Assembly (NCBI GenBank): GCA_015852425.1
Contig: JAAAIG010000076.1
Coordinates: 1-64,000 of the forward strand
Reading direction: 5' to 3'
DNA: 64,000 nt
From: Gryganskiella cystojenkinii
Lineage: Eukaryota; Mortierellomycota; Mortierellomycetes; Mortierellales; Mortierellaceae
The notes below the pieces were generated by a model that worked only from the letters and a program-made list of their open reading frames with translations, was not told the origin of the DNA and searched no databases. Position numbers and translations under genes: made by a program. How positions within the stretch are numbered: position 1 is the stretch's first letter; each line of letters starts with the position of its first letter. Positions 1-64,000 of the stretch are shown one piece after another.

Positions 1-2521
1 AAACGAATTGTGAGCCTTAACGCCACCAGTACCTTTTTTTTTTGGTGGCGCACGTCTGACTTTTTCTTGGGGGTCTTCGCATTGATGGAGACAACAATTC
101 CTCCGATTCACAGCACGATGGTATAGTTAAGATGTTCTTACCTTCTCGGAAAAACTTTGACAATCAGGAACGGGACATGCTGCAATACAATACTTTACCC
201 CTCTTCCTTTCTTGTCATTAATTGTTATGTTTTGGGAGAACTCCTTTTGACCCAGTTCTCATAAAATAGGAACTTAAAGGGGAAGAACGATGAGAGAAAA
301 ACGACGTCCATACGAAAAAAGGACAGCTACAGTGAGAGAGCACATTTGAAAAATAGATTGAAAGGGAAGCAATACATTGATATGCTGTAAGCGCCTCCTG
401 GCAAAATAAAGAAGAGACACATACAGAGAAGGGAGAAGGAACGAAAAGTGAGGGAGAGAGCTTTTTTTCATCCTCCTTTCTTTCTCTTGAGAGACCTTTT
501 GTTGTTTGTTCAGCTCGTTCAGTTCGTTCAGTCGTCACCCCGGAAATTGGACGGACTTCTGGCGCTAACAACAAGAGTTTGCTTTTTATTATGGGATTGA
601 CTATGTTATCTTTTGCTCAGTGCGATTCATTTATTCATTTCTTAACAGTGCAATGTCTACAATACAGAGTGAGCAAAGGGCGAGCTAGAGAGAACATCAC
701 AGACACATAGAGAGTAGCAACAATTGTGTTGCCCAACTAGCTCAAGATTCATCCGTGTTAGTCAAGTAGGTGGATAAATATGTCTAAGGACAAAAATTTG
801 AACCAGCAGAAAAGACCTTACCACATTGTTTTCTTTTTTTTTATTTATTTGTGTCCACCTGAACGCTTTGATCTTTTTGCCGAAAACAGCACAGCAATCT
901 GGCTAGCGTGGCTATTTCATCCAGTCATCGACTCCCCTAAACAAAGCGATCATTGGCACGGACACGCAGTAACAATTCGAATTGTTGTCATCAATTGAAA
1001 AAACACGAAAATGGTTGTGCTCTCCCACGATTTTCCCGATAACAAACAGTCCAGCTGACACGCTCCTTCGGGCTTTTCTGGGAGTTCAGTAGATTTGACT
1101 TGAGAACCTTGGACCATCACTCTGTTCCTAACTTGCTCATGTCTCGCACTCTCGGTGTGGCCCTCTCTCTGCGTGTATAATGGCTGTTGCTTGTTATGTA
1201 CCCGTCGTCCTCACTGCATGGTCTAAAAACAAGTTGGCCATGGCTCTGCGCTCAGCTCTTGTTTCTGTTTTCTTTCTTTCTTTTTCTTCTCTTTTTTTCT
1301 CTCTTTTGTTTTTTTTTTCTTTTCATTACCCTCTTTCCTCTTTTCTCCTCATTGCTCCCCCCGTTTCGTCTTCTTCCCTCGCTCGCTTGCTCGAGGGTGT
1401 GTTCATCCTATCCGATCTTCTCATTTCCTTGGTAGCCAGATCTCTCCCTCAAAGACACATACACTTTATCCGACGGACACTCTCGTACCCGGCATCAATT
1501 TAGCATCGTCACTCAACCAGCACCTTCCATTGAGTCTTCGGCTGTCAATCTCTAACGACTTCTCTTTCATTTGCTCACTCACCTTCTCTCGTTCTTCTTC
1601 CTTTCGTTCCATTCTTTCATTCTTCCTCCATTTCTCTTTTCCTTTAACACTCTTACGCATCGCTTACTCGTTCATTCATAGCCATCCTTCACGACTGCTT
1701 ACTCTCGCCTTTTTATCTGTTCTCTTCCTCTTCACTAGCGTCATTCCTCACAGAAAAAATTCTCGACTGTCGCCCCAACAACAAGCTCAGCGTATCCGCC
1801 CTGCTCATTGCACGCATCTCTCACTCCGTCACTTTCCCTTCCACGTTTCCTCTCACTCTTCATCACCCTCGCGCAGCAACAAACGACCCTTCACCTTTAC
1901 TGGATAACACATCCTCGCTTACGAACTCTTTCATGCTTATGCCCACGACCGACGACCGACTGTCACTCCAGCTTGTATAATTCCTGTTACGATTTCCCAG
2001 GAAACATATAAGAGACCTTACGACGCCGAAAAAAGACCTTTTTTTACGACTTTTTATTTTCCATATTGCAACGACACCCGAACACCCAGGCTCCTCTACC
2101 TCGTATCACTCTCTCTGCTCCAGGGTAACATTGCTCGAACTCTCAATATCGTTGAAATCTCTCCCCACTCTGAGACCGCCTATCTTCTGCTCAACTCTCT
2201 TTCGCTTGCTTTAACCGGCAATACCAGGACGCCCCCTTGGACTTGTCTCTCTACACCAATCTCGTTTTTTCGTCTCTATATCCCCTCCCTTCCCTTTTCC
2301 CTCTCTCCTTCTCGCCCCCCTCCTCCTTGACCTTTTAACTCTCTCCTTTGGCTGTTTTCTCTGTCCAACAACACAATAACCATCCATTTAAAGAGGAAAA
2401 ACACATAAACAATAAGGGACCTAACTCTACCTTTGACCCCCGTCCCCCGTTCCTAAAAAAAACACGCATTAGCTTGTGCAACCCACACTTACACACACCA
2501 AAACCAAAAAAAAATACAAAG
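1..2521. other. Intergenic region and 5' flank of the C1-THF synthase gene
   Basis: No gene could be supported here. Open frames are short and low in complexity. The most prominent feature is a pyrimidine-rich stretch at about 1250-1900 made of runs of TTTC, CTT and TCC, which continues in weaker form to about 2340. Such CT-rich leaders are common upstream of fungal genes, and this one probably belongs to the promoter and 5' untranslated region of the + strand gene starting at 2522. A weak TATA-like string (ATATAAGAGA) lies near 2006. The first 600 bases show nothing recognisable. Confidence 0.5.
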
Positions 2522-5500
2522 ATGATCAGGATCGCCCACAGGCCAACTGGATCGAGCACAATACATTATTTCGATGCATCCCAAAGGCTACTACAACGGA
2601 ACCTCTCCTCGACCTCTTCTTCTTCATCATCACTTTGCGCCACAACCTCTCCATCAGTAATGACAGCAGGAGGACGATTGATGGTTCGATCCAGGGTCAC
2701 GCTCTCCCCCACACACCCCCGTCGTCAACTCTCTTCTTCCACTCCCCACATATTTTCTCCTTCCTCTACCAGGCATGGTGGTGGCCTCCTTCACACCCAG
2801 CACACATCTCCTCTACAATCTCGGCATACAGTAACAAATCGACAGATCCGAGGCTTTCAATCCATGCCTATTCAGTACCAGAGTCGTGCCCTGGATGAGT
2901 TTGGCGGGCGGATCCTGAACGGTAGCAAGGAGAAGGTCATCAAGTCTGGAACGTCCTCCTCTGCTTCATCTGAGGCAGGATTGATGTCAGATCAGATTCT
3001 AGGCTCCGCTGCTAACCGGACGACCTCGACTGGGGTTTCCCCTGGAATCCTTCCAAGCCTGAACCCGTTGACACAAAAGAGGGTCATGACCCTGGAGGAG
3101 GCCATGGGTAACATCAAACCCCTGGAACTGAGTCCCGAGATAATGATGAAGAAAGCCATGCAGCAGGAGTCCACTAGAGCCAAAGTCATCGATGGAAAGG
3201 CGATTGCCAAGTAAGTGCAGTTTTTTCTGGTTCGTTTAAAAATGCCCGAGGTGAAAAAAGAGAGTGGAGAATAAGGGGGTATTGCATCTGAAACGCAACG
3301 GGTGGAAAAAAGACCCAAAAAAAACACGAAGAAAATTACCTGATGCATTTGTCGGCCGGCCATTATTTTTTTGTATATTGACGTGTTATCTGGATCTAAC
3401 TCTTTTCTAGGGCCATTGTCAGCAATGTCAAAGCCGAGATCCAGTCCTTCCAGGTTCAACACCCGACTTTCCAACCTCGACTCGCGATTGTGCAACTCGG
3501 TGAGAAGGAGGACTCGAACGTGTATGTGTCGATGAAAAAGAAGACCTGCAAACAGGCCGGAATCGAATACACGGAGCATCACTTGCCCGAGACAACTTCC
3601 ATGGCCGAGCTCCTGAACACAATCAGAGACTTGAATGTTGACCCTGGGATGCATGGAATCTTGGTTCAGTTACCTCTTCCTGCACATATCGACGCCAAGA
3701 TTGTCACTGAGGCAATTGACCCTATCAAGGATGTCGATGGGTAAAATCACGTCTCGTGTTTATGGAAATGAAACGAGGTAACATCCGCATAAAAATTTTC
3801 TCTGACGCTACTCCTTTTTGTACCCCCCAACAACAACAAAAACAACAACAAAACGTTGTTTTTCTCATAGTTTTCATACTACCAATATTGGTCGCTTGGC
3901 TAAACTGTCGACCATGCCGGACTTTATCCCTTGCACCCCTAAGGGTGTTCTCGAACTGATCCGATCGACTGGTATCGAGATTGAGGGCAAGAACGCGGTC
4001 GTGGTGGGACGAAGTGATGTCGTAGGCGCGCCCACATTCCACCTCTTGAACAAAAGCAATGCCACGGTCACGCTCTGCCACGATAAAACCAAGGACCTTG
4101 CTGAGAAAGTAAGAAAGATATGATTTTTTTATGCGTGTGGCTGTGCGTGTGTGTGTGTCAGTATGGTTTTTGTCCAATTTGCCTTCTAAACGAATCGTAT
4201 TAATCGTATTATTATGTTCTTTTAGGTGAAGACGGCAGATATCCTTGTTGTGGCGGCCGGTCATGCCGAGTTGATCAAAGGCGAATGGCTCAAAGAAGGT
4301 GCAGTTGTGATTGATGTCGGCATCAACGCTCGACCTGACCCAACTAAGAAATCTGGAATCCGTCTGGTCGGCGATGTCGAGTACGCGACCGCAGAAAAAG
4401 TGGCAGGTCACATCACCGCTGTTCCTGGAGGCGTTGGACCTATGACTGTGGCCATGTTGATGGAGAACACACTCTTGTCTGCACGTCGATTCTGGGAAAC
4501 TTCCAGAGCTGCGTTCATGGGATCCAAGATCCAACCTTTGCCCCTTACGCTGAAGGATCCTGTGCCCAGTGACATCGACATCGCATTGAGTCAGACACCA
4601 AAGGTCATCAAGCAGGTCGCCGAAGAGATTGGACTTGGACCCGATGAGGTGAGGTCAAAGGCGGTGTTTGGATAAACCGGCAGCATGGAAAAGCGATAGT
4701 TTAAGGGTTTATCTTCTTAACGAAACTCGATTATCTCTTTTTTTTAGTTTGAACTCTATGGCAAATTCAAGGCCAAGGTCGATCCTGATGTCTTGAAACG
4801 ACTGGAACACCGCAAGAATGGACGTTATGTAGTCGTGACCGGAATCACGCCAACACCTCTTGGCGAAGGCAAATCTACGACTGTCGTTGGACTGGTTCAG
4901 GCTTTGGGTGCTCATCTGGACAAGATAGCGTTTGGGTGTGTTCGTCAGCCATCTCAGGGACCGACTTTTGGTATCAAAGGAGGTGCTGCTGGAGGTGGAT
5001 ACTCTCAGATCATTCCCATGGACGAGTTCAACCTGCACTTGACCGGTGATATTCATGCTGTCACGGCAGCCAACAACTTGCTCGCTGCAGCGATTGATGC
5101 GCGCATGTTTCACGAAAGCGGTGCCACAGACACAGTAAGAAAATGTCCTTCCACTTTTCATTGAGAATTTTACATACGCATATATATTGCAGCATACTAA
5201 CCAAAACACTCCAATCACTACAAAAACGGATAATAGATGCTCTTCAACCGTCTGTGTCCCAAGAAGAAGGGCAAACGTAGCTTCGCACCCGTGATGATTG
5301 ATCGTCTCCAACGTCTCGGCATCCAGAAGATCCAACCGGAGGATTTGACACCCGAGGAAATCTCCAAGTTTGTCCGTCTCGATATCGACCCCGCGACGAT
5401 CACCTGGCAACGTGTCCTTGATACCAATGATCGATTCTTGCGCAAGATTGAGGTTGGTCGTAACCCGACCGAGGCTGGTCACGAACGTATGACCGGGTTT

Positions 5501-6649
5501 GACATCGCGGTCGCTTCCGAAGTCATGGCGGTCTTGGCCCTGTCCGCCGATCTTCGGGACATGCGTCGTCGATTGGGCAACATGGTCGTGGCAAGTAACC
5601 GGGCTGGTCTCCCTGTCACAGCAGACGATATCGGTATCGGTGGTGCCTTAGCAGTCCTGATGAAGGATGCGATGAAGCCCAACTTGATGCAGACCCTCGA
5701 GGGTACACCTGTCTTTGTCCATGCTGGACCTTTTGCCAACATTGCTCATGGAAACAGTTCGGTGATTGCAGACAGAATTGCACTCAAGTTGGCGGGAGTA
5801 GAACCGGGTATGGATGACAGCAATATGGGTTATGTCGTGACCGAAGCCGGGTTCGGTGCTGATATTGGCATGGAGAAATTCTTTGACATCAAGTGTCGTG
5901 TCAGTAACCTGGTCCCCAACGCTGTTGTTCTTGTCGCGACAGTGAAGGCCCTGAAGATGCATGGGGGTGGACCCGAGGTCGTCCCTGGAAAACCTTTGCC
6001 TGAGGTCTACTTGAACGAGAACTTACCAATGCTCGAGGCAGGTTGCGCCAACTTGACAAAGCATATCCAAAACGCCAAGAAGTTTGGTGTTCCTGTCGTG
6101 GTTGCCATCAATAAGTTTACATCCGATACCGAGAAGGAGATGGCATTAATCCGGAAACTGGCCCTGGATGCCGGCGCCTCAGATGCAGTCGCTTGTGATA
6201 ACTGGGCTAAGGGCGGATTGGGTGCCGTGGATCTCGGAAAGGCAGTGGTTGAAGCCTGTGATAAACCCTCGGATTTCAAGTACCTATATGATGTCCAGGA
6301 TAGTATCGAGTCCAAGATCGAGACCATTGCCAAAGAGATGTATGGTGCTGACGGCATCGATCTCTCTAACGAGGCTCGCGAAAAGATCTCGACGTATACT
6401 CGTCAGGGCTTCGCGGGTCTTCCTATCTGCATGGCCAAGACCCACCTGTCGCTGTCGCATGATCCCACAAAGAAGGGTGTGCCCACCGGATTCCGTCTCC
6501 CCATCCGTGATATCCGTGCCTCTGTCGGCGCTGGATTCTTGTACCCGTTGATTGGCAACATGCAAACGATGCCAGGCCTTCCCACGAGACCCTCCTTCTA
6601 TGATATCGACATTGATTTTGATACTGGACGCGTCGTCGGTCTGTTTTAA
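2522..6649 (+). CDS. MIS1: C1-tetrahydrofolate synthase, trifunctional, mitochondrial-type
   Basis: It interconverts one-carbon units on tetrahydrofolate through methylene-THF dehydrogenase, methenyl-THF cyclohydrolase and formate-THF ligase activities. Six exons join in frame: 2522-3210, 3411-3740, 3871-4108, 4226-4648, 4748-5134 and 5237-6649, giving 1159 residues. The N-terminus is long, basic and Ser/Thr-rich with almost no acidic residues, as in a mitochondrial presequence. The dehydrogenase/cyclohydrolase part shows the catalytic [13 protein letters not shown] motif, GILVQLPLP and [16 protein letters not shown]. The ligase part begins with the nucleotide loop [11 protein letters not shown] and shows [19 protein letters not shown]. 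The first ATG after the CT-rich leader was taken as the start. The protein is longer than yeast Mis1/Ade3 because of roughly 200 extra N-terminal residues. Internal methionines could give a cytosolic form. It converges on the OMA1-like gene, with 221 bp between stop codons. Confidence 0.95.
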
Positions 6650-6847
6650 AGCAAACTTGCGATATGATACTTTGTTTTTCAAATTTTGTTTCTTTCTTAC
6701 ATAAGTATATACCACTTGTCTTCCTTTGTTGATGATCTTCTCCATGCCACTGATGCTCATGTTCGTTTCACTTTTTCTTGCTCAATGTTTTGTGTTTACT
6801 CTTTTCTTTCATTTCATTTCAAATTCTTATGCACTACTTTTATGATA

Positions 6848-6853
6848 AATAAA
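6848..6853 (+). terminator. Poly(A) signal AATAAA for the C1-THF synthase gene
   Basis: A perfect AATAAA hexamer lies about 200 nt after the stop codon and only about 20 nt before the stop of the convergent OMA1-like gene. The two transcripts probably overlap at their 3' ends. Confidence 0.5.
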
Positions 6854-6870
6854 ATCGAGCCACCTGATGG

Positions 6871-8554
6871 TTAACTCATAAACGTCGTCGATTCCTCTGT
6901 CTTCTTGGAATGGTCATTTCGATACATCTGTTGTTGTTCCATCTGATGCTGTTTAATCGAATCTGAGAGTATCCACTTGCGGCTAATCTCTTTAACAGCA
7001 AGCTCACATCGACGATAACGATCGATCTGAGGAGGGTGAGTGGCGGACAAACGCTGGAGTGGCTTACTCGGCTCATGGACTTTCGCCCTGTCGTTCTGAA
7101 GGAAGTAGGTGTGTACATCCAACATGTACCTGGGATCGTAACCAGCCAGACCGAGGATCGACATCGCCAAGAGATCAGCCTCGTGTTCTTGTTCCTGGAC
7201 GAAAAATTTCTGAACCAAAAGATTCGACCCCTCGGTCGCGAGATGGACCCAGAATGGAGTCGCCCAGGAACCGAACCGAAGAGTCATGGGCCAAAGTATT
7301 GTCACACCTACAGCTGGCGTCCAAGGTTTCAGGTAAAAAAAAAAAGTTCTCGCGTACTTTAGATGTGCATTGAAGAAAAGAGTCATTGTGCGTTATGAGA
7401 TATCCATCCTAGGTTGTACACCAATCACACTTCAAGGCGAGTCACCTACCGGTAAGGATACCCAAGAGGGTACCGTGGGATCGCCGTTCTTGGATGTGTT
7501 CCTGGACCAGATGGGCCAGTTCGTGGGCGACCACAGCAGCAATCATGCCTTCGTCCATAGCAAGGCTTCGAAGGAGACCCGACTTAAGCACGATGAGGTT
7601 GGGTTCGGTTGAGAAGGCATTGTCATTCTCGCCTTTGGAGACGTATATCCGAAACGGATGTGACTGTCCCTGGAACTGCCTTCGCCCCTGCTTGTGGCCA
7701 TCTGGCCTGGGTTGAGTCTCTGTGGTCTGAACCTTTTTGGACTTTTCTCTCATGGTATGGAGAGTCCGGGCGAGGTCTTTGCTGGGGATCTCGAGAGGAT
7801 GAGGTAGTGTTTTCACCGAAGGTTGGTCACAGAGGAAGGTTTTGAGTTTTAACTGCTGCGTTCCGTCCGATTCGATAGCATCCATCAATTTGTCCAAGAT
7901 GCGGTCAGCCAGCAAGACTCGTGGGTCGTCCTTATTCAACAAATTTTCGCGTTTGGTTGTGATCTCTTGTTGGCCTCGAGTCTGCTCTTTCTCGCTCTCT
8001 GCTACGGTATCCGGGTCTTCGCTCTTGGTGCTCAATTCCACAAGACCGGTGGTTCTCTCTTGTTCACCCGCACTCGAAAGTGCTACGGCTTCCGTTGTGG
8101 TCATCATCTTTGCCTTGGGATGAGAGTGTTTGTCTCCGGACAAAAAAAATCTCCATCTGCCCGTGTGCGGACTCTTCTCCATAGCAGTCCCAATGAGAAC
8201 CGGTCCCAGACCAACAACAGGCACCGCCATCATCGCGCGTCGTATCCAAGATCTCTTGATTTTGAGCGCGTAGATGACGGAGGTCATTGCGATCGTGTAC
8301 AGGAGTAATGCGTTAGATCCCTCGAGTGACTTGTAGTAGAGCAACGTATCAGGCACATCTTGGACAGAGAGCTGGTTTCGACCACTGCTATGAAAAGATC
8401 TCGCGATGTTGTTAAATCGCACAGTTTGAACCTCTTTGGAGGAAGTCTTCACTGTGAGAAGTGGTTGCTGCCAGAGTCGAGAGGAGTGATTGGATGAGGA
8501 GGAAAAGGTAAGAGCATAAAGCTGATGGAGTCGGCGGAAGAGCAGCTGCGTCAT
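6871..8554 (-). CDS. OMA1: OMA1-like mitochondrial inner-membrane metallopeptidase (M48)
   Basis: OMA1 is a zinc endopeptidase of mitochondrial membrane quality control. Two exons are read on the minus strand: 8554-7450 and 7313-6871 (the acceptor could also be at 7307), giving about 515 residues. The N-terminus is basic and rich in Arg, Ser and Leu, as in a mitochondrial presequence. A hydrophobic helix around residues 85-105 and a second segment (AVPVVGLGPVLIG) precede the catalytic part. The zinc motif is HELAH, followed in the second exon by EHEAD with the third zinc ligand. A polar segment rich in Lys, Glu and Thr is inserted between the membrane part and the protease. The ATG at 8554 is preferred over an upstream in-frame ATG at 8665 because a TATATAAA box lies between them, 58 bp before 8554. 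Identification is by motif and arrangement. Confidence 0.85.
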
Positions 8555-8611
8555 TGTGGGCAACTTTTGTATGTCGAGAGCTTTGGTGCACGGCGCCGTA
8601 CGTTTAAGTGG

Positions 8612-8619
8612 TTTATATA
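8612..8619 (-). promoter_or_regulatory. TATA box of the OMA1-like gene
   Basis: On the minus strand this reads TATATAAA, 58 bp before the ATG at 8554 and downstream of the alternative ATG at 8665. Transcription from here would exclude the upstream ATG, so the site decides the start. Confidence 0.45.
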
Positions 8620-8665
8620 GCATATTCACAGTCAACAGGGCGTTTGTGGCTGCTGCCAAACACAT

Positions 8666-9075
8666 CGGCGACGAGTGTCCAAGGAGGATTTCTTAAAAGA
8701 AGTTGCCTGGAAACTGGGTCGATCCATTTTATTGCTTGTTGTCCTCCCGAGCCGCCTCCCCTCCTCTCGGAAGAAACGAAGAAACAATCCGTCTGAGAAT
8801 GAGTAGTCTGGGTTAACTTGAAGGAGACTTTTTGTAGGATCGTTAAATCTTTAACTCTTGTAACCACAAAAAAGACCTCAGTGGCGCGAGATGGAGGATT
8901 GTAAAAAAAAAAACTCCACACTACAAAGATCCGCTGTTTACGCGCAATTATGAGGAGGGGGAGAAGTGGTGAGAGATCAAAAAGTGACCCCTGAGCAAAC
9001 GAACCGTTGTTGCATGTGCTATCAACTGTTGTTAGTGATGGTTGCCAAAAAGATGATCTGCCGGCGCAAAAGATG
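8666..9075. other. Intergenic region between OMA1-like gene and tRNA-iMet
   Basis: No coding signal, repeat family or structured RNA was recognised between the OMA1-like promoter and the tRNA gene. Confidence 0.5.
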
Positions 9076-9147
9076 TAGCAAAGGGTGGTTTCGATCCACC
9101 GACCTCTGGGTTATGAGCCCAGCGCTCTTCCTCTGGGCGACTTTGCT
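9076..9147 (-). tRNA. Initiator tRNA-Met (CAT)
   Basis: Read on the minus strand, the 72 bases form a cloverleaf. The acceptor stem is AGCAAAG with CTTTGCT plus discriminator A. The anticodon stem is CTGGG/CCCAG around loop CTCATAA, and the T stem is GGTGG/CCACC around loop ATCGAAA. Three eukaryotic initiator hallmarks are visible: an A1:U72 pair, three G:C pairs closing the anticodon stem, and A rather than T at the start of the T loop (A54) with A60. This makes it an initiator and not an elongator. The D stem (GCCC with GAGC) has one C-A mismatch. There is no intron. Confidence 0.93.
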
Positions 9148-9208
9148 GTTGCCTGTTGATGTAATATTTTATTCTGTGTCACTCATAAATCAATTATTTA
9201 GAAATCAC

Positions 9209-9237
9209 CACGTGACAATACCACGCAATATCACGTG
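9209..9237. promoter_or_regulatory. Pair of CACGTG (bHLH-type) sites between two tRNA genes
   Basis: CACGTG occurs at 9209-9214 and 9232-9237, 23 bp apart and each followed by AC, giving the RTCACGTGAC-like context recognised by Cbf1/USF-type bHLH factors in fungi. The sites lie between divergent tRNA genes. The factor is inference. Confidence 0.4.
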
Positions 9238-9301
9238 ACACGCCAAACGACAACATATTAATGGTTCGAGAAATCTCGTCAAATATCTGATTCTGAATTC
9301 T

Positions 9302-9375
9302 GTTTGTATGGTGTAGTTGGTTATCACGTCTGTCTAACACACAGACGGTCCTCGGTTCAAGTCCGAGTACAAACA
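9302..9375 (+). tRNA. tRNA-Val (AAC)
   Basis: A 74-base cloverleaf: acceptor GTTTGTA pairs with TACAAAC plus discriminator A. The D arm contains GTGTAGTTGGTTATCAC, the anticodon stem TCTGT/ACAGA encloses CTAACAC with anticodon AAC, and the T stem CTCGG/CCGAG encloses TTCAAGT. The D loop and anticodon arm closely resemble standard eukaryotic tRNA-Val(AAC). A short T run follows the 3' end (ACTTTTGCC), as expected for RNA polymerase III termination. There is no intron. Confidence 0.95.
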
Positions 9376-9945
9376 CTTTTGCCTCTGATCTTTTCTACAA
9401 GCAAGACACTGTTTCTTTCTTGTTTTTGGATGAAAAATGACATAATGGGCGCCACTCAGAGGCTCGGTTTCGAGAACCCAGATCCTCGGAAGTAGCACAG
9501 AACTGAGCAACTCGACCACGCGAAGTTAACACTTTCACATTTCATTTATTTTGTTATACAAGTTTGTGAAGTGCGGTCATCAGTGGATAGGATAGCTGGA
9601 AGAAGACAAGGGACTATTGAATAAAGGAATAGGAAAAACGTAGCTTGAATGTACCGCAGCAAAGAAAGGGCAAAGTAAAAATTGACGAGGTTGGGATTTT
9701 TGTGGTGGATCTAAGAAAGAGGGATAAAAAAAATGCCAAAAGAAAACAGTAGTGGTGTACAAGGTGATCTACAGAAAAGGAGGGAAGAGAGTTGAAAAAA
9801 TATGCTCGAAGAAAACGATAAACAGATAAAAAAGAAAGAAAGGGCAAAGTAACTGAAGAAAGGGACATTCGGAAAAAAACAACTAGATATCCGGAGGCGG
9901 AGGACTTGGATCATATGAGAGAATTATAGCAAATTTTCCTTATTA

Positions 9946-11208
9946 TCATTCGCCTTCGCGACGTCGTCCTCGTTTAAATGGCGGTTGTTGCTCTAGAAAG
10001 GAGAACCCGTCCATGTTCATGGCATTTGCAGAGTGTCTTGAAGAGTTCGCAGACAGTCGACCAGCGGCCATATTAAAGTCTTGGAGCGCATAACGACGTT
10101 TTAAGGAATCGATAGCCATTTGTTGACCAATTCCGCCTTCGGGTCCCGCATGCGGGAAGACTCCTTGCTGATCCAATCCTGGATGGTAAATAGGGGCTGC
10201 GAATGTGAAGACCTCATTTGGAAAGATGGAGACGGGGGCAGGAAGCGGCAACCCAGAAGCCCCTGCAGAGGCTTGATGCATACCATGATTGTGCTGTTGC
10301 TGTTCTTGATGTTGTTGTTGTTGTTGCTGCTGCTGCTGTCGTTGTTGCTGTTGTTGTTGATGCTGTAATTGTTGCTGTTGGAAGTACTGCTGGTGTTGTT
10401 GCTGTAATTCCTGTTGATGTTGTTGCTGTTGCTGCTGCTCCAACTGTTGTTGGTGCTGCGCCTGAGCTTGAGCTTCCTCTTCACGTAACTGCTGCTGTTG
10501 TTGTTGTTGTAGTTGCTGTTGCTGTTGTTGTTGCTGTTGTTGCTGTTGTTGTTGCTGTTGTTGCTGTTGTTGTTGTTGTTGTTGGTGTTGCATTTGTTGT
10601 TGCTGAACATCATTACCTGCCATTGCAGACCGGTTCATGGACTGGGCATTCGTCACAAACGTAACGATATCGTCGAGCGAGAGACTTGTGTTCAGTCTAA
10701 TGTCATCCTCAGAGTGACCCCTTTGCTTCTTCTCCTGCACGGCTGGATGGTTGGAGAGAAAAGTCATAAAGTCCTGTAAAGCGGCGTCGTATCCCTTGGC
10801 TTGCTCTGTCCTCTGGAGTTTACGTGCGTCCTTGTAGAGTTGGGCGACGGACTGAGCAGCTGCTTTAAACGAGGACATAAGATCGGTGGTTTCCTCGGCA
10901 TGGTCTTGTCCTGACAACAATGGCGCCGGCGCCGTTCCAGCAGAGGAAGTGGAATTTAAGCTGCCATGAGCAACAGAAATGGGAGCATGGGTCGAGAGCA
11001 CAGACGGGGTCGGACCCATGGGTCCTGTGGATGGCAGCTGACCAGCAGGTGCAGCGGAGGGACCTCCAGGCATACCGTTTTGGCCTACCACGGGTACTTG
11101 AGTGGAGGAAATTTGTTGGGGCTGAGTACTGCTGGTGTGGTTGACGACGACGTTGGCCGAGAGGGGGGAATCATTCCTGAGAGTTGGGGTAGTGATGCTG
11201 ATGTTCAT
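9946..11208 (-). CDS. Gln-rich nuclear-type protein resembling HAPSTR1/C16orf72 (TAPR1-like)
   Basis: A single exon of 420 residues starting at the ATG at 11208. The N-terminus is Ser/Pro-rich. It is followed by a helical segment (about residues 95-140) containing LMSSFKAAAQSVAQLYKDA and GYDAALQDFMTFL. This resembles the conserved core of the TAPR1-like/HAPSTR1 family, small nuclear stress-response regulators that bind the HUWE1 ubiquitin ligase in animals. The resemblance is from memory of the family and is moderate. A long polyglutamine stretch, broken by His, Leu and Glu, fills about residues 195-325. The C-terminus ends in a basic PFKRGRRRE string that could be a nuclear localisation signal. 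The CAG/CAA-rich tract gives several false open frames on both strands. It could instead be an unrelated Gln-rich transcription cofactor. Confidence 0.6.
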   Translation of the reverse strand: MNISITTPTLRNDSPLSANVVVNHTSSTQPQQISSTQVPVVGQNGMPGGPSAAPAGQLPSTGPMGPTPSVLSTHAPISVAHGSLNSTSSAGTAPAPLLSGQDHAEETTDLMSSFKAAAQSVAQLYKDARKLQRTEQAKGYDAALQDFMTFLSNHPAVQEKKQRGHSEDDIRLNTSLSLDDIVTFVTNAQSMNRSAMAGNDVQQQQMQHQQQQQQQQQQQQQQQQQQQQQQQQLQQQQQQQLREEEAQAQAQHQQQLEQQQQQQHQQELQQQHQQYFQQQQLQHQQQQQQRQQQQQQQQQHQEQQQHNHGMHQASAGASGLPLPAPVSIFPNEVFTFAAPIYHPGLDQQGVFPHAGPEGGIGQQMAIDSLKRRYALQDFNMAAGRLSANSSRHSANAMNMDGFSFLEQQPPFKRGRRREGE

Positions 11209-11502
11209 GTAAAAAGGCGGATCCAACAGGGGGCAAAGACGGATAGGAAAAAAAAAAAAAAGCTCAGAAAAGCTCGATGTTTTTTTTTTGGCGGGTTGTT
11301 GTCGCTGGTCGGAGAAGAGAAGAAAGAAGAGTAAAGGCGAAGAAAGAGAGGGGACGGCTTTTAGAGAGAGAGAGATTTCTTGGTTGCTTGGGGGAATTGC
11401 TGAAATGCGAAAAGAAAACAATTGACAAAGGAGAAAAGGGATCAAAATTCGTCCATTTTGCATTGCTCAAACCAAACAGTCCAAAGATAAAGCACAGTCG
11501 GT

Positions 11503-11532
11503 CATGTGACATTAATCGCCTGCTGTCACGTG
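11503..11532. promoter_or_regulatory. CATGTG/CACGTG pair in divergent promoter
   Basis: CATGTG at 11503-11508 (context GTCATGTGAC) and CACGTG at 11527-11532 (context GTCACGTGC) lie 24 bp apart. They sit between the Gln-rich gene on the minus strand and uridine phosphorylase on the plus strand. Spacing and sequence echo the pair at 9209-9237. Confidence 0.4.
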
Positions 11533-11893
11533 CGACATTATATTTTTTTTTGCAACGAGACCCCGCCGATCGTTGATGATGGGAACCCGTATCGAAGTGA
11601 GACCTCCACAGAAACGGGAGTGTTGATCTCTACTCCCGTATTTCTCATGATGTTCAATTTTCAAAGAGACAAAGCAACTTCTAGACTGGGATCGATGGAC
11701 CAAGGAGGTTCCCCAGGAGAGGAGAGGAGTAGCTACTGGCGAGGGCTGGATCTTGTCCGTCTATGTATGTACACTCGGATTGGTTGTGCCTGGGAAAGTT
11801 GGACACAGGAACGGGCAGTTGAGCCAACAGTTTTTGCCCAATTTTTTTTTCATTTTTTTTTCCTGGGGTCAGTCCAAAGGCCGTCCTCTCTGG

Positions 11894-11900
11894 TATAAAA
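11894..11900 (+). promoter_or_regulatory. TATA box of uridine phosphorylase gene
   Basis: TATAAAA lies 126 bp before the ATG at 12026 and is followed by a CT-rich leader typical of fungal 5' untranslated regions. Confidence 0.6.
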
Positions 11901-12025
11901 GAGAAGTTTTCTCTCCATCGTTCTTTTCCTTCCCATCCATTCACTCCATCCTCATTCTCTTCCACTTTTCACTTTTGCATTCGCCTTTCCACTCCCTCAC
12001 TTCCACAACAGCAACACTCATCACA

Positions 12026-13334
12026 ATGTCTATGACCAATGCCAACTTTCCAATGGACGCCGAAGGTCGCACCTAGTAAGTTTACCCCGCAAAATTTTTT
12101 TCCACCCCGTTTCGATTTCGCACTCCACACTCGCCTCTCACAAAGAGTTGGGATCCCCCATCCACGGACACACACTCAAAATTAATCGCTTGCGCGCTTG
12201 TTTACAAGAACTGGAGTAGACACTCTTTCTCCCACATTCTTGACTGACCAGTTCTTTGCGTCTACCTTCAAATAGCCATGTCGGTGTTAAGCGCGGTGAG
12301 CTCGCTAACAGAGTCATCACTGTCGGCGATCCCGTACGTGCCATGATCTTGGCTCGATCTCTCGATGGTGTTGATCCCGCCACTCCTGCAAAGACTGTTC
12401 CTTCCAACCTCTTCAGTCTCGCCTCCCACCGTGGCTTCCTGACCATTACCGGTCGTTACAAGGGTGTTCCCGTTTCCATCGTTGCCATCGGTAATAGAAA
12501 AAAACAAATCTTTTCAAATCAGTTTGCTTCCTGTGCCTTTTCTGCTATCGTTTGTTCTGCCGTTTACTCACTCGACAGATCCCAACCTCTTCTCTTTCAT
12601 TTTTTTTTCCTTGATTAGGTATGGGTATTTCTATGATGGACTTCTTTGTCCGCGAATGCAGAGCCGTCGTTGATGGTCCCATGATCATGATCCGTTTGGG
12701 ATCCTGCGGCTCTCTTTCCGATTGCAGGGTCGGCGATATCTGCGTCCCCTCGAGCTCATTCCTCGTCCAGCGTAACGTCGATTACTTCTCCGAGGACGGC
12801 GGCGAGGGTTCTCCTTACCTCCTCTCAAAGTCTGTTGCGGCTGATCCCGAGATCACTCAGACTCTGGTCAAGAACATGAGCGCCCATCTCGGAAACGACC
12901 ATGTCTGGTCCGGTATCAATGCCACGGCAGATTCCTTCTACTCTTCCCAGGGCCGTCAGGACGAGAACTTTGTCGATGATAACCAAGAGTTGTTCACACA
13001 ATTGTTGGCACATGAACCCAAGACGTTGACCTTGGAGATGGAGACGTTTGTGCTCTACCATCTTGCAAAGTCATCGACTCAGGCCTCGTTGAAGAAGAAG
13101 ACTGTTAACGGTCATGGTTCTGGTGCCAACAAGAACAGTATCCGTGCCGGAGCCTGTATGATGGTCTTTGCCCAGCGCAAGACGAACGATTTCATCACCA
13201 AGGAGGATGTTGCCCGCGTCGAGCCCTTGGCCGGTCAAGGTATCTTTGAGTCCATGATCGAGGTCTCGCTCGGAAGCGACGATGAGTTGCACCCCGAGGA
13301 GGGTAGTGTGTGGGCCGTTACTCGTGAGATCTAG
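12026..13334 (+). CDS. Uridine phosphorylase (PNP/UDP family)
   Basis: It cleaves uridine with phosphate to uracil and ribose-1-phosphate in pyrimidine salvage. Three exons (12026-12075, 12276-12490, 12619-13334) join in frame to 326 residues. Family marks are the phosphate-binding loop GDPVRA at about residues 34-39, SHRGFLTITGRYKGVPVSIV followed by the GMGI motif, and RLGSCGSLSD. Near the centre, DVWSG-like and ENFVDDNQ segments lead to the substrate-binding EMETF motif. Length is slightly above the bacterial enzyme. A TATA box precedes the gene. The concentrative nucleoside transporter at 60919-62895 would be a natural supplier of substrate, although it is not adjacent. A related purine or mixed specificity cannot be excluded from sequence alone. 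Confidence 0.9.
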
Positions 13335-13699
13335 TCACAGAGTTTCCTCTGGCGGATGCTAGAAGCACGTAGTAATCTGTAATTATGTTAAATATACCAA
13401 CTTTTGAAAATCATCAAACAGAGCAAAAAGACATTGAAGAAGCAGGATCTTTAACTCGCAGATCTGAAATGAGAGCCGCCAGGTACAACAGCACCGCAAA
13501 AACTTAGAGCTTCAAATGGTGGCAACAAACGAACAAATTGCGTCCAAAAATAAATTTGGCTTAGGTGTGTTCTTTAAGCCCGAAAAAGACTCATTCGTCT
13601 TGTTCCTTCATTCCATTTGCTCTTGCCCTTCCTTCCCTCTTCAAGCCCTTGACCCCTCAAGACAAACCCTCCAAGAAAAAAAGCAAAGGTTAAAACAGA

Positions 13700-14902
13700 A
13701 TGGACGCCGAACATGATCATTCCCTCTCCCAGGAACGCCACCATCGCCACGGAAATGAGCGCCATGGAGAGGGCAGAAGCAACAACTACGACAGTCACTC
13801 TTCCACGATGGACTCTGAGCGGCAACAACAACGGGGGGAGCGACGGTCAGAACGGTCGAGGGCACAGGGGTCTTTGTCTCCCTCAAGTCGGCCGCGCCGC
13901 AGTCCAAGAGTGGAGGATGAGGTCGAGAGTCGATCAGCGGTTAGCTCAAGCCCCGAGATTCCTCGCCAACAGCTACATCAACAACTGCAACAGCAGGAAC
14001 AGGAACAACAAGAGGACCAAAACCGACATCAGCAACAGCAACAGCAACATGAGCTGCAGCAGCAGCAGGTTTCTAACCAAGAGCAACACCCGACGCCTTT
14101 GGACCCGAACGAAACAAGCGCTATTCGAAAGGAACCTGTGATGGATAAACCCCTGGAGGAGCCACAACAGGCAACAAATGTCCAATCAACTGAAGCAAAG
14201 GCCGCCTCGTCCGATTCGATCTTGAAACCACATTCACTTTCTTCGTCCTCGACTATGAACCAGCTGGACAGACACAGATCAAAGCACGCTTCTCAAGAAC
14301 AGCACAAAGTGACTGAGGTAAATGGTTTTTTGTGTAACCATCTCCCGATCCAAAAAGAGCCTTTCTCTTTTCCTTGTCTTTCCGACGAGAGGTGCTTTAA
14401 CCTGCAAGACTTCCTCGTTACTTTCTCATACCAATTAGGCCAAGGAGGATGCCAAGATTGAAGAACTCAAGGCAACGATCCGGGACTTGGAACGACAGGA
14501 ACAGGAGATTATGTCGGCGATAAGGTGCAGAATTTGTAACGTTTTGTTTTTCTTCAAGCTCTCATTTCCCTTCCAACTCTTTTTTTTTGCACAGTATGAC
14601 GGCCTGACTGACTTCTTTCTTTGGTTGCGTTTTTTAATACCTTGAACAGAGGCGAGGGAACTCCAACAGAAATCATTAACCGTCGCATCGACCAACTTCA
14701 CAAGTACAATGAGATCAAGGACGTCGGTCAAATAGTCTTGGGCAAGGTGATCTTTTTTTTTAAAACTAGAATTGTCCATAGAGAAGACGATTTTCTGTGT
14801 TGCTGACACTCACGTATGCCTCTCGTGAAATAGTGCGCCGAAATCGAAGGAACGACCGTCAAGAAGCAATACGAGAACTATGGTCTGAATCTTGACGATT
14901 GA
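13700..14902 (+). CDS. SWI5: Swi5/Sae3-like DNA recombination protein with long Gln-rich N-terminus
   Basis: Swi5 (Sae3 in budding yeast) works with Sfr1/Mei5 to stimulate Rad51 and Dmc1 strand exchange. Four exons (13700-14317, 14439-14524, 14650-14746, 14834-14902) join in frame to 289 residues. The last 85 or so residues match the family: a coiled-coil helix (IEELKATIRDLERQEQEI), then the hallmark LHKYNEIKDVGQIVLGK and a short C-terminal segment ending YENYGLNLDD. The first 200 residues are low-complexity, with Arg/Ser and His early and a Gln/Glu-rich tract at about residues 90-135. Typical Swi5 proteins are about 85-130 residues, so the N-terminal extension is unusual. Exons 2 to 4 are small and carry the whole conserved domain. 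Confidence 0.85.
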
Positions 14903-15148
14903 GCGCAGAAGCTGCTAATCCGGTTTTTTTTATATATTTTATCGCATTCACTACAGACTTCACTTGTTCGTAAGTTCTTTCGCACCTTGAAATACAATAT
15001 CAGGCAAATATTGAGAAAGCAAAAAAGAAAACGGCTACGTAGATGTACGATATGTTACAAGAGTTCTTTAATTTATTTTACTCTGTTAGCAGGTTTCAAA
15101 GGAAAGATACGAGCCAAAGAATGGTGGCTATCAAAATGGCTCGTTTCC

Positions 15149-16723
15149 TTAAAAATTGTGTCCAACAAAGGTAGCAGCACCACTGGAGGGTGCGGAGGCG
15201 AAGATGGCACGATCGAGTTCCTTGCCCGTCAATTGAGGGTGATGCTTGCCATAAAAGTCCTTTTTCAAACGCGTAATGAACTCGGCGACCTTGTCCTCAG
15301 CTACCAACGAGACTGTGGCTCCGCCCCATCCGGCACCGGTCAATCTCGATCCGTATGCACCGGCCTCGCGCGCCAGAATCGTGAGCTCTTCCAACTCGTC
15401 GCATGAGCAATCAAACAGGTTATGGCACGAATCCTGAGAGGCATTCATGAGTCCTCCCAATTGAGAGAACAGGGTCTCGGCCGAAGTCTGTTTGGACGAG
15501 GAGGCGGCCTTCTCACAGATATCTCTGAACTGGACCACCCTCCGTTCCTCGCCATAGACATGCTTAGCGCGTCTGTAAAGGTGGTACTTCTCGGCCCGGA
15601 TCGGTTGTTGGATATAAAGCTTTGTGAATTCGTCCTCAGTCAGGTCGGACATCTCACAGACCTTGGCGAATGAGACGCCTTCCTGGATCCCCTCTGTACC
15701 AAGGACGCGCTCAACAATCTCGATCATAGCGGACAGTTTTTCAATCTCGGCCTCGGCCTCGGTCTTGCCTGTGGATTCGAACCCAATCTTGTTGAAATGA
15801 GCGTCAAGGACTTGCTTAAGATGGAACTTGCCCGAGGCTGGGATCTCGAGTCCCAAAGTCTTGGCCAGGATCCTGGCCGCGCCACGAGTCTCGACAACAC
15901 GAAGGTTATAACGGACGGGGGCGGTTACTGCCTTATCCGAGGTCACCAACGTGTTGGCAATGACAAACGCAATCGGTGGAAGCGTCGAAGGAAAGAATAC
16001 TGGAGTGACCTTGAGGACAGGGTGGAACTCGATAAAGAGAGCAGACTTGGGCTTGGAGAGGATAGAGCAGGCCTGGTCCATACCACCGCCCATCGTACCG
16101 ACATATTGTTCAGATCGAATCGAAATCACTGCCAACTCGTGGGCAGAGGGGAGCGCGTGATTATTCTGGACCAAGATCGATTCCTGTGCCTTGCAGGTCG
16201 CCTGGACTGCACAGCAGACAAAGGCGGAGGACGAGGAGAGACCGGCACCAGTGGGGACAGTTCCACTTACGAGACATTTCATACCTTTGGGTGTTGCCTT
16301 GATGTTCATCTCTTCCAGGAAGCCGCGGAAGCCTGCAGCGAAGTAATTGCTCCAGATATGGGCCTTGGGATCAATCTGGACAAATCCTTTGTCCGCTGAC
16401 AAGGGTGTGAACTTGAGGGTTGGGTATATTTCATGAGAAGTGTTGGCGACTTCAATGGAGGAGTTGGAATGATCAATTGCGACTGCAATGAGACAATCGT
16501 CCTCGATGGCCATAGGCAAGACTCCGAACCCGGCATAGTCAATGTGCTCACCAATCAGGTTCACCCGACCTGGGGAACGGGCAATGAAATCCGGTGCTTG
16601 ACCGTAGAGAGCTTGAAACTTGGTATGGAGCTCTGACCAGCGTTCACGCGCACTGGCGAGCTTTGGTGTTGAGTAGAGGACCGAGATGTCGTCAATGACA
16701 GGGATGGACTCTGAGGTGGTCAT
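15149..16723 (-). CDS. GAL1: Galactokinase
   Basis: It phosphorylates galactose to galactose-1-phosphate, the first step of the Leloir pathway. It is a single exon of 524 residues starting at the ATG at 16723. GHMP-kinase motifs are visible: the galactose-binding signature GRVNLIGEHIDYAGFGVLPM at about residues 52-71, the ATP loop GTVPTGAGLSSSSAF at about 154-168, GGGMDQACSI, and the C-terminal GSRLTGAGWGGATVSL at about 455-470. Length matches fungal Gal1/Gal3 proteins. All catalytic motifs look intact, including the second Gly/Ser-rich loop that is altered in the yeast regulator Gal3, so an active kinase is expected. No introns are present, unlike most neighbours. No uridylyltransferase or epimerase gene lies in the window, so there is no GAL cluster here. 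Confidence 0.95.
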   Translation of the reverse strand: MTTSESIPVIDDISVLYSTPKLASARERWSELHTKFQALYGQAPDFIARSPGRVNLIGEHIDYAGFGVLPMAIEDDCLIAVAIDHSNSSIEVANTSHEIYPTLKFTPLSADKGFVQIDPKAHIWSNYFAAGFRGFLEEMNIKATPKGMKCLVSGTVPTGAGLSSSSAFVCCAVQATCKAQESILVQNNHALPSAHELAVISIRSEQYVGTMGGGMDQACSILSKPKSALFIEFHPVLKVTPVFFPSTLPPIAFVIANTLVTSDKAVTAPVRYNLRVVETRGAARILAKTLGLEIPASGKFHLKQVLDAHFNKIGFESTGKTEAEAEIEKLSAMIEIVERVLGTEGIQEGVSFAKVCEMSDLTEDEFTKLYIQQPIRAEKYHLYRRAKHVYGEERRVVQFRDICEKAASSSKQTSAETLFSQLGGLMNASQDSCHNLFDCSCDELEELTILAREAGAYGSRLTGAGWGGATVSLVAEDKVAEFITRLKKDFYGKHHPQLTGKELDRAIFASAPSSGAATFVGHNF

Positions 16724-17403
16724 GACGTAAAAGAAGGGAATGCGAGAAAGGATGGAGGGAAGGAGGCGTAAAAAAAAGGAGGCAAAAGAAGAAAGAGGAA
16801 GAAGTGTGAGAAAAAGAGAAGGCAGAAAGTAACAAAAAGAAATTGTCCCTGGGGAAAACAGCAATTATGCACGGGTGGTGGGTGCCCGTTGTGGGGAAGA
16901 GACCGCAAATGAATCAGCCGAGTGGACAGAAAGAGAACAGTTCGATGGCCGAACGCCGCTATGTTTCTTGCCCACGGGACCCAATTGTATTTGGATCGCT
17001 GAACTTTGATCCTTTTGTGCTCCCTTGTTTGTTTGCAGTCTTTCCTTCTTGGACTGTTTGTGTTGGCCCAGGAGAGATTTTATCTTGATTGCACTTTATT
17101 GTTGGTGTCGGCTCTAGAAGACTAGAAAGTAGAATCCTATGGACAACGGTTAACGCCTAGACCCGAACCCATATCCGTATCTCTCATGCACTTGTTTGTT
17201 TTTCAGTTTCTTTAGGCACCCTCTATCAATGGATAAGTAAAATGATGATGCTGTAGAAGCGGATAAAATTATTTGTGGGGGAGTGGAGAGTGTTTCCAGA
17301 CTTTATTAACCTGTTTTTTTTGAATGTATAATAATACTTGCTACTCTATGACGATCTTCGTCTGGATCAAAAAAAAAAGAAAATTTAAAGGGCAAGCCCC
17401 ATC
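16724..17403. other. Intergenic region upstream of galactokinase
   Basis: It holds the purine-rich (on this strand) 5' leader of galactokinase up to about 16850 and the 3' flank of the HAD phosphatase gene. No coding signal or repeat was recognised. Confidence 0.5.
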
Positions 17404-18510
17404 TCAGCTGAACCAAGACTCGACCTCACGGGCAACGCCGTCATCGGCGTTTGTACCAATCACCCTATCCGCCAACGCCTTCATGTCTGGATGACCGTTG
17501 CCCATGCACAGGCCCAACCCTGCAAACTCCAGCATCTCTCGGTCGTTCAACAGATCCCCAAACGCCACGACCTCGGATCGATCCAACCCCTGTGCCTCAC
17601 AGTACTTGGCCAGACCCAACCCCTTGGTCACACCCGCGGCCGAGATCTCGAGAAAGTAAGGACCAGAGTATGTCAGGTTCACTTTTGGAGCATCGGCTGT
17701 CGCTGTTGACGTCGTCACTGGACGCAATTCTTCAGGCAGAGAGTAGTAAACCTCAGAGGCGACTCGATTCCGATCCAGGGCATTCATCTTGACGATCCCC
17801 CCTCGACCAGACCTGGCCAGTTCAGCGACAAACTCCTCCATGGAGGAGGTGTCAGGGATGCGTTCGTATTTGTAGTAGATGGCATGTTTCCTTTCCTCTT
17901 CCCAAGTGGCGTCACAGACAAAGGTGGTGTCCTTGGTATAAACAGTGGTTCTTGTTCCGTCGGCGCTCACTGGCATCTGTGCGGTCTCTTCCTCGTCGAT
18001 ATAAAGTACTTCGCACGCAAATCCTGGTCGACCAGGGATTAAGGGACCATCGTCTTGGGTTTTATCTGCTGGACTCGCACAGGTGAGGATTTGGGCTCTC
18101 AGTTGTTGAATCATCAGCAAACACTGATCGAGGGCAACAAACTGGGGTAAAGAGAGAGCTTTGGTCCGAGGATCGTAGTTCAGGGCACCGTTACAGCAGA
18201 GGACAGCGTCGGGAACCATGAGACCACCAAAGAGGTTGATCACCTTTTGAATTGATCGAGGGGGACGTCCCGAGGCAATCATGATCTTGATAGTTTGAGG
18301 GGCAGCAACAGCGGTAGCATTTGCGTCCGAGCCTTCTTGGTCTTTAACATCGTTCTGATGAAGATGGTATTGCTGAGCATGAGAGAGGGCTTGAATGGTT
18401 CTTGGCGAGATCTTGTCTTGAGGTGTCAGCAGGGTTCCATCCAGGTCTGTGACGAGGAGGCGAGGAAGCCGTGTGGAGACATGGAAGGAGATGGAGGTTC
18501 TTGCTGGCAT
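17404..18510 (-). CDS. Cof-type HAD-IIB sugar-phosphate phosphatase-like hydrolase
   Basis: A HAD-superfamily hydrolase, probably acting on small phosphorylated metabolites. The first ATG is at 18510, giving 368 residues in one exon. Motif I is LLVTDLDGTLLTP (Asp nucleophile and general acid) near residue 20. Motif II is the IMIASGRP segment. Motif III Lys is likely in TKGLGLAKYCE, and motif IV is VAFGDLLNDREML followed by GLGLCMGNGHPDMKALADRV. That set, with the large C2-type cap between motifs II and III, defines the Cof/IIB subfamily. The exact substrate cannot be read from sequence. A CACGTG site lies 97 bp upstream. The RRN3 gene ends 245 bp upstream on the same strand. Confidence 0.88.
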   Translation of the reverse strand: MPARTSISFHVSTRLPRLLVTDLDGTLLTPQDKISPRTIQALSHAQQYHLHQNDVKDQEGSDANATAVAAPQTIKIMIASGRPPRSIQKVINLFGGLMVPDAVLCCNGALNYDPRTKALSLPQFVALDQCLLMIQQLRAQILTCASPADKTQDDGPLIPGRPGFACEVLYIDEEETAQMPVSADGTRTTVYTKDTTFVCDATWEEERKHAIYYKYERIPDTSSMEEFVAELARSGRGGIVKMNALDRNRVASEVYYSLPEELRPVTTSTATADAPKVNLTYSGPYFLEISAAGVTKGLGLAKYCEAQGLDRSEVVAFGDLLNDREMLEFAGLGLCMGNGHPDMKALADRVIGTNADDGVAREVESWFS

Positions 18511-18606
18511 TCTTTTTGGTTGTTGGTCCGTGTGGAGCGAAATTCGGCGTACAAGTTGAACATGAATCGTCTTTTTGTGTCCAAGTGTCTGTTCCTGGAA
18601 ATGATG

Positions 18607-18612
18607 CACGTG
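18607..18612. promoter_or_regulatory. CACGTG site upstream of the HAD hydrolase gene
   Basis: CACGTG in the context GCACGTGACC lies 97 bp before the ATG on the minus strand. It is the third promoter in the window with this element. Confidence 0.35.
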
Positions 18613-18755
18613 ACCTCCAGTTCTTTTTGCCACCAACTCAATTGCCAAGGACTCTTCTGGCGTTAACAATGATCATTAGAGTAGTTGTGAAAGATATCAA
18701 ATGTTTTGAGGGAAAGGAGGGAAAATGCTAGAATCTTTCTTTTTGGACTATTTTC

Positions 18756-21700
18756 TTAATTTCGACCACTAAGACGACCGTTCATGCCCTGAACCAAAAA
18801 GTGTGCTGGACTGGGACTGATGCTCATGGCCATGATCGACTTGTTCATCGACAGCTCGTCCTCATCATCCGCTGCAGACTGCCGTTGAGCGTTATGGCGA
18901 CCAATGAAGGCAAGGTCTTCATCTTCATCCTCGTCGATATCTTGAACTCCGTCGTATTCTTCCTCGTCGTATTCCTCCTCATCCTCTTCATCGTCATCCT
19001 CGTCCTCGTCCTCGTCATCCTCATCATTCTCCCACTCCTGGTAAATACCGTTCATGAAAGGAGCACTCTGGCGAAGGCGGTAAGGGTCAAAGGGGAAGAA
19101 TGTCTCGAGTTCATGTGGCAAGGTTTCGCCACTGCCGGCAACAGGTGAGTCTGCACCATTGGTTCCGGTCTGGGTTTGACCCAAGGACATGGAGTGCGTA
19201 AGTCGGGGGATAAAGATCTTCTTGTTCTGTTCCAGGATCGGGTAGATGTACATGAAGTTGAGGTTGTTCGATAAGCGTGCAAACTGCTTCACGACGTTGT
19301 TGGAGCACATCTGTTGGAGCATAAATCAAAGAAAAAGTTAGCTGGATTATCTTTGAGGCAGCTTGAGCTCATTCAATGGCGAGAAGCAGATGGCGTGTTT
19401 TTTTACCTTAAGGGGGTTCAATCGACTAGTCACAATGCGCTGCAAAGCAGCTAGACCAGAGTGCCATTGACGCGCGGGTGCGGATCCATTGGCGACGGAA
19501 GAGGTGCCATCCATACTTCCGACAATCATGCCAGCGCTGTCGAAATCATCCTTGTTGTGAACTTTGCTCTGATCGCCACCAATCACAAGAACTCTCCAAC
19601 GGAAACAAAAGATGTAGAGCAGTGCCTGGACAACACCATAAAACACTGCGTATCGCTCAGCGTCCGGTAGGACATTTGATCCAGTATCGTTCTGTTCCAC
19701 GACTTCGAGCGCGAACCCTCCGAGCATATCAACGACCATACCTACTTGTCGAACATCCAGATACTTGGCACGGGCGACAAACGATGACATGTAAGCGGCT
19801 GCGGCGACACGGACGACTTGAGGTTGAGATCGGTCTAGGATCTGTTGACCGAGCGCACCGAGAAAGTAATCTGAGAATTGGGGCGACAGCGAAATAAAGT
19901 AGAACACCAAGAACTGAGTGTGTCGAGACTTGAATGTTTGAAGAATTGTCTTCATGAAGATCGACAGCAAGACGGCAAAGAGTTCCTGGATTGGCATGGG
20001 TGGTTGCCCCTCTACCGTAGGGAGATGTTGGCAACTGTCGACATAACCTTCGAGATAGGAAAAGACCAAAAAGAGCATCCCGTCTAGTTTATGTGTCATT
20101 TCTTTGATATTGAGGACAGCGACCTCTTCAGCTTCGGAATCTGAATCAGAATTGTCATCGTCATCATCTGAATCAGAGTCCGAATCTGAGTCTTCAAGAT
20201 CGTCCAGTTTGTCGAAATCGTACACGACTTCTGTGTCCGAGTCCTCAAGTTCCTCAAGTTCAACCTGAATCTCGACCTAGAAGTAAGATGACATTGCTTT
20301 GTCAGATAATTTCGCCCGCGTATCATCAATAATACTATCAATTGGAATCTTGGTACTTACATCGACCTGAATGATTCGATCAATCACAACACTAAGGATC
20401 TGGGCCCGAAGAACCGGTGCATACTCAAGTACGCGGAGAATGTTTTTCGTGTACGTGATATGGGCGTTCAGGGACTCGCGCTTGTGAGGGAACTCGGAGG
20501 CCAAGATCGGGAAGAGAGAAGTAGGACCGGTGGGTATAAGATCAAGGATGTACTTGAGAGCTTGGTGAGCACGTTCATAACGACCTTCACGACTGACGAT
20601 TGGTTCTTGATCCGGTGTTGAAGATTTGTAGCCTGTAGTGGACACACAGTGGAATGAAAACATATCAGTGGGTCGGTTCAGAAATCGTTACGAAATTTAA
20701 GAGCGAAAGTAAATCCTGAAGACGTACGGTGAGTGAGCCTCTTGACGAGCATAGATTGAACGGGGACGACATAGAAGGCATGGGCCGAGACGACGTGACC
20801 CAAGAAGGAGATGTAGTTTTGCACAAAGGTGTTATCTTGGCCAACCCAGTCTATTTGAAGGATGGCATCGATCAACACTTTACAGGACTTGTCCAAGAGC
20901 GAGATGCATTGTGAGAGTGCCTGCACCCATTGAAGGAGTTTGGCCGGTGTCAACGGTGCTGGCTTGGTGACTGTGAGCTGGGCGATGAGTTCCTCAAATG
21001 GCACGGGGTTGCCCTGAAGGAAAGAAAAAAGGAAAAAGAAAAAAAAGGGAGGCAATTATATACCAGTGGGAATAAGTAAGTTTTTTTCCCCGTTGAGTTG
21101 GTTCCAAGCACAATCCAAGAAAGCGGATTCATGAGACTGGAAAAAGATAGAAATATTTGACAACAGAAACGGTTGAAGGGAGAGAGGAGAGATGAAATAG
21201 AAGAACAAAGGCAAAATGAAGGAAGGATGACAGGCTCGGACCAATCCAGCAAGGCAACCACGCTCTCTGCTTTGTTGGCAAGAGAGTCCATTGCAATGGT
21301 GAGATAGGATTGAGAGCCAAAAGAAGCCAGTAGATCGGCAGATTTTAGATTGTAACAAAGAGGCTTGAGCATGGGGATCGCTCTTTTTTTGTTTGATATT
21401 AGGTCTTTCTTCGACGACCGTTTTAGAGGCTTACATTTGTGCGCTGGGGGTTTTTTGGGGTCAAAAAGTATGTTTGAAGAATGACAAAACCGTCAAAGGT
21501 AAGAATGCCACATCCATATGCGCTTCTTTGTCATTCATAAACATGTCAAGGTTTAACAAAGAGGCTTAATGAGCAAGGGGATCGCTCGCTATCGACCTTT
21601 TTTCTTTCTTTATCGTGGGTGTTTTTTCGGTCGCTTTTGTTTCGCGGCTTTTTCTTTTATTCATGGATGACAACCGTCAGGTTCAGAATGCCACATCCAT

Positions 21701-22208
21701 ATGTGCTTCTTTGTCATCCGTTCCTTTCATTTTGGGAGGGCAAATTATACGTAAGGATGTTCATTGGACAAAGGCAAGAGAGAGAGAGAGAGAGAGAGAG
21801 AAAGCAGGAGACAAGAGAGATAGAGTGACATAGGTAGCAAGTGTTGGTTAGATAATCAAAAAAAGATCCACGTACCTGTTTCTTTTCCCTGATAGCACTG
21901 CTGATGTAGGTCGTCATCATCATTTGGCCTTGACGTTGTCTTTCAAAGTCGACGAGTTGCTCGGACGAGATCATTGCTGCTGAGGCCATGGAAGGTGTGG
22001 AGACTGATCGTTGCATGTGTGAGTTTTCAGCGACGAAGACTTGAGATCCACTAGAGCGCTTCTTGTGGCCAATGTGAGAAGAATTTGTCGAGGAGGAAGA
22101 AGGAGAGGAAGGGTTGATGGTGGTAGTGAGGTTGGTGGCAAAGGCGACCTTTTGAGAAGGAGCGACCGCAGTCGAGGAAGAGGTGCTATGTGAGTGAGAG
22201 ACGGGCAT
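18756..22208 (-). CDS. RRN3: RNA polymerase I transcription initiation factor RRN3 (TIF-IA)
   Basis: RRN3 bridges RNA polymerase I to the rDNA promoter and is a growth-regulated switch for rRNA synthesis. Five minus-strand exons (22208-21876, 21013-20728, 20632-20361, 20276-19407, 19310-18756) join in frame to 771 residues. The N-terminal 80 residues are Ser/Thr-rich. Conserved helical-repeat text follows: FEELIAQLT, LLDKSCKVLIDAILQIDW, FVQNYISFLGHVVSAHAFYV, and IDRIIQVDVEIQVELEEL. A run of Asp/Ser acidic residues follows, then FMKTILQTFKSRHTQFLVFY and FLGALGQQIL. The protein closes with FARLSNNLNFMYIYPILEQN and a second acidic stretch of about 40 residues. Internal acidic insertions are typical of Rrn3. 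Intron 1 is 862 nt and contains an imperfect duplication, whereas the other introns are 84-98 nt. Confidence 0.92.
21350..21721. repeat. Imperfect direct duplication inside RRN3 intron 1
   Basis: Two diverged copies lie head to tail at about 21350-21538 and 21551-21721. Both start with AACAAAGAGGCTT and GGGGATCGCT. Both end with GAATGCCACATCCATATG followed by GCTTCTTTGTCAT, with only single-base differences in the end block. The centres have diverged. A (GA)n microsatellite at about 21778-21801 follows. The duplication lies wholly within the intron. Confidence 0.75.
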
Positions 22209-23201
22209 GGTATTGATTGGGCTCTGTTTTGTGGCAAGCGGGAATGGAGACAGAGTGAGAGGCCGACTAGTGCTTGCTGCGGTGGGTTTTTTGTTTCGAA
22301 GCGGGTCCGGGTATAATACTGGTATGCTTGTTTGGTTGGGCGTAGTTGTTTTGATTCAGGAATGCGCCGTAGTCGATGGATGTCCAGTAATTGTCGAGGG
22401 ATTGTTCCAAGGGAGTGGGAGAAGAAAGAAGAGTGTGCAAGAAAGGAAGGAGCAGGGGCAAGCAAACAAAAAAAAAAAAAAAACTCTCGGGTGGGGCAAA
22501 ATAAGGTAAAATTGTTAATACAAAGGGGGGGAAAAAAAAAAAAAAAAAAAAAAAAAAGCACAAGCCACCCACCTCCAACACAACCCATCTTACTGAAAAA
22601 GAGGATACACGTAATTGACAACCCCCTGTAACGGGAAAATGTCTAAATGAGGATATGCCGTTGGGCAGTGGCTTGGCGATATCCTTGGTTTTGTTTGAAA
22701 TGGAAGCATTTCGATCTCAACAGATCTGATTGGCCGACACGGCCTGAGCTGATCTCGTTCCCACCTTTTATTTTTGTGCGAGTTATCTTATGCTTTTTGG
22801 CCTTGTGCAACAAACAGTCTGATCGCTGTTCTCTAGCACGTCCTACGACCACACTGTCGTGAAAAATGAGGTGAGTTTTTTTTTTAGCAAGGGTGCTGGC
22901 TTCGATTTCATTCATTCCGCTCGCGGTCAGTCCACCTTCCAGTGTCCCAGTCACCTCATCGATCTGTTCCTGCTGGTCTGCCCGAACTGGGAAACAGAGC
23001 CGAAGCAACTGGCCCAGGAACAGGAAACAGCCTCTTTCTCACTCTCTCACTCCACCCTGTTCTGACGATTTGAATCTCCTCCCCCAGTCCCTCATTCCTT
23101 ATATTTGGTTCTCCTCATCCCGCTTCATCTTTTTTTTTCCTCCTTTCATCACTCAACTTTTTCCTCATTCCTCCCACCCTCGACACACTACCTTCGGTAT
23201 C
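22209..23201. other. Divergent promoter region of RRN3 and ERG25
   Basis: About 990 bp between two divergent genes. Two poly-A tracts (about 22468-22484 and 22530-22556) would be poly-T/CT leaders for RRN3. An inverted CCAAT box (GATTGG) is at 22728-22733. A CT-rich leader with TATATTT near 23100 precedes ERG25. No gene is recognised in between. Confidence 0.5.
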
Positions 23202-24652
23202 ATGTAAGTATCCTCGACAGCCCAAGGAACGCCGTTACATCGTCAGATCCGAAAAGTATTTCAGGAACAACAAACCAGCAACCAGAGCACGATACTCTCA
23301 AGCTTAACACCACCACCATCACCATCACCGGAGTCTAGCCAGACACAGACTCGCACGTACCAAAGTCTGCTCATGTCCGCTGTCATAACACCAACCGCCA
23401 GCACCGCTTTGCAACAATCCTTGCACCCGCTATTGTCCATGGATCAATGCGTTTGCTTATCTGATTATCACCGTGCTCAGCTCCCTGGAGAGATTACCCA
23501 GGACTCGACCCCCTTTATCTGGAGTTGTAGACCCTGCCTCTAGCAGCCATCAATCTCAACCATTATCCGGCTGTGCGACAGATCTTTCTTTCTAAAAGTA
23601 TCCTCCTGACATCCTTCTCTTATCGCTTTTGTTGTTTAGGTCCAACGCGACACTTCCATTGTCATCACCGTCCTACATAGAGGCTCAGTGGTCGTCCCTC
23701 TTCGAGGGCCGGGACGAGGCCTTGGTGACGCTGGCACTTCTTTTCATTTCACACGAGATCATCTACTTTGGTCGTTGTGTGCCATATCTTATCGCCGACC
23801 AGATCCCTTCCCTTCAAAAGTACAAGATTCAGCAAAAGACTATCCAGAACACCTCCCAGAACCAGTGGAAGGTTTTCCGTTATGTCCTCATGTCTCACTT
23901 CATCTTTGAGTTGCCCATGATTGTTGGTTTCCACCCTATCGCCGTCTACTTTGGCATGGCCATCTCTGCCGTTCCTTTCCCCTCGATGTAGGTTACGCAC
24001 AGGATTTTTTTTTATTGTTTTATTTCAATTTTTTTTAATCCAGTGAAAAGTATCAGAGGCGGGAAGTTTTTTTTTTGGGGGGAAAACCAAAAGAGCCAAC
24101 GCTAACCAACTATCTTTAATTTCTATTTTCTAACGGACCCCTAGTACCAAGATGATCTTCCAGATTGCCTTGTTCTTTATCTTTGAGGATTTCTTCCATT
24201 ACTGGGCTCACCGTGGTCTCCACTATGGACCTTTCTACAAACACATTCACAAACTGCACCACGAATGGTCCGCACCTTTTGGTCTCGCTGCCGAGTACGC
24301 TCACCCCATTGAGGTCATCATCTTGGGTACCGGCACGATTGGCGGTCCCTTGATCTGGTGCTTCTTCACCCATGATTTGCACTTGATCACGACCTTGACC
24401 TGGATGACCTTGCGTCTTTTCCAGGCTGTTGAGGCCCATTCCGGTTACGATTTCCCTTGGTCGACTCACAACTGGTTGCCCTTCTGGTCTGGATCGGAGC
24501 ATCACGATTACCACCACATGGCCTTCACCAACAACTTCTCCACCAGCTTCAGATGGTGGGACCATATCTTTGGTACCAACAAGAAATACCTTGCCTACAA
24601 GGAGCGTAAGGCCAGCGAGCTCCAGGCTCAGGAAGCCAAGAAGGCTCTGTAA
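23202..24652 (+). CDS. ERG25: C-4 methylsterol oxidase (sterol desaturase family)
   Basis: It oxidises the C-4 methyl groups of 4,4-dimethylzymosterol in ergosterol synthesis, in the ER membrane. Exons are 23202-23203 (AT only), 23640-23987 and 24145-24652, joining in frame to 285 residues. The start codon is split: AT before a GTAAGT donor, and G after a TTTAG acceptor. No other in-frame ATG occurs before about residue 85, so the split start is needed to keep the conserved N-terminus. The di-iron histidine motifs are all present: HYWAH (HX3H), HKLHH (HX2HH) and HHDYHH (HX2HH). APFGLAAEYAHP is also family-specific. Several hydrophobic helices flank the motifs. The C-terminus KKAL fits a KKXX ER-retrieval signal. 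An AATAAA signal follows. Confidence 0.93.
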
Positions 24653-24733
24653 AATGCAAGGACCTTTTTCTGTGGATCAACTTCTCTTATTTCTTTGCAC
24701 CCAACCTCATATTTGTAACACTTCATTCATAAA

Positions 24734-24739
24734 AATAAA
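24734..24739 (+). terminator. Poly(A) signal AATAAA of ERG25
   Basis: A perfect hexamer 82 nt after the ERG25 stop codon. Confidence 0.6.
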
Positions 24740-26670
24740 ACAGTAAACTTTAGAAGACATGACGGTTAACTATAGAAGAAAACGAAGGGGATTATAGCTC
24801 TTTGAGGACTAGTGAAAGATAAACCATGATCGGCCATCAACTCACACGCAAGGAACACGACGCTCACTCAACCCTTTCGTTCGTTGACTGAAGCATCGGA
24901 TCAGGAAAGAGTTGCGCGTTTTCTCTTCGCATGATCGGGACAACACATCCAGGAAACTTTTGTTTTTTGTGGCGGCAAATCCTGTTTTCCAAATGCTCGT
25001 GAGGAGTAAACGAGAGTTGGTGAAAGAAAAGGCTGGGGAGTTAGCCAGGGAGAGATGTGCCGAGGTGAATAAAAAAAATATTGCACTTGCTTGTTCAGGC
25101 ACCAGAAGTCAACAGAGAAAAGGGCTGCAGTTCTTGTCATTGATTGGTTCCTCGTGCTTGTGTAGTTATGTTGAATGTCGACCGGAATTGATTCTTTCAG
25201 AACAGGTTGAACAGCCATGAAAGAAGACAACCGCGCCAAGAAAAGGACGAATCGACTGAAGAGGACCGTTCGCAAAAAGAATTCCAAAAAAGTTCTAGAT
25301 CTCTGCCGATGTTGCTACCACGAGATTCGCAGCTAAAAAAAAGTCAAGCCCCGATCTCGCTGATCAGTGACAGATCGGGGAGGAAAGGTCATAGGGGGCA
25401 CAGGAAAAAGGACCACCGTTAGCCCTTTCTTTGAGCCTTTTTGCTTGCACATCCTTGAGTCTTGATTGGTCACCGTTTAGTTTTTGCACCCTGCACAAAG
25501 CAAAGCCCAAAAAAGAAAAACTCGCAACTCCAAAGTCTTCACTCTATTTTGAGTCCTGCCTCGATCGATTGAGATCTGGATCGGACCAAAAGGGCCGTGA
25601 AAGTAACGAGCTGAACGCTCTAACTCGTACTGAGGTGCTCATCTCCCCAACAAGTCTTATAACTCATTCAACCTTCACACCCTCTTCCTCATTGAACTCC
25701 TATTTCTCTTTCCCGATCGGTAGCGATGGTCTTGTCCATGTCGATAAAAAGGAAGATGGCCGAACCAGAACAAGTACGTACTGTACAGGTGCAGTACTGT
25801 ACTCTTAGGAAGTACTGAAGCAAGCACAAAACAACGTGACCGCCAACATCATCTGTCAAAACGTTCAGACAAGGCAATACAAAGCGCAAACAGGATCGTC
25901 CGGCTGTGCTTTGCTCGCAACGGGTGTGAATATAAAGGGTGAGGAGTTTGACCTCTGCTCTTCCGTTCTTTCATTTTTTGCCTTCTGCTTCATCTTCTTC
26001 CAGCCCTCTTCCTCTGCATCGTCATCAGTCATTTCCTCATTTACACATACACACTGTTACTCGTAGTCAGCATCCTCCATGCCCTCTGAAGGGAATGACT
26101 AACGATCCATTTTTAACGAGCTATCTTCAACGCACTTGTGATGCACACTTTTAAGTATAGTCCTGCCGATCTGCATTGTTGACAACGTGGTTATGCCTCC
26201 TCTTTCAAGACAACAAACTGTTCCATCTCGAGTGCATATGTCTCCATGGGCTAGAGGTTTCTTGACCAAGTGCTTTACAAACTCAACGAGGTCTCGTTTC
26301 TCCCTCTCCCTCTCTCTCCATATTCTCCTTACACTCTCATCTGTCGTCATTATTACCATGCATCGACCCATGTCCTCCACAACTATTTTTTTTTTGTTGC
26401 AACGCCGATCCCCTGATTTTCGGTTTCTCCTTCTAACAGCGGTCTGTGCGTGCAAACCACCTTTCCTCGCCACAGCTCCCCGCCACGCGCAAGTAGACCT
26501 ACAGTCAGTGCCTCCTTTCTGATCTTTAGAGAAACCGTAAGATATTGACAGTTTCTTTTGTCTCATTTGCTCCATTCAATTCGTTATCTTGTAATTTTTA
26601 GAGATCGATCAGATTTACGTTGCTGGATGCTGGTCTGTCCGCTATATCATTCCCTAGTCATTTTAGTACA
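24740..26670. other. Intergenic region with TATA box and inverted repeats
   Basis: No protein gene could be supported in about 1.9 kb. A good TATA box (TATAAAGG) at about 25931-25938 is followed by CT-rich sequence. It may be the distal promoter and spliced leader of the F-box/LRR gene that starts at 26671. The region also contains a strong hairpin at 25349-25380 and an imperfect palindrome built on AGTAC/GTACT at about 25773-25803. Confidence 0.45.
25349..25380. repeat. Perfect 9-bp stem inverted repeat
   Basis: CCCCGATCT and AGATCGGGG are separated by 14 bases that themselves contain the palindrome CTGATCAG. It is not next to any recognised gene end. Confidence 0.6.
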
Positions 26671-29600
26671 ATGGCTCCTTCATCTTACCTTTCCTCTCCT
26701 CGATCGATGGTACCGCCACTTGATCAACCGGTCTTGCTAGTGTCTTCAACCTCTCCTCCCCCACTGTCATTATCGCAACTTTTATCAACTGAGCCACCTC
26801 GACTCTCTCCCCTATACATCCCTGAACTACTAAGGCTTATCACTCTACATCTCTTATACGACCAGGACGACAAGCAGCTCTACTCTCGTCAGCAAGTTCG
26901 ATGGCACGAACATCTTCACCGTCGACAACAACACTTACGTGCTTCTTTACCGGTAGACTACAACCAGGATAACGTCCTTGACCAGACCCGGATTAACGGC
27001 AATGAGGACAAGGCAAACACCGACAGAGAGCTTCAGATCACAATACTGTATGGTACCATTAGCTTCCATTCCATTTCATCACAAAAAAGAGAGAGAGCGA
27101 GAGAGAGAAAGTGTGAGAGAAAAGAGGAGGCATCCCCATCCTGAACAATGGTCTTTGTCATCGCCTTTAAAATCCAGCGAGCGGTATGTTAACCGAATTT
27201 CGCCACTAAAATTTCGAATAGACCTCATCGGAGCGTATTCGACTACCCAGCAAGGTATCAGACTAGACCATCATTACACTCAGAGTTATGCACTGAGACA
27301 TCCGCCAACACACCAATACCGTCTTGTCATGTCGACCGACATGGTCTTCATCCGTTTCCGTCTGCTCGCAGCAACCTAGTTGCTTGCGTACAGGTCTGCA
27401 GGTTCTGGTCCGAGCAACTTCTCCCTATACTCCGGCACACGATCCGAATGAATCAGTTTGGCATCATCGACGCACTCGTCCATGCAGCTTTTGGGCCACC
27501 GTGGTCATCGTCAGTCTCATCGCCGAAGATCGACTCGCTGTTGGTCGACCCATCGCCTGGTTTGTCGCTGAGAGCAAGAGGATCAGACACAGCACGAAGT
27601 GCGCCTTCATTTTTTGAGCGAAAAACTAACCCCGATGGTGATCGTCTTATTCGAGGGATTGACGCCCATAACATCAACTCAAAACTACAGCGCCACTCAG
27701 ATCCGCCTCCTCTTCCCTGTTTGTCCTTTTCTCCTTCTTCTGCTTCTCCATCAAATCTGTCAAGCCCCTCGAGAACGCAATCCACACTCTCAGAGCTTCC
27801 ATCTTCGCCAACTTCGTACTTCTCCTCTTGCAAACAACAACAGTCGACACGCTCCATATCTGCGGGACTTGAGAAAAACGGTCATCTTATCCGACGCTTG
27901 TATCTCAACAACACCAGCTCTGTTCACATTTTCGACCATCCCTCAGTCTCTCAGCTCACAGAACTCTCTTGTGTTCTGCTCCCGAGCATTCACGGTCTCG
28001 ACCACGCCGAAAATATCATTACTCGAAATATGGGAAATCGACTGGAAAGACTCGAGATCAGTGGTGACCGATCGCGACGATCCCCCTCCTCATCGACTTC
28101 CCATTCCCACACCTTCAGCAGCGGCTATGATAACACAAACAGCAGTCATGACAACAACAGGAACCACCCTCCACACCAACGACTTCCTTCCGAAAACGGG
28201 TCTACTGACAGCAGTAGTAGCAACAGCAGCAACAGCAGCAACAACAGCGGCACTAACACCAGATCTCAAACACCATTGCGTTCAGGTTTCGACGACCTTC
28301 ACATCAACAAAAACGACACTCAACTACATCATTCCCGAACGCGCACGAGCACGGTTTTGGTTGATGATAATAATCTTCCAAATCGACACTTTCCTTCTTC
28401 ATTTTCTTCTTCAACAGCGGTATCGCCACACTCCCGGTACACCCATCGTCCCTTCTTTCCACAACACTTCCAAGCTCATCTTGCGCACCGTCACAGCCTG
28501 TCGCTCCTCACACAATCTCCTCTGGCAACAAATTCACCTCAACGAAAAGACGTTGTCTGTATACCTTCTTTTACCGCGGCATCGACGGTGTTTGATATAC
28601 AGGTACAGTCATCTTCAACACACTACCGTGGCACTAGCATCGGCTGTGACAACACTGCCGACTACACCAACGTCTCCACCAATTGTGAAGACAACGTCAG
28701 CACCCAGTCGTCGCTGAGAAAGGCCTCCCAAAATGGAGCTTCGGCCGTTCTAAACTGTCTTCTAGAGAAGTTTCGAAATCAGTCGCTGCAGCCCTGTCAG
28801 TTAACACATCTATCGTTGCTTCGGTACGAGTTTGCACTGGAGGAGTGGATCGGGATAATGCAGTTGATGCCATCCCTAGAACAGCTGGATCTCGATATCA
28901 TATCATTGTTACCGAGTCTGCATCGGCCACCACAGGACAACGTCAAGGGTCAACAAACACACGCTGTTTTTGTCACCAAAATTGATGATACAGGCCCTGT
29001 CGATCCTTTGCAATGTCTAGCAGATACGGCCATTGCTGTAGGGGAAAGAGAGAGGGTTTCTTCTCGACAGGATTGTCATAAAGATCATCTCATGTGTGAA
29101 GGCGACGCCGCCTCTGGTAATGGACAGGATGCCTCCTGCATAGTTTTGGACCCGCCTCCCATGCAGGATTACGAGGTAATGGCTATCGCCCGAGTGCAAT
29201 TTCCGTCGGTTCGATCTTTGATCTTTCATGGTGCCATTGTCATTCCCGGCCTTCTCGAGTACCTACCAAGACTCGAGAGTCTGGCATTGAAAGAGCCTCC
29301 GTATCGTTCCTCTCCTCCTTCAAGATTATCGACTTCGTCCTCTCCACCGGTTCCGCCAATACAGCCACTTCTGGCTCTGGCACAGTCTATGTTTGAGTGT
29401 TGTCCCGATATCGGCCGACTAGTCCTTACAGAGTCCTCGCTGGCGAGCGACTTCAAGAAGAGACTTCAGTTACCTCTACTCCTTAGTGCGATCCCCAGGC
29501 TCCTGCACTTTGAGGTATCCATGAGTCTAGTCATTAAGGACTCTGCAATCCTCGAGACGCTTCTAGAGCATCACTCAGAACATCTTCAGTCTTTCATGAT

Positions 29601-30749
29601 CTCGGAAGACCACAGCAGATTCCATCAAAAGCATCCACAGCAACAACCTCACGAGTTGTTTGGCGCTCCACAGCAGTTCGACCTTTATATCAATCATCCA
29701 CATCATCACCAACAACAACAACAACATCCACAAGCAGCTGAGCAACACACGACCCGAATGCGACATCTCTGTTTGCGGGTCCTAGAGAATTGTTCGAACC
29801 TCAAGGTTTCCGACAGCAGGATGGCTCTTCCCTTGTCAGACATCATTGCGTCTATCCCGAATTGGGCTTGCCGGGAGACCCTGCAGGTGCTCCGACTTGA
29901 GGTATTGGAGCTTGTAGGCCCTCTGATTCCTTGGATTCTGAGGAAGATGAGATGCTGGAGATTTACATAAAGATGCTTCTCCTAGGTAAAAAATCGACAC
30001 TACCGACAACATCGTCGTCCTTGTTGCCATCTGTCGGGTATCCTTTTACAATGTCATCGTCCATGTCTTCAAGCGGCTCTGCTTCCACAGCTCATTCCGG
30101 CGAGAGTTCTCATTCTTCAGTGTACATGGGATCACCCTACTCTTTGACGCCAGCTTCGTCATCTTCACCGTCCTCCTCGACTCCATCCACCCCAGGTGCG
30201 GAGAGATCCAAACGAGGTTCAACCACATCATCGACTTTGACATCGTCGTCGTCATCGTTTTCTTCCTCCGGTTCCACCATCACCACGACCACAGAGAGTA
30301 CTCAAACTGCTACCTCTCGGCTTCGAAATCCACAGCCACAATCAAACTATCGACGACCATCGTTTCCTTCGACGCCCGAACCTCCGAAGGCAACGGTCTC
30401 ATCAGTTCTGTCTTCCTACCCGAATTACCAAGTTGAAGCCGTGGGTCGGATGGTAGCGCTCCAGTTCTTGGTCGAGCATCAGTTGTCAACGATACCAAGA
30501 TTGGATTGTTTTTACATGGGCAACAAGATTTTTCGAATCCCTAGCCAACAGCTGATCGAACGTAGGCAACGCCTGCGTTTGCAGCAGCAAAGACTTTGGC
30601 AACAGCAACATCAGAAGCAATCGCAACAAAACCAAAGAGATTTCATTTCTTCGTCCACCTCCCATCATTGCTCGATAGTTCCAACCATTTTTCCCCCTTT
30701 GTATTTTGATTCTTCGAGTGTATCTCCTATCCTTTCTCTTGCTCCTTAG
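26671..30749 (+). CDS. F-box/leucine-rich-repeat-like protein, apparent frameshift near 3' end
   Basis: It resembles the F-box-like proteins that are expanded in Mortierella-type fungi and serve as substrate adaptors of SCF ubiquitin ligases; the role is inferred. Exon 1 (26671-27047) holds the first F-box helix, LYIPELLRLITLHL. Exon 2 (acceptor 27372 preferred, 27222 possible) begins with the rest, NLVACVQVCRFWSEQLLP. A long Ser/Thr/Asn-rich segment follows, then degenerate LRR-type text such as LEQLDLDIISLLPSL, LLEYLPRLESLALKEPP and TLQVLRLEVLELVG. That frame closes at 29970. A second frame, open from 29901, continues as SDSLDSEEDEMLEIY and runs to 30749 with typical C-terminal text (AVGRMVALQFLVEHQLSTI). 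No good short intron links the two frames, so a one-base deletion near 29917-29925 is likely, either a real mutation or an assembly error. AATAAA follows. Confidence 0.65.
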
Positions 30750-30778
30750 CCTATTTCTCTCTTTTGTTTGCCCTTTTC

Positions 30779-30784
30779 AATAAA
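30779..30784 (+). terminator. Poly(A) signal AATAAA of the F-box/LRR gene
   Basis: A perfect hexamer 30 nt after the stop at 30749, which supports that frame as the true 3' end of the gene. Confidence 0.6.
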
Positions 30785-31449
30785 CTTTTCTTCATAGAAC
30801 CATGTCAGCATAATATATTGACACTGAGTAGTTGGTTATTTCTTATCTCTGCGTAGTGACAAGTAGCACTATTCGGTTATAGCTGTGAAATATTACGCGA
30901 ACTACGCCAACGTTGGGTTTTTGGTGGCGTCGCGTATTCTCCTGTGCGGTCAAAGAGCATCCCCACGCGGAGCTTTGCTTAAAAAAAATAAAAAAGAGCA
31001 TCGTTTGTCGACTCGCTGTCAAAGATTCGCTAAGGAACAAAAGGAGAAAATTGATCGTTCACAAGGGAGAAATGTGATCTGAAGGATCTGATTGATCTAG
31101 TATCTTTTCTGCGTATATGAGGTGTCTAGGGCGATATGTGGTGTCATCTCTTTCGGCTGTAAAGGGCAACTACATGTACAGAAAAACGCCGTAACCATGT
31201 ATTCATGTGAGCCAAAGTGACCGACTATATAACAAACCGTAGGGTTACCTCGGTCCAAGCAAATGTTTTTCACATCTAGAAATTCATGAATACAAACAGA
31301 GCATCGTCAGGAACAAGAAGAGCAACAACTCACACGCGCCCTAGTCTCAATCTCACTCGTTTCTAGCCATCCATTTGTCCCCCACCAATATCAATTTAAA
31401 CAAACCCTCTTCATCGTGAACGACGAAAGCAGCCAGATATTTGCTCGCT
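30785..31449. other. Intergenic region
   Basis: It is mostly AT-rich sequence and appears to contain the promoter of the next + strand gene, with no clear TATA box. Nothing else is recognised. Confidence 0.45.
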
Positions 31450-34400
31450 ATGACGTTCTCAGCCATACCTGATTTTGATTCATTTTCGTCTGCACTCCAC
31501 GCAGCTAACTCTTCACCGTGCACGGCAACTGTTTCAAGCGTACTGTCGTCAAACCTCGCCGAGCCCGTATCTGCCACAACTCTGCCCTCAGCTACAGATT
31601 TCCCTACACCACTGACTTCAACTGAATATGCCTCCATATTAAGTGGAGCGATCCACTTTCCCAACATAAGCGGCTCTATAGCCGATGGTCAGAATCGTTA
31701 TGCTACTCGTCAACGCGGAAAAATGACTACTCAAAATGTAAACGCGGACGTCGACATAATCATAAACGCCACACAGCCAGGACCTGTTCCGAAGCATGAA
31801 CCATTGCAAGCCTTGATGAGCACTGCTGAGTCCCTTGCAAATGACCCTTGGTTATCAACGCCGTCGACAGCCACAGCAACAGAGGGCGACATATTCAACC
31901 AAAATTGGATGAATCAATCGCCTTGGGTAGCCAGTGCCTTTAATGGTGAAGGATGGGTCTCGACCGAGCTCGCGAGAGACTCGGAGAAGGACCTGGGTTC
32001 CTATATCGACGAGTGCATTGCCGCGATACAGAGTCCTTCCCAAGAATTTGTAAGTGACAGCTCCAACCCAAGTTTTTTTCTTGACTTCACGGTCCCAAGG
32101 GATTCATTATTATTGATAAACACCGTCAGCGGCGAGAAAGGTAGAGACGGAGTCGATACTGGCAAAGAACTCCTGCTCCAGGGTGATGGATGCGACGCTG
32201 ACCGGTTTCTACGGATAGAGGACTCGAGCTTGTTCTTGAAATCAGATGTTTACGGCTCAGGGAGTCTCACTTCCATCCACAACGACCTCACTGATGCCAC
32301 ACCCGCCGAGATCCGTCATCAGATCAATCAACTATACGGACTTGAACAGCCTTCGCCCTCAACAAGTCCACAACTTTTCAAAAGCCCCTCCAACATTCAA
32401 GAACTCATCGATATCCTCGTCCGCAGATTTCTTCCAAAGTTCTGGACGGAACGCATGCAAGACGAAGACTTGAACGTGAATAAGAATCGTTCGTCCGATA
32501 ATACTCGACCTCATAGGCATGTCATTTGCACGACCTGTGTGGAGTGCGGGTACAAGTTCGTTAAGCAGTTGATCTATGATGGACCTGCAACTGAACGGAA
32601 TCGCGAACGCAGTAATAGGATCCAAAGAAGAGCCGAGGCCGTGTCCGAACAACTGCAGTATTACGACAACGAGGACAGAGATGAAGATGGCGACAATCAT
32701 GGTGACACCAGCAGCGACAATGGGAAGAGCGGTAGCGACGACGAAGCTGATGAGATGAAGGAAAAGAAGAAGGTAACAAGGCCCCGCAAACGAGCACCCG
32801 CTGTTAGACGCGAGGATAGGCCTATTCCTCTCAACACTTCATCCCTTGGTCCTCCGAGCACAACCTTTTCCACAGACACTGTCAAAATGGATCTCCTGAA
32901 CCTGAATCGGTCTCGAGGGGATTATGATGGCAACCTGGATCATATTGGGACCAAGAAGAACGACCATCGGCAAAAAAAGCACAAATGCCCATTGAACCCA
33001 TTCAAGCTTGACCCAGTCAAACTTAAAAAGCCCAGCCTGAATCTATCCAAGCTAAACCTACCAAAACTCGTTAGCAACTCCAAGGTTGTTGTTGAACGAG
33101 CGAAACGGAACTTCCCTGTCATCGCATCCGCAACAGCCACAAACTTGAAAATCCAGCCGACAAAGAAACATGAGGCAACGAAGCTTCATGTTGGTTGGGA
33201 TGTGGTCCCAGGCCATGACTTCTCACCGCTGATCAACCCTGTGACAGGAAATCGCTACGGACCTTGGAACGACAAGCCAAAATTGCACGTCCCATTTACT
33301 ACCTATTACCCAGCACGATCCCTCATGGCCTCGTTCGTCCATCTGCTTCCTCGAAATATCCAACTGACGACTATTTGTATACGAAAGCTGTTTGCGTACT
33401 TTATCTGGCACCCATGGCTGGATACAGATCTTCAGGCGATCACATTGCGGGCATCGTATCACGAACTATGGGCCTCGTTCATGGTTTTAGGCGAGGGCCT
33501 TGATCCTGATCCAAAAGCGGCGGAAGCAGCTGCGAAACGAAAGCTGAATGAGGCAAACAGGCTCAAGAGACTCAGAACCAAGGATCCGATGAGCCAAAAG
33601 CGGGGTCGAGGAACTCGAACGAAGCAACCTCAGCAACAACAAGAAGAAGCTGCAGAGAAATACAAGGAAGAAAAGGGGGTTTATGACGCTGATGAAGAGG
33701 ACAGCGTCACCGGTCCCCTCGGAATGAGCAGTCGCGTCAAGAAGCAAAGACGATCTACTAAATCCCATTTGTTTGTCCAGGACCAATCCTGTGCCCGAAC
33801 GCAGTTCAGAGCAAAGATTGCCTGTCAAGAAAATAGCGAGAATGACGACGTTTGCGACCATGAATCACACATGACCACAGAGGAGGTGGAGTTTCTTCGA
33901 TTGAAGAGTATGGAAGAACGGTTTATTACCAATTTTGAGGATGGTCTTCGAGCTCACCACATCTACGTCCATCGACGGTTCTTAACACCACTGGAGATGG
34001 CGAGAAGAGAACGAGACATATTGTACGGCTGGGTTCCCGGAGGTGACCTGCTCATAGATAATCCGGAATTCAAGAGCAGGACCAGCATCAATCCACGGAC
34101 GATGGGGCTCTATGTCGCTGTGGATTCAGTCCCTTGCAGCTGGGCCATTTCTCCCCCAGTCCTCGACGACAACAGGAAAAACGACATTGTTAAAGGCCAT
34201 GTTGTCTTTATTGCCAAGCAAATTCTGTCCATCCAGGAGAAGCTTGTCAAGTTCTCGGAACTTTCTGGTCCGTTGCTTACCCATAATGACCTCACGCTGG
34301 CGTCCGTGAATGCCTGGGGAGCTATGTCGCAGATGGAGCGACTTGTTCAAGGTTGGGTCTATCGAGCAGAGGCAAAGCGACAATGTACAGGATTCCAGAT

Positions 34401-34857
34401 GCCTCTTCATGAAAGGGATAGCGACCAAAAGACTCAACAGCCGGGCTTTCCATCACAGGCCAAGTCGAAACAGAAACCGAAAGCGCAGGAAAACGCAGAG
34501 ACTACCAAAAACGCTCAACTTAGCTCTCCACTCCATGCGAAATCACCGCAGAAAGATAAAGCGCGGAATAACAGGGAGAAGAAGGGGCTAAAAGCCATCA
34601 ACCCCCAATTTAGCGCCATTACCAGACCTGATCCGAAAGCCATGGATGTCGAGAGTCCTCATGAAGTTGAAGTTGATTTTCTCAGGACTCTGGATATCAA
34701 TCTTGACTTTTCGTCCACAAATGGGTCTTTTGCTCAAGTGCCTGTATCCTCGGTTCAAGATCAGTCGTGGTCCATGGATCCGGACTGGGAAATCGATTTC
34801 CTACGTCGATACGAGAACAACATGGAGGAACTTTTGTCTTCATCGGCACCTTTCTAA
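31450..34857 (+). CDS. Large protein of unknown family, probably nuclear
   Basis: One uninterrupted exon of 1135 residues from the ATG at 31450. I do not recognise the family. Visible parts are: a Ser/Thr-rich N-terminus; a region around residue 300-390 with two short helices (EIRHQINQLYGL; IQELIDILVRRFLPKFW) and a Cys cluster HVICTTCVECGY that could bind zinc; an acidic Asp-rich segment; basic strings (KKKVTRPRKRAP) that could be nuclear signals; and a Lys/Leu/Pro/Asn segment near residue 520 repeating in steps of a few residues (FKLDPVKLKKPSLNLSKL). A better-ordered part around residues 600-700 contains GWDVVPGHDFSPLINPVTG and FAYFIWHPWLDTDL, and residues 820-980 contain a further structured block. 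The C-terminus is acidic with aromatic residues, in the style of an activation domain. Codon use looks like its neighbours. A lineage-specific regulator is one possibility; no function is claimed. Confidence 0.8.
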   Translation: MTFSAIPDFDSFSSALHAANSSPCTATVSSVLSSNLAEPVSATTLPSATDFPTPLTSTEYASILSGAIHFPNISGSIADGQNRYATRQRGKMTTQNVNADVDIIINATQPGPVPKHEPLQALMSTAESLANDPWLSTPSTATATEGDIFNQNWMNQSPWVASAFNGEGWVSTELARDSEKDLGSYIDECIAAIQSPSQEFVSDSSNPSFFLDFTVPRDSLLLINTVSGEKGRDGVDTGKELLLQGDGCDADRFLRIEDSSLFLKSDVYGSGSLTSIHNDLTDATPAEIRHQINQLYGLEQPSPSTSPQLFKSPSNIQELIDILVRRFLPKFWTERMQDEDLNVNKNRSSDNTRPHRHVICTTCVECGYKFVKQLIYDGPATERNRERSNRIQRRAEAVSEQLQYYDNEDRDEDGDNHGDTSSDNGKSGSDDEADEMKEKKKVTRPRKRAPAVRREDRPIPLNTSSLGPPSTTFSTDTVKMDLLNLNRSRGDYDGNLDHIGTKKNDHRQKKHKCPLNPFKLDPVKLKKPSLNLSKLNLPKLVSNSKVVVERAKRNFPVIASATATNLKIQPTKKHEATKLHVGWDVVPGHDFSPLINPVTGNRYGPWNDKPKLHVPFTTYYPARSLMASFVHLLPRNIQLTTICIRKLFAYFIWHPWLDTDLQAITLRASYHELWASFMVLGEGLDPDPKAAEAAAKRKLNEANRLKRLRTKDPMSQKRGRGTRTKQPQQQQEEAAEKYKEEKGVYDADEEDSVTGPLGMSSRVKKQRRSTKSHLFVQDQSCARTQFRAKIACQENSENDDVCDHESHMTTEEVEFLRLKSMEERFITNFEDGLRAHHIYVHRRFLTPLEMARRERDILYGWVPGGDLLIDNPEFKSRTSINPRTMGLYVAVDSVPCSWAISPPVLDDNRKNDIVKGHVVFIAKQILSIQEKLVKFSELSGPLLTHNDLTLASVNAWGAMSQMERLVQGWVYRAEAKRQCTGFQMPLHERDSDQKTQQPGFPSQAKSKQKPKAQENAETTKNAQLSSPLHAKSPQKDKARNNREKKGLKAINPQFSAITRPDPKAMDVESPHEVEVDFLRTLDINLDFSSTNGSFAQVPVSSVQDQSWSMDPDWEIDFLRRYENNMEELLSSSAPF

Positions 34858-35267
34858 TCCTCCGCACCCAACCATAGAAAATCAAACATCGTTGTTTGTT
34901 ACTCTTTTTAAATTTATTTTTTTAAGAGTGAGGAATGGAAAGGGAATGCAAGAACAGATGGCGATATGAAAGGGGAAACTAAATACAAGCGAGAGATTGG
35001 AGAGGTGGGATAAGATTGAGCAGAAAAGAAAAAAAATACAAATGAAAGGAAAGAAGAAAAATAATACAAAAGTGCTTTTGAGGGATAGTCGATAAACAGG
35101 GCCTGGTCCATGGCTTACTTTCCGTTCCCATGAAAGTGTGAAAAGAGAGGAGAGATGTGAAAAAACTGACGACGCTGTCCTTGTTTTTGAAAATGCAAAG
35201 CGGTTCTGAAGATGTGGGGTTGAGGGGTATGAATAGTTCAGGACAACTATGTGTCCGTCGTTCGCTT
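34858..35267. other. Convergent 3' flanks
   Basis: About 400 bp between the stops of two convergent genes. It is AT-rich with purine runs, and no gene is seen. Confidence 0.5.
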
Positions 35268-37270
35268 TTACTGCTTCAACTGCTGAAGACGTAGATGCTC
35301 CACAGAGACAGCAGCCAAAGCAGCGGTCAAGGTCGAGACATGGGCAGCGTTGGGAGACTTGGGTGCGGTCGAGGTAGGCGAGAGCGAAGAGGGAGTCATC
35401 ATCCCGGTTAATTTTAAGGTCGTTCCATTACTGCTCATGGTCGAGGTCTGGATCGAGAGCGTTGAAGGCAAGGTCGCACGGCTCATCACGGGCGAGGTCA
35501 TGGGCGTGACATCGGTCGAGAAGGGGTTCTCGCGGTATGCTGCGGCACCAGCGGCCAAGATCGGTCCTAGCAAAGGGCTCGAGTTGGGGCTCGAGTCAGG
35601 GGTATGATCCGCAGGAGAAGAAGAGGCAGTCTTGTTGTGGGCCGAAGTCATGATCGCGTTCACAGCACACATCATCACGGGGTCCGAGCGTACTGTGGCA
35701 ATAGCCGCAGCAGCCGCCAAAGCTGCGGGACTCGCATTCGTGCCTTCGAGTGCAGCCAAATCTGGAATGTTGTTGGAATGCAAAGCCGCAGCGAGGTTGG
35801 GGTGCGAATGCTCAATATGATACTTGAGCCCGTTCAGGTTCTTGTAGCACTTGCCGCACTCGAGAAACGAACACCGATAGGGCTTGGACTGGGTCTTGTC
35901 CTCCTCGGTGACACCAGGAATTGTGGAATGACCGTGCTGGTTATGATACTTGAGTCCGTTGGGGTTCTTGTAAGCCTTGTCACAACCCAAGACGAGACAG
36001 CGGTAAGGTTTGTCGGCACCAGAAGAATTGGTCTTGCCAATACTCTCCATCATGCTGACAATCTCTTCCCGTTTCCGGATCAAGTCTTCAGAAGAAGGGT
36101 CGCTCTCGTTGAGGATCGAGGTAAAGACAGCAGTCGACGCACTCTTGGGGAGCATGCTGTCGAGATATCCGCTGACCGAACTGAGAAGGTCCTCACGCCC
36201 ATCGGCCTTTTGGGAGGCGATCAAGGGCTTTTTGTGGAGCGGACTCTGGTTATCGACCGAGGTTGAGAAGGCGGAGAGATCCCGCTTCTTATAATTGATT
36301 GTCGAGGTATCTTTGGCCTGAGCGGCTGCCGCTCCGCCAACAGCCGTTGAGGTAGAAGTGACGCCAGTTGCTGGGGTGCAGCGCAGGACCGAATTTGAAA
36401 ATGCAGAGACGGCCTCGATGTCGGGGATGCAAAAATGTGAATCCTCCGAATAAATGTCGGACAATGAGACTCCGGTTGATTTCTTCTTTTCCTGATTAGC
36501 GTTCGTGCTATTCTTATGGTTGGCTAGCGAGGCTTTGGCGGCCGCGGCGGCGGCCAGGGCCGCGACCGTTGCAGCTGCTGAGGCCTTGGCTGCTGCTGAC
36601 GCACCACCGGCAGTGGAGCTATAGAGCTGACGTTCGCCTCCCATTTGGGGGCTGTTCGGGACAGAGCCATCCGAGTTTGTGGACCAACCCTCGTCGTCGG
36701 TAAAGCCTCCAACCATCAGATCGTCGTCCTCGTACTCGTCCCCTTCGAATCGGACATGTGCTTCTTCATAATGTTGAAGGAGCGCATGGAGATCGTTCAG
36801 AGTTAAACCACAGCAGGAAAAGTTTTTGCAGTAATCGGCCTCCAACTCTCGTTCGTAGACATCGCCTCGTCTGGGTGAAGAGCTGTAGGTATCGAGGAGG
36901 ATGTTTTGGCCGAGTCTTTTTTGTTTCAAAAAAAAGGGGAGATCGGAGCCTTTTGGTTAGCAAACATGCACCAGGACCATACAAACAAATCAGTAACAAC
37001 TCGACTATACAAACAAAACACTTACTCTGTGTGCTGCGGTGATTGGGAATAGGGAAAGGGGGCAAAGAATGAAGGACGACGCAGTTGGGCCGAGTGGAAA
37101 GAGTGAACGAAGGACGGCCTCCGGAGGGAACCCGAGAGGGATCCGGAAAGAGATCCGGTATATGAGGAGTGATTGGAGGCGGGGGTATCGAGGGCAGCGG
37201 TCGCAACCAGGCGATGATGCTGAACTGGCGAAGAGATATTGATGCACGGGGTAGGCACGGTTGACGGCAT
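35268..37270 (-). CDS. SFP1: SFP1-like C2H2 zinc-finger transcription factor
   Basis: Sfp1 controls ribosomal-protein and ribosome-biogenesis genes in response to nutrients. Two minus-strand exons (37270-37026 and 36915-35268, the acceptor being an AAG) join in frame to 630 residues. Residues 1-80 are Ser/Pro-rich. At about residue 105-130 is CCGLTLNDLHALLQHYEEAH, the conserved N-terminal split-finger half. Two C2H2 fingers follow at about residues 384-410 and 424-450, each of the form KPYRC-x4-GC/ECGK-x-YKN-x-NGLKYH-x2-HGH/HSH, which is diagnostic for Sfp1 and its relatives. Ala-rich runs (around residues 190-215 and after the fingers) and an acidic patch are present. The C-terminus is Ser/Thr/Pro-rich. 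Together with RRN3 in this window it points to growth control, but the two genes are 13 kb apart. Confidence 0.9.
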
Positions 37271-39676
37271 GGTTGTTGTATGTGAAAAGTTGAAAGAAAA
37301 AAGATAGAATGAAGAGTGAAGAAACAGGAGAAAAAGATGTAGAGAGAGAGTTCTTATTTAGCAGGAAGGGGATTGAATATCTATCAAAAGAAGATAAAAA
37401 TGGGATTGTTCAAAAAGAAACGAAGAGAAAGAAGGGAGGAAGGAAGGAAAATGGGGGAGGAAAGGAAGAAAGGAAGGAGAGAGAAAGAAGGACGTCAATG
37501 AACAAATGGGCAATTGGATTCCGAGTTTTCAAGGTTTTTTTTTTGTCTCGTGTTGATGCAGAATGATTAGATGCATCCATCCACGCATGCAGCCGTGCAG
37601 CCAAAAAATCGAATGTCCGCTTCTCTGTTGTTTGCTCCCTGCTCACCATGCAGAGCGGACATTGGAAATGGTCGGGCGAGGGTGACGAGGATTGGCCTGG
37701 CGTGAGATTGCGAGACACAGAAAGAAGAAGTACAAGGTACAAATCCCATGTAAAAGGCGTTTAGGGTTTAAAGATTCAATAGCACTAAAGAAAGGAGCTT
37801 CAAGGGGGGGACGACAAGGGAAGGGTGGACACTCAGAAAAAAAAAGATCACTTTTGTGTGATGGAGAGGCAATCTTTTTTGGTCTTTTGTTCTTTCCCAC
37901 CTACAGGCACCTTTTCTTTATTACTCTGTTGCATCCATAGCTGTCGACTGGACGTCATCCTCCCGGAACCTTGTGGAGAGCAGGAAGGAAGGAAGGAAGG
38001 AAGGAAGGAAGGAAGGAAGGAAGGAAGGAAGGAAGGGAAGGTGGGCATTGACATCTGCGACAGAGAGCGAACATACGAGAGATTCAGAAAAGGTTTGACA
38101 AAAGGAAAGGAAAAAAAAGCGTGGCGGACAGGGCCTCGAATGCTCACTTCTCTCGTGTAAACACTATCGCTCTTTGGGTTCAACAGCAAGAAGAGCTGGA
38201 CGGACGCACCTCTTGATTCTTGTGTTCTTCCCGCTCAGTGATGCTTCCCATCCCATCTCTTCCGCCAACAGGGAACAAAAAAAAACTCTATCGATCTCCC
38301 CCTTGACCTGCGTAGGGCTGATACTGACCCGAATAAAACCGGCGACGATTTCGGGATCTTGCCCAGCCTTGAATACCACTCTTCGCTCGTACTTCGTTCA
38401 CTCCTCTTAAACTTGTATAGTATAGTAGACTCCTTTCTTACTCGATATCACTGTTGATCATGTTGGTGACAACGGTGGTTGTCTTGCATAAAACATTAAT
38501 GTCCGTAATAACCTGCTATCCTCCCTCAGTCTTATCAAGAAGGAGAGACCAAGACCCAGAATATCCAGGCAGCCTATCTGATTGAAGGAAAGGAGCTGAG
38601 ATCAACGCGGTCTCAGGGGTGGCGGATCCAATACAGTATTTTATTTTCGTTCTCCGAACCTAATTTCGATCCCTTTTTTTTTTTTTTTGGTGCTCAACTC
38701 TTCTCCTTCGGCGCCGAACTCCTCCGTCTTTCAAGGACTCCAAGTCTCCAGTCCGGCAACCAACAAGATAACTAATACAATACAAAAAAATAACCAGTTT
38801 TATCGATCTGGACCCTTCGATACTGTAGAAAGAAAAAATAAAGCGATCACGTCGCTCCATCAATAAAGTGTGAAGCTCGGAAAAGTTGCCTTTGACGGAT
38901 CTCTTGGTTTATGTTCTGCAATCAATTCTGCTCTTATGCCTGCAGCGCTGGGTTCCCACACTGTTGATCCACCTTGGCGTTTTGCAAAAAAAAAAAAAAA
39001 AAAAAAAAAAGAAACCTCCACGAAATAGATCTCAACCTAAGTGTATTCGAAAACTAGCTCATTAGTCTAATATCATGCGAAAACATTGTTGAGTCTAGTG
39101 CGATCTAACCTGGCACCTCTTCGATCTTGCAGACAAGTTAGAGCAAAGCATTGGTCTCTTAGCGCTCTTAAATAGATCTGGACCGTTGTGATATGCCGAT
39201 TGTGTCTTCTTCATAGAGCCACTTCTACCTCCTTGGAACACAAAGCTCTTTACAGTAGAACCGTCCGTTCCTCCGATTGTCGACATACTGTATGCATGGA
39301 AAGCAAACCGCAAAAAAAGAGACCGCTTGCGATTGGTGACAATCCTTGCTGGCCCCTGAACAGTCTGTGGGCTGGGAAAGGCTCATATGTTTTGATTTCA
39401 GTGCGTCCACTTGTTCACCCCTCTCTTTTGTCGCACAAAGAAAACACAAAGAAAACACAAAAAAAGTTGTGGTGCTGTAGGCATAGGAGTTGGCGCATTT
39501 GGACGATATGCTGAGATTGAGAGCAATAATAGTCGTGTGTCACAAACAAACCTATCCGGACAAGGGGCAACTTTTCCGTTGCCCATCTCACAACCCTGTA
39601 CAGCACAGTACTTGTATTATTCACAAGAATCATCGGTAAGAGAGTGAGAACATTTGCGAATCCTTCCTATCATTTT
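37271..39676. other. Gene-poor region upstream of SFP1
   Basis: About 2.4 kb with no supportable gene. It includes a purine-rich leader for SFP1 (37280-37500), a (GGAA)n microsatellite, and a poly-A tract at about 38986-39010. Open frames are short and low-complexity. Confidence 0.5.
37982..38038. repeat. (GGAA)n microsatellite
   Basis: About 13 perfect tandem copies of GGAA with a degenerate last unit. Short open frames over it are artefacts of the repeat. Confidence 0.95.
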
Positions 39677-40250
39677 CTACTTGTGACGTCGCCAGTATGT
39701 GCCTGCACGAAGAGGTGATTCCTTAACAGGTACGCCAGTTGTCTGTGCCTCAATCATTTTGTTATCTCCAATAAACAAGGCGACATGGTAAGGAGGCGTG
39801 CCGTAAAAAACGAGATCGCCACGTTGTTTGTCGCCCGCGCCAATGGATCGCAGAAGAGGACTGTTGAGCTGCGTTCGTGCAGCTCCTGAGCCAATGTCGC
39901 CACCGTCTCCTTTCCAGATGGCATAACGAACAAGGCCACTGCAATCGAAACCTCCCTTGGTTTGTCCAGGCTGACTGCCGTGTCCACCGCCCCTGTGCGT
40001 AGAACAAAAAAAATAGGGATTACACGGAATTTAATACCATGGCGTGTCATCTCGGACCATTCTCAATATTATGGGGCTTGAGGTTTTCGTCGTGTTTGTC
40101 CATTACAAGATATAAGCGATAGGGCATCACTCACCACACATAATGAGTGCCGATCTCGCCACGGGCTGCTTCAATCGCCTTGTCGGCATCGTACGCCATA
40201 GCACACATGGCCAAGATGGCACAAAAGAGGGCTTGGGCAAAGAATTGCAT
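39677..40250 (-). CDS. Secreted NlpC/P60 (C40) cell-wall endopeptidase
   Basis: NlpC/P60 enzymes are cysteine peptidases that cut peptide stems of bacterial peptidoglycan. Two minus-strand exons (40250-40135 and 39992-39677), joined by a GTGAGT donor and a CACAG acceptor, encode 143 residues. Residues 1-19 form a signal peptide (MQFFAQALFCAILAMCAMA), with cleavage before YDAD. The mature protein is a complete minimal domain: GEIGTHYVWGGGGHG, the nucleophile motif GGFDCSGLVRYA, then GDLVFYGTPPYHVALFIG with the catalytic His, and IEAQTTGVPV. No cell-wall binding domain is attached. The short length and the Gly-rich VWGGGGHG loop resemble bacterial proteins, while the intron and signal peptide show a working eukaryotic gene. 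This pattern suggests acquisition from bacteria. The usual third polar residue (often His) is Glu or Gln here. The gene lies in a repeat-rich island next to an assembly gap. Confidence 0.9.
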
Positions 40251-40310
40251 TTTGCATCAGGAAGGGAGGTTGTTGACAAGAGCAAAAGTGAGTTTCGGAG
40301 GGGGGGGGGG

Positions 40311-40320
40311 NNNNNNNNNN
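40311..40320. other. Assembly gap (10 N) after a poly-G run
   Basis: Ten Ns follow directly on a run of Gs about 60 bp upstream of the NlpC/P60 start codon. The promoter of that gene is therefore incomplete or joined across a gap of unknown real size. Confidence 0.98.
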
Positions 40321-41467
40321 AACTTTTTATGTGTGTTCAACAGCCTCTTGGCATCTGTTAATCAGCTTTCTTTTACTGTCGGAAATTCTTTAATACTCAA
40401 CACCAAGATCCGCTCTCACCGTAAACATCCCTGCGAGTACCCATCAAATGCTTGCGCCATTAGATGGCGGATCAAATGACATCAATCCACACAACGGGTG
40501 TATCTCACCACATTTTAAAGTAAAGGGATCAAAGTATTTAAAGATCCAGGTGGGGCTTGGCTTTAAAACGGCACTTTGAAGCGATAGGATTCTGAAAGGA
40601 GATTGAACCCCGGTGAAGGAAGAGGACGAGGGAGCAGTTGCTCAAGAAGGATGCCTTCCCCCCCGCAATGATCTGAGGCACCTTTTTTCAGAAAGTCTTT
40701 ATAAAGAGAGTGTATCGGACTCGAAGCACTCGGGCGGCGAAGTTATCTTTGGCAACATCGAAGACGTAACAAGAACTCCCTGACCAGCATTTGTTTCGTT
40801 GTGCATCAATGACCTGCAAGGACTAAATCTTCCAATGAAAATAAGAAATGTGCAGTGTACGGCGTCTCTCGAGCGAGACGGCAGGGGCTCGGTCAGAAAT
40901 GTATGTGAGCAGACCACTTGTGAGCAGGTGAGATAGACTTGCAGCAGACTGCATGCATGCATGAGCTCGGCGGATCCTTTTTTTGGAGTGGACGCCGACG
41001 CAAATTCGGTACAGTTTCGGGAACACGCTGAAGCCAAATCTGTGGTACAGTAAAAGGTTGCTTAAGGGTACCATCTAGTGATCCAGTGCGGTACAGCACC
41101 ATGACCATGGCCTTTTCTTCTCGTTACCATTCCGCTCCTTCGTTGGCAGTGCCATCTCCATTACCAATTACAGTCCCAGCCGCACTACCTCAACTTATCC
41201 TCCCTGTTCACTTTACCATCTCGTCATCCTCATTCCGCATCCCACCTTGGATCCAAAGCAGTAAAGACCTGAGCACGCCACCTCAAAATCGACCGTGTAG
41301 GTAGCCTTGTTCTTCCAAGGTTCAGTCCGTGGTGGCCTACATTATTTTGTTCCTCCGTGCTTCCCTTGCTAGTTCAAGAGCCTATTTTCTCATTAGCGAA
41401 TTAAGGTTCGTACGCTTAACTAGGTACTAATCCCTTTGACGCCCATCCTACTCCTCTTTGTCTCCCC
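40321..41467. other. Gene-poor region right of the assembly gap
   Basis: No gene or known repeat is supported in about 1.1 kb. Short open frames (for example around 41086-41304) are Ser/Pro-rich and show no family features. Confidence 0.45.
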
Positions 41468-42731
41468 ATGGGCATCTCAAAATCGTTTGAACCTTTGAAG
41501 GGCTGCAAGTCGATAAAAATTATGGACCTGGAGGCCCGCGGCGGATGCCATGTCGATGGATACATACATGAGGCTCAAGGGTACAGATCGTCGTCTGCTC
41601 GTAAAGCATCTCACGAAAGAAGCAAAGGCGGGAACATCCGTCATCGTCTCGGCTTCCGCGCTTCCCCTAGGTCGATGGGACGGGAAAGCGTGATGCATTC
41701 CTCCCCCCGTGCCGTCGGATAGCCCACTCTCTGATCAGGCGAGTATCTATCTTTCTCCGCCATTGTCAGCAACAAATAAGAACACCTCGAGCGGTTCTGA
41801 AAATATCTGAAGGCTTTATTCATTATGTTTACCCACGACACGGAAGGGAATCGCTCGCGAACGACGACTCAAAGCCAGGGCAAGGAGCTATGCCAAGATG
41901 TCCGACCTCATCGCCACTGCAGGAACTCGTCTACAGCAAATGGAGTCGAAGGCGAACCTGTCCAATGTCCATTACTTTCTTCCTTTGCTTCCTACCTTTC
42001 ACTCTTTTTGCGTCCCGAATCTATTTTACTTTTCCTTTATACTTCATGAAGGACCTTCCAACAGACACGTTACTCAGTTCAAGAAGCATATTGGAAATGT
42101 TGTGCTCACACACCGGATCGATTACCGTGGTGTCGATCCCCGAGACATCGAGGTAGTTGTTAACGAGCTCCGAGCTACCTATGGCTGGAAGGCGGGTAGG
42201 TGTCAATGGCAGTTCAACGTTATTGCTGGAAAATTAGCTTTTGAAGACCCCGATCTCACTGTTATCTTAACAGATAGCGATCTCTTGTTCATGAGGGCGA
42301 ACACGCTTATACGCTTCCAGTCCAAGTGTACCCGATTCTACTCCTACCCGATCTTGAAGATTCTGGAGCAGGGTGTATTGCAAACGGAGGATGAGTGACA
42401 TGTGGCCGTGATCATCTGTTTAAAAGACTATGACGCCAATGTTGCAAAAGCATCCTTCAAGATCGCTCTTAACGAGATCAAGACCATCCGTAAGTCAAGG
42501 TCCCGAGAAAGAATCGTGGATCGATCGACCGAGGGCTATGTCAAGGAATACTGTAGAAGGAAAGGCATCTACTTCAACACCGTCCAGAACTCTATCGAAA
42601 GTTTCGTGAACTTGAAGGAGACACCACTTGAGCATTGTCAAACAGGGGAGAGGATGATCTGGACGACTCGATTCGACGAATGGTATATCGAGTGGAGGCA
42701 CTATCACAGCGGTAAGAGTGAGCATATGTGA
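41468..42731 (+). pseudogene. Broken XPG/Rad2-like (PIN-fold) nuclease gene
   Basis: Several frames in order spell parts of one protein. It opens with an MGI start at 41468, like the N-terminus of XPG-family nucleases. Another frame then reads RRLLVKHLTKEAKAG (about 41590-41640). From about 42070 comes IGNVVLTHRIDYRGV, VVNELRATYGWKAGRCQW and the acidic LTVILTDSDLLFM, which resembles the XPG internal (I) region. The frame is stopped by TGA at 42396-42398, exactly where Trp would fit (EDE-stop-HVAVIICLKDYDAN), and continues open in the same frame to 42731. Frame changes upstream, loss of clean splice sites and the internal stop make it a pseudogene. The family call rests on the acidic motif and overall order and is moderate. 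An acidic stretch at 42950-43170 may be its former C-terminal part. Confidence 0.55.
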
Positions 42732-43442
42732 ATAATGCTGACTAGATACACTGGTAGCACCGTTAATAGATAGTGGTCACTCCCTATCTCTTCATTGTAC
42801 TAGGAGTCGTCAATCGCGGACCCAACAACGACGCCAACACTGAACAGTTTTGACAAATTTGACAGTCAGGGGGAAATCGACAGGTTATATCAAAGCATAT
42901 CGGTCTCAGCAATGATCTCGGAGTTGCTAGTACCGTCACAGCCATAAGCAACTCAAGGTGACAAAGACGACGGTGAGGAATGTTCGCATGCGAGACAACC
43001 ACTGGAAAAAGGCGATAGCTCAATATACGAGGGAAGAACCGAAAAAGCCGAGATCGGAGACAACGGCGTCGATCAAGGAAACACTAGAGAACAGCAGGAG
43101 GATGACAGCAACGAAGGCAATCACAGTAACTATAACATTCAATTGTCGTCAGATGACAACACTGGCTAATTGTCAGTATCGTCCTAGGAGCCTCCAAAAC
43201 GAATGATCAGGATTGTAAGGTTAGGCGAGCCGTCTTCAAGATTGTCCTACTCGCAGTAGATATCGGGCACGAGGACTTATCGAAGGTTCTAATGGAATCA
43301 AGGACAATAATGATGAAAAGCCACGAGACGTTACAGCGATCAGAGAAGACCCTGTTAGCATACTTGTATTTTTAAGTTTTAATATCTTTACTGTGTCGAG
43401 ATGTGCATTTAGTATACACTGTTTCCTCTTATTAGCAGCTGA

Positions 43443-44275
43443 ACTTCATCTTTTACGCGAGACGTGATTCTTGGGCTGACGAAGCAAGACGTTCATGCAA
43501 AGTCTCCTGCCTCCCTCTGTAAACCAATGCAATGCCTGTCTACGTTTTCAAACCACAGCGGTATCATCTGCATGGACTCGACTCACAAGACCGCCAGGTC
43601 ATTGTTGCCGTACCCAGATGACGATAACGTGTTCCCATATGAATACTCGTTTACTTTACTTGTGTGCGAGATCGAACAGCAAAACGTAGGCAATAAACAT
43701 TTTTTCTGATTTTGGGCCTGAGTGATAGAAACACTCTAAGGACTTGGCTGACCTGCGTCAAGGACCACTGTGGCCTGAGCGCGTCCAACACACGTCCAGG
43801 ACGTTGGACATCTATTATTGATCATTGCATCTTGCACAGGCATGGGAGGGCAATAATATCGTTCATTTGTGTAAGTGTCACAAGACGAGGGAAAGATTTG
43901 AACGGTGCCATAGTACCAGCATTTCAACCTTTCTATTTTCTTAGGTCAACTTCTGCGACGCTGTGCGACTCTTGTACCTTTGAAAGAGAACCGGATCGCC
44001 AAAACAGACGCATAGCGAGTGCAGAAGTGGGACGTTTTAACAAAGGCCTTTCGCAAAACGCAAGAGGATGATTCAAGTTCTGTGCTACAGCTGATGTTTT
44101 GCACTCTGTCCTCTCCAACAGCGACTTCACCAGTGTCATGTCGCATATTATTATGGACACCACATACCTTGCAAGCAATGTCAAAAACGCGTCAAAGAAA
44201 AATCTCCATCGCAAATGCAGCGCCGCGGGATTAATTTGCGAAGAAACAAACATAGAAAGGTTTTTTTCATCTCTT
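43443..44275 (+). pseudogene. Decayed MULE-type transposase remnant
   Basis: Fragments in shifting frames follow the order of a MULE-family transposase. FIFYARRDSWADEA begins near 43446, then IICMDSTHKTARSLLPYP and YSFTLLVCEIEQQ around 43561-43685, which resembles the DDE-domain text with the first catalytic Asp. Next come NTLRTWLTCVKDHCGLS, then IIDHCILHRHGRAI (region of the second acidic residue), then SDFTSVMSHIIMDTTYLAS, and a final ETNIERFF that recalls the HVESFH-type end. At least three frame changes and a stop at 43707 show that it is inactive. No terminal inverted repeats were found by eye. A related SWIM-domain protein is possible. Confidence 0.5.
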
Positions 44276-44730
44276 CAACACCTTCTTCCACTCTTTCCTT
44301 CCCTATTTTCTTCTTGTCCATCTTCCCTTTTTACCGCATGATCATCGTGTTTTCTTAGTAAGTAACTTCCTCTATCCCCCTTTATCTTTTTTTTGAAAAC
44401 ATGATGAGAAAAAAAATATCATAACTTTCGTTCTTCCTAGAGATGTCGCTGTGCGGCACTGTTGCGGAGACTTTAACATTCTGACCCTTTTCAAAAAATA
44501 ACAAACAAAACAAGAGATGTGATCAGTCCTTGTTGACGACGAGTTTTGAAGAAAATGTTTGACTAACCGTGGTTTTTTCTTCTGCTGTTTTTTGTCCTTT
44601 CTTCAACAGATCAGGTTTGTTATCGAGTTCAAGGACTAAAGAATATTGAACTGTTTTCAAAGTATGAACAAGAATAAAACGAATACTTTTCAAAGTGAAA
44701 ACAGAGTGCTTCCATGATGTAAAAAACGGT

Positions 44731-44799
44731 CAGATCAGAGGAGATGAGATCAGATCAGATCAGAGGAGATAGATCAGACCAGATCAGACCAGATGAGTG
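44731..44799. repeat. GATCA-type simple repeat
   Basis: A degenerate array of GATCA and GATCAGACC-like units, with interruptions GAGGAGAT, about 150 bp before the C2orf76-like gene. Confidence 0.75.
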
Positions 44800-44943
44800 A
44801 TGGAAAGAAAAAAAAAATGAAAACACGCGGCTTCCTTTTAAATTTTGAAGAAAAACAACGGATTCCTTTCCTTCGTACTGTGTTGTTTCTTCAATTTTCT
44901 TTTTCATCCAATTCCCTCTTTACCACATCACATCATTCATTCA

Positions 44944-45699
44944 ATGACGACTCCCAGCCCAAGCGAACCTCTGTCCAACACTCTCGCGCCCAGCACTGCT
45001 GCCACACTCACGATCCGTGTGATCAAGTCATTCGAGTACCGCACCTCAAAGAACCTCATTCTCCACAACATCGACCTCACCACGACTACCGTGGGGCAGC
45101 TCAAAGCAAAGATTATCGAGAGTATGAAATGAAGGAGGGCAGCAAATGGCCGTTTCTTTCCATTTTGCACCTGCACCTTGTTGATTTGCAAAAAAAAAAA
45201 AGAGAGACTATTTTTTTTTTTTTTTACCTTTGCCACCAAAAAAAATACTGACGCCAACCATGTTTTGTTCTCCTTTTGACAGCCGTTAAAACTGCTCCCG
45301 GTTGGAAGCCATACCAGACAACGGTCTTTGGTAATCTAAGCGACAGCCAAAAAGGGGATGAAATAGGCGTACGATCATTCTTTCTTACTAACAACGAGTC
45401 AACTTCTTCCAATAATAGACACCTTAAAGCTGTACACGAAAGCACATGGAGCAAAAACCATGAATTTGATTATCAACTTGGATCACGACGACTGGTTCTT
45501 GGACAACGAAAGCGATATCCTGACCTCTCATGGAATCGGTAAGGAGAGCGTAAAAAAAACAAGTAACATACCGCACATGTGGCCCTAACCACGCGCAAAA
45601 TTTTATTCCGTTTCATTGTTAGAAAATGAAACCGAGATTTCGATCTTCAACCGAGCGTTGTACGAGGCTTACAAGCAGCACCCAGACATGAAGTGGTAA
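44944..45699 (+). CDS. C2orf76/UPF0538 family protein
   Basis: A small conserved eukaryotic protein of unknown function with a ubiquitin-like character. Four exons (44944-45121, 45283-45330, 45419-45538, 45623-45699) join in frame to 140 residues. After a Ser/Thr/Pro-rich start, the family core reads LTIRVIKSFEYRTSKNLILH, NIDLTTTTVGQLKAKI, the short exon TAPGWKPYQTTVFG, LKLYTKAHGAKTMNLIIN, then DHDDWFLDNESDIL and ENETEISIFNRALYEAYKQHP. The human protein has the same order and length. The first and last blocks suit a beta-grasp fold, but this is inference. All splice sites are canonical. Confidence 0.88.
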
Positions 45700-46327
45700 A
45701 GCGAGCAAATAAAAGAAAAACGAAACAAGGTTTCTATTCTCGAAAAAAAATTCAAACGCTTCTTGTGGGAAGGCTCTATGCTATTTTGGTGGCGCCGATT
45801 CTTTCCTTTCTTTGTCTTTTTTAGAAAAAAAGGTGTCAATGTCTCCTTGAATTTTTATTTTCTCTTTCTCAGAACAAAGAATGGAGAAAGGAGGGAAAGA
45901 AGCTCATTGCGATGTAGGCCAAAGACAAGGGTCCATTCTCCCTGGCTCTGCTGACACAAAAAGGAACTCGTCTGAGCCAACGACGTTGAGCCAGGAGTTC
46001 CTCTCTTTTCTCGATTTGTCCAAATGGAAAAAAAAGAGAGACTCGGCAATAATGAAACAAGAGTCGGTTTTTGGCAGCAGACCAGCTGGACATTTTTTTT
46101 TCTTTCTTCTTTTTCATTTCTCCTTCTCTCTGTCTACACTCCCAGTTCTCGTATCGCAGATGGCAATGCTTCTCTTGGTTCCATCCCGAATCCCTCGATA
46201 TTGATTCTCTGATCCCTTCGTGCCCTTGCTACACCCGCCTCACATCACGACCCTAACGCCACCAACCGATATAACGACAACCAACTATTCTCAGGCTCGC
46301 CGTTTCCTGCCAGCCTTAAACATTGAC
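45700..46327. other. Intergenic region and 5' leader of the LRR gene
   Basis: AT- and T-rich sequence with CT-rich leader from about 46080. No gene was recognised. Confidence 0.45.
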
Positions 46328-49300
46328 ATGCAAACATACATTGATATGGAAAACCACGACACCACTACCACCACCATTAACCTTCAACCCATACCCAATG
46401 ATGCGACGACGACGACGACGATGACAACTGATCTTCTGAAGCGTAACGAACAACCCCAGCTGTCACAAAGTAACGATTTCGAATATGCCTCCAATGGCTC
46501 GACCGCTTTCAAGGAGGATCCACGAAGGTCAAGAGAAGATGGACCCTTGTTGCACGAATCGGTTGTCCAGTCATCGCCGCTCTTTACGCCGTTAAAACTT
46601 AAGCCCCTGTGTTCGGAGGACAATGAGCCAGAGGCGAGTGACAGCCCTCCTGGACTCTTCTTGATTACTGCACTGGAAAACGTCTCTGATTTTCCCAAGT
46701 CGACAAAAACGACGACGACGACGACAAGAGCAATGTTTTGCAAGCAAGGCAGTTGTCCAGGTGAGTGAAATGGCGGAAAGAGAGTGCTTTACTGCTTTCT
46801 TTCGCAAAAAAAAAATCCGCCAGTCGCCTTTGACATCGCTTGGTTGTCCAACAGACCTCTCTATCCCCGTAAACAGAGAGCAAAAAAACAAAAATTGGAT
46901 TGTTCCTTTCGGAAGGTCGAGTTTGTTTGTGCCTCCTTGAGACTCGGACACATTTGCGGATTTGTATCCCTTTCTGTTTGTGTTCCAGGGAACATGGAAA
47001 AAGTTGATGGGCGCGAGTTACAAGTGAACTCAACATAACGCGCATAAGAAAAAAAAAGAGTGAGGGAGAGATGACGGACTAATGACGAACCATATCCACA
47101 AGTTGTTTCCTTCTTGGGGGTCACCAAGAGGATGACGGTCGAAAAGAAAAAAAGAGCCAGTCCATGCAAATGCCGCATCAATGACCAAACTCGAGGTCTG
47201 CGCTCTTTCCTTTTCCTTTTTTGTTTTGGCGGTTTTCTCCCTTTTTCTTTCATACCTCCACTCCGACTTCTCATTTCCTTCCCTCTCGCCTCTGTCACTG
47301 TTCTTTACCCCCTCTTTACTCCCTGCCACCGTTGCAATCTTTCCATTGTGAGTTTGCATTCCGGCATTCCTAACCTGCAGCATGTTTTCGTGAACCCATT
47401 GTTCGCAAACCTACCCTGCAATGTAAGTCACGTCTAACCCGCACGCCTCTTTGTCCCTGTTCATGTAGGTCCGGATAATCCCAAAATCCCGTTTTCCGGT
47501 CCAACGGCCTCTGTCTCCACGGGCTCTTTGTCCACTTTGGTTCCGAACTTCGCCCAACAGGACTCGTCGACTCTCACAAGTAGATCCTCCTTAAATCACT
47601 TCCCCCTCTCCTCTTCATCGGCGTCTTCAGCTTTGTTGGCAACTTCCTCCCTTAGTGAGACCCCCTTGAATCCCTCCTTGTCTTTGTCCTACTCTGTCGC
47701 ACCCAACTCTTGTCCAGCTGGTCCTGACTTGACTTCCTTGGTCTTAGCGCCATCCCTTTGCGGTAACTCTTCGACTGGAACAACATCAACTCCATCCATA
47801 GCACTGAACTCCACCAACGCAACAGTATCAGAGCCCACATCATTTTACTGCTCGGGGCCTCCTTCTTTCCCCCTCGTCGCCACATCGAGCTCCTTGTTCC
47901 TCACACCTGTTGCGGACCGGTCAACAACAGCAACAACAACAACAACAACAACAGCAACAACAACAACAACAATCGCCCCCGAATCCGTGAGCACGCCAAT
48001 TACAGAGACTGTACACCTTGTGTCCTTGCCCGCACATATCGATTTGTCCAAGCTCCACCCTCGGACTCAATCTACCGGTTACTCAATCGCATCCTCCATC
48101 AGTACATCGTCCCTATCCTCTTCCCAGTACCCGACCTCCTCTGCCCAAAACACACCTCAGTTCAAAAAATCTCCACATTGGCTTGATCACTTCAAAGGGC
48201 GACCAGTAACGAAAAGTCCTTCCTCTAGTACCCCTAATCTCTTATCCTCTGCCTCCGCTGGTGCATATAGAAGCAGCAACATCAGTTTTGTTAGTGCTGC
48301 GAGTGCCGAAGACACCCCTTACAGCACCCCGACGCATCCTGCACCCCCCAACAACAAGTTTCTGAGACGTACTCGATCGTTCTCCTTCCCGAACGGCACC
48401 ACCAACGATTCCCCACATCATCTGCCGTCCTCCTCTGGACGAGGTTACAACATCTTTCAAAGGATGCTCAAGCTCACAAGGAACCACTCCATGCCCGTCC
48501 CCACAAGCAAGGGTAGTGGAGCACTTAAGACTTCCAACACAAACGTCTTTTCCTTCCCTGCACTCTCGCTCACAAGAACCACTAGCGAAAAGAGTGTCTT
48601 TGGAGGGAACGAGAACAATCCACCGACCCCAGGGACGCGATCTCGCTCCGCCTCCGCTTCGGATTCAGTCCCGATTGCACCCATTATCTCGGCCATCTTA
48701 CAGGGAAACTTTTTGGCGTTGTCTGATCTTTATCTCGATATTTTGATCCGCGTCATGGCTGGCAAGAACTCGACAGCACTCGAGACGATCAGTCTGACAG
48801 GAGCGGCCATTTCAGGCACCGATGGAAAGTTGCTCGCCAAGCTGATTCGGTCGTCAGACGCGGCCAATATCAAGGTACTGAAACTAGACCGGAACGCGAT
48901 CAGTCTGCAAGCCTACAAGAATATGTTCGAAGTCTGGCGACACAACCATACGATCACGACGTTAAGTCTTGTCCGGTCGGGTGTGAACGACAAGACGATT
49001 AAGTACCTGGTCAACGCCCTCAACACGAACGACACGTTACGAGAGCTTGATCTTTCGAGTAATCAGATTACTGCTTTAGGGATTGAGGCTCTTTGTGAAG
49101 CCCTCATTTATAACCGTGCCTTGATCCGTCTCTGTCTTCAGTCCAACAGTCTCAAGAAGGCCGCTGCACCTCACCTGGCTAGGTTACTCAGCAAGAATCG
49201 AGTGATCCGACACCTCAATGTTGGTTCCAATGGTCTTGGACCCGAAGGTTGTGCCCAAATTGCAGACGCCGTGCGATTCAACCGAACATTAAACTCGCTC

Positions 49301-50656
49301 AGCCTAGACATGAACGAGATGGGACCCCGAGGGGCGGCGGCTATTGCAGTGGCTTTGATATCGAACAGACATCTGACGTATCTATATATCCCGCACAACA
49401 GCATCGGAGATGAAGGATTGACTGCAATTTGTGAGAGTCTAAAGAGAAACAAGTACCTTATCGCTCTGGATCTCGAGCTGAACCAAATTGGAAATGCAAG
49501 GAGCGAGGTCGGCATGGAGGCGCTCAGTCAGGTCCTGCGAGTCAACTCCACGTTGCGAGAGATCAACCTGGCTTACAACCTATTCTCGGGACCAGCGATC
49601 CAAAGGCTTATGAGTGGCGTGGCTGAGAATTCGACACTGGAAAGCATCATCTTTACAAACTGTTGCATCTCAACCGAAGGAGCGATCGCAATCGCAGAAG
49701 TTTTACCAGCTAGTACAGGGCTTCAGAACCTCGGTCTTACCTCGAATCCCGATATCGGTGTTGAAGGGTACTGGGCCCTGGCGACAAGCCTGGCCAAGAA
49801 CCGATCCATGAAGGGCATGCAGTTGGATTATAACTCGGAGGATCGTCATAACCTCTATGAATCTATCCAGCTTTCGCTAACGAGGAACTTTATTTGGCAG
49901 CAGGCCATTTACGCGGCCGCCTGCAAGATCTTGGTCCTTTCCCGAATCGTGCTCCTGGGCCGACCTGTCACTCAAAAGCTTCTTTTGTCTCAGCAGCAAC
50001 CACAGCTGCAACAGCAGGCTGCTCAAGGCAGTGGCGGTGTCGCTGCGTGGAAGCTGCTGAGAAAGGTCAGGTTTGGAAGGACCAATTCTTCGACTTCTTT
50101 AACTTCGCTACTTTCACTAGGCAAGAATAACCGTGCAGGTGATACATCGACGACAGCCGCTGCCTCTTCCTCTGATTGCGCAGGGTCCACCACTACAAGC
50201 TCATCCTCGTCTTCTGGTAACCAGGGTTTGAGTAGCACGCAAATTGTGTTGCCACACCAGCAGCAACGGTTGATGGACCAGGGACTGTTGCTCGACGGTT
50301 CGCATCCTCAAAAGCAACAGCAGTCAGCATCGCAACAACAACAACAACAACAACAACAACAGCAGCAGCAGCAGCAACAACTACGACAGGTGCATCAAGA
50401 GTATAATGCACACGAAGTCATGGCCAATCTGGGGAATATGCCGTACGAGATCTTTGAGACGATCTGCGCCTTTTTGGATCCAGGTCGGACCATGAGCATT
50501 GGACAGATCCGTGCCGCTATACAGGCCGCAGGGGTTCGATCTACATTAGTCCGCCACTATACCCGAGAGAAGATGTTGGAGGGGATCTTTCAGAGTCGAT
50601 ATATTGCGCCTGTGGGGATGCGGTATTCCGTCAAGGCTGGCGAGGAGCGTTTTTGA
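46328..50656 (+). CDS. Large RNase-inhibitor-type leucine-rich-repeat protein
   Basis: Best model is three exons (46328-46760, 47381-47422, 47469-50656), 1220 residues. Exon 1 is Thr/Ser-rich and ends FCKQGSCP. The 42-nt exon adds CFREPIVRKPTLQ and conserves frame; without it exon 1 also joins exon 3 in frame (1206 residues). A Ser/Thr/Pro-rich region of about 350 residues, with a Thr tract from ACA repeats, precedes about ten LRRs of the RI/NLR type, such as NDTLRELDLSSNQITALGIEAL, NRTLNSLSLDMNEMGPRG and NKYLIALDLELNQIGN. After the LRRs come a basic helix, a Gln-rich stretch and a C-terminal block (NMPYEIFETICAFLDPGRTM) that faintly recalls an F-box helix. It is probably a protein-binding scaffold; there is no nucleotide-binding domain, so it is not a classical NLR. 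Function is unknown. Confidence 0.75.
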
Positions 50657-50964
50657 GCGAAGAGTAAGCCGTTCCAGTGTTGTAGTCAATTATAAAATAC
50701 ACGTGATATTACGTTCAATTAGAGAGCGAAGATGTGTAGCCCGTTTCTCCAGAGCCGCATGAAAGAAAGAAAGAATGAATGAATGCGCGTTCTTCTAAAC
50801 ATTCACTGGCAATCCGTTCATCATCACCATCTCCTTCTATCTCCCTCCCTCTCTCTCTCTCCCTCTCTCTTATTCTCCATTAATCTCTCTCCATCTCTCA
50901 CACACATACACACACACTCTCTCAAGGGGGTCTATATTTTTTTCTATAAAGGCTACGCTACATC

Positions 50965-53900
50965 ATGACAGGACGCCCTGGAGCTGGAGCTTTGACCGCC
51001 TCCATGGTTGTGCCAAAGGCCAAGGACGACCCTGTCCGCCAGCAGTTGATACAGGCACTCTTTTCTGACAGCTCATGTGAGTCTCTAACTCTTGTCCTTT
51101 TACAAGTGTACACTTAAGTGACCCGACTGTGTCCGATGACTTTTCTAAAAGGAAGTAGGAACCGATAAATACCACGAAACAGAATAAACCGACTTGGGAC
51201 ATTTACCACGCACCAAACTTTACCTTGGATGGCACCAGCTCCCTTTCACTCGGGAGCTCTCACTCGGGACCTCAGCGTTCTATTCGACTCGAGTTGACTT
51301 TCTCTCTCTCTTGCTCAATGGATGCTACAGTGTTGGGAACTGTCGCGTTAACCTTATCTCTCTTCGTTCATTTTTTTTTCTTCGAAATAGCGAGCAACGC
51401 GGAAACGATGTTAACCTATGTCAAGATCTTTGAGGAAGAAAAAGCTGGCAAGGACATGAAGGCCCTGGGCAAGAAAGGATCCGCTGACAGGACAAAGATG
51501 CTGTCCAAACCTCGCTACCTTTGCATGACAGGTAAGAGAACATCCTCCATATCAGCACTGTGCAAGTCGCAGGTCGAAGTCACGAACGAGGATCATTTAA
51601 ATGATTTCTTTCTTTTTTTCTGTCTTGAAATAGTCAAGTCGAACGGAAAAGTACGACTGCATAAAGTCAAAAAGACTTCGGCGACTTCATACCATATTGG
51701 CAGAACATGGCATCTGGATGAGATCAAGTCTATCGAGAACGTGGATGTAAGTATAGACCTGAGGGTTTGGACCTTTTTTTTATGTCTTGGGACGCGAACA
51801 TGAACATGACCAGTCTTACTTATCCGGGCGCCATCTTGGCACTTATCCATATCACTAGGCCAGGAGATGGACTGTTGTCATTAACCGTCCTTACGCGTGG
51901 GTGACAGATGTACCCGAGTTGAAGACCGATTTTTTGATGATGTTGCTCAAAGTCTTGAGAAGTAACCTTAAGCGACTGCCTACGCTCATCAACATTGACG
52001 AACCTGCGCTGGCGAGTAAGTAAAAACTGTGAGCAAGAAACAATGTTATGGCTGTCCATGAAATCGTCTTTAACCTGGGTTAATTCAACTTAAAAAAAAC
52101 GTCAGCACAATTCAACATGGCTCGCGAGGTAGCCAACGTATCCTCGAACAGGAATCACAGAACAGCCCCTATACCCGGCGGTATCGCCAACGCGACAGGA
52201 TCGTTTGTGCAGGATTTTGATAACCGACTTTCGATCCAGACCGAACGTATGAAGAGAAACGCAGCTCCATCGAATTCCTCTCTCGGTTCAGGCGCCACAC
52301 CCGGTGGTGCCAGCAGTCCTCGAAGCGATCAAGGCGGAGCTCGCATAATGGAGGAACAGGAACCCCTGGACGAGATTGCATTGTTTAACCTGGAAGAACT
52401 CTTGTACGATATGGACCTGGCCTCGAGTGAGGATGGCGTTGCACTGGAGACCCGACTCATGAACGAGTTGAGCGCACTCGAACTGGCAAATGTGTACTCG
52501 ATCATCGAATCGGACGAGCGAATCAAGGATGTCATGTCTGAGCTCGACAAAGGCATTGAGGAACTGGATGACATGGACAGTTGGCTATCCCTCTACCGCC
52601 AAGAACTGGATTCCATGGGTGACGATATTCGACAGATTGAATCCCAGAACCGAGGACTGCAGGTCCAGACCTCCAACCAAGCGAGTCTGTTGAGAGAACT
52701 CGAACACCTATTGATCTCGATCACGATTCCGGACAGTGTGCTCGAGACACTCAAGAAGGAGACCCTGGAGAGAGATTCTAGCATTCGACGACTGGAAGAG
52801 GCTGCGGCCGAAATTCAGGACGTGCTCTTGACCAAGTATGACGATGATGTGGCGAGTATGTCGGCCGTGCACGGTCGTATGGAACACTATAGTTTCCATT
52901 GTGGTAACTTTGCAGGACGTCTCTTTGAGTTCTTGAGGGCCAAACTTCAGAACCAGGCGGACCAATACCTGAACGATAAGCAAAGGGCGCTGTCGAAGGG
53001 GTACCTTGTCATGTTTGGCTACGAGGCTATAGAGAGATATTTTATTACGTACAGAGGTCTGATCGTTTGGCTGAGAGAGATGGATTCCAGACGATTCACG
53101 GATTTGCAGATGGTGCGTATGGGTGTCTACGTTCACTGTCGTCGATTCAGTTTGATAAGCCATTGGATTGACGTGTTCCTTGTACTTTCTATGACTCTTG
53201 ATAATAGCAATACGTGAACAACTTGAACAGGTTATATCGCAAGGAGATCAAAGAGTTTTTCAGTATCCTCTCAACCCACCATGTTGCAAAGCTCGAGAAA
53301 CCTGACGACTCTGAATTTGGTAAGAGATGCTTTTCATATCTCATGCGTTGCAATGCTCAGATTCTTTTGGTTTCAAACTGACCGATCATGCATACCTCTA
53401 CCACCTAGTGTTTGGATCCTCATATCACGGGGGCGGCTTGATTGCTCGTGGCGGCACAGCCATTCGCGAGTCTCTATCCTCACCTTCAGATCTGACCGGC
53501 CGTATCCCTTGGAGAAAGCGATCCACCCGAGAGATTCAAGATCCCAATGTTGTTTCAACTATGTCCAGCCGAAACCACGGAGGTGATCTCGGCGAATCCT
53601 CGAGTAGAATCGATGTCGGACAGGATGAAAAGTTGGCTATCGACGAGGCCTTTGCCCAGGCGCTGACGATCGTCACTGCATTGGCGGCGCGGGAACAAAA
53701 CTATATGTCGGACCTGTTCACGCTGACGAAGGTTATGTCGATGCGCATGTTCCTAGATGACCCTCACTTGAACGGGAATGGGTCCACAGCCAAGTATGCT
53801 CAACTGGATTTGGAGACACAGAGAAAGCCGACGTTAGATCTCAAGAGCAGTAAGAGGTTGGCCCAGTTGATGGGCATCTTGTTTGATGGTCTGAGCGTCG

Positions 53901-55130
53901 AATTGAATAATTTTGCCGATATGGGATTCAAGAACGAGAACGTGTAAGTCGTGCTGGACTTCCTGCCTGGATGAAAATAACATGAAATATGTTGCTTACC
54001 TTACTTTCATACGATCATCGCTATAGGCAATGCGTTGGGATGCTAATCTCGGTCGAGAGAACTCAAAAGGATTTTGTCGACTCGGATCAGGCTTATCTAA
54101 ACACGATGCTGGCACAGCTGCACACAAAGTTGGCCACAATGTTTGAGAAATATGTGGTACGTATATCATTGTTTATTTGTTATATTTGTAATGCATTGCT
54201 TCGATTATGAAGATGGCTTCTGAAAAAAAGCGTTGGACATCTGCTACTCGTTCTTGTTTATAGGAGGAACAACTCAAGTTTATCGAGGAGGCTCGGCACA
54301 AGACGAAGCGTAAGGGCGTCTTACCTTTCATGCGCATCTTCCCCCGTTTTGCTCAACGGATGGAGGCTCTCTTGGAGGGCAATGAATCGACCGAGGCTCG
54401 TCAGTTGATCAGTGCAGCGTACGATCGTTTAGTCCGAGTCATGTTCGAGTCGACGGAAGCTCTGGCGAAGGAGACTGTGGACTTTGATGATAAGGAGCAA
54501 GGATCACACGTCGTCAACATCGAGAACATGCATCATTTCCATAGCGAGATGCGATTGCGCAAGGTCAAGGTGGCAAAGTTGGAGAGCTATATGAAGTATG
54601 CAAAGGCATCATATGAGTCCCATCTTGAAACCTATGTTCGAGGCGTTGTTCGAAGATCGTTATCGAAACTTTTGGTAAGAAAAAAACCTTAAAGATCAAT
54701 CTCCAGTGCTATTATAGCCATGGTCTGTACTAAAATTCTATAATTTTTTTGTTTATGGCAGGACTTTTTCGATGGAGTTGAGGGGCTTGTCAAGACCAAG
54801 GCTTCCGCGTCTGAAGATGTGGGATTCCACCTGACCTACAACAAGGCGGCGCTCAAGAAGGTTGTCTCGCTCTACCCTTCGTCAGTCGTGCGCAAAGATT
54901 TGTTGCAACTCTACCGTAAAGTCGAAAAGCATTTTGCTTCTGCAGATGAGGATCAGGAGGGTCTCCTTCAGGTGGCCTGGAGAGGTATCCAAGAAGAGTT
55001 CCTGAGACAACACGAACGGTTCTCGCGACTGATCCGTGAATGTTACCCAGCTGAGGCCAATATCCAGATGGAGTTCTCGGTCCAGGAACTCTTGGGATTC
55101 TTTTCCGAGATTGCAAAAACTCACCATTAG
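50965..55130 (+). CDS. SEC3: Exocyst complex subunit SEC3 (EXOC1)
   Basis: SEC3 marks sites of exocytosis and tethers secretory vesicles to the plasma membrane as part of the eight-subunit exocyst, which matters for hyphal tip growth. Ten exons join in frame to 1028 residues: 50965-51076, 51391-51531, 51634-51746, 51859-52015, 52106-53112, 53208-53319, 53409-53943, 54027-54156, 54264-54674 and 54762-55130. Residues 30-170 form the PIP2- and Rho-binding PH-type domain (LTYVKIFEEEKAG, GKVRLHKVKKTSATSYHIG, TWHLDEIKSIENVD, FLMMLLKVLRSNLKRLP). A Ser/Gly-rich linker follows. The remainder is the Sec3 coiled-coil and helical-bundle core, with LYRQELDSMGDDIRQIE and YEAIERYFITYRGLIVWLRE early and the C-terminal LDFFDGVEGLVKTKASASE and LLGFFSEIAK. 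All introns have canonical borders. It converges with the PH-domain gene, 100 bp between stops. A TATAAA string only 20 bp before the ATG is probably not its TATA box. Confidence 0.93.
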
Positions 55131-55230
55131 ACAAAAAACGTAGGAGTGATAGATCCAAGGGCACCCAATCAAATAAGAAAAAAATATGTTTTTATTTAAT
55201 TCGCTCTATATGCGGTTTAACAGGACATCG

Positions 55231-58200
55231 TTACCGTTGAGTGGCGTTAACGGCTGCACGATAAGGAGATCGCAGGGGGATCGTTGGAGCGCCAGTGTCT
55301 TGGCCCTGAACTTGATCGTCGTGATCAGAGTGAGTAGTTGTGGCTGCCAAACCTTCCTGCACAATTTGATGCGTAGGCAGGGACTCTATGTTTGAGTTCT
55401 CGACCTTACTCTCTTCGGACATCTTCACTACCTCGAGCTCTTGCCGTTCTCGCCGCTGTTTCAGCAACTCTTCCGCGGCAGTTTCTTGAGCAATGGCCTG
55501 GACTAGTTCGTCCGTGGGGACAATCTGCCGAGCAACGTCAACAACGAAGGGATTCTTTCCATGGACCTGTTCCGTACCGTTTGAGTGTGTTGTCTCTTGA
55601 CGCGAAGATCCCGCAGAGGAGGATGGGGCGGCAGTGGAAGATAATGGCGAGATGAGAGAATGCGATCGATGTCCTGGTGTGAGGACAAGATCGGGATCGA
55701 TACACCGCATTTGGGCGGATTGATAGCGTGGGCGCCCATCAGCCCCAGTCTTTGGAGTCCAGCTACCTGAAGCTACTTTAATAGGCGCCGTATGGACCGA
55801 TCCTCTAGTAGTTGACGATGCTGAAGATGACTGCTGCTGTTGCTGAATCTGTAGGATTGGGATTGAGATCACGGATGACAAGATGTTCCCAATACTGGGC
55901 TGAGGCTTGATAGAGTCGGATGAATATTGACGATGTGGTTGGTGCCTTAGATGCTGGTGTTGTGGCTTTGGCAACTTTTCATCAATGATAGAAACTGATC
56001 CGGTTCTTGTCCTTGGAGGCAAAGGAAGGTGGCGATGTTCGTAGGACTGCGCTGCTGGGGCTGAGAATAGGTCCCTGCTGCTGCTGAGGTCATCGTGTTT
56101 TTTAGGGAGAGAGGTCATAGATTTTGAGAAACGACTGCCCTTGCCGTCACTACCACTCTTGCTATTACTGCTGCCACTGCTTCTGCCAGAACCATTCTTT
56201 AAACTCTGAGTAGAATCAACGAGGATAAGCCCTCGGAGCAAAGGATTGGAGGCATCCAAGGCTTCGCTTGTTGTCGTCATGTATCGTTTACTGTTGTTGC
56301 TGCCTCCGTGGTCGATTTGATCTTCATAGGTCTTGGAGGTCTGGGCGATCGGGTGTGACTTTAAAGCTGAGGAACCGTAAACGGACCAAAGTTTCTTGAC
56401 CTTCTTGGGACTGGATGCCATGGCGGCTTTAGCCTTGGCCTCTTTCTCGTTGATCATCATTGGTGAGAGATCCTGGCTGGCTCCATAGTAGATTGGTGAC
56501 GGTGGAGTGAAATTTCGGTCGTCGTCGTCTTGGATTAATGTTGAATCATTCTCATTCGCCGTGGCGGTGACTACCGAGCTTCCTCCAGAAGAAGATTGGC
56601 TTGGGGAGGCCGAGGATCCGTCCTGGTCCGAACGCAGGTTGTCAACCTCCAAGACATAGAATTCTGGAGAGGTCAGGAACGTTGACGAAAAGGCACTACT
56701 GGTTGGAGAGATAATCCCAAGCTTCGGTGAAGAGGCCGGTGAGTCGGTCGAATAATATGAAGTTGAAGGTGACTCACCTACAAGAAGATAGTATAAAAAC
56801 AATGAATAAAAACACCGCACCCGAGGAATAACGGGAAAACACCAATATTTTCTGGAGGCTTACCATCGGGTTGGCGTGGATGCATCGCTGAGCCAGGGAT
56901 CTGCAAAACTAGCGGCTGCTGGGAGCGGCCGCCAGGAGCTCCAATGTGACCCTGGCGGTGACGTTGATACGTCGTTGTCTTCCCGGGATGCTCTTGTGTC
57001 TGTGAGGAGGGGATTGACGATGGCCCATTCTGTTTCAAACTGGCGGTTATGTCTGAGATTCCAACATAACTAGATGCTGCACTGTGAGAGTGCAGTGAGG
57101 ATGAGTATGAGGAGCCGCCCGCGAAAAATGATTCCTCCGTAGATTGTGGCTGTTGTTTCGAACGACCGCTGAAGCTGCCAGTACCGACGCCGTAGCTGCT
57201 GTTGAACTTATTGGACTCCAGACTCATACTGGTATTGGCACTGCTGGCGATGGCACTCCTGGTGCTGTCGTTGCTAATATTTTTATCGCGACTGTAAAGA
57301 AAGGTTGACGAGCTGGTGGACCAAGCTCCCAAATTGTCGTCCACGCACATCTGCAACGATCGAACAGATGCTACACTGGAGGGGTGTTCTTGCGCAGGCA
57401 TGATTAGAGTCGAGGGGTCGTTCATGTCTGAAAGAGTTGGATCTTCTAGTAGCAATCGATCCAGAACCTTGTCAATGATGGACTGACCTCCCTGATCCAG
57501 TCCTTCATGGTAGTCGCGATCGTTCTGTTGGCGGTGTTGACTACGGTATCCATAGGTCAAATGTTGGTTGTTGTTCTGATCCAGAGAGTCGGCTCGGCTT
57601 TTGCTTCCACCAAAACTGACATCCTTCCGGTCGTTCGCCTGTTGATGGGCCTGTGCATGGTCAATGTGACTCTGGATGGCTTCCAACCATAAATCCAGAG
57701 CCTGCTGTGTCTCTGCGTGGAAGAGGTGATGCGTTTGTTGATTCTTGTCTTGGTTACCTGGCGTTGCCATTCCTGTGGAAGATGGCCCCAAAGTTGACGC
57801 TATCATAGATGCGGCCGCGGAACTAGTTAGGGGACTGCTGGGAATAGATGTATCTGTTAGTCCTGCTGAACCGGTCGTCAGAGACAGCCGAAAGGCGAGT
57901 TTTGATTTCCGGGAAAGCTCCGATCCAGAAGTAAGGAGGGCATAGTCGGCCAGGCGGAGAACCCCGATGGGCTTGGTGTCAATCTAATATCGAGGGTACT
58001 TCTGTGTGAGTCTTGCGTTTGGTGGCGGCTCTATGCATGTGAACACAAAAAGAATCGCTTACGAAACAAAAAAAATAAAAGAAAAGAAAAACAAAAAGAG
58101 AGAACTCACATTGGATCGATAATATAGCAGACAGTCGTCCTTGAGGACACACCACCGTCGTCGCCAAACGAGTTGTAGGGAGGAAGACCTTTTCTGAAGC

Positions 58201-58970
58201 CAATCTTCAACTACGATGCGGTCGTCCATTTTCTTTGCAGCAATTGAGTCAGAGATAGAGTGGTTGGCACTAGCAGAGAAGATAGACTTGAAGGAGGGTG
58301 CAGCCGTGACGGTAGGGGCTGTAGAGGAATGGAGACTCGTTATTGTGGATGGTTGAGGGTGCCTATACAAAAAGTCATCGCTGTCTCTTGAGCTGACACT
58401 GTAAGGCTTGTTGTCCTTTTGGTCTTTTTGCAGATGTTGAGATTGTTGTTGCTGGCTGCTGTTACTAGATTCTCCTTGACTGCTGCTGTTGCTTCTGAGA
58501 AAGCCAAGTGCTTTTCTAGTCGTTGGTTGTTTGTTATCACTTCGATGGCCATGTTGCTGTGGCGACTGTTGTTGTTGCTGTTTAGGTTGAAGAGAAGCGT
58601 GTGAGTACAAGGTCGAGTCTGAGAGGATTTCCAGGTCGTTGCCAAAAATGCTGGAAGGAAGTGTGGAAGACGATACTCTGGGACGACTTTCGGCGTTTTC
58701 GGCTTTGGTGGTATTCGAGGTCAAGGAGGAGCAAGACCGTCGTGGATGAATGTACTCCATATCTTTCTCTTGAAAAGCCTCCGGGCTCCAACAGATGTTC
58801 CTGCTCATTCCGAGGTAGTGTATGCCTAAGTTATACTGAGGGTATGGCGATCGAGCGGTTGCGGTAGAAGTCGACGAGGAGGAGGGACTACCAGGAGAAG
58901 AGACGAGACTTGTCGTGTTGCGCAATTTCGGGTGATCAAAGGGATGGTTACCTCGATTCCTGGGGTTCAT
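55231..58970 (-). CDS. PH-domain protein with long low-complexity flanks
   Basis: Three minus-strand exons (58970-58110, 57983-56864, 56777-55231) join in frame to 1175 residues. The only clear domain is a pleckstrin-homology fold at about residues 258-400. It begins VVEDWLQKRSSSLQLVWRRR and WCVLKDDCLLYYRSN, continues after the first intron with IDTKPIGVLRLADYALL, and ends HHLFHAETQQALDLWLEAI with the expected C-terminal Trp. Long loops between strands are Ser/Thr-rich. Basic residues at the start of the domain would suit phosphoinositide binding. The rest is Ser/Gln/His-rich and probably disordered, with a short helix near the C-terminus rich in Glu and Arg. I do not recognise a named orthologue. 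A role at membranes or in signalling is inference from the PH domain only. Confidence 0.85.
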
Positions 58971-60918
58971 TCTCGCGTGCGTCGACGGTTCCTGGTAGTG
59001 CTGGGATGGGGAAGGTGGCCCCTTGCGCCGACAATAGATAGGAGAGATATCAGTGTAACGCGAGAAGAGAAAAAGTTGGAGCTAACGGGTAAAAATTTAT
59101 GAAGAAGACAAAAGACAGCAAAGAGAATGGATGGAGATGCAAATGCCAAAATAGCAATGAAGAATGAACGATTGGGGAAAGAGGAGTCAAGTAAAGAATC
59201 GAGTAAAGAAGACTCGGGGGGAGAGAAGAGTCGGGCACACAACAGCGAGGAAGAAAGAAGAGACGACGAAGGAAAGAAAGAGTACAGTAACAAGACCGTC
59301 CAATCGTCGAATGCTGGACAATTGACGTATTTGTGAAGGTACAGTTCTCGCACAGACACAAAGAACGAACTCTGAAAGAGAAATAGACAGCCGACAGACA
59401 ACGTGGGTGGCGAATGAATAATGGATGATATGCCTGTGATATCTGGCGACATTGCTTTCTCTACCCTGTCCAAAAGTCATTTCTGTCTTGAATCCGCCTG
59501 TCGCCCGTTGCTCTCTTCCTTCAACGATATGATCCATCGGTCACAGAACACAGGGTTCTGAGCAAAATGGGATGATGGCCTTGGCGCGACGCTGGACCCA
59601 TATTGCATGATCCAACATAAATAAAACAAACATATTCGCAGCGTATCGCGCCATTCTTGCTTGCTTCTGCCATTGCTCACTACCTCTCTCCGTCGATAGC
59701 TCTCAATTATGGGTTGTCGTCAACAATAATGAACCCGTCCTTTTGCACGTTTTTTCTCTGGGGGACCCCAGCAGATTTTATTTTTCTGTTTTGCTTTGTG
59801 CGACAGACTCAACATGGATCATGGTATCACGAATATCACCAATCCCCTCTGTCACGGCGGTCCAGACTTTTTTCCCCTTGCTGAATAGCCTTAGTCGTCT
59901 TATCATGGAATGCGCCGATTATCCCTCTCGTTCTTGGAAGCGGTTGGCGTAGTATCGGAACTTGTATCGTGCGGCATCACGAACATAAAAGAGGGGGGGA
60001 GGGGGGATTATAAGTACAAAACTATTATAATAAAAAGAAGCGTAATCCTTTGTCAGCACCAAAGCTTTTGTTGAACAGGCGGCTGCGTATCTAAGAGGTC
60101 AATATTCAAAGTTCTCACCCCTGTCGATAAGGACATGATTCTTTGTGAAGTCTCGGTGTTGGTCATTATTACAGTGCCTATTGCGCATTTGTCGCTTTCG
60201 GGGGGTCGTGACCCAACAACGTGGCAAAAGAGACGATCAAAGCAACGTGCATCATGACAGCGGATAACCACAACAAAAAACATGGATTTGTGCTCTTGAG
60301 ATTATCGACACCGAGCACGTTTTCTTGATCTGCACACGGAAGCGAAGCACAGGATGGATCGAACCTGGGATCTGGTCCCTTTAAGAACAGTTTCATCATG
60401 TGTCAACAGAACCAAAGTGAAAGTCCGAAAGGTAAGAAAACGAAAAAGAGCTAGGGGAAGGACGAAATTGAAGAAGTGGGACCATGTGGATCGGATCTTC
60501 ACCCTCTTTTGCCGCCTAATTTGTGAAAACTTCGAACAAAAATTAACCACGTGTATGAAGGATAACCCTGCCATGGATCCAAGATGCAATTCGTTTTGTC
60601 GAACAACCGGGCGGAGATTAGAGCTTAAAAGTCCTATCAATCGGCTAAAAGACCCTCAAAGAACGCGTGGCTCTGACTTATGACGCTTCTTCGCATGCCC
60701 TTCTTATCCTCCTAAAATTGCGACCCTACTCCTACCGTTACGTGAGCCGACATCTACCTAGAGCTTGATGGTATGAACCTCCCTGCCCTATATCATTTAT
60801 TGCCGTCATGGTCATTGGTCGCAAGTTGTGAACTGTACAAGGTTTGGTGAGGATGGCAAGGAGGAGGTAGAGACACGAATTAAACAGAATATTACGGAAA
60901 TATAAAAAAGTGGGTCGT
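58971..60918. other. Intergenic region between the PH-domain gene and CNT
   Basis: About 1.9 kb without a supportable gene. The first 400 bp are purine-rich on this strand and look like the CT-rich leader of the minus-strand PH-domain gene. Further on only short, non-conserved frames are seen. Confidence 0.5.
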
Positions 60919-62895
60919 TCATGACACAATGCCAGCAATGCAAGCCGAGATCAGAGTCGAGACTGCTCCAGACAAGCATGCCGAGAAGGATAAGCGCGCA
61001 ATGGCATCGGCACGATCCGGAGCCAGGGTCAAGAACAACGAAATTTGGGTTCCGATTGATCCAATATTGGCAAAAGAAGCCATGGCATATGTAGTCAGCA
61101 ATTTTGTTCTGGGGTGCAGCGTGTCTTGGATCTTTGTGAACGAGGCGAACGCTGCAAACTCATTCAAGATGAATTTGATACCCATGGCCTCTGCAGAGGC
61201 CATCAAATCATCACTGGGGATACCGATCAACCAAGCGAGAGGATAGAGAATCCAAGATGCAATCCTCTGAATGGAGATCTCGACACCATAAAAGTGGAAA
61301 ATCCACCCAAGAAAACCGTTCGCCAAGCCCAACAAGGAGATGACAGCCAACAACACGGCAACGATGACGATACACAGCTTGATACCGAAAATGGCGCCGT
61401 TTGAGATAGCGTGTATAGCATTGGACTCACGATCTTTGTAGGCAGGTGCGACGGCGGTTCCTTTTGTCAAAGGGACTTCTTCTTCAGGGAACCGGATTTT
61501 GGATATTACAATGGCGCAAGGGACTGACATCATACAACAAGTAAGCAAAGCCGTGGCATCTGCTCCGAAGGTCATGAGGCCCAAAAAAACGGATCCTGAG
61601 ATTGTAGCGAATCCTGAGGTTAGAACCTGATGCAGTTCTGCCTCGGTCATGTCCGACACGAAGGGACCCACCAACATGGAGGCCTCGGACATGCCCACAA
61701 ACGGGGCTGCACAAGCAGCTACACACTCCACACCGGAGATGTCAATGATGTGAATGACCAGTTTGGCCATGCCTGCCACTACTGACTGGACAATGTTGTA
61801 AAAATACAAACATTGGATGACGGCAGCGAACAAGATGATGGCTGGTAAGACCGAGACGGCAAAGGAACTCGCGAGGGGAATGATATCACCATGAACGTCC
61901 ACCGAATTCGGTCCAAAGATAAACTCTCGACCTTGGGAAGCATAACCCAAAAAGTTCTCGGCTAACTGGGCGATAAACTGGAAGACATTGTAACCAACGG
62001 ACCAACGGATGATGAGCAAACCGAGGAGATATTGCATAAAAATTCCAGTCCAGACAATTCTCCACGAGATGGCCTTTCTGTTCTATTAATTATTGAGCCA
62101 GACCCGTTTGGTATTTTGCAATGAATTCGTTTTCAGAAATCGAAGTTCGGTAGATGAACGAAAATTAACTTAGCATGTACTTTTAGGGTTGTGCGATGCA
62201 GTAGTTCGGATGATGTAACTATGCGATAATGTTACAAAAGGATCACATACCTTTGAGCAAAGAACTGTGATGCTGAGGAGGACAACGAGTCCCAGGCAAC
62301 TGATCAATCGCTGACCGCGGGTTCCGTGCGAATCATTCGGTCGAAGAGCGGCGGTCAATATCAAGGCCACGGGCGGGATACCATAGCCGATGGCTCGTTG
62401 CACTAGGAGGGGAAGGCTTGAGATCGCCCTTGCTCCGGCATCCCAGACTGTACCCACTGGACGACTGATCGCACCCTCAGGGAGGTGTCTGACAATCAAC
62501 CACCAGACTATAGCAGCATAGAGCAGAGATAAGACCAGGATGTTTCCCTGTTTGCGGATCACGACCGCAGGGACAAAGAGGCCTGTGCAGATAAGAAAAA
62601 CCAGGAGATGATGGAACGACGAACTGTTATTCTGGTAGAATGCAAAGTGACCACGGTATGGAGTTGTGACCGAGGGCGTCGTGCTGTTGTGGATGTTGTA
62701 GTTGGGATTGTTGATATCGCGGTTGTTGCCAGCGCGGTTGCTGTTGAGAGTGTTTTGATTGTTGTGGTAGGTTGGCTCATCGACAAGACCCTCGTCATCG
62801 CTCGGGGGCTGGGACTCGATGTAGTCCAGCTTTTCATCGTCAATGGCGTGGGGATGTTGCTGGTTTGGAGCAGACAGGGTCCTGTCTTTGGACAT
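60919..62895 (-). CDS. Concentrative nucleoside transporter (CNT/SLC28 family)
   Basis: It takes up nucleosides with a cation gradient across the plasma membrane. Two minus-strand exons (62895-62251 and 62082-60919) join in frame to 602 residues. The first 85 residues are polar and Asn/Gln/Ser-rich, probably cytosolic. Eight or more hydrophobic helices follow. CNT hallmarks are visible: SWRIVWTGIFMQYLLGLLI, GMSEASMLVGPFVSDMTEAE, TSGFATISGSV, LNEFAAFASF and TYAMASFANIGSIGTQISL. These correspond to the nucleoside- and sodium-binding helices. Length matches the family with the usual N-terminal extension. Uridine phosphorylase at 12026-13334 could use imported uridine. Pyrimidine or purine preference cannot be decided from sequence. 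Confidence 0.92.
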
Positions 62896-63209
62896 GATGG
62901 TATGAAGGTATACGTTGTTCGATCAAGGAGTGAAAAGGTTAGAAAATGGGGAAAGAAAAGGGGAGATGATTGCTAGAGGAAAAAATATTTTTTTTTCTGA
63001 ATGTGATCACGGAGCCACGAGAGAGGAGGGAGCCGAAGAACAAGAAAGACTTCACAACACCACAGAAACGATTCGGTTCTCACCCTGTCTCACAATCCAA
63101 AAAAAAAAATTGCCACTAAATTCAGTCAGCGAAACAAGAGTCACATCTTCAAAGTTTATTCCCCTCGTTATTCCACGTCTGGCTTCGTCTTCCATTGTCG
63201 TTTGTTGTT
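62896..63209. other. Region between CNT promoter and the FAD monooxygenase 3' end
   Basis: About 310 bp of AT-rich 5' flank of the CNT gene and 3' flank of the monooxygenase gene. No other feature is seen. Confidence 0.5.
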
Positions 63210-64000
63210 TCAAACAACAACAGTGGCAGAGGTAGCGATAGCCTCCGTTTCTGTGAAAATATCGGTAGTCTTGCTGGATCCATCTTTCTTTGTCGTCGTT
63301 TGCAACTGCTCGCGTTCAAAACGCTTGGACGGCTGTTGCGGCAGCACAGCACCGGTTCCGCGCTTCGGAACCTGCGGGAGATAAGCAACTGCTGGACGAT
63401 TCGCAGATGCCTTAAGAACATAACTGTACTTCACTGATTGAGGCAACAAATAGATGGCCAGGAAACGAACCCCTCTTTCCCAGAGGGTCTAAAAACCACC
63501 CACGAAAAGAATGAGCCTTCTTGTTATCCGACAACTCACAGCCACTTTTTTTTTTGTTGGTATCAATAACTGGTCATGATAAACATCGCACCTGTCCATG
63601 CAAAAAGAGGGCGCTTGTCTTGCTAAAGTCAGCCTGCTCTTTGACACGAGGATAGCGCTGGGACTTGTAGTTTTGGAAGGCCGTGCAGATGGACTCTTGC
63701 GACAGAGAAGGCAAGTCATAGAGGCAGTTGGCCAAAATCACTGCATCCTGCATAGCGGAAACTGCTCCTTGGCCAGCGCTGGATAGCAACTATGGCATGC
63801 GAAAACATAGTGAGTGTCGGGTTAAGAATGCATGCTTTCATTATCGAATTATAACGTCGTCTAACGTTCAATAACTATACCTTATGGGCCGCTAAAAAAA
63901 AATACAAATTATTACAAGGGAGGCAAGCTAGGATTAGTCATTGAAATGATGATTACCGCACCGCAGGATTTCGAAGAAAACACGGAAAAAAGACACGCTG
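63210..64000 (-). CDS. FAD-dependent monooxygenase, C-terminal part (gene cut by window edge)
   Basis: The conserved exon at 63789-63592 reads LLSSAGQGAVSAMQDAVILANCLYDL followed by FQNYKSQRYPRVKEQA. This is the second FAD-contact region (GD-x-AH-x-G-like) of aromatic-ring hydroxylase-type flavoproteins. The last exon is 63488-63210, ending ATSATVVV and a stop. An 11-nt exon at 63891-63881 (CGGCCCATAAG, with TTTAG acceptor and GTATAG donor) would supply A-H-K just before LLSSAG, as expected for the motif. The next exon upstream (about 64000-63957) is uncertain because its reading FFEILRC does not show the usual Gly-Asp. The 5' part and the FAD-binding GxGxxG lie outside the window. The substrate is unknown. 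Confidence 0.7.

Follow-up and report, generated by a model that had tools for sequence, protein, structure and literature searches.

CwhA (B0YAY0) of Aspergillus fumigatus, characterized in 2025, is a secreted fungal protein with an NlpC/P60 domain. According to the report, it is induced in the presence of bacteria, cleaves the stem peptide between residues 2 and 3 and lyses Gram-positive species (PMC12332128). In the experiments described there, CwhA alone gave no detectable release from the B. subtilis wall, and release was obtained when a muramidase was added; in coculture, substantial killing was seen with a CwhA-overexpressing strain alone, and the wild type killed few bacteria (PMC12332128). 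The NlpC/P60 hydrolases of Trichomonas vaginalis are described as laterally acquired DL-endopeptidases that act against bacteria (PMC6299479), and the LytFM/RipA-like proteins of mites as small NlpC/P60 proteins, nearest to actinomycete enzymes (PMC5586350). A lateral origin of eukaryotic NlpC/P60 enzymes has been proposed in this literature, and the latter two reports mention fungi or ascomycetes.

Here, we analyzed a 64,000-nucleotide stretch of the Gryganskiella cystojenkinii genome (the window), which codes for a small protein of this kind. It shares with CwhA the fungal host, secretion (predicted in our case) and the NlpC/P60 domain, with the Trichomonas hydrolases the eukaryotic host, the probable lateral origin and the predicted DL-endopeptidase action on bacteria, and with the mite proteins the small size. 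In contrast to CwhA, in which a bacterial SH3 domain is described ahead of NlpC/P60 and whose gene lies beside secondary-metabolite clusters, the window protein has no SH3 domain and its gene differs in setting. The kind of enzyme is therefore already known (CwhA, Trichomonas and mite enzymes), and the Mortierellaceae family is a new member of it. A search of open-licence papers for NlpC with Mortierella or Mortierello- found no paper on this family, so the term "little-described", used in a preliminary description of the locus, fits the Mortierellaceae proteins but not the enzyme type, given what the CwhA report already covers. If active, the proteins would form an antibacterial enzyme family of probable bacterial ancestry, spread across a group of non-Dikarya soil fungi; at least one copy carries an intron, and the paralogues are not all predicted to reside in the same place. 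Such a family offers a way to test how early-diverging fungi deal with bacteria outside their cells and perhaps within them.

Structure of the Gene

The gene is located on the minus strand of the window at positions 39677-40250. It consists of two exons (116 and 316 nt) around a 142-nt intron and codes for 143 residues followed by TAG. The features are as follows:

40311..40320, no strand: assembly gap of 10 N, separated from the start codon by 60 bases
40135..40250, minus strand: exon 1, with the start codon, a signal-peptide-like N-terminus, residues 1-38 and two bases of the Trp39 codon; identical to P0001
40194..40250, minus strand: predicted signal peptide, residues 1-19, from a hydrophobicity scan; cleavage near AMA/YD
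39993..40134, minus strand: spliceosomal intron, 142 nt, GTGAGT...CACAG, phase 2, within the Trp39 codon
39677..39992, minus strand: exon 2, with the remaining NlpC/P60 domain and the TAG stop
39941..39943, minus strand: codon of the putative catalytic Cys56 (FDCSG), from alignment; equivalent of RipA Cys383
39785..39787, minus strand: codon of the putative catalytic His108 (PYHVA), from alignment; equivalent of RipA His432
39749..39751, minus strand: codon of Glu120 (MIEA), putative third triad member, from alignment; equivalent of RipA Glu444

The spliced protein is 100% identical to the public protein BGZ83_010533 (P0001) of G. cystojenkinii, Mortierellaceae, which means that the gene model is already part of the public annotation. 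From the start codon on, 314 GT-AG pairs (40-300 nt) were tried, and 306 products, including the unspliced one, were scored with a family profile from which the window protein was left out and in which its Podila relatives were kept. The 39993-40134 intron gave the top score of 208.7 bits, compared to 196.2 bits for the runner-up and 27.9 bits for the unspliced product, in which an in-frame stop follows directly after Trp39. The GC content of the intron is 0.415, versus 0.534 and 0.538 for the exons. No CTRAY-type branch point was found in the intron; a looser CTTAT is present far from the acceptor. The coordinates, the strand and the 142-nt intron in the VW-GGG motif, as proposed in the preliminary description, were thus confirmed at the sequence level by the rebuilt exons, the ranking of the splice pairs and the identical public protein. 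The 10-N gap lies so close to the start codon that the region upstream of the gene is incomplete.

Two paralogues are present elsewhere in the genome, on contigs C149 and C440, and both are intronless across the motif that holds the intron in the window gene; the three family proteins of this species are BGZ83_010533, BGZ83_001747 and BGZ83_006972. At the same site, the public model of P0021 (Actinomortierella ambigua) has 15 extra residues, which do not match a retained AG-ended intron, and an annotated exon of P0051 (Mortierella antarctica) ends at the same Trp.

The surroundings of the gene did not bear out the repeat-rich island with decayed mobile genes that had been assumed. Apart from itself, the region 38200-41500 matches the genome at a single further place, weakly and over about 100 bases. 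The off-site matches of this region and of 41500-46000, in a search that leaves out simple repeats and words of very high frequency, are only weak low-copy stretches on C242, C66 and C428. Only four short tandem arrays were found in 37400-47000, and Pfam named nothing in the four ORFs within 40.7-44.1 kb. The locus is nearly single-copy. The GC3 of the gene is 0.493, close to that of its paralogues (0.528 and 0.546) and of five long, unvalidated ORFs of the window (0.517-0.601), so its composition does not mark it as foreign. At 41811-42728 on the plus strand, adjoining open stretches are interrupted by stops, and Pfam found nothing in the first part; this is probably a decayed gene.

Properties of the Predicted Protein

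The Pfam domain NLPC_P60 (PF00877) was matched with 63.2 bits against a cut-off of 23, and it is the sole Pfam domain found in the 143 residues. In the alignment, Cys56, His108 and Glu120 form a Cys-His-Glu triad of the RipA type. The predicted fold is that of NlpC/P60 (pLDDT 92.6) and matches the solved structures of mycobacterial and corynebacterial endopeptidases (RipA/RipB, Cg1735), with which the catalytic fold and the triad are shared. These enzymes are longer, with NlpC/P60 as one part, whereas the fungal protein consists of this domain alone, preceded by a predicted signal peptide. The full-length NCBIfam models of RipA and RipB scored 62.6 bits (cut-off 625) and 62.5 bits (cut-off 335), which indicates a match at the domain level only. 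The maximum 9-residue Kyte-Doolittle mean of the N-terminus is 2.82, and the signal peptide was called from this hydrophobicity and the AMA/YD-like site rather than by a trained predictor. The signal peptide, as a prediction, and the complete NlpC/P60 domain noted at the outset are thus retained, with a hydrophobic start, a clear Pfam match and an intact triad. Domain membership does not settle function, since RipD is non-catalytic and the catalytic motif of one family member, P0033 (Linnemannia gamsii), reads DSSG in place of DCSG; judging from this motif, P0033 may be inactive or binding only.

Distribution of the Family in Fungi

In a profile search, 7,998 candidates (those sharing most words) were scored, of which 7,739 matched at E <= 0.001, and the best 120 of the 7,739 were listed. 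Counting also the search that matched the window protein to P0001, at least 35 of the proteins listed are fungal. Of these, 31 were assigned by name and four by sequence (P0004, P0010, P0028 and P0037), and they come from seven genera: Gryganskiella, Podila, Actinomortierella, Mortierella, Linnemannia, Lunasporangiospora and Entomortierella. One species from each of the six genera other than Mortierella was checked, and all six belong to Mortierellaceae. The other eukaryotes named among these 120 are the mites Oppia nitens and Tyrophagus, and no Aspergillus-named protein is among them. The mite-like rows P0044, P0047, P0064 and P0075 were placed by sequence, as were most of the bacterial-labelled P rows.

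A tree of 89 rows (33 fungal, seven mite-like and 49 labelled bacterial, with 25 of 80 genome-contig loci taken and P0021 and P0051 left out) put the fungi in one clade with support of 98/97. In this tree, a five-row subclade (100/91) unites the window protein with two proteins of Podila clonocystis and one each of M. alpina and Mortierella sp. GBA30. With 11 other rows, the fungal clade had support of 92/91. In a quick tree of 135 rows, the fungi were on one side of a branch with an SH-aLRT of only 61; nine rows, mostly long branches, had been dropped beforehand (six bacterial-labelled P rows, P0064, L064 and L073). The clade across genera indicates that the gene is old in Mortierellaceae and has multiplied there, which speaks against a recent local acquisition. 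Placement within an old fungal clade is also the outcome that the preliminary description had named as weakening its transfer idea.

Origin of the Family

The bacterial gene proposed in the preliminary description is upheld as a probable ancestor; a recent local arrival is not supported. The pattern is that expected for a xenologue: among the matches listed, the family is restricted in eukaryotes and wide in bacteria, and the fungal copies form one clade. Simple bacterial contamination was dismissed, in agreement with the preliminary description, given the intron, the position on a 76,614-bp contig (C826) of an assembly of 34,989,676 bases in 1,050 contigs, and the 76% identical proteins in two Podila assemblies. 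A phage route was also considered. Phage tail-type profiles of PHROGs match at the domain level, and the best 80 viral-contig loci have an identity of 26-39%, against 37-53% for the actinomycete loci, so this route is not favoured.

As to the donor, the comparison of sequences favours an actinomycete. From a scan of bacterial and archaeal genomes, in which at least 511 relatives were confirmed, at least 80 loci were kept, and all 80 are titled Actinomycetota; the motif used in the scan favours actinomycete-type sequences. A two-cysteine loop (GTCxxYxG..PC) before DCSG occurs in 16 of the 33 fungal rows, 17 of the 49 bacterial rows and none of the seven mite-like rows. The bacterial rows with the loop are from Streptosporangiaceae, Fodinicola and a relative, Actinomycetospora, and a Renibacterium MAG, and it is this feature common to fungi and actinomycetes that points to an actinomycete donor. 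Four changes are needed to explain the distribution of the loop on the tree. When the loop columns were taken out, a single clade of loop-less fungi was not rejected (p 0.095, lnL 19.9 lower).

The trees themselves did not name the donor lineage. AU tests rejected none of four groupings (p 0.146-0.376), including that of a fungal subclade with mites, which was expected to fail; the p value was 0.376 for the fungi with the loop-bearing actinomycetes, 0.32 with streptomycetes and 0.295 with mites. Among the matches listed, Oppia scored 115 and 113 bits, versus 112 bits for the best named bacterium, a Streptomyces, and in the 135-row tree all 96 bacterial rows were on one side of a branch, with fungi and mites opposite (94). 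A link with mites, for example one shared transfer, is therefore possible. The mite proteins (Oppia, Tyrophagus) have neither this loop nor the WGGGHG..PG motif found in the fungal clade. In a survey of 44 early-diverging fungi, Burkholderiales came first and Actinomycetia second among the xenologue sources reported for Mortierellomycota, and over half of the xenologues were intronless (PMC11291939).

Predicted Function and Alternative Explanations

We consider it probable that the window gene codes for an exported C40 gamma-D-Glu/diamino-acid endopeptidase directed against soil bacteria, and that its family came from bacteria, likeliest from an actinomycete, and was then duplicated; we infer the export, catalytic activity, bond cut, target, donor and partnership with a GH24 muramidase. 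Once its signal peptide is cleaved off, the enzyme would be set free outside the hypha, where the Cys-His-Glu triad would hydrolyze the gamma-D-Glu-diamino-acid bond (residue 2 to 3) of peptidoglycan stem peptides. Soil bacteria would be weakened or lysed with the release of muropeptides, and the glycan strand would be cleaved by the GH24 muramidase that this genome also encodes. The entry of the gene would have taken place in an ancestor of Mortierellaceae and been followed by duplication; the window copy has an intron but no two-cysteine loop, which other copies have kept.

A single GH24 match was obtained in the genome of G. cystojenkinii (L167 2480-3358 on the minus strand, with the Pfam match at C291:40030-40431 of G000). 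Its open frame has a signal-peptide-like start, a poly-glycine linker and an N-terminal stretch that resembles SH3 by eye. The only Pfam SH3_3 match in the genome, on C863, is below the cut-off, and there is none on C291, so the SH3-like stretch was recognized by eye alone. A GH24 enzyme with a cell-wall-binding domain from Mortierella sp. ZY002 is listed as active (PMC10394673, Table 3). GH25, CHAP and Amidase_2 had no match in the genome, in a search that may miss exon-split genes, and PADLOC gave no match.

The same predicted activity would also serve to digest dead bacterial walls or to recycle muropeptides instead of attacking live competitors, a nutritional or housekeeping role that we regard as possible but rather unlikely. 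The Mortierellaceae are soil saprotrophs, which counts in favour of this role, as do the presence of a GH24 muramidase in the genome and the absence of substantial killing by wild-type A. fumigatus in the coculture described. Against it, lysis of Gram-positives by recombinant CwhA and the induction of cwhA by bacteria favour attack, by analogy only (PMC12332128).

That the window gene is a decaying or silent copy with no function appears very unlikely: an assembly gap lies upstream of it and the family includes a member without the catalytic Cys (P0033), but its own frame, splice sites and triad are intact, and the two Podila proteins with 76% identity have kept the triad. Hardly credible is a recent transfer of a single gene into a mobile island of this genome. 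In its favour, few long open frames are found nearby and coding stretches at ~41.8-42.7 kb are broken; however, the family clade extends over seven genera among the matches listed, the DNA around the gene is low-copy, the GC3 is near that of the five window ORFs, and an intron is present. The exported antibacterial endopeptidase remains our preferred reading of the window gene. Against it stand the missing SH3 domain and the weak killing by wild-type A. fumigatus; the latter result and the mite scores lower our confidence slightly.

Family Members without a Hydrophobic N-Terminus

In 12 of the 33 fungal rows, including the C440 paralogue, the protein starts a few residues before the domain and has no hydrophobic start (maximum 1.16). 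Rows of this type are L002 1447-1902 (G000 C440), P0010, P0023-P0025, P0027-P0031, P0033, P0036 and P0038. Upstream exons are possible in the twelve, and P0037, a thirteenth row with a low value, was left out of the count owing to its long and unclear N-terminus. The sequences hint at a clade of intracellular peptidoglycan endopeptidases. Should these twelve proteins be cytoplasmic, they may come into contact with endohyphal bacteria. An extended form of this idea, a two-compartment toolkit from one bacterial gift in which exported copies such as the window protein and GH24 would act outside the hypha and the signal-less copies would cleave peptidoglycan in the cytoplasm and serve as a defence or sensor against endohyphal bacteria, seems unlikely to us.

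We judge it more doubtful still, and distinctly improbable, that the window enzyme itself manages endohyphal bacteria or senses them via muropeptides. Endobacteria were reported in 53 of 238 Mortierella isolates and 22 of 59 species (PMC6307997), and the twelve fungal members could act inside the cell. The window protein, in contrast, has a predicted export signal. In the same survey, endobacteria were recorded in none of one isolate of M. cystojenkinii (Burkholderiaceae-related endobacteria), three of M. clonocystis and two of M. selenospora, although all three species carry the family (PMC6307997).

Another variation of the N-terminal part was seen in P0039 (Mortierella alpina) and P0041 (Entomortierella chlamydospora), in which a cysteine-rich stretch without a Pfam name precedes NlpC/P60; a similar stretch is present in P0064.
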